In this document: piece after piece, positions 1 to 42,371 of the stretch
Layout of the letters: each line of letters opens with the position of its first letter
Numbering within the stretch: the first letter of the stretch is position 1
Source: Sphingomonadales bacterium
GTDB taxonomy: Bacteria > Pseudomonadota > Alphaproteobacteria > Sphingomonadales > Sphingomonadaceae
DNA: 42,371 nucleotides
Direction: 5' to 3'
Assembly: GCA_017309275.1 (NCBI GenBank)
Contig: JAFKLT010000076.1
Coordinates: 1 to 42,371 of the forward strand
Notes under the pieces: model-generated
The model's input: the letters and a program-made list of their open reading frames with translations, nothing else
Databases searched by the model: none
Told to the model about the DNA's origin: nothing
Position numbers and translations under genes: made by a program

Positions 1-913
1 GAATCTGGGCGATCGACGTGAACATGAAGGCAAAGGTCGCGCTCTGAGACACGCGTCGCGCGCCAAAGCGCTCGACGATCGCGGCGTTCGAGAAATTCGC
101 CGTCGCGATTCCCAGCGCGACGCAGGCGAAGACGAGCGGAAACAAGCTGCGCGCGTCGAAGATGTCGGCGATGATCTGCTCGCTGCTGTTCAGATAGCCG
201 TAAAGCGAGCCCTGCATCATGCCCGACGCGATCATATAGCCCGCGGCACGGCGATGCCGCGTCACCGTCGCCCAGCCCGCGATCATCGTCCGCAAGTCGA
301 GCGGGCGGACATCGGCGGGATCGAGCGTCTCGGGCAGGCGGCGAAGCCAGAACAGCATCACGACGCCCATCACGGCAAGGACGATGAAGATCGACCGCCA
401 GCCCGCGATCGCCGCGACCCCCGCACCCATCGTGGGTGCGATCGCGGGAACGATCATGAAGACGAGGAAGATCATCGACAGCCGTTTCGCCATCGCATCG
501 CCCGAGAACAGGTCGCGGATCACCGCGACGACGATCACGCCCAGGGCCGCGCTGATCACCCCGTGCCCGAAACGCAGCGCGAGCAGCATTGGAAAGCTCG
601 TCGCCAGCCCGCATCCGATCGAAAAGGCGACATAGGCGAACAGCGCCGGCACGAGCACGCCCTTGCGCCCGAACCGGTCGGAGAGCGGGCCATAGAAGAG
701 CGACCCCGCGCCGATGCCGAAGAGATAGGTCGAGATGACATATTGGCGGTCGTTCGGAATCGCGACGCCCAGCCCCTCGCCGATCGCGGGAAGAGCAGGC
801 AGCATCGAGTCGATGGCGAGCGCGTTGAGCGCCATCACCATCGCCATCATGATCACCATTTCCCGCTCGCCGGGCATGCGGGACCGTTGGGAGGATTCGG
901 CCATTTTGTGCAT
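1..913 (-). CDS. MFS drug-resistance transporter, Bcr/CflA type (3' end cut off by window edge)
   Basis: Inner-membrane exporter of the major facilitator superfamily. About 304 codons are visible of a family length near 400; the C-terminal helices lie outside the window. The first helix begins around residue 18 with a run of Met, Val and Ala and ends in the sequence LAIDSMLPALPAIG, which is typical of Bcr/CflA proteins. The loop between helices 2 and 3 carries DRFGRK, the MFS signature. Further hydrophobic segments follow, with GWRSIFIVLAV as a likely helix 6. I chose the ATG at 913; an in-frame ATG at 904 is possible, and neither has a strong ribosome-binding site (AGAAG lies about 15 bases upstream). 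The substrate cannot be read from sequence; drug or small-metabolite efflux is the family role. The gene stands alone, downstream of a terminator that isolates it from the next leftward gene. Confidence 0.88.
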   Translation of the reverse strand, partial: MHKMAESSQRSRMPGEREMVIMMAMVMALNALAIDSMLPALPAIGEGLGVAIPNDRQYVISTYLFGIGAGSLFYGPLSDRFGRKGVLVPALFAYVAFSIGCGLATSFPMLLALRFGHGVISAALGVIVVAVIRDLFSGDAMAKRLSMIFLVFMIVPAIAPTMGAGVAAIAGWRSIFIVLAVMGVVMLFWLRRLPETLDPADVRPLDLRTMIAGWATVTRHRRAAGYMIASGMMQGSLYGYLNSSEQIIADIFDARSLFPLVFACVALGIATANFSNAAIVERFGARRVSQSATFAFMFTSIAQI

Positions 914-980
914 TGCAGCGGCGCTATGCTCTTCTGCCGCCGCTTTGGATAGCCCTTTGAAACCGAAAAGCTATGCAAAG

Positions 981-1013
981 CAAAAGGGCCACCCCCTTTC
1001 GGGAGCGGCCCTT
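981..1013 (-). terminator. Rho-independent terminator after the small conserved gene
   Basis: On the minus strand a GGGCC arm (from 1013 leftward: AAGGGCC) pairs with GGCCCTT ending at 984, with a loop of about 16 bases that itself contains complementary C and G runs, followed by TTTTG. It sits 24 bases after the stop codon at 1037 and separates that gene from the MFS transporter. Confidence 0.75.
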
Positions 1014-1036
1014 CGCTTGTTCGGATTGCCGAAAGA

Positions 1037-1339
1037 TCAGGCCTGACGCGTGCCGGTCATCGCCATCGAGCCGAAGGGGCCCGCCTTGATCGTACCGGTC
1101 AGCGTGTCGCCGTCGATCGTCGCTTCGCATTCGAGCGTCATCGGCATCGGCACCTTCATGTTCATGACCCAGGTCAGCTTGTTGCCGTCGACCTTGCCAT
1201 TCTCGACATCGAGCGAGCCCATCGCACCGGCGTTCTGGCCGGTGAAGCTGCCGCCGCTGCTGTTCACGGTGAACACGGACTTCTGATCGCCCATCGGCGA
1301 CTTGGTGATGCACTCGTAGTTGCCATCGACCCCAGACAT
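1037..1339 (-). CDS. Small conserved protein, predicted beta-sheet, function unknown
   Basis: A 100-residue protein of alternating polar and hydrophobic residues that suggests a compact beta-sheet fold. There is no signal peptide or membrane helix. Distinct features are a near N-terminal SPMGDQ, a central VDGNKLTW, a VPMPMTLE segment and a final DGDTLTGTIKAGPFG. I recall similar small proteins with PMPMTL and DGDTLTG motifs in other sphingomonads, but no assigned function. The start ATG at 1339 has a strong ribosome-binding site (GGAGAGG, five bases upstream). Its own terminator follows at once. The exported M16 peptidase gene lies just upstream (25 bases), so the two may be cotranscribed. 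Confidence 0.82.
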   Translation of the reverse strand: MSGVDGNYECITKSPMGDQKSVFTVNSSGGSFTGQNAGAMGSLDVENGKVDGNKLTWVMNMKVPMPMTLECEATIDGDTLTGTIKAGPFGSMAMTGTRQA

Positions 1340-1364
1340 AAAACCTCTCCTACTGAAACTGATG

Positions 1365-4250
1365 TTAGTTAGCGGGTTTCGCTATTTCCACCGGCAGACC
1401 CAGCCCGTCAAGCTGCGGTTTCACCACCGCGGCGTCGCCGACGATGACATAGACGAGATCGCCCGTGCTCAGCGCCTTGCGCGCCGCCGCGTCGATCTCT
1501 TCGGTCGTCATCGCTTCATAGGTGGCCGGCAGCGTCTCGTAATATTTGTCGGGCCGGCCGAACTTCACGATCTGGCGCATGCCGCCCAGCACGTCGGTCG
1601 AGGTTTCGAAGCTGCCGGGCAGTTCGCGAACGCTGCCGTTGACGGTCCGCTCCAGCTCTTCCTTCGTCGTGCCCTTGTCGCCCAGATACGCCTTCAGGTC
1701 GTTCTGGAACTCCTTGATCGAATCGCCGGTGCGATCGGCCTGGACCGGTGCGACGGCGACCCAGGTCAACCGATCGCTGTCGTTCGAGATGCGCGATCGC
1801 ACGCCATAGGACCATCCCTTGGTCTCGCGCAGGTTCATGTTGAAGCGCGACAGGAAGTTGCCGCCGAAGATGTCGTTCGCCGACCGCAGCACCTCGATAT
1901 CGTCGGTGCCCTTCGCGGTCAGCACCTTGCCGGCCATGATCACCGACTGCGGCGATTTCGGCCGGTCAAAGAGCAGGATGCGCGGCGTGGGTGCCGGGAT
2001 CGGGGTTTCGAAATGCTTGGTGCCCTTCGGCGTCGCGGGCGCTTTCCAGTTGCCGAACGCCGTCTCGAGCTGCTTCGTCACCTCTTTCAGCGTCGTGTCG
2101 CCGACCACGAAGATGCGCGCATTGTCGGGACGGATCCACGCCGAATGGAACGCAGCCAGCTGATCGCGGGTCGCGGCCGTCACCGCTTCGGTGGTCCCTA
2201 GGCCCGACGGCGGAATGCCATAGGGATGGTCGGCGCCATAGAGCACCGGCATCATCAGCCGGCTGGCGATCGCGTTGGGATTGTTGAGTTCGGCCTTCAG
2301 CCGGTTGAGCTGCTGCGCGCGCACACGGTCCAGCTCGGCTGCGTCAAAGGCGGGGTTGCGGACATAGTCGGACAGCAGGCCAAGCGATGCGCCAAGGTTG
2401 GGCTTGAGCGCGAACAGGCTGAAAACCGTCTCGTCGGCCGTGGCCGCGCCATCGATCTGCGCGCCAAGACGCTCCTTCGCCTCTGCAAAGGCGATCGAAT
2501 CGCGCGTCGTCGTGCCCTCGTCCATCAGGCTGAGCATCAGCGACTGCGTGCCCAGCGCACTGTGCGGATCGGCGGCATAGCCCGCGTTGAAGCTGACGAC
2601 GACGTTGACCGTCGGCACGGTTGCACGGCGCGCGAAGACGACCTCGATCCCGTTCTTCAGCTTGGCGCGTTCGATCGCGGGGAAATCCAGCGCCTTCAGA
2701 TCGGCGACCGCGGGAAGCTGCGAACGGTCGGCGATCGAGGTCGACGCGCCGATGCCGGTGTCGGGGCCGACATCGCCAAGCGCGGGATTCCAATAGCGAT
2801 CGGGCGCGACGGCTTCGGTCGCCTTGCCGGCGGTCACGGCGCCACCGCGGTTTTCACCGCCCTCGGTCCGTTCGCCGGGGGTATAGGTCAGCGAGAAGGC
2901 CGGGCGCGACATCCACTTCTGCGCAACCGCCTTCACCTGCTCGGGCGTCGCCTTCGCAAGGCGGTCGAGCTCGACCTTGTAATAGGCGGGATCGTTCGAA
3001 TAGAGCGCGCCCTCGGCCAGCGTCACCGCCTTGCCGCCGAACCCGCCAACCGATTCAAGGCCGGCGATCGTACCGCCGAGATAGCTCGCCGCCGCGCGCT
3101 GCAGCTCGTCGGCGGTCGGACCTTCGGCAAGGAATTTGGCGATTTCGGCGTCGAGCTTCTGGCCGACGACCGCAACGTCGGTGCCGGGCTTCACGTCCGC
3201 CTGGACAAGCAGGATGCCCGCATCCTCGAACGTCTGGGCAAAGGCGGCCACGCTCACAGCGACGGGATCCTTGCGCACCATCGCATTGTCGAGCCGCGAC
3301 GAGGACAGACCGCCGAGGACCGCGGTCGCCATCTGCAGCGGCACGCCGTCGGCGTCGTTGAGGCCGGGGATCGCCCACATGCGATAGATGCGCGTGGTGG
3401 GAACCAGGTCGCGGACTTCCTTGGCCAGCGGCGCGGGTAGCGTCGGGACCGCCGTCTGCGGCGCCTTCACTTCGGGTCCGCGGGGGATGTCGCCGAACCA
3501 TTCCTGGACCTTGGCCTTTGCAGTGGCGACATCGACGTCGCCGGCAAGCACCAGCACCGCATTGTTCGGCCCGTAATTGTCGGTGAACCACTTCTTCACG
3601 TCGGCGAGGCTCGCCGAGTTCAGGTCGCCCATCGAGCCGATGGTGCTGTGATGATAGGGGTGCCCCTTGGGAAAGAGATTCTCGAAAATCTCGTAACGCA
3701 GCAGGCCATAGGGGTTGTTGTCGCCCTGGCGCTTTTCATTCTGCACGACGCCGCGCTGGTTATCGAGCTTGTCCTGCGTCACCGCGCCGAGCAGGTGGCC
3801 CATGCGGTCGCTTTCCAGGAACAGCGCGCGATCGAGCGAGCCGGTCGGCACCGTCTCGAAATAGTTGGTGCGGTCGACATTGGTCGTGCCATTGCTGTCG
3901 GTCGCGCCGACCTGTTGCAGCGGTTCGAAGAAGTCGCCCGGCGAATTCTCCGAACCGTTGAACATCAGATGTTCGAAAAGATGCGCGAAACCGGTCTTGC
4001 CCGCGGGCTCATGCTTCGATCCGACGCGATACCACACCGACACCGCGACGACCGGCGCCTTGCGATCCTCGTGCACGATGACGCGCAGTCCGTTGTCGAG
4101 CGTGAAGCTCTGATACGGAATGTCGACGGCCTTCACCAGGTCGGCGACCGGGGCGGGCTTGGCTTCCTTGGCCTTGGCAAGCGCGGGTCCGGCCGCGACG
4201 AGCGAAGTCGACACCGCAAGGGCGAGGGCGAAACGATGAAAACGGGGCAT
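1365..4250 (-). CDS. Exported M16 (pitrilysin/insulinase) family zinc peptidase, two-domain
   Basis: A 961-residue zinc metalloprotease, probably periplasmic. Residues 1-26 form a signal peptide ending in a PALA-type cleavage site. The N-terminal M16 domain holds the inverted zinc motif HLFEH (H90, E93, H94), with the distal ligand most likely E172 in VVQNEK, followed by the usual DNNPYG. A linker and the second M16 half (from about residue 520) repeat the fold, but the HxxEH position reads as LMLSLMDEG, so this half is inactive, as usual for the family. The start at 4250 is supported by GAGGA six bases upstream; the open frame continues upstream only as antisense of the next gene. It lies 98 bases downstream of the penicillin acylase gene, same strand. 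Its role is probably to degrade peptides in the periplasm. Confidence 0.94.
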   Translation of the reverse strand: MPRFHRFALALAVSTSLVAAGPALAKAKEAKPAPVADLVKAVDIPYQSFTLDNGLRVIVHEDRKAPVVAVSVWYRVGSKHEPAGKTGFAHLFEHLMFNGSENSPGDFFEPLQQVGATDSNGTTNVDRTNYFETVPTGSLDRALFLESDRMGHLLGAVTQDKLDNQRGVVQNEKRQGDNNPYGLLRYEIFENLFPKGHPYHHSTIGSMGDLNSASLADVKKWFTDNYGPNNAVLVLAGDVDVATAKAKVQEWFGDIPRGPEVKAPQTAVPTLPAPLAKEVRDLVPTTRIYRMWAIPGLNDADGVPLQMATAVLGGLSSSRLDNAMVRKDPVAVSVAAFAQTFEDAGILLVQADVKPGTDVAVVGQKLDAEIAKFLAEGPTADELQRAAASYLGGTIAGLESVGGFGGKAVTLAEGALYSNDPAYYKVELDRLAKATPEQVKAVAQKWMSRPAFSLTYTPGERTEGGENRGGAVTAGKATEAVAPDRYWNPALGDVGPDTGIGASTSIADRSQLPAVADLKALDFPAIERAKLKNGIEVVFARRATVPTVNVVVSFNAGYAADPHSALGTQSLMLSLMDEGTTTRDSIAFAEAKERLGAQIDGAATADETVFSLFALKPNLGASLGLLSDYVRNPAFDAAELDRVRAQQLNRLKAELNNPNAIASRLMMPVLYGADHPYGIPPSGLGTTEAVTAATRDQLAAFHSAWIRPDNARIFVVGDTTLKEVTKQLETAFGNWKAPATPKGTKHFETPIPAPTPRILLFDRPKSPQSVIMAGKVLTAKGTDDIEVLRSANDIFGGNFLSRFNMNLRETKGWSYGVRSRISNDSDRLTWVAVAPVQADRTGDSIKEFQNDLKAYLGDKGTTKEELERTVNGSVRELPGSFETSTDVLGGMRQIVKFGRPDKYYETLPATYEAMTTEEIDAAARKALSTGDLVYVIVGDAAVVKPQLDGLGLPVEIAKPAN

Positions 4251-4348
4251 GGAATTCCTCTTGGTAACCGACGAAGGCGATCGACGCCTGCTGTGACCGG
4301 GTGCCGGACGGCACTGTATCAGTGGTTTAAGGCAGCCCGCGCGGGCTT

Positions 4349-6505
4349 TCAAGGCCGATAGAAGCGCGCCCCGCTCGCCCGCAGCGCCGCCGGATCGAAC
4401 AGCACCGGCTTCAACCGATGGCGGACGAAGAGCGGTGCCTGATCGTTGTAATGCGGGCTGTCGGGACGCGTCGTCGCCGCGCCGAAAGGCTGGATCGATT
4501 CCGAACGCACCTTGCCCGCCGCGTCCCAGGTCACGAACATGATGAAGCTGTCGCCGTGGCGCACCTTCAACCGCCCGTCGGGCTCGACATCCCACAGGGT
4601 CGACGCACGCACCGTATCGTTCCCGCCATCGAGCGGCAGGTCGACGCGCGACGCGCCCTCGCCATGCCGCAGCCGCAGCACATCGCCCAGCTTGGGGTCG
4701 AGCCCCGCGAAATGCTCCTGCAGATGGTTCACCGTGTCGCGCAGCACCTCGCGCGGATCGGGGTCGGGCTTGCGCTGGTAATGGCTGCCGTTCGCCGGGC
4801 GCAGCACCATCAGCGCCAGCGCATCCCCCTTGCCCTTGCCGTCGAGGTTCCAGTCCCACTGGCGAAGCAGCTTCTGCGCCTCGGCCAGCGCGGGATCGCC
4901 CTTGACGTCGAGCGCGAGCAGCCGGTCCATCCACGCCTTGGCATAGCCGGTCTTCGCATAGGCGGTGTCATATTTGATCGCCTTGAGCCGCGCCTCGTCG
5001 ATCTGCCCCGACGCCTCGAACAACTCGATCAGCCGCGTCGCGCGGTTGGTCATGTCGTCCTCGATCCCCAGCAGCGGCGAAAAGGCCGCGGCATCGAGCT
5101 CGTCGCCCGGTCCCGCCGCGACCCACGGCGTGTTGTTCGCGTTCATGACATAGCCCGAGCGCGGATTGACGAGCGCGGGGACGCGGTCGAACGGCAGCGT
5201 CCTGGTCCACAGGTCGGCCGAGGTGTCGCCCGGCAGGACCCCGCGCCAGTTGAAGCCCGCCGGACGGTCGGGGAACATGGCATTATAAAAGAGGCCGATA
5301 TTTCCGGCGGCATCGGCATAGATGAAATTGGTCGCCGGCACGCCCTGCCCCGCCATCGCCGCGCGCCACTCGCCGAAATTCTTCGCCTTGTTCAGCCGGT
5401 AATATTGGGTGACCATGTTCGCCTGGTCCATGCCGGCATAGCGGATGGCGAACGCCCCCTTGTCGTTCTTGATCACCGGACCGTGGACCGAGCGATAGAT
5501 GGTGCGCGGCACGGGGATCACGAACGGCCCATATTTGACGCGCAGCCAGATGCGCCGCTCCTCGAGCGGCAGCCACTTGCCGTCATAGCGATAGGTCTTG
5601 CCGCTGTCGTCGAGCACCAGCTTATAGACGTCGATCAGGTCGGGGCGGTTTACGGTATTGGTCCAGCCCAGATATTTGTTGTGGCCGAGGAAGGGATAAG
5701 GCGATCCGGGAAAGTTCGCGCCCGCGAAATCCCAGCCCTCGCCCGAATGCACGACCAGCTCGTACCAGGCGACGCCGCCGGTCCACGGCTGGTGCGAGTT
5801 GGAGACGAGGCGCGTCGCGCCGTCGGTCGATCGCGATGGCGCGACCGCCATGCCGTTCGATCCATTATGTTCGGGATCGCGGCCGACGGGGGTGAGTTCG
5901 CGCGGGACCAGCTTGCCCTTCGCGTCGAGCGAAGGCCCGCCTTCACGGCCGAGCGGCTTGTCCTCGGTAAGCCCGCCCAGCACCGAATCGAGCCCGAAGA
6001 AAAAGGGCGAACGCAGCACGAAACCGGCCACGACATCCTCGCCGGTCACCGGGAACAGCCCCGACAACCGCACCTCGCCCGGATGCTTGTCGGCATAATG
6101 GTTGAGCCCCGCCGCATAGGCGGTGAAGAGCGTGCGGACATCCTCGGGCAAGCGCGGCCAGTCGCGCGCCGTCGTCTTGCGGATATCGAGAAGTTCGGCC
6201 GCATAATCGACCTTCGCGCCATCCGCGCCCAGCATCGCCCCCGCGCGCCCGCGCGTCATCGCGAGCACTTCCTGCAACGTCGCGAAATCATCCTCGGCGT
6301 GCGCATAGGCGACGCCATAGGCAACATCGGCGTCGGTCTTTCCAAAGATGTGCGGCACCCCGAACTTGTCGCGCGCGATCTGGACATCGGTCGGCTTGAA
6401 GACCGGCGCCACCGGCGCCTTCGCCGTCAACGGCTCCCACAGCGCAAGGCCCCCGGCGATCACGACGATCAGCAGCAGAAACCCCAGCAAAATCCGTCGC
6501 AACAT
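4349..6505 (-). CDS. Penicillin acylase family (S45) N-terminal nucleophile amidohydrolase
   Basis: A 718-residue precursor of the Ntn-hydrolase class that cleaves amide-linked acyl groups; members act on penicillins, acyl-homoserine lactones or aculeacin. A signal anchor spans residues 5-23. The alpha chain has RDKFGVPHIFG and AYAHAEDDF, both family hallmarks. Autocatalytic cleavage would free the nucleophile S216 in HNGSNGMAV, the start of the beta chain. Downstream the conserved SNSHQPW and GANFPGSPYPFLGHN segments form the oxyanion and substrate region. The start at 6505 is supported by AGAGGA six bases upstream. The substrate cannot be told from sequence; N-acyl-homoserine-lactone acylase activity is possible but not shown. 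A 14-base perfect palindrome (4334-4347) abuts the stop codon, but without a T run it is a poor terminator, so read-through into the M16 gene is plausible. Confidence 0.92.
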   Translation of the reverse strand: MLRRILLGFLLLIVVIAGGLALWEPLTAKAPVAPVFKPTDVQIARDKFGVPHIFGKTDADVAYGVAYAHAEDDFATLQEVLAMTRGRAGAMLGADGAKVDYAAELLDIRKTTARDWPRLPEDVRTLFTAYAAGLNHYADKHPGEVRLSGLFPVTGEDVVAGFVLRSPFFFGLDSVLGGLTEDKPLGREGGPSLDAKGKLVPRELTPVGRDPEHNGSNGMAVAPSRSTDGATRLVSNSHQPWTGGVAWYELVVHSGEGWDFAGANFPGSPYPFLGHNKYLGWTNTVNRPDLIDVYKLVLDDSGKTYRYDGKWLPLEERRIWLRVKYGPFVIPVPRTIYRSVHGPVIKNDKGAFAIRYAGMDQANMVTQYYRLNKAKNFGEWRAAMAGQGVPATNFIYADAAGNIGLFYNAMFPDRPAGFNWRGVLPGDTSADLWTRTLPFDRVPALVNPRSGYVMNANNTPWVAAGPGDELDAAAFSPLLGIEDDMTNRATRLIELFEASGQIDEARLKAIKYDTAYAKTGYAKAWMDRLLALDVKGDPALAEAQKLLRQWDWNLDGKGKGDALALMVLRPANGSHYQRKPDPDPREVLRDTVNHLQEHFAGLDPKLGDVLRLRHGEGASRVDLPLDGGNDTVRASTLWDVEPDGRLKVRHGDSFIMFVTWDAAGKVRSESIQPFGAATTRPDSPHYNDQAPLFVRHRLKPVLFDPAALRASGARFYRP

Positions 6506-6591
6506 CTCGGGTCCTCTCGCATCCGCTCGTCCGCGCCTGTCTGACGAGCCTGTTGTCCGATGGCAAGCAACTGTCGTTCGTCGACGCGAAT

Positions 6592-6607
6592 TTGCGTCTG
6601 TACGCAA
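6592..6607. promoter_or_regulatory. Perfect inverted repeat between divergent hydrolase genes
   Basis: TTGCGT, four bases (CTGT), then ACGCAA. It lies in the 145-base divergent gap between the penicillin acylase gene and the aminopeptidase gene. TTGCGT could also serve as a -35 element for the rightward gene, with TATGCA 16 bases on as the -10. The dyad is therefore a candidate operator for one or both genes. No regulator can be named. Confidence 0.35.
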
Positions 6608-6650
6608 CAGCCTTATGCATAAGGGCAAGTCTATCGATCAGGGGAACCTC

Positions 6651-8231
6651 ATGAAAATGCGCACCAAAAGCCTGCTTCTTGCTGCCTGCCTTTCGCTATC
6701 GCCGGCGCCTGCCGCGCCCGCGCAGAGCTTTACCGGGTCGGGGGTGGCGCCGGCCACCGCCGCGAACAGCGCCGAGCGCGCGATCGGTTTCGCCGCGTCC
6801 GCCCCTGCCGGCAGCGCGCTGGTGATCGTGATGACCGATGCGACGCTGCCGCCGCTCGACGGCGTGACGCTGAACAACGCCGAGCGCCAGGCAGTGAGCG
6901 CGGCGATCGCCGCGGCGAGCTTTGACGGCAAGGCGGGGTCGACGCTGTCGCTGCGCGGCATCGGCGCGCATCCCCGCATCCTGCTGGTCGGCACGGGCAC
7001 GACACCCTCCTCGCTCGCTCTGGCCGAAGCCGGCGGCAAGGCCGCGCAGGAACTGAAGAGCGAGGCGCATGCCGTGACGGTCGCGGGCGCCTATGGCGAC
7101 GCATCCGCCGCCGACGTCGCCTATGGCTTCGCGCTCGGCCAATATCGCTTCGACCGGTACAAGACCGTCGACAGCAAGGCGCCGGCGACCGGCGCCGTCA
7201 CGCTGGTCGGCGCGAATCCCGCCGCGGCCGAAGCCGCCTTCAACAACCGCTGGAAGCCGCTGGCCGAGGGTGTGCGCCTGTCGCGCGACCTGGCGAACGA
7301 ACCCGCGAACGTCATCTATCCCGAAAGCTTCGTCGCGCGCGTCCGCGATGCGCTGGCCGGTGCGCCCGGCGTCAGCATCGAAGTGCTCGACGAGGCGGCG
7401 ATGCGCAAGCTTGGCATGGGCACGCTGGTCGGGGTCGGGCAGGGCAGCCCGCGCGGTTCGCGCCTGATGCTGGTGCGCTATCGCGGCGCAGGTGCGCCCG
7501 ACGCGCCGATCGCCTTCGTCGGCAAGGGCATCACCTTCGATTCGGGCGGGCTGTCGCTGAAACCCGGTGCGGGAATGGGCAATATGAAGGGCGACATGTC
7601 GGGCGCGGCTTCGGTCATGGGCGCCGTCGTCTCGCTCGCCAAATCGCGCGCGCCGGTGCATGTCGTCGGTGTCGCCGCGCTGGCGGAGAATATGCCCGAC
7701 GGCAACGCGCAGCGCCCCGGCGACGTCACCCGCACCATGTCGGGCAAGACGATCGAGATGGTGAATTCCGATGCCGAAGGCCGCCTCGTCCTCGCCGATG
7801 CCAATGAATATGTCGCAAAGGCCTATAAACCGCGCGCCATCGTCAACATCGCCACGCTGACCGGCGCGGTGGTCGGCGCGCTCGACGACAGCTATGCGGG
7901 CCTGTTCGCGCGCGACGAGGCCCTGTCCGCGCGCCTGCTCGCGGCAGGCGCCGTCAGCGGCGAGGAACTGTGGCGATTGCCGCTCCACAAGGCTTATGCC
8001 GAGCGGATGAAGTCGGATATCGCCGACATTCGCAATTCGGCGACCGGCCAGGGCCCGGGCGCCAGCCTGGGCGCACATTTCATCGGCTTTTTCGTCGACG
8101 AGAATACGCCGTGGGCGCACCTCGACATCGCCGGGGTCAATCGCAGCGAAAAGGCGTCGCCGCTCGTGCCGAAGGGCATGACCGGTTTTGGCGTTCGCCT
8201 GCTCGATCAGCTTGCGCGCAGCGGCGACTGA
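6651..8231 (+). CDS. Leucyl aminopeptidase, M17 family, with signal peptide
   Basis: A 526-residue M17 aminopeptidase that releases N-terminal residues from peptides using two metal ions. The catalytic C-terminal domain is intact: K292 and D297 in GKGITFDSGG, and the signature NSDAEGRL at 372-379 (canonical NTDAEGRL, with Ser for Thr). Unlike the cytosolic PepA, residues 1-24 form a clear signal peptide (basic start, hydrophobic core, PAPAAPAQS junction), so this one is probably periplasmic. The start at 6651 was chosen because AGGGGA lies five bases upstream; an earlier in-frame ATG has no such site. It is divergent from the exported penicillin acylase and probably belongs to the same peptide-scavenging set. 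Confidence 0.95.
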   Translation: MKMRTKSLLLAACLSLSPAPAAPAQSFTGSGVAPATAANSAERAIGFAASAPAGSALVIVMTDATLPPLDGVTLNNAERQAVSAAIAAASFDGKAGSTLSLRGIGAHPRILLVGTGTTPSSLALAEAGGKAAQELKSEAHAVTVAGAYGDASAADVAYGFALGQYRFDRYKTVDSKAPATGAVTLVGANPAAAEAAFNNRWKPLAEGVRLSRDLANEPANVIYPESFVARVRDALAGAPGVSIEVLDEAAMRKLGMGTLVGVGQGSPRGSRLMLVRYRGAGAPDAPIAFVGKGITFDSGGLSLKPGAGMGNMKGDMSGAASVMGAVVSLAKSRAPVHVVGVAALAENMPDGNAQRPGDVTRTMSGKTIEMVNSDAEGRLVLADANEYVAKAYKPRAIVNIATLTGAVVGALDDSYAGLFARDEALSARLLAAGAVSGEELWRLPLHKAYAERMKSDIADIRNSATGQGPGASLGAHFIGFFVDENTPWAHLDIAGVNRSEKASPLVPKGMTGFGVRLLDQLARSGD

Positions 8232-8257
8232 GCCCGCCCAAGAAGTTCCGAACGCCC

Positions 8258-8285
8258 CTTGTGTTGCTAAATGGCAACACTATCT
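8258..8285 (+). promoter_or_regulatory. Sigma-32-like promoter of clpB with embedded inverted repeat
   Basis: CTTG at 8258-8261, a 17-base spacer, then ACTATCT at 8279-8285. This agrees closely with the alphaproteobacterial heat-shock consensus CTTG-N17/18-CYTATNT. The spacer holds a perfect dyad, GTGTTGC (8261-8267), TAAATG, GCAACAC (8274-8280), which overlaps both promoter boxes and so could be an operator or a hairpin at the 5' end. It is not a CIRCE element. The clpB start codon is 28 bases downstream of the -10. Confidence 0.6.
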
Positions 8286-8312
8286 TGCTCGGCAAGAAAG
8301 GGGCGTTCTTTT

Positions 8313-10892
<2,580 letters not shown>

Positions 10893-10894
10893 CG

Positions 10895-10923
10895 AAAAGG
10901 GCGGCAGAAATGCCGCCCTTTTT
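10895..10923 (+). terminator. Bidirectional rho-independent terminator
   Basis: AAGGGCGGCA, loop GAAA, TGCCGCCCTT followed by TTT on the plus strand, three bases after the clpB stop. The opposite strand reads the same stem followed by TTTT, and the leftward small-protein gene ends 21 bases away, so it probably terminates both. Confidence 0.9.
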
Positions 10924-10943
10924 CTTTGTCCGGGTCGCGGGCG

Positions 10944-11276
10944 TCAGCAGGTGCCGGTCGCGCGGCAATCGCCCGCCTTGCTGGCATAGGCGTCCATCGT
11001 GTCCCGCGAATCCTGGTTGCCCTGGACCCAAAGCTGCTTCCACTCTTCGTTGGTGTGGCAAACGCGCGCCCTTTTCACCAGCGAGCCGATCTCCTCGATC
11101 TTGCGGCACTTGATATAGTCGGGGTGGGTCGGCGCCAGCCCGACATTATACGCCTTGATTTCGGTCCCCGTCATCGTCGACGCGGGCCGGTCGAGCGCCG
11201 GGCGGCGGTCGGTGTCGGCGGACGCCGCAGGCGCGCTCGACACGGCGAGCGCCAGCACCATCATCATATCCAGCAT
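10944..11276 (-). CDS. Small secreted two-cysteine protein, paralogue C of a tandem trio
   Basis: A 110-residue protein of unknown function. A hydrophobic leader with almost no positive charge (residues 1-20) ends in PAASA, so export is likely. The core shared with the next two genes is EIKAYNVG, DYIKCRK, GSLVKR, RVCHTNEEW and QDSRDT. C57 and C73, 16 apart, are invariant in the trio and could form a disulfide; this member also has two extra cysteines near the C-terminus (DCRATGTC). GGGGAA lies eight bases before the ATG. It follows paralogue B by 15 bases and ends at the shared clpB terminator, so the three form one leftward transcript. Short proteins with a CR...GS...VC pattern recur in sphingomonads as far as I recall, without a known role. 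Confidence 0.85.
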   Translation of the reverse strand: MLDMMMVLALAVSSAPAASADTDRRPALDRPASTMTGTEIKAYNVGLAPTHPDYIKCRKIEEIGSLVKRARVCHTNEEWKQLWVQGNQDSRDTMDAYASKAGDCRATGTC

Positions 11277-11291
11277 TTTACCGGTTCCCCA

Positions 11292-11651
11292 TCATTGCGG
11301 CCGGCCCGTCGCCGGCATGATCTGATCCTTCGGCTCCTGCGAGCTGCTGAAGCCGCGTTCGATCCACGCCATCGAATCGCGCGCGTCCTGGTTGCTCTTG
11401 TCGGTGATCCGCCGCCACTCGGCATTGGTGTTGCAGATGCGCAGCTTCTTGACGAGCGAGCCCACCTGCTCGACCCGGCGGCAGCGGATATAGTCGGCAT
11501 CGTTCGCCGCACGCCCCTGATTATAGGCGTCGATTTCCGCGCCGGACATCTCCGAGGGCGAGCGGGCCAGCGGCGTATCGGTTTCGGTCGCCATTGCGGG
11601 CGAAGCGATCGAAAGCGCCATCAAAACGGCAAAGGCTGAAGTCCTGCGCAT
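11292..11651 (-). CDS. Small secreted two-cysteine protein, paralogue B of a tandem trio
   Basis: A 119-residue protein with a standard signal peptide (MRR start, cleavage after SPAMA, about residue 21). It shares EIDAYNQG, DYIRCRR, GSLVKK, RICNTNAEW and QDARDS with its two neighbours; C57 and C73 keep the 16-residue spacing. It is the most divergent of the three: the THP before the first cysteine is replaced by NDA and the C-terminal tail differs (ends in Pro, Gln). The ribosome-binding site is very strong (GGAGG within GGGAGGAAAGG just before the ATG). Function unknown. Confidence 0.85.
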   Translation of the reverse strand: MRRTSAFAVLMALSIASPAMATETDTPLARSPSEMSGAEIDAYNQGRAANDADYIRCRRVEQVGSLVKKLRICNTNAEWRRITDKSNQDARDSMAWIERGFSSSQEPKDQIMPATGRPQ

Positions 11652-11674
11652 CCTTTCCTCCCTTGTCCGGCTGG

Positions 11675-12007
11675 TCAGTTGGACGAATTCCCGCCCTTGC
11701 TGACGAAAGCCTCGGTCGTGTCGCGGGCGTTCTGGCTGCTCTTCGCGACGACGTCCTTCCACTTTTCATTGGTATAGCAAACGCGGCTTTTCTTGACGAG
11801 CGAGCCCAGCTCCACCGTCTTGCGGCATTTGATGTAATAGGGATGGGTTTCCGGCAGCCCGGCATTATAGGCCTTGATCTCGGTCGGCGTCATCGCCGAG
11901 GGCGGCTTCGACGGCGGTGCGCGATCGATGGGCGCCGTTTCGTCGGCGGCCAGCGCCGGCGCGGCCAGCATCAGGGCGGCGGCAAGGGTCGGCAAAATCC
12001 GGTTCAT
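11675..12007 (-). CDS. Small secreted two-cysteine protein, paralogue A of a tandem trio (first gene)
   Basis: A 110-residue protein and the first gene of the leftward trio. Residues 1-21 are a signal peptide (MNRILPTLAAALMLAAPALA). The mature part has a Pro-rich spacer, then EIKAYNAG, THPYYIKCRK, GSLVKKSRVC, TNEKW and QNARDT. C61 and C77 are the conserved pair. AGGAGG lies six bases before the ATG at 12007, chosen over an upstream in-frame ATG for this reason. A perfect hairpin (12023-12038) stands just upstream of that site in the leader. Function unknown; the strong conservation of the core between copies points to selection on this fold. Confidence 0.86.
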   Translation of the reverse strand: MNRILPTLAAALMLAAPALAADETAPIDRAPPSKPPSAMTPTEIKAYNAGLPETHPYYIKCRKTVELGSLVKKSRVCYTNEKWKDVVAKSSQNARDTTEAFVSKGGNSSN

Positions 12008-12022
12008 AGAAGTCCTCCTAGC

Positions 12023-12038
12023 GCGGGCCATCGCCCGC
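12023..12038 (-). promoter_or_regulatory. Leader hairpin before the secreted-protein trio
   Basis: GCGGGC, four-base loop (GATG on the minus strand), GCCCGC, ending a few bases before the AGGAGG ribosome-binding site of paralogue A. It could be an mRNA-stabilising or translation-tuning stem. No T run follows, so it is not a terminator. Confidence 0.3.
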
Positions 12039-12125
12039 AGCCTCATGACCGCATCTTATTGGGCATATGGTCTTTCGCAAAGCTGAATTTCGGCCAATGA
12101 CAGCCACCTGCCGACGGGCGGCGGC

Positions 12126-13325
12126 CTAGCGCGGCACGGCATATCCCGACGCATCCGCCGACGCGAAATAGCGGAGCAGCAGGTCGCGTTCGCCGGCCGT
12201 CAGGTGCGGGTTCCAGACGTCGAAGATCAGCACCGCACGCAGCGCGTCGCTGTCGTTCCACGCCTCATGCTCGATCGTGTCGTCGAAAGCGAAAGCGGTG
12301 CCCTCTTCCCAGGCCCGCGTCTCTCCGCCGACGCGAAAGCCGCATCCCGGCGGCACGATCAGCGGCAGGTGCACGATCGCGCGCGTGTTCGTCACCCCGG
12401 TGTGCGGCGGGATGCGCGTGTGCGGCTTCAGCATCGAGAAAAAGGCGCTCGGTGCCCGGCCCGGGATGCGCGCGCCCGGAATGGCGGCCAGCGCGGCGGC
12501 GGTCGCGGGGCAGCGGTCGAGGACCGGCTGGTTCGGCTCGCCATATTCCCACAGGAAGCACGCGCCCCAGTCGAGCCGGTTGTCGAGGTCGGTCCAGATC
12601 GAATCGGGCGTCCCCGCGTCCATCCGCACATAGGGGCGCAGCGCCTCGCCCGGATCGGCGAGCAACGCCATCAGCTCGGCGCGAATGGCGTCTGTCTGCG
12701 CCTCGACCTCCGCGAACCAGGGAAAGTGGCTGCGGTCGAAAAATTCGTCGGCGGGCAGAAAGGGGTAATAGATGCCCGCGCATTCATTCTGATAGATGCG
12801 GCGGCGGCCCAGCGCGCTGGCGATAAACGCCTCGCCGCGCCGCTGTTCGGTGTCCGACAGGCCGGCGCTGATCTGCCCGAAAGCATCGGACGCGGCCGCG
12901 AACATATTGCCCGTCGCCCCGTCGATAAACGCCTGCCCGTGCCGGAGCAGCGGTTCGAGCGGCGGCGGTACGGGGTCGAGCTGCGCGCCCAGCGCCACCG
13001 CGGCGCTCCATGCCGCCAGCGCCGCGCCCTTGTCGCCCGCCGCCTCGTGCCGTTCGGCCTTGCGCATCCACGCTACCAGGTCGCGGCGGTCGATCGCGAG
13101 CGCCGCGTCCAGCGCCGCCAGCTCGCGCGCCGGATCGCCCAGCGCCCGCCAGGCCGACGCGAGGTTGCGCTGCAACGCGCCCGAACGCGGATCGGCCGCG
13201 ACGGCGTCCGAGAAATGCGCAGCGGCGGTTTGCGGATCGCCCGTCTGCAGCGCGGCAATGCCGAGCCGATTGGCCTCTATGGCCGAGGCGGGAGGGCTTG
13301 AGCTGGTCATGGCCATGCTTGCCAT
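12126..13325 (-). CDS. TPR protein with aspartyl/asparaginyl beta-hydroxylase domain
   Basis: A predicted cytosolic iron- and 2-oxoglutarate-dependent hydroxylase of about 399 residues. The N-terminal 130 residues are Ala-rich helical repeats of TPR type (AIEANRLGIAALQTGDPQTA, then NLASAWRALGDPARELAALD). The C-terminal third is the AspH fold: H308 in PPHTGVTN and H353 in TIEHEAWN as iron ligands, with R363 in LRAVLIFDVWNP binding 2-oxoglutarate. The residues between the two parts contain FLPADEFFDRSHFPWF. The start is uncertain: ATGs at 13325, 13316 and 13310 all lack a good ribosome-binding site. It is divergent, with only 28 bases between, from the sulfotransferase-like gene, which suggests shared control. 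The target could be a protein or a small molecule; I cannot say. Confidence 0.85.
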   Translation of the reverse strand: MASMAMTSSSPPASAIEANRLGIAALQTGDPQTAAAHFSDAVAADPRSGALQRNLASAWRALGDPARELAALDAALAIDRRDLVAWMRKAERHEAAGDKGAALAAWSAAVALGAQLDPVPPPLEPLLRHGQAFIDGATGNMFAAASDAFGQISAGLSDTEQRRGEAFIASALGRRRIYQNECAGIYYPFLPADEFFDRSHFPWFAEVEAQTDAIRAELMALLADPGEALRPYVRMDAGTPDSIWTDLDNRLDWGACFLWEYGEPNQPVLDRCPATAAALAAIPGARIPGRAPSAFFSMLKPHTRIPPHTGVTNTRAIVHLPLIVPPGCGFRVGGETRAWEEGTAFAFDDTIEHEAWNDSDALRAVLIFDVWNPHLTAGERDLLLRYFASADASGYAVPR

Positions 13326-13353
13326 CGGGCGGGGCAATCGGCAAGGTCGATTG

Positions 13354-14394
13354 ATGACCGGCGCGCCCTTCGCAGCACCCCCGTCCAGCGCGGCTGTCGC
13401 AGGCGATGCCGCGTGGCTGGCGCACCGCTACGACCCCGGCCACGACGCCGTCCATTTCCGCGCCGTCTCACGCGAGCAACGGGCGAGCATCCCCTTCCTG
13501 ACCGACCTGCACCTGGGCGAGGAAGCCTCGCCCGTGGTGCTGCGGCGCGACGACTGCCGGACGCCCGCGCAGACCATCCAGGCGCCGATCCATTTCCTCT
13601 TTCATTCGGCCTATTGCGCCTCGACGATGCTCGCGCAGGCGCTCGACCAGCCCGGGTCGGCGACCAGCCTGTCGGAGCCGGTGCTGCTCAACGACATGGT
13701 CGGCTGGCGCCGCCGCGGCGCCGACCCGCGCGCGCACGGCCGCGTGATGGACGATATGCTGGCGATGCTCGGGCGCGCCTTCGTCCCGGGCGAGGCGGTG
13801 GTCGTCAAGCCGTCAAACATCTTCAACCCGCTCGCGCGCGGCGCACTGATGCTGCAGCCCCAGGCGCGCGCGATCCTGCTCCACGCGCCGCTGCGCGCCT
13901 TCCTGCTGTCGGTCGCGCGCAAGGGCATGTGGTGCCGGCTCTGGTGCCGCGAGCTGCTCGAATCCTATCTCGCCGACGGCTATGTCCAGCTGGGGTTCGA
14001 GGCGCGCGACTATTTCCGCCAGTCGGACCTTCAGGTCGCGGCGGTCGGCTGGCTCGCCCAGCAACAGGCCTTTGCCGCGCTGATCGCCTGGACGCCCGAT
14101 CGCATCCTGTCGCTCGACAGCGAAACGCTGACGCGCGACCCCGTCGCAGCGGTCGCGGCGGCGATGGACCATTATGGCCTGGCAGGAGACCGCGACGCGA
14201 TCGCCGCGCATCCCGCGCTTGGCCGGAACAGCAAGTCGGGCGCGCCCTTTGTCGCGGGCGAACGGCAACGCGACCTTGCCGCCGCCGAGGCCGCCTATGG
14301 CGAAGAGATCGAACAGGTCGTCGGCTGGGCAACCGCCGTCGCCGACCAGGCCGGCATTCCACTCACCCTGCCCCAGCCGCTTTTGCCGCGCTGA
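13354..14394 (+). CDS. Sulfotransferase-family-like protein
   Basis: A 346-residue soluble protein. Residues 84-93 (HSAYCASTML) resemble the 5'-phosphosulfate-binding loop of PAPS-dependent sulfotransferases, and the following SLSEPVLLNDM fits the next strand and helix of that fold. VVVKPSNIFNPL (about 150-161) and the ARAILLHAPLRAFLLS strand that follows match the region that normally binds the 3'-phosphate. The family assignment rests on the loop and fold pattern, so the reaction is inferred. The ATG at 13354 has only a weak AAGGT upstream. The divergent TPR-hydroxylase partner and the convergent TonB receptor are its neighbours. A GC-rich dyad (CCCGGG-GCACG-CCCGGG, 14403-14419) follows its stop codon but has no T run. 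Confidence 0.72.
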   Translation: MTGAPFAAPPSSAAVAGDAAWLAHRYDPGHDAVHFRAVSREQRASIPFLTDLHLGEEASPVVLRRDDCRTPAQTIQAPIHFLFHSAYCASTMLAQALDQPGSATSLSEPVLLNDMVGWRRRGADPRAHGRVMDDMLAMLGRAFVPGEAVVVKPSNIFNPLARGALMLQPQARAILLHAPLRAFLLSVARKGMWCRLWCRELLESYLADGYVQLGFEARDYFRQSDLQVAAVGWLAQQQAFAALIAWTPDRILSLDSETLTRDPVAAVAAAMDHYGLAGDRDAIAAHPALGRNSKSGAPFVAGERQRDLAAAEAAYGEEIEQVVGWATAVADQAGIPLTLPQPLLPR

Positions 14395-14443
14395 CCCGAA
14401 AGCCCGGGGCACGCCCGGGTCCGCACTTAGTCTTCGCGCATAG

Positions 14444-14473
14444 AAAAAGGGGCGGACATTGCTGTCCGCCCCC
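14444..14473 (-). terminator. Rho-independent terminator of the TonB receptor gene
   Basis: On the minus strand GGGGCGGACA, loop GCAA, TGTCCGCCCC, then TTTTT. It begins 24 bases after the receptor stop codon. Confidence 0.92.
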
Positions 14474-14496
14474 GATTCCTGTCGATCTGAAGTCTA

Positions 14497-17400
14497 CTAG
14501 AACTTCAGCTTCGCCGACACCGCATAACGGCGACCCAGCGCGTCGTAGGACGACGGGAAGGTGTTGCCGCTGTTGTAGGTGGTCGAACCGATCGTGTTGC
14601 CGACGATCGGCGGCTTCTTGTCGAGCAGGTTCTGAACCGTCGCGGTGAAGGTCAGGTTCTCGCTCACGTTGAAGCGCGCGGTCAGATCGAAGTAGTGCGC
14701 CGACTTGATGTGGCGGAACTTCGGATCGACGACGCAACCGTTCGGGTCGGTGCCCGTCGGGTCCGGGCAACCCGTGGTCGGGTTGGTGCCGGCGTCGATT
14801 GCCGCGTCGATATCGGCCTGCAGCTGGGCAGGTTCGAAATCGACCGAGTCCTGCCAGCGCCACAGCAGCGACAGATCGACCTTGTCGAAGCCGAGCGTGA
14901 AGCGCTGCGAGAACTGGAACTCAGGCTGGATCGAGCCCGTGAACGAGCAGTTCACGCTGTAGTAGCCGACGCATTCGCGACCGACCGAGCCCGGAACGTT
15001 CGCCGTTGCGTTGAACTTCGAGCTGCGCGTCCAGTTACCCACGAACGACCAGTCGAGGCTCGCGAAGCCCAGATCCATGTTGTAGTTCATCAGAAGGTCG
15101 AAACCATCGGTGAACAGGCGGCCGTTGTTGTTGGTCTGACCGAACAGACCACCCGTGGTCGCCGGGTCGCCGTCGAGGCCACCGGTGATCGGGTTACGAC
15201 GGATGACCGTACAAGCCGGATCGGCTGCGCTTGCTGCGGTAACGCTACCGAAGCACGCCGCGATCAGATCGCCCGGCAGCGGCGCACCGATGACGTTGTC
15301 GATCTTGATGTTGTAATAGTCGAGCGACAGGTTGAAGCGCGGCATGAACTCCGGCTGGAACACGACACCGAGCGTCCAGGTGTTGGCCTTTTCCGGCTGC
15401 AGCGCGAGGCTACCACCAGCCGTGATGTTGGCCTGAGCCGCCGTCGGGTTGGTGATCGAACCGATCGTGCCGACCGGCGCGCCCTGTGCAAGACAGATCG
15501 CGCGCAGGTTGGTCGCCGCGGCAGTCGCTCCGACCGGCGCCGAGCCGGCGCAGGGGTCGATGCCGAGGTTGGTCAGGCCGACCGAAAGCGGCGTGAACAG
15601 TTCGCCGATGTTCGGAGCGCGAACAGCGCGGCTGTAGTTACCACGGAACTTGACGCCAGCGCCCGGTGCCCAGCTACCGCCGGCCTTCCAGGTCGTGGTG
15701 TTGTAGCCCGTGCCGCCTTCGATGCTGTAATCCGAATAACGGATACCGGCTTCGAGGGTCAGGCTTTCGAAGAACGGCTTGTCTTCGATCAGCGGTGCGA
15801 CGATTTCGGCATAAGCTTCATAAACGTCATAGCCACCGTCGATGTCCGGAGCCGCACCGCCGGCGCCACCGAGTTCACCCGGGGTCTTGGCGAGAAGATC
15901 CGAAGCCTGCTGGGCCTTGTACTTGCGGTACTCGGCACCGAGAGCGAAGCCGATCGGCTGCACTGCACCCGGCGACGCGAAGCCGAGGTCACCCGAGATG
16001 ATGCCGCGAACCTGCGACAGCGAGGTACGGTTGGTCGTCGAGCTGTTTTCCGACAGGAAGTCGGCAGCAGCCGGCGAGATCGAGCCTTCGGGGCCGAACA
16101 GGTTGATCGGAACGCAGCCGTTGGCCGTGTTCTGACAGACCGGATTGGCGAGCGTGCCGTCGACGAGCGAACCCTGACGGAAGCGCGACTGCAGCGTGTA
16201 GCCCTTGATCGTCTGGATGTTTTCCGATTCGCCGTACGAACCTTCGACGTTCCAGTCGATCGAGTCGGTGATGCCGCCACGGGCGCCGACGCGATAGTCG
16301 AAGAAGGTCGTCTGATATTCGCTGATACGCGGACCAACTTCCGGCGTACGGCGGTTCAGGGTGACCGTGACTTCACGATAGTTCGGGTCGGTACGGCCCG
16401 TCGCGGTTGCGGCCGCGGCGCATTCGCCCGGCGTGAAGCGCGCGGTGTAGGTGCCGGCAGCGCCCGTGTTGAATGCGCAGAACTGGTTGCGCAGCGTCGC
16501 GGGCAGATACGGGTTGTTCAGGTTGATCGTGACGGTGCCGCCGAACGAACCCGACGGTGCGATGATCGTCGAGACCTGGTTCTTCGAGAACATGCCGCGC
16601 GCATAGACTTCGATCGCGTCCGACACTTCGTAGTTCGCCTGGCCATAGATGTTATAGCGCTGGAACGGCGTCTGGAAGATGTTGAACGGGTTGAAGTTGT
16701 ACGTGGCGAACGTGCCGACGGCCTGGCCGGCGGCATTGACCTGACGCACGCCGCCGTTGCCGGTACCGGCCGGGTCGGGCGTGGTGTTCGGGGTGTTGGT
16801 GCCGGCGATCAGCGGGCGGGTGCCCGAGAAGCGCGACGGAACCGAGGTACCCGAACCCAGGAAGGTGTCCGAATAGCTGTCGAGCGTGTTGTCCGAGAAC
16901 GGACGCTGACCCTGATAGACGGGGTCGGCCTGCTGGTAACCGATGCTCAGAACCGCGTTACCGCGGCCATCGTCGAAGTTCGCACCGATGGTGGCGTCGA
17001 CGCGGAAGACGTTGCCGTCGCCCTGTTCGGTGATCTGTTCCGAAGCCGAAACTTCCAGACCCGCGAAATCGCGCTTGGTGACGAAGTTGACGACGCCGGT
17101 GATGGCGTCCGCACCATAGGTGGTCACCGCCGCGCCGGTCAGCGCGTCGACGCGCTCGATCAGGGCCAGCGGGATGTTGTTGAGGTCGACGCGGCCGTTC
17201 ACGTCCGACGGAGCGACGCGGTTGCCGTTCAGCAGGACGATGTTGCGGGTCGAGCCGAGGCCGCGAAGATCGACGTACGAACCACCGGTGTTGCCGTTGT
17301 TGACGGCCGAACCCATGTTCGGAACGACGCCGGGCAGTTCGCGCAGAACTTCTTCCGCGACGTTCGACTGCTTGAGTTCGATCGCGTCCGACGTGGTGAC

Positions 17401-17586
17401 GTTGACGGGGGTCGACTGTTCGAGGTTCGGGTTGCGAATCAGCGTACCGGTGACGACGATTTCAGAGCTCGTCGCGGTGCCTTCTTCGGCCGCGTCCTGC
17501 GCATAGGCAGGAGCCGAAACCAGCGCCACGCCGAGTACGAGCGGTGCGGCGCCAAGCTTCAGCTTGGAATATTGGGTTGTCTTCAC
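14497..17586 (-). CDS. TonB-dependent outer-membrane receptor
   Basis: A 1029-residue outer-membrane receptor that takes up a ligand using the TonB-ExbBD energy system. Residues 1-29 are a signal peptide ending APAYA. The mature start SSEIVVTGTLIRNP resembles the TonB-box region usual in sphingomonad receptors. The plug domain (about 55-170) has VLRELPGVVP, DLRGLGSTRNIVLLNG and a VYGADAITGVVNFVTK-like segment (here TYGADAITG). The rest is the 22-strand barrel, which ends in the terminal Phe (KLKF) needed for outer-membrane insertion. The start is GTG at 17586, with AAGGGA seven bases upstream; no better ATG exists. Large sphingomonad receptors of this build often import oligopeptides or glycans, but the ligand is not readable. 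It is monocistronic with its own terminator. Confidence 0.95.
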   Translation of the reverse strand: MKTTQYSKLKLGAAPLVLGVALVSAPAYAQDAAEEGTATSSEIVVTGTLIRNPNLEQSTPVNVTTSDAIELKQSNVAEEVLRELPGVVPNMGSAVNNGNTGGSYVDLRGLGSTRNIVLLNGNRVAPSDVNGRVDLNNIPLALIERVDALTGAAVTTYGADAITGVVNFVTKRDFAGLEVSASEQITEQGDGNVFRVDATIGANFDDGRGNAVLSIGYQQADPVYQGQRPFSDNTLDSYSDTFLGSGTSVPSRFSGTRPLIAGTNTPNTTPDPAGTGNGGVRQVNAAGQAVGTFATYNFNPFNIFQTPFQRYNIYGQANYEVSDAIEVYARGMFSKNQVSTIIAPSGSFGGTVTINLNNPYLPATLRNQFCAFNTGAAGTYTARFTPGECAAAATATGRTDPNYREVTVTLNRRTPEVGPRISEYQTTFFDYRVGARGGITDSIDWNVEGSYGESENIQTIKGYTLQSRFRQGSLVDGTLANPVCQNTANGCVPINLFGPEGSISPAAADFLSENSSTTNRTSLSQVRGIISGDLGFASPGAVQPIGFALGAEYRKYKAQQASDLLAKTPGELGGAGGAAPDIDGGYDVYEAYAEIVAPLIEDKPFFESLTLEAGIRYSDYSIEGGTGYNTTTWKAGGSWAPGAGVKFRGNYSRAVRAPNIGELFTPLSVGLTNLGIDPCAGSAPVGATAAATNLRAICLAQGAPVGTIGSITNPTAAQANITAGGSLALQPEKANTWTLGVVFQPEFMPRFNLSLDYYNIKIDNVIGAPLPGDLIAACFGSVTAASAADPACTVIRRNPITGGLDGDPATTGGLFGQTNNNGRLFTDGFDLLMNYNMDLGFASLDWSFVGNWTRSSKFNATANVPGSVGRECVGYYSVNCSFTGSIQPEFQFSQRFTLGFDKVDLSLLWRWQDSVDFEPAQLQADIDAAIDAGTNPTTGCPDPTGTDPNGCVVDPKFRHIKSAHYFDLTARFNVSENLTFTATVQNLLDKKPPIVGNTIGSTTYNSGNTFPSSYDALGRRYAVSAKLKF

Positions 17587-17768
17587 AGTGCAGTCCCTTG
17601 CTACTGATGGTGATGGTACCCGAGCCCCCTTGCGTCGGCGCGAAGCCGGCACACAGATGCCCCGATAGCGTGCGGGATGATCCCTCATTCATGTCGAGTA
17701 AAGGGAATTTGCCGCCCATTCGGTGGTTTCGGAACCCATTGTGACGTATTTGCAACAACCGCGAGAAT

Positions 17769-17799
17769 CCGCGACATACTATGTTGCTGCACCGCGACA
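17769..17799. promoter_or_regulatory. Direct repeats upstream of the TonB receptor
   Basis: CCGCGACA occurs at 17769-17776 and again at 17792-17799, 23 bases apart, about two turns of the helix. They lie 183-213 bases before the receptor start codon in a fairly AT-rich 265-base gap. They are a candidate regulator site; no regulator is known. Confidence 0.3.
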
Positions 17800-17851
17800 T
17801 TTGAGAAATTTTGTTTCAGGAGAAACGAATTCTCCAAGGAGGCAAAACCCC

Positions 17852-18775
17852 TCAGCCGCCGATCGGTCCGGCCAGTTTTCCGGGGTCCAGACGCGCATCG
17901 CGCCACTTCAATCCCCAGTGCATATGCGGGCCCGTGGCGCGTCCCGTCTGACCCACCGTGCCCAGCCGCTGACCCTGGATCACGCGGTCGCCGACCTTCA
18001 CGTCGAGCCGCTGGCAGTGGAGAAAGGCGCTCGACAATCCCATGCCGTGATCGACGATCAACAGATTGCCCTCCAGCGTGAACGGCGCGCTTGCCGCCAG
18101 CACGACGACGCCGTCGGCAGGCGCCACGAAAGGCGTGCCGGCGGGCACCGCGACGTCGGTGCCGCTGTGATAGGTTCCGGGCTTGCCCTGATAGACGCGC
18201 TGCGATCCGAAAAAGCCCGACAGGCGCCCGGTGACCGGCCAGCGGAATTTCTGCCGCCAGCCGTCGGATTCGACCTTCGTGTCGCGCGCCGCCGCGATCT
18301 GCGCGAGTTCGGCGGGGCGGCGACGCTCGAACTCGGCGTCGCTCGACGCGCTGCCGCGATAGGGCGCGTTGATCGCCTCGATCCGCCAGCGGCCCGGCGC
18401 GACGTCCAGCGACCGTTCGGCGGAACGCCCGTCGGCCAGCGTCAGGGCAAGCAGCGCGGTCGGGCCGGCATCGCGGTCGAAGGCGATCAGGAATGCGCCG
18501 TCAGCGGCAAAGGGGATCGGCTTGCCGTCGAGCGTCAGGCTGCGCGTTCCCGCGGGAAGCTGGCCGACCAGCGTCGCGCCCTGTTCGGGCACGCCGCGCA
18601 GCCCGAAGTCGGTGCGCAGCGGCGGCAGCGGTGCGGGCGGTGCAGGCGGAATCGTTGCGGATGGAGCCGGCCGGGGAGGGGAGGCAGCCGGCTTTGCGGC
18701 GGCGACGCAGCTCGCCGCGAGCATCAGCAGCGGAAGCGCCGCGATCAGGCGCGGCCGATATGTCGCCGACATCAT
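17852..18775 (-). CDS. M23-family peptidoglycan peptidase, probable lipoprotein
   Basis: A 307-residue envelope zinc endopeptidase of the LytM/M23 type, which cuts peptide crosslinks of peptidoglycan. The N-terminus (LLMLAASC) has a hydrophobic stretch and Cys23, compatible with a lipoprotein signal, although Ala at -3 is not ideal. A Pro-rich linker follows. The catalytic domain near the C-terminus has H203 and D207 in YHSGTD and the HxH motif at H284/H286 (GPHMHWGLKW), so all ligands are present and it should be active rather than an EnvC-like activator. The start overlaps the DUF2093 stop in ATGA, implying translational coupling. It is the last gene of the xseA operon. Confidence 0.9.
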   Translation of the reverse strand: MMSATYRPRLIAALPLLMLAASCVAAAKPAASPPRPAPSATIPPAPPAPLPPLRTDFGLRGVPEQGATLVGQLPAGTRSLTLDGKPIPFAADGAFLIAFDRDAGPTALLALTLADGRSAERSLDVAPGRWRIEAINAPYRGSASSDAEFERRRPAELAQIAAARDTKVESDGWRQKFRWPVTGRLSGFFGSQRVYQGKPGTYHSGTDVAVPAGTPFVAPADGVVVLAASAPFTLEGNLLIVDHGMGLSSAFLHCQRLDVKVGDRVIQGQRLGTVGQTGRATGPHMHWGLKWRDARLDPGKLAGPIGG

Positions 18776-18978
18776 GCCTTGGCGTCGAGCGCAGCCTGTA
18801 CCGAAATGGCGGCGGTCGCATAGGGCTCCTGCCGCGCGACCGACCAATAGCGGAGCTCGTCGAGCCCGATCGGAGCACCACTGACCGCGCAAAGCACATG
18901 GTCGCCTGGCGCCAGGACGCGGAACCCATTGGGTCCATAGTGCAGGCGGGCAAGGCGGTTGCGGCTGGCGATCAGCAT
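18772..18978 (-). CDS. DUF2093 family small protein
   Basis: A 68-residue protein with the DUF2093 pattern: LARLHYGPNGFRVLAPGDHV, CAVSGAPIGLDELRYWS and VARQEPYATA. No signal peptide or membrane segment. The family is confined to alphaproteobacteria and is often found next to xseA, as here (76 bases downstream). Its role is unknown; the conserved Cys in HVLCAVSG might bind metal but there is only one. Its TGA stop overlaps the ATG of the M23 gene. The ATG at 18978 has only a weak GGA site. Confidence 0.88.
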   Translation of the reverse strand: MLIASRNRLARLHYGPNGFRVLAPGDHVLCAVSGAPIGLDELRYWSVARQEPYATAAISVQAALDAKA

Positions 18979-19054
18979 GATTCGAAATCCGTTCGAGCGT
19001 AAGTCATTGCGGGGGTTATACCAGCTAAGCCGCGCCCGGCCACCCCCACCGTCG

Positions 19055-20536
19055 TCAGAAAAGCTCGCCCTGCCCCCGTCTCGGCGCATCCGGCGGCGCC
19101 TTGCGCGCGGCCTTGCGCATCGCGGGGGGCATCGCGGGGGACTGCGCCGTCTTCGGCGACGACAGCGACGACGATGGCGGCGGCGGCGCAGCACCGTCTT
19201 CCGATATATGCACCGGCACCTCGCCATCGGCGAACTGGAGACGCAGATGCCCGGCGACACGCGCCTTTTCGGCGTTGGTCACGATCGCGCCTTCGGCATC
19301 GCGTACCATCGCATAGCCGCGCGACAACAATGCGCGCGGATCGAGCGAACCGAGCAGCCGCCCCAATCCCTCGAGCCGCGCCCGATCGCGGTCCCAACGC
19401 CTCTCGAGCAGCGCGGGGCGCAGCGCGCCCGCGCGCGTCGCGAGCCGCTCGGCGACGACCGACAGCCGGTTTCGCTGCGCGCGGTCGAGCCGGTCGCCAT
19501 TGTCGTCGAGCCGCTGGCGCTGCGGCGCATAGAGCGCCTCGCGCTTCGGCAGATGCCGGGCAAGCGCGGTCAGCCGCTCGCCGCGCAGCGCCTGCTGCCG
19601 GTTCGCCGCGCCGATCATCCGGCCGTTCCAGGCCGCGAGTTGCGCCTGCAGTTCGGCGCGCACCGGCACCGCCATTTCGGCGGCCGCCGTCGGCGTCGGC
19701 GCGCGCACGTCGGCGACATAGTCGGCCAGCGTCACGTCGGTTTCGTGCCCCACCGCGCTGATCGTCGGAATGCGGCAGTCGGCGATCGCGCGCACGACCA
19801 CCTCTTCATTGAACGCCCACAGATCCTCGATCGACCCACCGCCGCGCGCGACGATCACCAGGTCGGGGCGCGGCACCGCGCCGCCGACGGGAAGCGCATC
19901 GAAACCGCGCACGGCATTGGCGACCTGCGCCGCGGCGCCTTCGCCCTGCACCAGCACCGGCCAGACGATCACCCGCGTCGGGCAACGGTCGGCCAGCCGG
20001 TGCAGGATGTCGCGGATCACCGCGCCGGTCGGCGACGTGACCACGCCGATCACCTGCGGCAGATAGGGCAGGGGCTGCTTGCGATCGCGGTCGAACAGCC
20101 CCTCGCCGCCCAGCCGCGCCTTCAGCTTTTCGAACAGGAGCATCAGCGCGCCTTCGCCCGCGACCTCGAGCGTATCGACGACGAGCTGATATTTCGACCG
20201 GCCGGGATAGGTGGTGAGCTTGCCCGTCGCGATCACCTCGATCCCGTCCTCGGGCCGGAAGGCGAGCCGCGCCGCCTGTCCCTTCCACATCACCATGTCG
20301 ATCAGCGCGTTATCGTCCTTCAGCGCCGCATAGAAATGTCCCGAGGCCGCGCGTTTCGCGCCCGACAGCTCGCCGCGCACGCGGACGCGCGCAAAGCCGT
20401 CCTCGACTGTGCGCTTGATCGCCGCCGACAATTGGCTCACCGAAAGGGCAGGCGCATTGTCGCCGGGCGCGGCCTCGGCTAACAGCCGCGCTTCGGTGCC
20501 ATCGTCGGACGCCGTATCGGGAAAAGGGACTGACAT
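19055..20536 (-). CDS. xseA: Exodeoxyribonuclease VII large subunit
   Basis: Catalytic subunit of exonuclease VII, which with XseB degrades single-stranded DNA into oligonucleotides in repair and recombination. It has 493 residues, slightly longer than E. coli XseA. An N-terminal OB fold (about 30-130: [36 protein letters not shown]) is followed by the catalytic domain with [32 protein letters not shown] and [18 protein letters not shown] long coiled coil and a Pro/Ser/Lys-rich tail follow. The start codon at 20536-20534 shares two bases with the purD start, and its ribosome-binding site (AGGA, within purD coding) is on the opposite strand. An alternative ATG 15 bases further upstream would increase the overlap. 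First gene of the operon with DUF2093 and M23. Confidence 0.96.
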
Positions 20537-21812
20537 GAATATCCTGCTCATCGGGTCGGGGGGCCGCGAACATGCGCTGAGCTGGCAGTTGGCACAATCG
20601 CCAAGCTGCGCCAAGCTCTATGCCGCCCCCGGCAATCCGGGGATCGAGATATATGCCGAATGCGTGCCGATCGCCGCCGATGACATCGACGCGCTGATCG
20701 CGTTCGTCCGGGCGCATGCGATCGATTTCGTCGTCGTCGGTCCCGAGGCGCCGCTCGTCGCGGGCCTCGCCGATCGCCTGCGCGAGATCGGCATTCCCGC
20801 CTTCGGGCCCAGCGCGGCCGCCGCGCGCCTCGAGGGGTCGAAGGGCTTTACCAAGGATCTCTGCGCGCGCGCCGCGATCCCCACCGCCGCCTATGTCCGC
20901 TGCACGACCGCCGAGGAAGCGCTCGCGGTGATCGAGGGCTTTTCGCTTCCCGTCGTGATCAAGGCCGACGGCCTCGCCGCGGGCAAGGGCGTCATCATCG
21001 CCGAGACGCGGGCCGATGCCGAAGCCGCGATCGAGGACATGTTCGGCGGCGCCTTTGGCGGCGCGGGGGCCGAGGTCGTGATCGAGGAGTTCATGACCGG
21101 CGAAGAGGCCAGCTTCTTCGCGCTTTCCGACGGCACCGACGTCATCGCCTTCGGCAGCGCGCAGGACCACAAGCGCGTCGGCGACGGCGACACCGGGCCG
21201 AACACCGGCGGCATGGGCGCCTACAGCCCCGCGCCGGTCCTCACCGCCGAGTTGGAGGCCGCGGTCATGGACCGCATCATCCGCCCGACCGTCAAGGCGC
21301 TTGCCGCCGAGGGGACCCCCTATGTCGGGGTGCTCTTCGCCGGGTTGATGCTGACGAACGAGGGGCCGAAGCTGATCGAGTATAACTGCCGCTTCGGCGA
21401 CCCCGAATGCCAGGTGCTGATGATGCGCTTCAAGGGCGATTTCGCCGCGCTGCTCCACGCCGCCGCGACGGGCGCGCTCGCCGCGGCCGAGGCGCCGGCC
21501 TTTGCGCACGACTATGCCCTGACCGTCGTCATGGCGGCGAACGGTTATCCCGGCACGCCCGAGAAGGGCGGCGCGATCCGCCGGATCGCCGATGCCGAGG
21601 CGGGCGGCGTTCGCGTCTTTGACGCCGGCACCGCGCGCGAGGAGCGCACGCTCGTCGCCGCGGGCGGGCGCGTGCTCAACGTCACCGCGACGGGGAAGAG
21701 CGTCACCGAGGCGCAGGCCCGCGCCTATGCCGCGGTCGACAAGCTCGACTTCCCCAGCGGCTTTTGCCGCCGCGACATCGGCTGGCGCGAAGTCGCGCGC
21801 GAAGCGGAATAG
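20535..21812 (+). CDS. purD: Phosphoribosylamine--glycine ligase (GAR synthetase)
   Basis: A 425-residue ATP-grasp enzyme that joins glycine to phosphoribosylamine, the second step of purine biosynthesis. The N-terminus is the typical [16 protein letters not shown], followed by AAPGNPGI. The ATP-grasp core has [11 protein letters not shown], the specificity loop [21 protein letters not shown] and the metal-binding [10 protein letters not shown]. Length and order are normal. The start is ATG at 20535 with AAAAGGGA upstream, and that region is inside divergent xseA, so the xseA and purD starts must share control sequences. A small gap and a membrane protein gene follow on the same strand. Confidence 0.98.
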
Positions 21813-21862
21813 ACGCCGCGACCGCGCGCGCCTAGGCTGACGGGAAGTACAGGGAGACGATC

Positions 21863-22579
21863 ATGGCTTGGCTTCAGGACAATTGGATTATCGCGGTGGT
21901 CGGCCTTGTCGTCGCCGTCGTGCTGCTGTGGTGGCTGTTCGGCCGCAAGGCGCCCGAGACGATCGAAACCCCGGTCGCCCCGCCCGCCGAGCCGCGCAAG
22001 CCGCTGGAAGCGGTGAAGCCCGATATCGTCGCCGCCGAACCCGCGCGCTTCAAGCCGAAGGAGCCCGCCCCCGCCCCCGCACCGGTCGCGGCCCCGCCGC
22101 CGACTCCCGCGCCGCCCCCGGCGCCCGAACCCGTCGCCGAAACGCCGCCCCCGGCACCGGAACCGGCCCCCGCGCCCGAGCCCGCACCCGAAATCCCCGA
22201 AGAGCCCACCGTTCCCCCGGCGCCCGAACCGACCCCGGAACCCGCACCCGAACCCGCCCCCGCGCCCGAGCCGACCCCCGAGCCCGCCCCGGAACCGGCT
22301 CCCGAACCCGCACCCGCACCCGCACCCACCACCGACAATCTGCAACTGCTCAAGGGCGTCGGCCCCAAGATGGTCGGGCTGCTCAACGGGCTGGGCGTCA
22401 CCAGCTTTCGCCAGATCGCCGACTGGACCGACGCCGACGTCGCGGCGATCGATCCGCAGCTCGGCGCGTTTCAGGGCCGGATCGCGCGCGACAATATCGT
22501 CGACCAGGCGGGCTATCTGGCGCGCGGCGACAAGGCGGGATTCGAGGCGAAATACGGCGCGCTCGGCGGCGAGCTCTAA
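21863..22579 (+). CDS. Membrane-anchored Pro-rich protein with C-terminal helix-hairpin-helix domain
   Basis: A 238-residue protein. Residues 8-26 are a single membrane helix (IIAVVGLVVAVVLLWWL). Residues 33-178 are a Pro/Ala/Glu low-complexity linker made of EPAP, EPTP and APEP units, likely extended. The C-terminal 55 residues start with NLQLLKGVGPKMVGLLNGLG, a helix-hairpin-helix motif of the kind found in putative 5' nuclease (COG3743-like) and DUF4332 proteins, which usually bind DNA nonspecifically. GGGAGA lies seven bases before the ATG. How a DNA-binding hairpin is used at the inner membrane is not known. It lies between purD and gltX, same strand. Confidence 0.88.
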   Translation: MAWLQDNWIIAVVGLVVAVVLLWWLFGRKAPETIETPVAPPAEPRKPLEAVKPDIVAAEPARFKPKEPAPAPAPVAAPPPTPAPPPAPEPVAETPPPAPEPAPAPEPAPEIPEEPTVPPAPEPTPEPAPEPAPAPEPTPEPAPEPAPEPAPAPAPTTDNLQLLKGVGPKMVGLLNGLGVTSFRQIADWTDADVAAIDPQLGAFQGRIARDNIVDQAGYLARGDKAGFEAKYGALGGEL

Positions 22580-22648
22580 CCGCCGCCGGGGCGAGTGCGG
22601 CGCCGACCGCTCTCGCCTTTCCGGCAAAAGCGATTATAGGCGCGCGAC

Positions 22649-23959
22649 ATGACCGTCGTCACCCGCTTTGCCCCCTCGCCGACCGGCACGCTCCACGTCG
22701 GCAATGTCCGCACCGCGCTCCACAACTGGCTGTGGGCGCGCAAGCATGGCGGGCGTTTCCTGCTGCGCATCGACGACACCGACGTCGAGCGGTCAAAGGA
22801 GGAGCATGTCGACGCGATCCGCGCCGACCTTGCCTGGCTGGGACTCGACATCGACGGCGAGGAGCGCCAGTCGGCCCGGTTCGCGCTGTACGAGGCCGAG
22901 TTCGAAAAGCTGAAGGCCGCCGGCCGCGTCTACGCCTGTTACGAAACCCCCGAAGAGCTGGACATTCGCCGCAAGATCCTGCTCTCGCGCGGCCTGCCCC
23001 CGGTCTATGAGCGCAAGCCCGCCGACGCCCCCGTCCCGCCCGGCGTCGCGCCGCACTGGCGGTTCCGGCTCGATCATGACGCGCCGATCGAATGGACCGA
23101 TCTGGTTCGCGGTGATCAGCATTTCGAACCAAAGACAATGTCCGATCCGGTCGTGCGCCGCGCCGACGGAAGCTGGCTCTATCTGTTGCCGAGCGTGATC
23201 GACGATATCGCGATGGCGATCACCCATGTCGTGCGCGGCGAGGACCATGTGTCGAACACCGCGGCGCAGATCCAGATGTTCCAGGCGCTGGGCGCAACCC
23301 CGCCCGCCTTCGCGCACGAGGCGCTGCTGGTCGGCACCGAGGGCAAGCTGTCGAAACGCCTCGGTTCGCTGGGCATGGCCAGCCTGCGCGACGAGGGGAT
23401 AGAGCCTGCCGCGCTCGTCGCGCTGCTCGCCCGCCTCGGCACCAGCGATCCGGTCGAACCGGTCACCAGCGTCGAACCGCTGGTCCAGGGCATCGACTTC
23501 GCCCGCTTCGGCCGCGCCCCCGCGCGCTTCGACGAAGGCGAGCTGGCACTGCTCAACCAGAAGATCCTGCATCATACCGATCATGCCGCGGTCGCGTCGC
23601 GGCTGCCGCTGGCGATCGACGCCGCGCGCTGGCACGCGATACGTCCGAACCTGATGACCGTCGCGGAGGCGGCCGATTGGGCCCCGGTGTTCGACGGGCC
23701 GTTCGATCCGCCCGCCGCCGACGAGAGCGATCGCCCGGTGCTCGCCGCCGCCGCCGCCGCCGCGCCCGGCATCGCGTGGGACGCCGACCCCTGGCCCGCG
23801 CTGACCGCCGCGGTAAAGGAGGCGACGGGCGCCAAGGGCCGCGCGCTGTTCCTGCCGCTGCGCCGCGCGCTGACGGGGCGCGATCATGGCCCCGACATGG
23901 CCGAATTGCTGCCGCTGATCGACAAGGATCAGGCGCTGGCACGCCTGTCGGCCGCCTGA
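22649..23959 (+). CDS. gltX: Glutamyl-tRNA synthetase (short, second-type)
   Basis: A 436-residue class I synthetase that charges tRNA with glutamate. The Rossmann fold carries the HIGH-type motif HVGN at 16-19 and the KMSKS-type motif KLSKR at 233-237, both intact. The C-terminal anticodon-binding part is short compared with the 470-490 residues of the usual bacterial GluRS. Alphaproteobacteria commonly have two gltX genes, and this length and the PTGTLHVGNVRTALHN motif fit the second type; whether it charges tRNA-Glu, tRNA-Gln or both cannot be decided here. There is no strong ribosome-binding site in the 15 bases upstream. A short hairpin terminator follows. Confidence 0.95.
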   Translation: MTVVTRFAPSPTGTLHVGNVRTALHNWLWARKHGGRFLLRIDDTDVERSKEEHVDAIRADLAWLGLDIDGEERQSARFALYEAEFEKLKAAGRVYACYETPEELDIRRKILLSRGLPPVYERKPADAPVPPGVAPHWRFRLDHDAPIEWTDLVRGDQHFEPKTMSDPVVRRADGSWLYLLPSVIDDIAMAITHVVRGEDHVSNTAAQIQMFQALGATPPAFAHEALLVGTEGKLSKRLGSLGMASLRDEGIEPAALVALLARLGTSDPVEPVTSVEPLVQGIDFARFGRAPARFDEGELALLNQKILHHTDHAAVASRLPLAIDAARWHAIRPNLMTVAEAADWAPVFDGPFDPPAADESDRPVLAAAAAAAPGIAWDADPWPALTAAVKEATGAKGRALFLPLRRALTGRDHGPDMAELLPLIDKDQALARLSAA

Positions 23960-23965
23960 CGCACG

Positions 23966-23986
23966 GCCCGGCAAGCGCCGGGCTTT
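23966..23986 (+). terminator. Probable terminator after gltX
   Basis: GCCCGG, loop CAAGCG, CCGGGC followed by TTT. The T run is short, so termination may be partial. Confidence 0.55.
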
Positions 23987-24025
23987 CCAAAAAAAAACGG
24001 ACCAATTCCTTCCCGACCTCTCCAC

Positions 24026-24054
24026 TTGACATAAATAGTTATGTTATATTATCA
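24026..24054 (+). promoter_or_regulatory. Near-consensus promoter of tonB
   Basis: A perfect TTGACA at 24026-24031 with TTATCA 17 bases on (24049-24054), or TATTAT at 15 bases. The 30 bases around it are unusually AT-rich for this genome. An imperfect palindrome TGTTATATTATCACA (24042-24056, 12 of 15 positions symmetric) overlaps the -10 and could be an operator. The tonB start codon is about 70 bases downstream. Confidence 0.65.
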
Positions 24055-24125
24055 CAATACCAGACTCGACCGGCAGCATCGGTCAGACGCGCAGGGCGGG
24101 TCACGACAAGGCAAGGAGAGGTGCC

Positions 24126-24860
24126 ATGACCCTGATTCCGATGATGTCTGCGCTTATCGCGACGCCGAAAGGCGCGGCTGCCCCCGCGGGCCCGGCGGCG
24201 TTCGGCCGCGAAGCCTATAATCCCGGTGCCGGCCATCGGCCCGTCGCCGCGATGCTGGCGATCGGCCTGCCCGCCGCGCTGGTCGTCGCGGTCGCGCTGT
24301 CGCCGATGATCGTGAAGCCCGAACCGCAGATCGCTCCCCAAACTTGGGAAACGATCTTTGCCGAAAAGCCGAAACCCGAAAAGCCCCCCGAAGCGACCGA
24401 AAAGGCCAAGGAAAAGCCGCGCGCCACGTCGACGACCGAAACCGTCGACCGGATCATCCCGACCCCGACATCGACCGACAATGTCGTCGACACCGGGCCC
24501 AAGACGATCGATCCGGTCATCCCCGATTTCAAGCCGCCGGTCGCGCCGCCGCTCGACCCGCCAAAGCCCGCGCTGGTGCTGGCAAAGCTCGATCCCAATT
24601 ATGCCGGCAGCTTCCAGCCCGATTATCCCGCCAGCGAACAGCGGCGCGAGATCGAGGGCCTGACGAAGGTGCGCGTGCTGATCGGCACCGACGGGCGCGT
24701 CAAGGCGGTCGAGCTGGTCAGCACCGACAGCCCCGGCTTCTTTGAGGAAACGAAACGGCGGGCGCTGGCCAAATGGCGCTTCAAACCCGCGACGCGCGGC
24801 GGCGTGGCCGAGGAAAGCTGGCAGGTGATGACCGTCCGTTTCCAGATCAAGAAGGCCTGA
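24126..24860 (+). CDS. tonB: TonB-family energy transducer
   Basis: A 244-residue inner-membrane protein that transmits proton-motive force to outer-membrane receptors. An N-terminal cytoplasmic region is followed by one membrane helix (about 40-63, AAMLAIGLPAALVVAVALSPM). The periplasmic linker is rich in Pro, Lys and Glu (KPKPEKPPEATEKAKEKPR). The C-terminal 85 residues are the TonB C-domain, with QPDYPASEQRREIEGLTKVR, VRVLIGTDGRVKAVELV and RRALAKWRFKPATRGG. GGAGAGG is four bases before the ATG. It sits alone after its own promoter; no exbB or exbD genes are nearby in the window. The TonB receptor at 14497 could be one of its partners. Confidence 0.93.
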   Translation: MTLIPMMSALIATPKGAAAPAGPAAFGREAYNPGAGHRPVAAMLAIGLPAALVVAVALSPMIVKPEPQIAPQTWETIFAEKPKPEKPPEATEKAKEKPRATSTTETVDRIIPTPTSTDNVVDTGPKTIDPVIPDFKPPVAPPLDPPKPALVLAKLDPNYAGSFQPDYPASEQRREIEGLTKVRVLIGTDGRVKAVELVSTDSPGFFEETKRRALAKWRFKPATRGGVAEESWQVMTVRFQIKKA

Positions 24861-24882
24861 AGGCCGCAACTTAACCCCTCCC

Positions 24883-24920
24883 GGGCGGACGGCCCCCTGC
24901 CGTCCGCCCGCGCCTTTTGC
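24883..24920 (+). terminator. Strong terminator hairpin after tonB
   Basis: GGGCGGACGG, a seven-base loop, CCGTCCGCCC (24900-24909), then GCGCC and TTTT. A ten-base perfect stem. Confidence 0.8.
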
Positions 24921-24949
24921 TTGACAGCGACGGCGAATCCGGCCAATGG
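24921..24949 (+). promoter_or_regulatory. Possible rpmG promoter
   Basis: A perfect TTGACA at 24921-24926, directly after the tonB terminator, with CAATGG 17 bases downstream as a poor -10. The -35 is convincing, the -10 is not. It would give a leader of about 120 bases before rpmG. Confidence 0.4.
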
Positions 24950-25027
24950 CGCGCGGATAAATGGGGGCGGCGCCCAAGCGCGGCCCTCTTTGTTTTTCAC
25001 AGCAACCGCCGGGGCCCCAAGTCCCGC

Positions 25028-25055
25028 CACATGTGCCGGACGTCCGGCGGATGTG
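25028..25055 (+). promoter_or_regulatory. Hairpin in the rpmG leader
   Basis: CACAT-GT-GCCGGAC / GTCCGGC-GG-ATGTG: a perfect seven-base inner palindrome extended by a second five-base stem with one small internal mismatch. It ends 23 bases before the rpmG start codon, so it lies in the 5' leader, and it has no T run. It is a candidate structured leader; ribosomal protein mRNAs often carry such sites, but no match to a known L33 regulator is claimed. Confidence 0.45.
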
Positions 25056-25078
25056 CCAATAGTTCGAGGAACAGGGCC

Positions 25079-25246
25079 ATGGCCAAGCCGACGACCGTCA
25101 AGATCAAGCTGGTGAGCACCGCCGACACGGGCTTCTTCTATGTCACCAAGAAGAACCCGCGCACGATGACCGAAAAAATGTCGGTGCGGAAATATGATCC
25201 GCGCGTGCGCAAGCATGTCGAGTTCAAGGAATCGAAGATCAAGTAA
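25079..25246 (+). CDS. rpmG: 50S ribosomal protein L33
   Basis: A 55-residue ribosomal protein. The sequence [20 protein letters not shown], then VTKKNPRT and [17 protein letters not shown], is the standard L33 of alphaproteobacteria, of the form without zinc cysteines. GAGGA lies nine bases before the ATG. A strong terminator follows. Confidence 0.98.
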
Positions 25247-25291
25247 CGCCTTCCCCCGTGCGCCATCGGCATGCGGGACGGTATTGCTTTG

Positions 25292-25341
25292 TTCCGGACC
25301 CGATCCGGAATCAGGAAGGGCGGCGCTGAGCCGCCCTTTTT
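25292..25341 (+). terminator. Tandem hairpins, terminator of rpmG
   Basis: Two stems in a row: TTCCGGA-CCCGA-TCCGGAA (25292-25310) and GGGCGGC-GCTGA-GCCGCCC followed by TTTTT (25318-25341). The second is a good rho-independent terminator. The first, a nearly perfect palindrome, may be an interspersed genome repeat or part of the 3' end. Confidence 0.85.
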
Positions 25342-25437
25342 CGTGGCGCCCATTTTTCGCGGCCCCTCTTTTCGGGATATCGCGCCGCGGCCCGATCGAC
25401 CGCGAAAGACCGAAAGACGAAAAAGCCGCCGGGCGCG

Positions 25438-25914
25438 TCAGAAATCGCGCAGCGGCCGCCGCGCCGCCTCATTCTCGATGATGTGGCGGATCGTGATCAG
25501 CGTCTTGAACGAATGGACGCCCTTGTCCTCGCCCAGCGCGCGGCGCGTGAAGACGTCATATTCCTCCATCGACCCCACCTGGACCTTCAGCAGGAAATCA
25601 TCGTCGCCGGTGACGTCCCACGCCGCCGTGATTTCCGGATGGCGGGCGATATCGCGCGCGAAATTGTCCATCGTCTGCGGACCCGCCTGCTGCATCTGTA
25701 CCAGGACATGCATGGTCAGCGCCGACCCCGTCAGCGCCGGGTCGACCACCGCGATGTCGGCGACGATGATTTTTTCGGCGCGCAGCCGCCGCAACCGTCG
25801 CAGGACCGCCGACAGCGACAGCCCGACCTTGTCCGCCAGGACTCGTGCCGGCTCCAGATTATTGTGGCGCACCAGTTCGAGCAGATGGCGGTCGAACCGA
25901 TCGAGATCGATCAT
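25438..25914 (-). CDS. Lrp/AsnC family transcriptional regulator
   Basis: A 158-residue DNA-binding regulator that responds to amino acids or related small molecules. The N-terminal winged helix (about 1-60: FDRHLLELVRHNNLEPARVL, then LSLSAVLRRLRRLRAEK) is followed by the ligand-binding, oligomerising RAM domain with MHVLVQM, DVTGDDDFLLKV and a closing SFKTLITIRHI. ATG at 25914 or 25923; neither has a clear ribosome-binding site. Short repeats in the divergent gap (see 25922-25967) could be autoregulatory sites. The neighbouring target cannot be named; members usually control a nearby transporter or amino-acid enzyme, and none is adjacent. Confidence 0.93.
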   Translation of the reverse strand: MIDLDRFDRHLLELVRHNNLEPARVLADKVGLSLSAVLRRLRRLRAEKIIVADIAVVDPALTGSALTMHVLVQMQQAGPQTMDNFARDIARHPEITAAWDVTGDDDFLLKVQVGSMEEYDVFTRRALGEDKGVHSFKTLITIRHIIENEAARRPLRDF

Positions 25915-25921
25915 TTTTCGC

Positions 25922-25967
25922 ATATAACAGGATATAACGCAAAAATTGGTCACGGTAACGGTCAATT
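25922..25967. promoter_or_regulatory. Repeats in the gap upstream of the Lrp-type gene
   Basis: ATATAAC at 25922-25928 and 25932-25938 is a direct repeat ten bases apart, one helical turn. AATTG (25944-25948) and CAATT (25963-25967) form an inverted repeat with a 14-base centre that holds ACGGTAACGGT. The stretch is AT-rich and lies just before the regulator start, a typical place for autoregulation by Lrp-type proteins. Confidence 0.35.
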
Positions 25968-26071
25968 TAGGCGCCAATAGCCGCCCCGCGCGCCCTAGAA
26001 CGGGGCTGTCCGCACCGGTCGAGCCACCGGCTCTCTTCCCCTCCCCCGGTGTCGGCAGCAGGAGACACGAC

Positions 26072-26191
26072 ATGGCACGCAACGCACCCGAATCGAACTG
26101 GATCCAGCGCTTCTGGACGTCGGTGGTGGAAGTTTCTGCCGCTGCGGTCGCGGTCCATTATCGCGCGCCCTGGGACCGTCCCGCGCGCTGA
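26072..26191 (+). CDS. Small 39-residue protein, uncertain
   Basis: An ORF with AGGAG seven bases before its ATG and codon use like its neighbours. The protein begins MARNAPESNWIQRFW and has a short hydrophobic run (VVEVSAAAVAV), then HYRAPWDRPAR. No known family is recognised. It is divergent from the Lrp-type gene and converges with divK, whose stop is 27 bases away. Could be a real short gene or chance. Confidence 0.45.
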   Translation: MARNAPESNWIQRFWTSVVEVSAAAVAVHYRAPWDRPAR

Positions 26192-26217
26192 GTTCCGCGA
26201 AGGTTACGATCGGGGCG

Positions 26218-26580
26218 TCACGCAAACGCCCCGACGCTTTCGATGAACTTGATCACCGAAATCGGTTTGGAAACATAGGCTTCGGCCCCGGCGGCGCGGA
26301 TCTGTTCCTCGTCGCCTTTTCCCGCATAGGCGGTGACCGCCATGATCGGCACCGCGCGCAGCGTCAGGTCGGCCTTCATCTGGCCGATCAGGTCCAGCCC
26401 GCTCACGTGCGGCAACTGAATGTCCATGATGATCAGATCGGGCGACACCTCGCGCGCCCGCGCCAGCGCGTCGCGCCCGTCGCGCACCGGGTGCGCGCTA
26501 TAGCCGTGGGCGTTGAGCAGGTCGCAGAACAGGCGGAGGTTCAGCTCATTATCCTCGACGACCAGGATGGTCTTGCCCAT
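26218..26580 (-). CDS. divK: Single-domain response regulator DivK
   Basis: A 120-residue CheY-like receiver without an output domain. E9, D10, the phospho-acceptor D53 (LIIMDIQLP), T83 (AVTA) and K105 (SKPIS) are all present. The motifs VVEDNELNLRLFCDLL, MDIQLPHVSGLDLI and GAEAYVSKPISV are close to those of Caulobacter DivK, which links the DivJ/PleC kinases to CtrA activity and so controls cell cycle and polarity in alphaproteobacteria. The start at 26580 is supported by GGA at about seven bases. An adjacent pleD is often seen next to divK; it is not here. It is divergent from the DUF3572 gene. Confidence 0.93.
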   Translation of the reverse strand: MGKTILVVEDNELNLRLFCDLLNAHGYSAHPVRDGRDALARAREVSPDLIIMDIQLPHVSGLDLIGQMKADLTLRAVPIMAVTAYAGKGDEEQIRAAGAEAYVSKPISVIKFIESVGAFA

Positions 26581-26668
26581 GTTAATTCCGTTCCCCACCT
26601 TGCATGCGCGAGCGGTTTAGGCGAATCGGCCGCACGACTCAATTGCCTCGCGGTGAAGGAAATCCGGC

Positions 26669-26941
26669 TTGCAGGATAATGACGCGGCGCTGGCGCTTCA
26701 TGCGCTCGGCTGGATACTCGGTGACGAACCCCGCGCCGAGCGGTTGCTGGGCATGACCGGCCTCGATCCCGCTTCGCTGCGATCCTCGCTCGACGACCGC
26801 GCGACGCTTGCCGCGATATTGTCATTCCTGGCGTCGCATGAGCCCGATCTGATGGCCTGTGCCGAGGCGCTCGATATCAAACCCGAAGACCTTGCCGCGG
26901 CGGCGCGCCGACTGGAAGGCAATGAAAGGATGGACCTATGA
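26669..26941 (+). CDS. DUF3572 family protein
   Basis: A 90-residue protein with the DUF3572 pattern (ALALHALGWILGDEPRAERLLGMTGLDP, then AAILSFLASHEPDLMACAEAL, split here: both parts match the family). It is soluble and helical. The start is TTG at 26669 with AAGGAA seven bases upstream; no ATG is in a suitable position. The TGA stop overlaps the ATG of the next gene in ATGA, so the two are translationally coupled. The family is alphaproteobacterial, of unknown function, and its place next to divK seems conserved in sphingomonads as far as I recall. Confidence 0.85.
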   Translation: MQDNDAALALHALGWILGDEPRAERLLGMTGLDPASLRSSLDDRATLAAILSFLASHEPDLMACAEALDIKPEDLAAAARRLEGNERMDL

Positions 26942-27579
26942 CCCGCCCGCTCGTCATCACCGATTGCGACGAGGTGCTGATGCACATGGTCGTCCCCTTC
27001 GCAAAATGGGTCGACGAGGAACATGGCGTGCTCTTCCGCATGGAAGACGCCAGTTTCGCGGGCGCGCTCAAGCGCAAGGAATGCGGCACGCCGCTGGAGG
27101 CGGCCGAGGTGTGGCCCCTGCTCGACGGCTTCTTCCGCACCGAAATGGGGCGCCAGACCGAAATTCCCGGCGCGATCGCGGCGATGGCGGCGATCGCCGA
27201 ACATGCCGACATCATCGTCCTCACCAACGTCGGCCCCGACCATCAGGCGGCGCGCAGCGCGCAGCTCGCGGCGCTGGGCTTTCATGCGCCGGTGATCGGC
27301 AGCCGCGGCGGCAAGGGCGAACCGGTGCGCGCGCTGATCGAGGAACACCGGCCGCCGGTCGCGATCTTCATCGACGATCTGCCGAACCATCATCATTCGG
27401 TCGCGATCGAGGCGCCGGCAGTCTGGCGGCTTCATTTCGTCGGCGAACCCGCGATTGCCGACAAGGTGCGGCCGGCAAAGCATGCGCATGCGCGAATCGA
27501 CGATTGGAACGAAGCGCGCGAGTGGATATTGGCGCGGCTCGACGAAAATATCCCGGCCCCCGGCTCCGAACTCGTATAA
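26938..27579 (+). CDS. HAD-superfamily hydrolase
   Basis: A 213-residue cytosolic phosphatase-like protein of the haloacid dehalogenase superfamily. The nucleophile loop is TDCDEV (D9 and D11, a full DxD). Motif II is VLTN and the acidic motif IV is FIDDLPNHHHS. A helical cap lies between residues 30 and 100. The substrate cannot be assigned. It is coupled to the DUF3572 gene by a four-base overlap and is followed ten bases later by the RidA gene. Confidence 0.87.
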   Translation: MTRPLVITDCDEVLMHMVVPFAKWVDEEHGVLFRMEDASFAGALKRKECGTPLEAAEVWPLLDGFFRTEMGRQTEIPGAIAAMAAIAEHADIIVLTNVGPDHQAARSAQLAALGFHAPVIGSRGGKGEPVRALIEEHRPPVAIFIDDLPNHHHSVAIEAPAVWRLHFVGEPAIADKVRPAKHAHARIDDWNEAREWILARLDENIPAPGSELV

Positions 27580-27589
27580 GGAAATCATC

Positions 27590-28057
27590 ATGTCCGACAT
27601 CACCGCCAAGCTTGCCGAACTCGGCCTCGAACTGCCCAAGGCGGCCGCGCCGGTCGCGGCCTATGTGCCCGTCGTCGAACAGGGCGGCCTGCTTCACATC
27701 TCGGGCCAGCTTCCGTTCCGCGACGGCCAGGTCGTCACCGGCCGCCTCGGCGCCGACATGGACGAGGCGACGGGCTATGACGCCGCGCGCCGCTGCGCGC
27801 TGATGCTCACGGCGCAGATCGGCCAGGCGCTCGGCGGCGACTGGTCGCGCGTCGAAAAGATCGTCAAGCTCGGCGTCTTCGTGAACAGCGATCCGGGCTT
27901 CACCGCGCAGCCGAAGGTTGCGAACGGCGCGTCCGAACTGATGGAATCGCTCTTCGGCGATGCCGGCCGCCATGCGCGCAGCGCGGTCGGCGTGTCGGTG
28001 CTGCCGCTGGGTGCGGCGGTCGAGGTCGACGCGATCGTCGCGGTGAAGCCGGCTTAA
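27590..28057 (+). CDS. RidA/YjgF-family protein
   Basis: A 155-residue small trimeric protein of the Rid family, whose founder removes reactive enamine/imine intermediates. The core carries the usual ISGQLPF, GADMDEATGYDAARRCALM and VKLGVFVNSDPGF, with a C-terminal VGVSVLPLGAAVEVDAIVAV. The Arg normally found before the last strand of active RidA (R105 in E. coli) is not evident in this segment (VSVLPLG), so it may be a non-canonical Rid member. AAGGA is eight bases before the ATG. It belongs to the DUF3572-HAD-RidA-acyltransferase run. Confidence 0.9.
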   Translation: MSDITAKLAELGLELPKAAAPVAAYVPVVEQGGLLHISGQLPFRDGQVVTGRLGADMDEATGYDAARRCALMLTAQIGQALGGDWSRVEKIVKLGVFVNSDPGFTAQPKVANGASELMESLFGDAGRHARSAVGVSVLPLGAAVEVDAIVAVKPA

Positions 28058-28065
28058 GGATTCCG

Positions 28066-29214
28066 GTGGCAGAGGCCGATCCGCCCGCCCGGACCATCTC
28101 GCTCGGCACCGGCGTCGCCGCGGTCGATGCCGATGCATGGGATGCGCTGGCGGGCGATGCCAATCCGTTCGTCGGCCACGCCTTTCTGACGCTGCTTGAG
28201 GAATCGGGCAGCGTCGGGCCCGGCACCGGCTGGCAACCCGCACCGATCCTGGTCGAGGATGGCGACGGCGCGCTGGTCGCCGCCGCTCCCGCCTATCTGA
28301 AGTCGCACAGCCAGGGCGAATATGTCTTCGACCACGCCTGGGCCGATGCCTGGGCGCGCGCCGGCGGCGACTATTATCCGAAACTCCAGATCGCGGCGCC
28401 CTTTACGCCGGTTCCGGGTCCGCGCCTGCTCGCGCAGGATGACGAGGCGGCGCTGCTGCTGATCCGGGGGGCCGAGGCGGTGGTCCGACAGAACGGCCTG
28501 TCGTCCGCCCATGCCACCTTCGTCGCGCCCGACCAGATGCCGGTCTTCGAACGGGCGGGCTGGCTGGTTCGCCGCGACATCCAGTTTCATTTCGCCAATG
28601 CGGGCTATGCGCATTTCAACGATTTCCTCGCCACGCTGACCTCGCAAAAGCGCAAGCAGCTTCGCAAGGAACGCGCGCGCGCGATCGAAGGGTTGCAGGT
28701 CGAGGAACTGACCGGCGATGCGATCCGTCCCGAACATTGGGACGCGATGTGGGCCTTTTACCAGGACACCGGCGCGCGCAAATGGGGGCAGCCCTATCTG
28801 ACGCGCGCGGCGTTCGACCTGATGGGGCGGCGGATGGCAGACCGCATCATCCTGGTCCTGGCCAGCGAGGACGGGCGGGCGGTTGCGGGCGCGATGCACT
28901 TCGTCGGCGCCGACACCCTCTATGGCCGCTACTGGGGCTGTCTGCGCGACATCCCCTATCTGCATTTCGAGCTATGCTATTATCGCGCGATCGACATCGC
29001 GATCGCGCGCGGGCTGCGCCGGGTCGAGGCGGGCGCGCAGGGCGGGCACAAGCTTGCGCGCGGCTATGGCCCCGTTGCGACCTGGTCGGCGCATTTCATC
29101 GCCGATCCGGGATTTCGCCGCGCGGTCGCGGACTATCTCGACCAGGAACGGCGCGCCGAAGAGGTCGAGATGGAGTGGCTGGCGGGGCATACGCCCTTCA
29201 GGCGATCGGACTAG
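28066..29214 (+). CDS. Peptidogalycan biosynthesis-like (COG3146) acyltransferase, GNAT-like
   Basis: A 382-residue protein of the COG3146 (DUF482) family with a FemAB/GNAT-type fold. The segments SQGEYVFDHAWADAWARAGG, YYPKLQIAAPFTPVPGPR, QFHF, KRKQLRKERARA and GRYWGCLRDIPYLHFELCYY are characteristic. The start is GTG at 28066, nine bases after the RidA stop, with AAGGA upstream. The substrate is unknown. It ends the run of four same-strand genes that begins with DUF3572. Confidence 0.86.
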   Translation: MAEADPPARTISLGTGVAAVDADAWDALAGDANPFVGHAFLTLLEESGSVGPGTGWQPAPILVEDGDGALVAAAPAYLKSHSQGEYVFDHAWADAWARAGGDYYPKLQIAAPFTPVPGPRLLAQDDEAALLLIRGAEAVVRQNGLSSAHATFVAPDQMPVFERAGWLVRRDIQFHFANAGYAHFNDFLATLTSQKRKQLRKERARAIEGLQVEELTGDAIRPEHWDAMWAFYQDTGARKWGQPYLTRAAFDLMGRRMADRIILVLASEDGRAVAGAMHFVGADTLYGRYWGCLRDIPYLHFELCYYRAIDIAIARGLRRVEAGAQGGHKLARGYGPVATWSAHFIADPGFRRAVADYLDQERRAEEVEMEWLAGHTPFRRSD

Positions 29215-29238
29215 GCCGGTTTCGCGGCGGTCCGGTCG

Positions 29239-29553
29239 TTACGCTGCGAAGCGGCGGGCGGCCGGGCGGCGCGCCGTTTCGTCCAGCCACGCGCGCGCCT
29301 GGCGCTGCGCTTCGGCGATTTCGTCGCGCGACATTTCGTCGGACAGGTCGGCGCGGCATTGCTGTCCTTCCCGGTTGCCGCCGAGCGCGGCCAGGTTGAA
29401 CCATTTGTGCGCCTGGATCAGGTCGACGTCGACGCCGCCGGTTCCGGTCGAAAAGGCGATACCCAGATCGAAATAGGCGTTGGCGTCGCCGCGGGCGGCG
29501 TCGAGCAGTCGGCTCTCGATCAGAAACTGGGCAGACTTCAGACTATTAGCCAT
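29239..29553 (-). CDS. SEL1-repeat small protein
   Basis: A 104-residue soluble protein. AYFDLGIAFSTGTGG, then QAHKWFNLAALGGNREGQQ fits a single SEL1-like (TPR-type) helix pair. The C-terminus is basic (ARRPAARRFAA). AAAGGGGG lies five bases before the ATG. Short SEL1 proteins of this size are common in alphaproteobacteria; the role is unknown. It stands alone between the acyltransferase gene and panC. Confidence 0.82.
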   Translation of the reverse strand: MANSLKSAQFLIESRLLDAARGDANAYFDLGIAFSTGTGGVDVDLIQAHKWFNLAALGGNREGQQCRADLSDEMSRDEIAEAQRQARAWLDETARRPAARRFAA

Positions 29554-29694
29554 GATAACCCCCTTTGCCTCCACCCCACATGGAGACCTCGGGGTCCAAA
29601 CTTGCGGCTTATGGTCAACAAAGCGTTAACCGCGGGTCGACTTTTTTGTGGATATCGCGGGGAAGTCCCGGAAAACCGCCGTTTCTTGCGTTAA

Positions 29695-30534
29695 TCAACC
29701 GACGGGAAGATTGTCGATCAGGCGCGTTTTTCCGATGCGGGCGGCGGCGAGCAGGCGGGCGGGCTTGCGAAATTCGGTCAGCCTTTCCAGGCTGTCGGCG
29801 TCGGCGAGCGCGACATAATCGACGCTGTCGAACCCGCCTTTCAGGATATCGGCCTCGGCCTGGGCCAGCGCCGCGGCCACCTCGCCCCCACCCGCGATCG
29901 CCTTCGCCGCGGCCTTCAGCGCATCGGGCAAAGCCACCGCCGCTTCGCGCAGGTCCTTGGACAAATAACCATTCCGAGAAGACAAAGCCAACCCGTCCTT
30001 GTCGCGCGCGATCGGCGCGCCGAGGATATCCAGCGCGAAATCAAGGTCGCGCGCCATGCGGCGGATGATCGCGAGCTGTTGCCAATCTTTTTCGCCGAAG
30101 ATCGCGACGTCGGGCCGCACCTGGTTGAACAGTTTTGCGACCACGGTCGCGACGCCGTCGAAATGGCCGGGCCGCGCGGCGCCGCAATAGTCGGCGCCAA
30201 GCCCGGAGACCTCGATATGCGTCGCGTGACCGCCGGGATACATCGTCGCGACATCGGGCGCCCATAGCAGGGCGACGCCTTCGCCGGCGAGCAGCGCCGC
30301 GTCGCGTGCCTCGTCGCGGGGATAGGCCGCATAATCCTCGTTCGGGCCGAACTGGGTCGGGTTGACGAAGATCGACACGACGACATGATCTGCCACGCGC
30401 CCCGCCATGCGCACCAGCGAGACATGGCCTTCGTGCAGCGCGCCCATCGTCGGCACCAGCGCGACGCTCTTTCCGCCTTGCTGAAGTGCCGAAACGGCAC
30501 GACGCAGCATCGCGATGTCACGGATGATTTGCAC
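29695..30534 (-). CDS. panC: Pantothenate synthetase
   Basis: A 279-residue enzyme that joins pantoate and beta-alanine with ATP, the last step of pantothenate synthesis. VPTMGALHEGH carries the HIGH-type motif (HEGH at 34-37). IFVNPTQFGPNEDYAAYPR, GEKDWQQL and SSRNGYLS are all canonical. The start is GTG at 30534 with GGAGG ten bases upstream; the longer open frame has no better start. It is divergent from mipZ. No panB or panD lies in the window. Confidence 0.97.
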   Translation of the reverse strand: MQIIRDIAMLRRAVSALQQGGKSVALVPTMGALHEGHVSLVRMAGRVADHVVVSIFVNPTQFGPNEDYAAYPRDEARDAALLAGEGVALLWAPDVATMYPGGHATHIEVSGLGADYCGAARPGHFDGVATVVAKLFNQVRPDVAIFGEKDWQQLAIIRRMARDLDFALDILGAPIARDKDGLALSSRNGYLSKDLREAAVALPDALKAAAKAIAGGGEVAAALAQAEADILKGGFDSVDYVALADADSLERLTEFRKPARLLAAARIGKTRLIDNLPVG

Positions 30535-30619
30535 GCTTGCCCAGCCTCCGATATTGGCGGCGCAACTGCACCACCCAAGCGGCTCCCATGCGCCGCCAAC
30601 CGGAAAATCGCAACGCTCC

Positions 30620-31441
30620 ATGTCGACTCAAGATTCGAAGCCCGCACCGCACCGCATCATCTTTGCCAATGAAAAGGGCGGCACCGGCAAGTCGACCTGT
30701 GCGGTGCATTTCGCGGTCGCGCTTGCCAGCCAGGGGTGGCGCGTCGCCGGAATCGACCTTGATCCGCGTCAGCGCACCTTCCATCGCTATCTCGAAAACC
30801 GTGTGAACACGGCGAAACGCCGCGGCATCGACCTGCCGACCCCGCAATTCGAAGTCTTCGAGGGGTCGACGATCGACGAACTCGACGCGCAGGTCGCGCG
30901 GCTGAGCGCCGATGTCGATTATTTCGTCGCCGATACGCCGGGCCGCGACGATGTGTTCGCGCGGCACCTTGCCACCAGCGCCGACACGCTCGTCACGCCG
31001 ATCAACGACAGTTTTATCGATTTCGACCTGATTGGTCAGGTCGATCCCGAGACGTTTCAGGTCACGCGCCCCAGCTTTTATTCCGAACTCATCTGGGACA
31101 CGCGCAAGGCGCGCGCCAAGACCGACGGACGGACGATCGACTGGATCATCCTGCGTAACCGCCTTCAGCATGTCGACGCGCACAATATGCGCCGCGTCGG
31201 CGAGGCGCTGACCCAGTTGTCGCGCCGTGTCGGCTTTCGCGTCATCCCAGGGCTGGGCGAACGCGTCATCTATCGCGAACTTTTCCCTGCCGGCTTGACG
31301 CTGCTCGACAAGACGCACCTTGGCGGCATGGGGATCGGCCATGTCGTCGCGCGGCAGGAATTGCGTGAGGCGATGGCCGGATTGAACCTTCCGGCACGTG
31401 AGCGGTTGCATCCGGACGGAGACCTGTTCGCCGCCGCCTGA
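30620..31441 (+). CDS. mipZ: Division-plane positioning ATPase MipZ
   Basis: A 273-residue ParA/MinD-type ATPase that in Caulobacter forms a gradient from the poles with ParB and blocks FtsZ except at mid-cell. The P-loop NEKGGTGKST (17-26), DLDPRQRTFHRYLENR and ADTPGRDDV are as in MipZ, as is PINDSFIDFDLIGQVD. It lacks the C-terminal membrane-targeting helix of MinD. The ATG is at 30620; there is no strong ribosome-binding site. A short intergenic stretch separates it from the sugar-phosphate mutase gene. Confidence 0.95.
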   Translation: MSTQDSKPAPHRIIFANEKGGTGKSTCAVHFAVALASQGWRVAGIDLDPRQRTFHRYLENRVNTAKRRGIDLPTPQFEVFEGSTIDELDAQVARLSADVDYFVADTPGRDDVFARHLATSADTLVTPINDSFIDFDLIGQVDPETFQVTRPSFYSELIWDTRKARAKTDGRTIDWIILRNRLQHVDAHNMRRVGEALTQLSRRVGFRVIPGLGERVIYRELFPAGLTLLDKTHLGGMGIGHVVARQELREAMAGLNLPARERLHPDGDLFAAA

Positions 31442-31471
31442 CCGCCTTCTCTCCCCCCAAGAGGACTAGCC

Positions 31472-32854
31472 ATGACCCACGATTTCCACCCGACGATGCT
31501 TCGCGAATATGACATTCGCGGCGTCGTAGGCGACACGTTGTCGGCGGCCGACGCCTATGCAATCGGGCGCAGCTTCGCGACCCTGATTGCGCGTTCCGGC
31601 GGCGCGCGGATCGCCGTGGGCTATGACGGACGACTTTCCTCACCGATGCTCGCAGATGCGCTGATCGACGGAATCAATGCGGCCGGCATCGACGCGCTGA
31701 ACGTCGGGCTCGGTCCGACGCCCATGCTCTATTATGCGGCATCAACGCAGGACGTGGACGGCGGCATACAGATAACCGGCAGCCACAACCCCCCCGACTA
31801 CAACGGCTTCAAGATGGTGTTTCAGGGGCGTCCGTTCTTTGGCGCCGACATCCAGCAGATCGGCACCCTGGCCGCTGCGGGCGATTGGGAGAGCGGCGAA
31901 GGCACGTCGCAGAGCCTGGATATCGTCGACGCCTATGTCGATCGGCTGGTCGAAGGCTTCGCTGGGGGCGCCTTCCGCATCGGTTGGGATGCAGGCAATG
32001 GCGCCGCAGGCACCGTCATCGAAAAGCTGACTGCGCGGCTCCCCGGGGAGCATCATCTTCTGTTTACGGACATTGACGGGCATTTCCCGAACCACCACCC
32101 CGATCCCACCGAAGAGAAAAATCTGGCCGACCTGCGCAAGCTTGTCGCGGAGAAGAGCCTCGATTTCGGCGTCGCTTTCGATGGAGATGGCGACCGCATC
32201 GGTGCGATTGACGGCGAAGGACGGATCATCTGGGGCGACCAGCTTCTGCAAATCTATGCCGCCGCGCTGTTGAAGGAACGCCCCGGCGCGACGATCATCG
32301 CCGATGTAAAGGCCAGCCAGGCATTGTTCGACCGCGTTGCCGAACTGGGCGGGCAGCCGCTGATGTGGAAGACCGGGCATAGCCTGATCAAGGCGAAGAT
32401 GAAGGAAACCGGCAGCCCGCTGGCAGGCGAAATGAGCGGGCATATCTTCTTCGCCGACACCTATTATGGCTATGACGATGCGCCCTATGCCGCGGTGCGG
32501 CTGATCGAGGCGGCCGAGAAGCTGGGCAAGAGCGTCACCGAATTGCGCGGCGAAATGCCCGCGATGATCAACACGCCCGAGTTGCGCTTCCAGGTCGACG
32601 AGATACGCAAGTTCGCCATTGTGGACGAGGTTCTGGCCAGGCTCGCGGCGTCCGGCGCGACGGTCGACCGCACCGACGGCGCCCGCGTGCTGACCGACGA
32701 CGGCTGGTGGCTGCTCCGCGCGTCGAACACGCAGGACGTGCTCGTCGCACGCGCCGAGGCGAAGGACGAAGCCGCGCTCGAGCGGCTGATGGCGGCAATC
32801 GACGAGCAACTTGCACTCTCCGGCGTCGAGCGCGGGCCGCAGGCGGGGCATTAA
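31472..32854 (+). CDS. pgmG: Phosphomannomutase/phosphoglucomutase
   Basis: A 460-residue enzyme that interconverts hexose 1- and 6-phosphates and feeds LPS and exopolysaccharide synthesis. The catalytic phosphoserine is S104 in [13 protein letters not shown], the magnesium loop is DGDGDR at 237-242, and the sugar-specificity and phosphate-binding loops are GEMSGH and RASNTQ (416-421, normally RxSNTEP). The symbol follows the sphingomonad name for the bifunctional PMM/PGM; algC or manB would be equally usual labels. GAGGA is about nine bases before the ATG. It lies between mipZ and lptB on the same strand. Confidence 0.92.
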
Positions 32855-32923
32855 GCGCGGCAAAGCCGCCTTGCAAAAATCTTGCCAGATTGACCTCGGC
32901 CGCGTCGCTGAGGTAACGCGCGC

Positions 32924-33766
32924 ATGGGGGCCAGAACTGGGACAGATCGACCTATGACCGACGAATCCACTGTGACGACGCTTTCCGAAGGCGACCATGG
33001 CGTCGCCGAACACAGAGCGCATGTCCAGGAGGATGCGGCGGCAGGCAATGGCCTGGCGGTCATCTCGATCGCAAAGAGCTATGACAAGCGCGTCGTGCTG
33101 TCGGACGTGTCGCTCTCGGTCGGCAAGGGTGAGGTCGTCGGCTTGCTCGGCCCCAATGGCGCCGGCAAGACGACCTGTTTCTATTCGATCATGGGACTGG
33201 TGAAGCCCGACGCCGGGCGCATCATGCTCGACGGCGCCGACATCACCGCGCTGCCCATGTATCGCCGCGCGATCCTCGGCCTCGGCTATCTGCCGCAGGA
33301 AACCTCGATCTTTCGCGGCATGACGGTCGCGCAGAATATCGAGGCCGTTCTCGAACTCGCCGAGCCCGACAAGGTATCGCGCGAACGCCGTCTTGAGGAG
33401 CTTCTCGACGAATTCGGCCTTGCGCGCCTGCGCGATTCGGCGGCGATGGCGCTGTCGGGCGGCGAGCGGCGGCGCGCCGAAATCGCGCGTGCGCTGGCGG
33501 CGAATCCTTCGATCATATTGCTCGACGAACCCTTTGCAGGCATCGACCCGTTGTCGATCAGCGACATCCGCGATCTGGTCGCCGACCTGAAAACGCGCGG
33601 AATCGGCGTGCTGATCACCGATCATAACGTGCGCGAGACGCTCGACCTCGTCGACCGGGCCGCAATCATCTACGACGGCAAGGTCCTGCTTGCCGGTTCG
33701 CCGGCCGAGCTTGTCGCCGACCCCGAGGTTCGCCGCCTCTACCTCGGCGAGGGCTTCTCCCTGTGA
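32924..33766 (+). CDS. lptB: LPS export ABC transporter ATPase LptB
   Basis: A 280-residue ATPase that powers lipopolysaccharide transport with LptFG and LptC. It contains Walker A GPNGAGKT (76-83), the LPQETSIFRGMTVAQNI helix typical of LptB, the signature LSGGERRRAEIARAL, and Walker B IILLDEPFAGIDP followed by the ITDHNVRETL switch. Compared with E. coli (241 aa) it has a 40-residue acidic N-terminal extension. The start at 32924 is preferred because GAGGT lies nine bases upstream; ATG at 32954 is the alternative. It is followed after 14 bases by rpoN, a widely conserved order, but lptA and lptC are not upstream here. Confidence 0.95.
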   Translation: MGARTGTDRPMTDESTVTTLSEGDHGVAEHRAHVQEDAAAGNGLAVISIAKSYDKRVVLSDVSLSVGKGEVVGLLGPNGAGKTTCFYSIMGLVKPDAGRIMLDGADITALPMYRRAILGLGYLPQETSIFRGMTVAQNIEAVLELAEPDKVSRERRLEELLDEFGLARLRDSAAMALSGGERRRAEIARALAANPSIILLDEPFAGIDPLSISDIRDLVADLKTRGIGVLITDHNVRETLDLVDRAAIIYDGKVLLAGSPAELVADPEVRRLYLGEGFSL

Positions 33767-33780
33767 GCAGATAGTCGCTG

Positions 33781-35241
33781 ATGGCGTTGGGTCCGCGCCT
33801 TGATTTACGCCAGTCGCAATCGCTGGTGATGACGCCGCAGCTGCAGCAGGCGATCAAGCTGCTTGCGCTGTCGAACCTCGAACTCGAAGCCTATCTGGCC
33901 GAGGCGCTGGAAGGCAATCCGCTGCTCGACGCGTCGCCGGCCGATCGCGACGACAACGGACCGGATGACGGCGCGGAGGAGGCCCCGGTCGCGAGCGTAT
34001 CGGGTGAAACCGACACCGACCAGGCGCTCTCGTCGGACGCCGGGACCGCGGACGACCTCGACGTCGATTTCAACGAGGAGCGTTTCCACCACGACAGCGC
34101 CAGCGATTCGGTCGGTCTGTCGGGGATGGGCGAAGATATCGATTTCGACAGTTTTGCCGAGCATGAGGGCACGCTGCACGATCACCTGCTAGCGCAGGTT
34201 GGCGAGCGCTTTGACGGGATCGAGGCGATCGTTGCGGGGCAGCTTGTCGCGCTGATCGACGAGGTGGGATATCTGCGTGCGGAAGTTGGCGAAGTTGCCG
34301 CGCAGCTTGGGGTGCCGCTGGCGCTGATCGAGGAGGTTCTGCGCGGTATTCAGACCTTTGATCCTTCGGGGGTCGGGGCGCGGGATCTGGCGGAATGCAT
34401 AGCGATTCAGGCGCGCGAGGCCGACCGATACGACCCCGCGATGGCATGCATGATCGCGCACCTCGATCTGGTCGCCAAAGGTGCCTTTCCGCAGCTCAAG
34501 CGCATCTGCGGAGTCGATGACGAAGATCTTGCCGACATGATTCGCGAACTGCGCGGTTATGATCCCAAGCCCGGCCTGAAATTCGGCGGCGAAGGCACGC
34601 AGGCGGTCGTCCCCGACCTGTATGTCCGTCAGACGGCAAAGGGCTGGGCGGTCGAGGTCAACAGCGGCACGCTGCCCCGCCTGCTCGTCAATCGCCGCTA
34701 TTATACCGAGCTTACGCAGGGCGCCGCGGCCAAGAGCAAGGCGTGGCTGTCCGAACAGCTTGCGGGCGCCAACTGGCTCGTGCGCGCGCTCGACCAGCGC
34801 CAGCGCACGATCGTCAAGGTCGCAAGCGAGATCGTGAAGCAGCAGGAAGGCTTTTTCCTGAGCGGCGTCGCGCACATGCGCCCGCTGACCCTGCGCCAGG
34901 TCGCCGAGGCGATCGGCATGCACGAATCGACCGTCAGCCGCGTCACGAGCAACAAATATCTGTCCTGCGCGCGCGGATTGTTCGAACTCAAATATTTCTT
35001 CTCGTCCGGCATCTCCGCGACCGAAGGTGACGGCGCGGTATCGGCGGAGGCGGTGAAGAGCCGAATCAAGGCGATGATCGAGGCCGAGGATCCGAAGGCC
35101 ATCCTGTCCGACGAGACGATCGCGCAGAAACTCTCGGGCGAGGGCCACGACATCGCGCGGCGGACCGTCGTCAAATATCGCGAGGCGATGGGCTATGGCT
35201 CGTCGGTACAGCGGCGCCGGCAAAAGGCGCTGGCGGGCTGA
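33781..35241 (+). CDS. rpoN: RNA polymerase sigma-54 factor
   Basis: A 486-residue sigma factor that directs transcription of nitrogen and other genes through activator ATPases. Region I is LRQSQSLVMTPQLQQAIKLL, AALEGNPLLD-like (here EALEGNPLLD). An acidic stretch follows, then the core-binding domain, a DNA-binding helix-turn-helix near 375-400 (RQVAEAIGMHESTVSRVTSN) and the RpoN box ARRTVVKYRE at 459-468. The start is ATG at 33781, 14 bases after lptB, with no clear ribosome-binding site. Translational coupling to lptB is likely. Confidence 0.98.
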   Translation: MALGPRLDLRQSQSLVMTPQLQQAIKLLALSNLELEAYLAEALEGNPLLDASPADRDDNGPDDGAEEAPVASVSGETDTDQALSSDAGTADDLDVDFNEERFHHDSASDSVGLSGMGEDIDFDSFAEHEGTLHDHLLAQVGERFDGIEAIVAGQLVALIDEVGYLRAEVGEVAAQLGVPLALIEEVLRGIQTFDPSGVGARDLAECIAIQAREADRYDPAMACMIAHLDLVAKGAFPQLKRICGVDDEDLADMIRELRGYDPKPGLKFGGEGTQAVVPDLYVRQTAKGWAVEVNSGTLPRLLVNRRYYTELTQGAAAKSKAWLSEQLAGANWLVRALDQRQRTIVKVASEIVKQQEGFFLSGVAHMRPLTLRQVAEAIGMHESTVSRVTSNKYLSCARGLFELKYFFSSGISATEGDGAVSAEAVKSRIKAMIEAEDPKAILSDETIAQKLSGEGHDIARRTVVKYREAMGYGSSVQRRRQKALAG

Positions 35242-35259
35242 TTTTGGCCGGAAAGGCGG

Positions 35260-35288
35260 TTGACTTTCAGGCCGCTTCCCCATAGTTG
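35260..35288 (+). promoter_or_regulatory. Probable rpmJ promoter
   Basis: TTGACT at 35260-35265, a 17-base spacer, TAGTTG at 35283-35288. It lies in the 90-base gap between rpoN and rpmJ and gives a leader of about 40 bases. Confidence 0.5.
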
Positions 35289-35331
35289 CGCCGCTTCGCG
35301 TACAACGCCAAAGCTTTTACGGAACAGACCA

Positions 35332-35457
35332 ATGAAGATTCGCAACAGCCTGAAGTCGCTGAAGGACCGCCACCGGGACAACCGCGTTATCCGCCGCCGT
35401 GGCCGCACCTATGTGATCAACAAGACCAACCGCCGCTTCAAGGCGCGCCAGGGCTAA
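35332..35457 (+). CDS. rpmJ: 50S ribosomal protein L36
   Basis: A 41-residue basic protein: [18 protein letters not shown], then [20 protein letters not shown]. This is the longer, zinc-free form usual in alphaproteobacteria. It stands alone behind its own promoter, separate from the rpmG gene 10 kb away. Confidence 0.97.
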
Positions 35458-35466
35458 TGGCCCTGC

Positions 35467-35485
35467 CGGGGCGTTCTTCGCCCCG
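35467..35485 (+). terminator. Hairpin after rpmJ, weak terminator
   Basis: CGGGGCG, loop TTCTT, CGCCCCG. A perfect seven-base stem directly after the stop codon, but no T run follows. Confidence 0.4.
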
Positions 35486-35554
35486 CGCGCAATTGCGAGT
35501 TAGCGTGACGCCGTCGGATGATTCCGGCGGCGCTTTCGCGTGTCCGGAGTCCCC

Positions 35555-36172
35555 ATGATTCGCCAATGCGTGATCTTCGACGTCGGCCGCGTCCTGTTCG
35601 ATTGGGACCTGCGGCACCTGTTCGCCAAGCTGATCGACGACAAGGACGAGCTAGAATGGTTCGTCACGAATGTGGTCACGCCCGAATGGCATTTCCAGCA
35701 CGACGCCGGCCGCCCGCTCGCCGAGATGCTGCCCGAGCTGAAGGCCGCCTTTCCGGGGCATGACGCGCTGATCGACGCCTATGCCGCGCGCTTCAACGAG
35801 ACGATCCCGGGCGCGGTTCCCGGTAGCCTGGACCTGGTCAAGCGGCTGGACCGCGCGGGCGTGCCGCTGTTCGCGATCACCAATTTCGGGCACGAGTTCT
35901 GGGAAGACTTTCGCCCGACCCAGCCGATATTCGACCGCTTCCGCGATATCGTCGTGTCGGGCACCGAGAAGATGGTGAAGCCCGATCCCGCCATCTATCG
36001 CCTCGCGATCGAACGATTCGGCATCGACCCGGCGGGCGCGATCTTCATCGACGATGTCGCGAAAAATGTCGCGGGCGCCGAATCGGTCGGCATTGCGGGG
36101 CACCAGTTCATCGACGCGGCGACGCTGGAACGTGAACTAGTGAGGCGGGGCTATCTGCCGAGTTTGACTTAG
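35555..36172 (+). CDS. HAD-family phosphatase, YihX type
   Basis: A 205-residue HAD-IA hydrolase. The nucleophile loop is FDVGRVLFDWD: D9 is present but the second Asp of DxD is Gly, as in the YihX glucose-1-phosphatase group (FDLGNV). Motif II is AITNFGHEFW, the Lys is in KMVKPDPAIY and motif IV is FIDDVAKNVAGA. Substrate unknown; a sugar phosphate is likely by family. The start is ATG at 35555 with GGAG at five bases. It is convergent with the next gene, whose stop overlaps its own. Confidence 0.88.
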   Translation: MIRQCVIFDVGRVLFDWDLRHLFAKLIDDKDELEWFVTNVVTPEWHFQHDAGRPLAEMLPELKAAFPGHDALIDAYAARFNETIPGAVPGSLDLVKRLDRAGVPLFAITNFGHEFWEDFRPTQPIFDRFRDIVVSGTEKMVKPDPAIYRLAIERFGIDPAGAIFIDDVAKNVAGAESVGIAGHQFIDAATLERELVRRGYLPSLT

Positions 36173-36576
36173 CGCATCAATCGTCGAAGCGATTCGAACC
36201 AATCCCGTGAAAACTCTTCCTGCTTCTCTACCGATGCAGGAATGATGTCCGGCCCCTCGTCGAAAATTCCGACGAGTTCGGTGGCCGGAGTGCCGGTTTC
36301 GATTTTATAGGCCTTCAAGCCTCTGCCCATATCGCGCGCCATGGCTGATGGCCAAACCTTCAGACTCGCACCGTAGCAAAAGGGAATTAGGCCTTTGGGC
36401 TCCAACGCCTGTTTGCGAATTTTTTGGAGTGCCGAAAAATAGTCGGACGCCTCGGCATGATGGGTTTCGCTCCGTACCGTGCAGGTGAGCCGGCAACTGT
36501 CAGCGTCGCGATTCAGGGCGATCAGAATCTGCTCATCATCCTCGCCCCCGATCACGAAGAGCGGGTGCTGTTCCAC
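36169..36576 (-). CDS. Hypothetical protein, lower GC
   Basis: A 135-residue protein with no family I recognise. There is no signal peptide or membrane helix. Charged, with QILIALNRDADSCRL, ALQKIRKQALEPKGLIPF, VWPSAMARDMGRGLKAYKIE and a final DWFESLRRLMR. A hand count over 36181-36480 gives 163 of 300 G+C (54%), against about 65% in the adjacent gene. The start is GTG at 36576 with GGAGA at about nine bases; GTG at 36594 is possible. Its stop overlaps the HAD stop by four bases and its start lies five bases from the end of the peptidase gene, so the fit is very tight. The lower GC suggests a later gain or unusual constraint. Confidence 0.7.
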   Translation of the reverse strand: MEQHPLFVIGGEDDEQILIALNRDADSCRLTCTVRSETHHAEASDYFSALQKIRKQALEPKGLIPFCYGASLKVWPSAMARDMGRGLKAYKIETGTPATELVGIFDEGPDIIPASVEKQEEFSRDWFESLRRLMR

Positions 36577-36580
36577 AGCC

Positions 36581-38743
36581 TTATTTCTCCACACCCAACT
36601 GCGTCAGCACGAAAGCGAATTCCTCGGCATCTTCGCGCAGGGCGCCCCAGCGGCCCGATTTGCCGCCGTGGCCCGCGCCCATGTTGGTGCGCAGCAGCAG
36701 GGTCGCGTCGTTGGTCCGCGTCGCGCGGAGCCTGGCGACCCATTTGGCGGGCTCCCAATAGGTTACGCGGGGGTCGTTGAGGCCCGCCGACACCAGCATC
36801 GGCGGATAGGCCTTTGCCGTGATATTGTCGTAGGGGCTGTAGCTCAGCATATAGTCGAACGCCGCCTTGTCGGTGATCGGATTGCCCCATTCGGGCCATT
36901 CGCCGGGGGTCAGCGGCAGCGTCTCGTCGACCATCGTGTTGATCACGTCGACGAAGGGTACGCCCGCGAGCACCGCGCCCCACAGTTCGGGCGCCTCGTT
37001 GTAGATCACGCCCATCACCTGTCCGCCCGCCGAGCGCCCCTCGACCGAAATCTTGCCCGCGGCGGTATATTTCCTGGCGATCAGGCCCTTTGCGACGTCG
37101 ATGAAGTCGTTGAAGGTGTTCTTGCGCTCGGTCGTCTTGCCCGCGAGATACCAGCCACGCCCCATGTCGTCGCCGCCGCGAACATGCGCGATCGCATAGA
37201 CCATGCCGCGATCGACCAGGCTGAGCCGCGTCGTCGAGAAGCCCGGCGGGACGCGGTAGCCGTATGAGCCATAGGCATAGAGATGCATCGGCGCGCTGCC
37301 GTCGAGCTTCGTCCCCTTTTTGTAGACGAGCGAGGCGGGGATCAGCGTCTTGCCGTCGCGCGAGGGCAGATTAACCCGTTCGGTTACATATTGCGTCGCG
37401 TCGTAACCGGAAGGGATTTCCTGGACCTTCAGCGTCTCAAGCTTTCCGCTCGCCAGATCATAGTCATAGACGGTGTCGGGCGTGACCATCGATTCATAGT
37501 CGAGCCGCAGCTTGTCCTGATGATATTCGGGATTGTCGCCCAGCCCCGCGACATAGGTCGCCTCGGGAAATTTGATCCGGCCGGGGGTCAACGGCGCGTC
37601 ATATTTGCGGATATCGACCTGGTCGAGCCCGTCCTCGCGCGCTTCGATCACGAAATAGTCACGGAAAACCGAAACGCCGGTGATGTAGCTGTGATCCGAT
37701 CCAGCGATCAGCGTCTTCCACTCGCCGGGCTTCTTCACGCTCGCGGTCGCGACGCGGAAGTTCGGATGATCGTCGTTGGTGTGGATGTAGAGCGTGCCCT
37801 CGCGCTCGTCGACGCTGTACTCGCGCCCCTTCTTGCGCGCCGACACGAGCTGCATCTTCGCTTCCGGATTGTCGGCGGGCAGCAGATAGACCTCGCTCGT
37901 CTCGTTATCGCCCGTCGCGATCACGATATAATTGTCGGCCGCGGTCTTGCCGATCCCGACGCCGAAGCCGATGTCGGGTTCCTTGTAGAGCAATTTGTCG
38001 TCGGCGACCGGCGTGCCGAGCTTGTGCAGCCGGACATTGTCGGTGCGCCAATTCTCGTTCGCGAGGCCATAGAGGATGGCGTCATTGCCCGAGGTCCAGA
38101 CGAGCGACGACAGCGTCCCGGGAATGACGTCGGGCAGCAGTTCGCCGGTATCGAGATTGCGGATGCGCGCCTCGAAGCGTTCGGAGCCGTTATCGTCGAA
38201 CGAATAGGCCATCAGCTTGCCGTCGGGGCTGATCGACAGCTCGGCGAGGCGGAAATATTCCTTGCCCGCCGCCATCGCCACCTCGTCGAGGATCAGGACG
38301 GCATCGCCGCCCGCGACCGGCCGCCGGTACCATTTCTTATATTCGGCGCCCTCCTCATATTCGACCCAGTAAACCCAGTCGCCGTCCTTTTGCGGCACGC
38401 TGGAATCGGCCTCCTTGATGCGGCCCTTCATCTCCTGAAAAAGGGTTTCGACGAGGGCGGCATGCGGTTTCATCGCGGCGTCGAAATAGGCGTTTTCGGC
38501 CTTCACATAATCGAGGATGTCGGCGTCATCGATCGTCGGATAGCTCTGGTCGCGCAGCCAGAAATAGGGGTCGGAGAGCGTCTTGCCGTGCAGCGTCAAT
38601 TCGTGCGGCCGCTTGTCGGCGACCGGCGCGGCGGGCAGGGCGGGGCTATCGGTCAATTTGCTCTCTTTCTCTTCGGCGAACGCGTCCGGGGCAGCGACAA
38701 GCGGGGTGGTAATTGCGGCCAGAAACATCCAAATAGCGCGCAT
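36581..38743 (-). CDS. ptrB: Exported oligopeptidase B (S9A prolyl oligopeptidase family)
   Basis: A 720-residue serine peptidase that cuts short peptides after basic residues. Residues 1-23 form a signal peptide (LAAITTPLVAAPDAFA), so unlike E. coli OpdB it is probably exported. The beta-propeller (about 70-440) is followed by the alpha/beta-hydrolase domain. The catalytic triad is S571 in EGRSAGG, D657 in NDPRVTYWEPAKW and H692 in GAGHGGKSG. The conserved YGSYGYRVPPGFS and HVRGGDDMGRGWY are as in the family. GGGAG is six bases before the ATG. It is divergent from aminopeptidase P, with 66 bases between, so the two may be co-regulated. Confidence 0.95.
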   Translation of the reverse strand: MRAIWMFLAAITTPLVAAPDAFAEEKESKLTDSPALPAAPVADKRPHELTLHGKTLSDPYFWLRDQSYPTIDDADILDYVKAENAYFDAAMKPHAALVETLFQEMKGRIKEADSSVPQKDGDWVYWVEYEEGAEYKKWYRRPVAGGDAVLILDEVAMAAGKEYFRLAELSISPDGKLMAYSFDDNGSERFEARIRNLDTGELLPDVIPGTLSSLVWTSGNDAILYGLANENWRTDNVRLHKLGTPVADDKLLYKEPDIGFGVGIGKTAADNYIVIATGDNETSEVYLLPADNPEAKMQLVSARKKGREYSVDEREGTLYIHTNDDHPNFRVATASVKKPGEWKTLIAGSDHSYITGVSVFRDYFVIEAREDGLDQVDIRKYDAPLTPGRIKFPEATYVAGLGDNPEYHQDKLRLDYESMVTPDTVYDYDLASGKLETLKVQEIPSGYDATQYVTERVNLPSRDGKTLIPASLVYKKGTKLDGSAPMHLYAYGSYGYRVPPGFSTTRLSLVDRGMVYAIAHVRGGDDMGRGWYLAGKTTERKNTFNDFIDVAKGLIARKYTAAGKISVEGRSAGGQVMGVIYNEAPELWGAVLAGVPFVDVINTMVDETLPLTPGEWPEWGNPITDKAAFDYMLSYSPYDNITAKAYPPMLVSAGLNDPRVTYWEPAKWVARLRATRTNDATLLLRTNMGAGHGGKSGRWGALREDAEEFAFVLTQLGVEK

Positions 38744-38809
38744 GACAATCTCCCGCAGCATCGCCCCGTCGGGCAGGATTGCCTGCGATGTAGGAACAAG
38801 GAACCAGGC

Positions 38810-40636
38810 ATGTCCAGCCCCGTCCATGCAGAACGTCTCGCCCGCGTCCGCGCCGAACTCGCCGCGCGCGGACTCGACGGCTTCGTCGTGCCGATCAGCG
38901 ACGAGCATATGAGCGAATATGTCGGCGCCTATGCGCAGCGCATGGCGTGGCTGACGGGTTTCGGCGGATCGGCGGGAACCGCCGCGGTGCTGCCCGAAAA
39001 GGCCGCGGTCTTCGTCGACGGACGCTATACGGTGCAGGTGCGCGACCAGGTCGACGGATCGCTGTTCGACTATGTCAGCGTGCCGCAATCGAGCGTCGCC
39101 GAATGGCTGGGCGCCAACGTCAGCGCCGGACAGAAGATCGGTTACGATCCCTGGCTGCACGGCATCGACTGGGTGCGCGGCCTGGAAAAGGCACTGGCCG
39201 CCAAGGGAGCGAGCCTGGTGGCGGTCGAAAGCAATCCGCTCGACGCCGCCTGGGACGACCAGCCCGCGCCGAGCGACGCGGTCGTGACGGTCCACGACGT
39301 CGCGCTGGCCGGACAGAGCGCGGTCGACAAGCGCGAGGTCATCGCCGACTGGCTGAAGGCGAAGGGCATCGACACGACGGTGATGACCGCGCTCGATTCG
39401 ATAGCCTGGACGTTCAACATTCGCGGCGAGGACGTCAGCCACACGCCGGTCGGGCTTGCCTTCGCGCTGCTGCACGCCGATGCGACCGCCGACCTGTTCA
39501 TCGCGCCCGAAAAGGTTACCGACGCGGTGCGCGCACACCTGGGCAACAGCGTCCGGATCCACGATCGCGACGCCTTCGAAGCGGCGCTGGCGGATCTTTC
39601 GGGCAAGAAGGTCGCGGTCGACCCCGACCGCGCGGTCGCGGCGATCTTTACCGCGCTCGAAGCCGCCGGCGCGCGGATCGAGCGCCACCGCGACCCCGCA
39701 GTGCTGCCCAAGGCGATCAAGAATCCGACCGAACTCGGCGGAACGCGCGCGGCGCATGTCCGCGACGGCGTCGCGATCGCGCGCTTCCTGAAATGGATGG
39801 AAGAGGTCGCGCCGCAGGGCGGGCTGGACGAGCTGGGCGCGGCGGCAAGGCTGCGCGCGTTCCGCGACGACAGCGGCGCGCTGCGCGATCTGTCGTTCGA
39901 CACCATCTCCGCCGCCGGCCCTAACGGCGCGCTGCCGCATTACAAGGTCGACGAGACGACGAACCGCGCGATCGAGACGGGCACGCTCTATCTGGTCGAT
40001 TCGGGCGGGCAATATGCCGACGGCACGACCGACATCACGCGCACGATCGCGATCGGCACGCCGACCGCCGAAATGCGCCGCCGCTTTACCCAGGTGCTGA
40101 AGGGTCATATCGCGCTGGCCACCGCGCGCTTTCCGAAGGGGACGCGCGGCAGTCAGCTCGACATTCTCGCACGCCAATATCTGTGGGCCGACGGCGTCGA
40201 TTATGCGCATGGCACCGGCCATGGCGTGGGCGTCTATCTGGCGGTCCACGAAGGGCCGCAGCGCATCGCGAAGCCCGCGGGCGGACAGGCGGGCACCGAG
40301 GAGCCGCTGCACGCCGGCATGATCCTGTCGAACGAGCCCGGCTATTACAAGGCGGGGCATTTCGGCATCCGGATCGAGAATCTGGTCGTGGTCGAGCCGC
40401 AGAGCATCGCGGGGGCCGAAGAGGATATGCTGGGGTTCGAGACGATCACCTTTGCGCCGATCGCGCAGAATCTGGTCGACGTCGCGCTGCTGTCGCCCGC
40501 AGAGGCCGACTGGCTCGACGCCTATCACGCCGACGTCCTGGCCAAGCTGGGCGCGGGGATGGAAGGCGAGGAGCGCGCGTGGCTGGAGGCGGCGTGCGCG
40601 CCGCTCGATCGCGCCCCCGCCGCGCTCGCGGCCTGA
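38810..40636 (+). CDS. pepP: Aminopeptidase P (Xaa-Pro aminopeptidase), M24B family
   Basis: A 608-residue manganese peptidase that removes the residue before proline. The length, with two N-terminal creatinase-like domains before the pita-bread fold, is that of the larger eukaryote-like type. Metal ligands are D397 and D408 (VDSGGQYADGTTDIT), H471 (HGTGHGVG), E509 (SNEPGYY) and E523 (RIENL). No signal peptide, so it is cytosolic. AAGGA is seven bases before the ATG. It could act on peptides imported after cleavage by exported peptidases such as its divergent neighbour. A thioesterase gene follows seven bases later. Confidence 0.95.
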   Translation: MSSPVHAERLARVRAELAARGLDGFVVPISDEHMSEYVGAYAQRMAWLTGFGGSAGTAAVLPEKAAVFVDGRYTVQVRDQVDGSLFDYVSVPQSSVAEWLGANVSAGQKIGYDPWLHGIDWVRGLEKALAAKGASLVAVESNPLDAAWDDQPAPSDAVVTVHDVALAGQSAVDKREVIADWLKAKGIDTTVMTALDSIAWTFNIRGEDVSHTPVGLAFALLHADATADLFIAPEKVTDAVRAHLGNSVRIHDRDAFEAALADLSGKKVAVDPDRAVAAIFTALEAAGARIERHRDPAVLPKAIKNPTELGGTRAAHVRDGVAIARFLKWMEEVAPQGGLDELGAAARLRAFRDDSGALRDLSFDTISAAGPNGALPHYKVDETTNRAIETGTLYLVDSGGQYADGTTDITRTIAIGTPTAEMRRRFTQVLKGHIALATARFPKGTRGSQLDILARQYLWADGVDYAHGTGHGVGVYLAVHEGPQRIAKPAGGQAGTEEPLHAGMILSNEPGYYKAGHFGIRIENLVVVEPQSIAGAEEDMLGFETITFAPIAQNLVDVALLSPAEADWLDAYHADVLAKLGAGMEGEERAWLEAACAPLDRAPAALAA

Positions 40637-40643
40637 GCGTCCG

Positions 40644-41105
40644 ATGACCGATATCCGCAGCGAGGTGCCGCTGGCCGATTTCCGCGTGCAGGAACGCGTG
40701 CGCGTGCGTTTCAACGAGATCGACGGCCAGAATATCGTCTTCAACGGCAATTATCTCGTTTATGCCGACATTGGCGTGACCGAATATTTCCGCGCGCTCG
40801 GCGAAGGGCAGCCCGGCCCCTATTTTCACCAATATGGTACAGACATTCGCGAGACGCATTGCGAAATCGACTATCATGCGCCCGCGCGCCTGGACGAGCT
40901 GATCACGATCGCGGCGCGAATCAGTCGATTCGGGCGGACCAGCTTTACGCTTCACTGCGGAATTTTCCGCGATTCGGAGCGGCTTACCGATATCGAGATC
41001 AGCTACGCCCATATCGACAGCGATAGCGGCCAGCCCACATCCCTGCCCGGCAGCTTTATCGCCGAAGTGCGTCGTTTCGAATCCCGGACGCCCGCGCAGG
41101 ACTGA
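40644..41105 (+). CDS. Hotdog-fold acyl-CoA thioesterase (4HBT/YbgC-like)
   Basis: A 153-residue thioesterase that hydrolyses acyl-CoA or acyl-carrier thioesters. The motif VRFNEIDGQNIVFNGNYLVY contains the catalytic Asp (EIDGQ), and HCEIDYHAPARLDELI and RTSFTLHCGIF follow, as in YbgC-type proteins. The C-terminal 20 residues are polar. It lies eight bases behind pepP, so they probably share a transcript. Confidence 0.87.
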   Translation: MTDIRSEVPLADFRVQERVRVRFNEIDGQNIVFNGNYLVYADIGVTEYFRALGEGQPGPYFHQYGTDIRETHCEIDYHAPARLDELITIAARISRFGRTSFTLHCGIFRDSERLTDIEISYAHIDSDSGQPTSLPGSFIAEVRRFESRTPAQD

Positions 41106-41146
41106 GTCGCTTTTTTCCGAATCGACCCTCTCAACCGAAACAGTCG

Positions 41147-41210
41147 AAAAAAAAGGGCCACCCGAAGGTGGCCCGTGAAAGTTTTGGGAGAGGATGCCTA
41201 AAAGGCAAGT
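41147..41210 (-). ncRNA. Small RNA of the suhB/mmgR (alpha-r8) type
   Basis: A leftward RNA of about 64 nucleotides with no coding role. Read 5'-3' on the minus strand it begins near ACTTGCC, forms hairpin 1 (TGCCT-TTT-AGGCA), then a single-stranded region with CCTCTCCC, complementary to a Shine-Dalgarno sequence, then AAAACTTTCAC, then the terminator GGGCCACC-TTCG-GGTGGCCC and eight T residues. The order hairpin, anti-SD loop, terminator is that of the Hfq-associated suhB/mmgR RNAs of alphaproteobacteria, which include a regulator described in Sphingopyxis and one tied to polyhydroxybutyrate in Sinorhizobium. A promoter lies just upstream. Identity rests on architecture; exact ends are not known. 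Confidence 0.7.
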
Positions 41211-41213
41211 GTG

Positions 41214-41278
41214 ATATTGCACTGCACAATGAATGTTGCAACTGCGAAATGAGCATCTGCTATTGCATTTTTTGCAAT
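41214..41278 (-). promoter_or_regulatory. Promoter and TGCA-motif cluster of the small RNA
   Basis: On the minus strand TTGCAA (41241-41236), 16 bases, CAATAT (41219-41214), the right distance from the RNA start. Around it TGCA occurs again and again: TGCA-C-TGCA at 41218-41226, TTGCAA at 41236-41241, and the inverted repeat ATTGCA-TTTTT-TGCAAT at 41262-41278. In Sinorhizobium mmgR is repressed by AniA, the PhaR homologue, and PhaR-type proteins bind TGC/GCA-rich dyads, so these are likely regulator sites. Confidence 0.55.
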
Positions 41279-41365
41279 CGTGAGACCGGTTGCTTGCGTT
41301 TGACGCATCCCGTGCGAGGTCATCCGATGCTCGCAATATGGGAGGACATCCCCTAAATTGGCGGC

Positions 41366-41836
41366 ATGGGAATGTTCAACAAGATTGATGTGACGGGCGG
41401 CTTCAGCGATTTCTGGGGCTATATCCGCGAACCGCGCCCGCATCGCTGGGCGATCTGGGGCGTGGCGATCGCGCTGACCTGGCTCGTTTTTCACGGCGTA
41501 TCGGAATATCTGATCCCTTATGAGAAGCCGAAGGCGCGGATCATCTATTTCGAAAATTGGAAGGCGACGCGCAGCGAAGCCGAGGTGCGGGCCGAGTGGG
41601 TCGCCCGCGCGAAGGAAACGACGCTCCGCAACGCCGAAAAGCGCGCCGAGTACCAGCGCCTCGCCAAGAGCCTGGGGGTCGAATATGATTCGACCGAGGC
41701 CGACAAGGTAACGCGCGAGACGCTGGGCGACGAAGCCGCCGCGGCCGCTGGCAAGAAGCCCGAGCCGCCGAAGACGCCGCGCTCGACGCTGGCCGAGCGT
41801 GCGGCGCGCGGTCCCGCCGGTCCGACCCAGCCCTGA
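41366..41836 (+). CDS. Single-span membrane protein, function unknown
   Basis: A 156-residue protein. Residues 28-46 (WAIWGVAIALTWLVFHGV) form one membrane helix after an amphipathic N-terminus. The C-terminal two thirds are charged and helical (KATRSEAEVRAEWVARAKE), with a Pro/Lys-rich tail. No family recognised. The start is ATG at 41366 (a second at 41372). It overlaps ribD by one base (TGATG), so it is the first gene of a unit with riboflavin synthesis, which gives no clear hint of function. Confidence 0.8.
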   Translation: MGMFNKIDVTGGFSDFWGYIREPRPHRWAIWGVAIALTWLVFHGVSEYLIPYEKPKARIIYFENWKATRSEAEVRAEWVARAKETTLRNAEKRAEYQRLAKSLGVEYDSTEADKVTRETLGDEAAAAAGKKPEPPKTPRSTLAERAARGPAGPTQP

Positions 41837-42371
41837 TGCAGCGACCGCCCGCCGACACCGACTGGATGGGGGCCGCCATCGCGCTGTCGCGGCGCGGCCG
41901 GCCCGCATCGGCGCCGAATCCCAACGTTGGCTGCCTGCTTGTCAAGGATGGGCGGGTGATCGCGCGCGGCTGGACCCAGGCCGGGGGCCGGCCGCACGCC
42001 GAAGCCGTCGCGCTGGCCGCAGCGGGTACGGCGGCACGCGGCGCGACCGCCTATGTCAGCCTGGAACCCTGCGCCCACGCCAGCGCGCGCGGGCCGGCGT
42101 GCAGCGATTCGCTGATTGCCGCGGGGGTGGCGCGCGTCGTCGTGGCGACCGAGGACCCCGACCCGCGCACCGACGGCGCGGGAATCGCGCGGCTGCGCGC
42201 GGCGGGGATCGAGGTTGTTACCCCCGTTCTGCCCGCCGAGGCGCGCGCCGCGATGGCCCCCTGGTGGACGCGGCGGGCCGAAGGGCGCCCGTTCGTCACG
42301 CTGAAACTTGCGACGTCGCTCGACGGCTGCATCGCACTGGCCGACGGGTCGAGCCGCTGGATCACCGGACC
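41836..42371 (+). CDS. ribD: Riboflavin biosynthesis protein RibD (5' part, cut off by window edge)
   Basis: The first 178 codons of the bifunctional deaminase/reductase of riboflavin synthesis. The deaminase domain has the zinc ligands and catalytic Glu in GGRPHAEAVAL and the two cysteines in LEPCAHASARGPACSD, with NPNVGCLLVKDG before them. The reductase domain begins at RPFVTLKLATSLDGCIAL, just before the window ends. The coding sequence continues beyond base 42371. The ATG overlaps the preceding stop codon. Confidence 0.95.
   Translation, partial: MQRPPADTDWMGAAIALSRRGRPASAPNPNVGCLLVKDGRVIARGWTQAGGRPHAEAVALAAAGTAARGATAYVSLEPCAHASARGPACSDSLIAAGVARVVVATEDPDPRTDGAGIARLRAAGIEVVTPVLPAEARAAMAPWWTRRAEGRPFVTLKLATSLDGCIALADGSSRWITG

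Follow-up and report, generated by a model that had tools for sequence, protein, structure and literature searches.

The question raised by this locus is how carbon stored in PHB granules could act on SuhB, a small RNA (sRNA) whose original study, in Sphingopyxis granuli TFA, was reportedly that of Garcia-Romero et al. (2018). In the available text of a review of tetralin degradation (PMC6563040), SuhB of S. granuli is described as a 61-nt, Hfq-dependent sRNA that takes part in catabolite repression, binds the 5′ UTR of thnR and lowers its translation in an Hfq-dependent manner. PHB granules raise SuhB, and both this text and the legend of its Figure 4 mark the way in which they do so as unknown.

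We analyzed a stretch of 42,371 nt from a Sphingomonadales bacterium (contig JAFKLT010000076.1), hereafter the window. The initial annotation had placed a trans-acting sRNA of the suhB/mmgR type in the gap before a membrane protein gene; this idea was right, but the Sphingopyxis member is already published, as the available text of the review indicates (PMC6563040). Judged from its sequence, the locus is the Sphingopyxis SuhB sRNA, of the known Rfam suhB/MmgR kind, and is not a discovery. What is new here is a predicted PhaR operator in the suhB promoter, which the initial annotation missed. The SuhB sRNA itself is ordinary among alphaproteobacteria; the predicted operator would be a concrete answer to how PHB granules raise suhB, keeping catabolic genes off. 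The features of the locus are collected in Table 1.

Table 1. Features of the suhB locus, in window coordinates
Feature	Position	Strand	Basis
suhB family match (RF00519, model 1-77)	41140..41213	-	covariance model, 55.3 bits
Predicted mature sRNA, 61 nt	41147..41207	-	from T-run to ~7 nt past the -10-like element; TFA SuhB also 61 nt
5′ hairpin UGCCU-UUU-AGGCA	41195..41207	-	minimum-energy and centroid fold
Seed CCUCUCCC, unpaired, anti-Shine-Dalgarno	41186..41193	-	fold; CUCUCC invariant in 50 aligned sequences
Intrinsic terminator: 8-bp stem, UUCG loop, T8	41147..41174	-	terminator scan; pair counts in 50 sequences
Putative -10-like element CAATAT	41214..41219	-	sequence and conservation; absent from consensus scan
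Putative -35-like element TTGCAA, within conserved TTCGCANTTGC block	41236..41241	-	conservation
Predicted PhaR operator core TGCAGTGCA (21-base site 41212-41232), between -35 and -10	41218..41226	-	PhaR matrix, conservation
Box A, dyad ATTGCA-N5-TGCAAT	41262..41278	-	conservation upstream of suhB

Identity and structure of the sRNA

The Rfam suhB covariance model was run over the window, as the initial annotation had proposed. It matched the minus strand over its full length at 55.3 bits, above the gathering threshold of 41 (E 7.9e-09 in the window search), and the assignment to the suhB/mmgR family is thus borne out. This is the only Rfam match in the window above a gathering score, and the only suhB match in the whole genome of the organism (5.1 Mb, 121 contigs). 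Matches to Ysr49, ncS025, sbrA, ncS54, mir-320 and isrD at 41111-41277 were rejected, since all of them are under gathering and overlap the suhB match. An identity with AbcR (alpha-r15) was rejected as well, because of its length and its numbers of stem-loops and seeds, which are given in the comparison at the end.

Structure prediction and a terminator scan confirmed the architecture that had been read from the minus strand, namely a hairpin, an unpaired stretch, a perfect 8-bp stem with a four-base loop, and eight T residues. The terminator stem GGGCCACC/GGUGGCCC and its UUCG loop occupy 41174-41155, followed by T8 at 41154-41147. The fold of 70 nt comprises two stem-loops and one seed, and its energy of -23.9 kcal/mol compares with a shuffle mean of -12.76 (z -5.33; 0/200 shuffles as good). 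Among 50 aligned Sphingomonadaceae sequences, the CUCUCC of the seed is invariant, and double changes occur at six of the eight pairs of the terminator stem. The number of stem cells with double changes is 46, compared to a shuffle mean of 16.4, and none of 500 shuffles is as high; the covariation score of the terminator is likewise reached by 0/500 shuffles. The count of six double-change pairs as such is not unusual (89/500 shuffles reach it), and the further pair types in the terminator are matched by 32/500 shuffles. The first hairpin is nearly invariant and therefore tells little about its own pairing.

All parts of the Rfam suhB plan are present: a hairpin, a single-stranded CU-rich seed and an intrinsic terminator. 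The exact alpha-r8 10-mer UUUCCUCCCU was not found; the window has AUCCUCUCCC at this position, so that we file the RNA as Rfam suhB and call its seed a sphingomonad variant. The view that this is the sphingomonad member of the family gains support from its distribution: of the 118 genomes in the order sample, 110 have a suhB match (94 above gathering), as do 58 of the 60 in the genus sample (57 above gathering). The adjoining genes (40644-41105, 41366-41836 and 41836 onward) all lie on the plus strand, in agreement with the earlier remark that no leftward protein gene could use the terminator. In 52 of the 55 main-lineage copies of the genus, suhB is followed by a gene for a 4HBT acyl-CoA thioesterase; this holds for none of the 12 second copies.

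A predicted PhaR operator in the suhB promoter

The initial annotation had suggested a plausible promoter. A consensus sigma-70 scan listed none for suhB on the minus strand; the promoter proposed here is read instead from conservation among relatives, where the TTCGCANTTGC block at -35 is held by 54 of 55 primary copies and 9 of 12 second copies of the genus. The 61-nt RNA would then start about 7 nt past the -10-like CAATAT, at 41207, and run to 41147.

In Sinorhizobium meliloti, the homologue mmgR is repressed by PhaR/AniA, whose binding to a YGCRNYGCR palindrome of the mmgR promoter was seen in gel shifts; once PHB has accumulated, PhaR is sequestered by it (available parts of PMC12542648). 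The suhB promoter contains this palindrome, as TGCAGTGCA at 41226-41218. We also built a PhaR matrix from 16 S. meliloti sites in those rows rated efficient in the table available from the same paper (PMC12542648), the mmgR site included, and left out the four sites of exoH and the reverse-strand duplicate of rpoE8. The best position of this matrix in the whole window is 41212-41232, with 23.04 bits, and the runner-up scores 19.09 bits. In 100 windows simulated with a first-order model, the mean maximum was 12.45 bits and the highest 21.22, i.e., 0/100 reach 23.04. Weaker PhaR-like positions were also seen at 903-923 (16.62 bits), overlapping the start of an MFS-type gene that runs left from 913, and at 17782-17802 (17.65 bits), upstream of a TonB receptor gene that runs left from 17688.

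The genome itself encodes PhaR, with 109.3 bits for PF07879 and 150.8 bits for the TIGR01848 equivalog model (cut-off 109.45). A search of this genome with TTGTGCANTGCACAA, allowing at most two mismatches, gave 10 sites, and the reversed pattern gave 0. Two of the 10 stand on either side of the -35-like region at the only phasin match, another about 80 nt ahead of the probable start of the PHB depolymerase gene phaZ (TIGR01849, 540.6 bits), one stands directly before etfB, and one is that of suhB. The motif is thus found at the phasin and PHB depolymerase promoters of the same genome, as expected of a PhaR regulon. The remaining five sites are at genes without a clear PHB link: near a resolvase gene, before a gene for a Gcw_chp outer-membrane protein, inside a KAS III-like frame, within another open frame (contig C31) and before a PspC-domain gene. 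All 21 genus genomes searched contain PhaR-like sites, 3 to 12 of them compared to 0 to 3 for the reversed pattern; these counts leave out suhB sites of the TGCGCTGCAATA type, as the genus-wide pattern tolerates no more than two mismatches.

Upstream of the predicted operator lies a further dyad, box A, centered about 63 nt before the predicted suhB start, a common position for an activator. It was found in all 55 primary copies of the genus and in 5/5 hits of the divergent genus genomes described below, as well as in 24 of 35 hits of other Sphingomonadaceae; it occurs in none of the 12 second copies and in none of 70 hits of other families. Judged by these counts, box A is spread more widely through the family than the PhaR core. 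The exact motif occurs twice in the organism's own genome, the other copy being inside a transporter-like frame. Another regulator probably acts on suhB too, given the presence of box A; the Fur/Mur and CRP/FNR types were considered. The text consulted on Caulobacter Fur gave no letters for its motif, and a literature search for the literal box A motif returned no paper. NtrC, described as an activator of mmgR in the available text of PMC7143759, is another candidate.

Conservation of the predicted operator and alternative readings

The operator survey covered 177 suhB hits, i.e., 72 from the genus, 35 from other Sphingomonadaceae and 70 from other families. Three hits above gathering (G069:C3, G078:C240 and G154:C5) were left out, hits below gathering were partly included, and two of the 12 second copies of the genus are under the gathering score. 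In all 55 main-lineage primary copies of the genus, the operator core lies 12-13 nt upstream of the suhB model start; it is present in 0/12 second copies. The background rate of the core is 30 of 23,832 positions in upstream flanks. Four divergent genus genomes (G088, G116, G132 and G156), in which the core is missing from 5/5 suhB hits, were set apart after this lack had been seen, and counting them, the operator is found in 55 of the 59 genus genomes having a suhB hit. The two of these that were checked, G088 and G116, have phaR. The neighboring 156-aa protein, used as a query, returned 31 loci (25 titled Sphingopyxis, best identity 85%), which makes Sphingopyxis the probable genus of the organism. 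The suhB core was found in the flanks of 28 of them, all 28 with the operator core, and in none of the flanks of the remaining 3; these 28 loci overlap the survey genomes and are not independent of them.

Outside the genus, the core lies at 12-14 nt in 13 of the 35 hits of other Sphingomonadaceae and is missing from 22, and the rhizobial PhaR matrix scores at least 15 bits near the start in 6 of the 35. No core was found in the 70 hits of other families, 43 of which are in genomes with phaR. Since phaR is present in each of the 35 Sphingomonadaceae genomes sampled from the order, its loss does not account for the missing core. We had asked, as our own check of generality and not as a published requirement, whether the operator stands wherever phaR does; phaR presence fails as a predictor, with the core missing in many phaR-bearing genomes. 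The predicted PhaR-suhB link is lineage-specific. It would be compatible both with common descent with the rhizobial PhaR-mmgR link and with two origins; since the wiring is found on primary copies and is absent from second copies and from the 70 hits of other families, it may have arisen apart from the rhizobial one.

The second copies (12 genus loci: L163-L165, L167-L169, L171-L173 and L175-L177) have neither box A nor the PhaR core. That nine of them hold the -35 block yet miss both dyads suggests that they are under separate control.

The dyad between -35 and -10 can be read in other ways. SuhB could be real and the dyad could belong to the core promoter itself, or be bound by a different regulator that recognizes TGCA-type dyads. 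We consider this rather unlikely, even though the dyad shares bases with the -10-like element, box A resembles it in being a TGCA-type dyad without a known protein, and the core does not track phaR across the order. The second copies are informative in this respect: with the -35 block in 9/12 and the core in 0/12, they indicate that the promoter does not need the core. In addition, the same motif stands at the phasin and PHB depolymerase genes, and the dyad is the top match in the window of a matrix derived from PhaR sites. The gene at 41366-41836 starts about 135 bases away on the opposite strand, and the dyad might serve this divergent gene rather than suhB; this is very improbable, as the core sits between the -35 and -10 elements of suhB and keeps its fixed distance from the suhB model start in 55/55 main-lineage copies.

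We give hardly any credence to the view that no RNA is made, the hairpin with its T-run being a terminator or a structure formed by chance. It can draw on the consensus scan, which lists no promoter. Against it stand the full-length covariance match, the seed invariant in 50 relatives and the conserved promoter blocks; moreover, dRNA-seq and Northern evidence is reported for Sphingopyxis SuhB in the available text of PMC6563040.

Candidate targets, proposed circuit and comparison with known systems

The initial annotation had expected targets among mRNAs with GGGAGAGG-type ribosome-binding sites, and this fits the sequence data. The organism's own genome has 15 sites of the pattern GGGAGAGGA-N2-10-ATG and none of its reverse; for a motif of ribosome sites, reversal is a weak control. 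At ten of these sites a frame of at least 116 aa follows, each with a Pfam domain. The ten frames encode three TonB receptors, an MFS transporter, an SDR, an AMP-binding ligase, proteins of the DUF3237, DUF4747 and GFA families, and a phage tail sheath protein. The other five are at short or unlikely frames. With 99 plug-domain matches in the genome, i.e., about 2% of genes if some 4,900 genes are assumed, three TonB receptors at 15 start sites exceed expectation; this excess was spotted in hindsight, and the gene number is an assumption. Two more matches (L227 and L233) are followed, after a few hundred bases, by TonB receptor plugs and were rejected because the frame of the receptor differs from that of the ATG; the count of TonB receptors is therefore three, not five. 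The tail sheath gene (L222, contig C32, near 13927) is of the non-contractile phage type, which may point to a prophage or the remnant of a phage at that place.

Good duplexes with the seed belong to genes that were chosen for seed complementarity and thus prove nothing alone. Direct repression of the phasin mRNA by the seed was rejected, with a duplex of -9.0 kcal/mol compared to a shuffle mean of -9.2. The etfB gene (L186:1500-1555, contig C77) combines its PhaR-like site with a GAGAGGAG leader, which forms a seed duplex of -15.2 kcal/mol (0.010 of shuffles as good), and the variant of its PhaR site recurs across several genus genomes; etfB might be under the control of both PhaR and SuhB. 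An Hfq gene is present in the genome. Its product (L236:1480-1980, contig C20) is a 166-aa protein with two tandem Hfq domains.

The whole explanation that we favor, and consider probable, is that SuhB is an sRNA repressed by PhaR and relieved by PHB, which acts with Hfq as an anti-Shine-Dalgarno repressor. PhaR on the dyad between -35 and -10 would hold suhB transcription down, as suggested by the operator, its position and two published systems. When PHB granules form, PhaR would be sequestered, and SuhB would rise when carbon is plentiful; this lifting of PhaR repression by PHB is the likely link because PhaR directly represses the homologue mmgR in Sinorhizobium. Together with Hfq, SuhB would pair its seed CCUCUCCC with GGGAGAGG-type ribosome-binding sites and repress the translation of selected mRNAs, and raised SuhB would shut off the uptake and breakdown of secondary carbon sources. 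The suhB promoter, its 5′ end, its binding by PhaR and the targets are all predictions in this scheme.

For Sphingopyxis and some related genera, the odds seem even to us that PHB and PhaR gate SuhB and that TonB-dependent uptake and secondary catabolism are turned off in this way. If true, this gating would be the missing step from PHB to catabolite repression, and one switch would serve stored carbon, outer-membrane uptake and the degradation of tetralin and similar pollutants. The literature searched, mostly outside subscription journals, did not describe an action of PhaR on suhB in sphingomonads, which is weak evidence of absence.

The locus shares with SuhB of S. granuli TFA the probable genus, the family name and the length of 61 nt, and TFA contributes the links to Hfq, catabolite repression and PHB; this likeness is taken from the description in the review. 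MmgR of S. meliloti, a 77-nt, Hfq-dependent sRNA activated by NtrC (available parts of PMC7143759 and PMC12542648), is a relative in RF00519 with a PhaR/AniA-type site close upstream of its start and a link to PHB, and differs in its length and its seed variant. Repression of phasin has been suggested for MmgR in the source text available, whereas pairing gives no support for it in the genome studied here. SisA-D of Caulobacter crescentus are relatives within the family, their CU-rich seed being preceded by a weak hairpin, and SisA pairs by its seed at leaders and represses TonB receptors (PMC12559287). In the available text of that paper, no upstream motif common to SisA-D is reported; the Caulobacter seed is UUUCCUCCCU, and SisA lies beside an FGase gene, in contrast to the 4HBT thioesterase gene here. 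Finally, AbcR1/2 (alpha-r15) share CU-rich anti-Shine-Dalgarno seeds and a partial similarity to suhB, according to the accessible text of PMC7143759; they measure 114-120 nt and form three stem-loops, with two CU seeds, whereas the RNA of this locus has about 61 nt, two stem-loops and a single seed.
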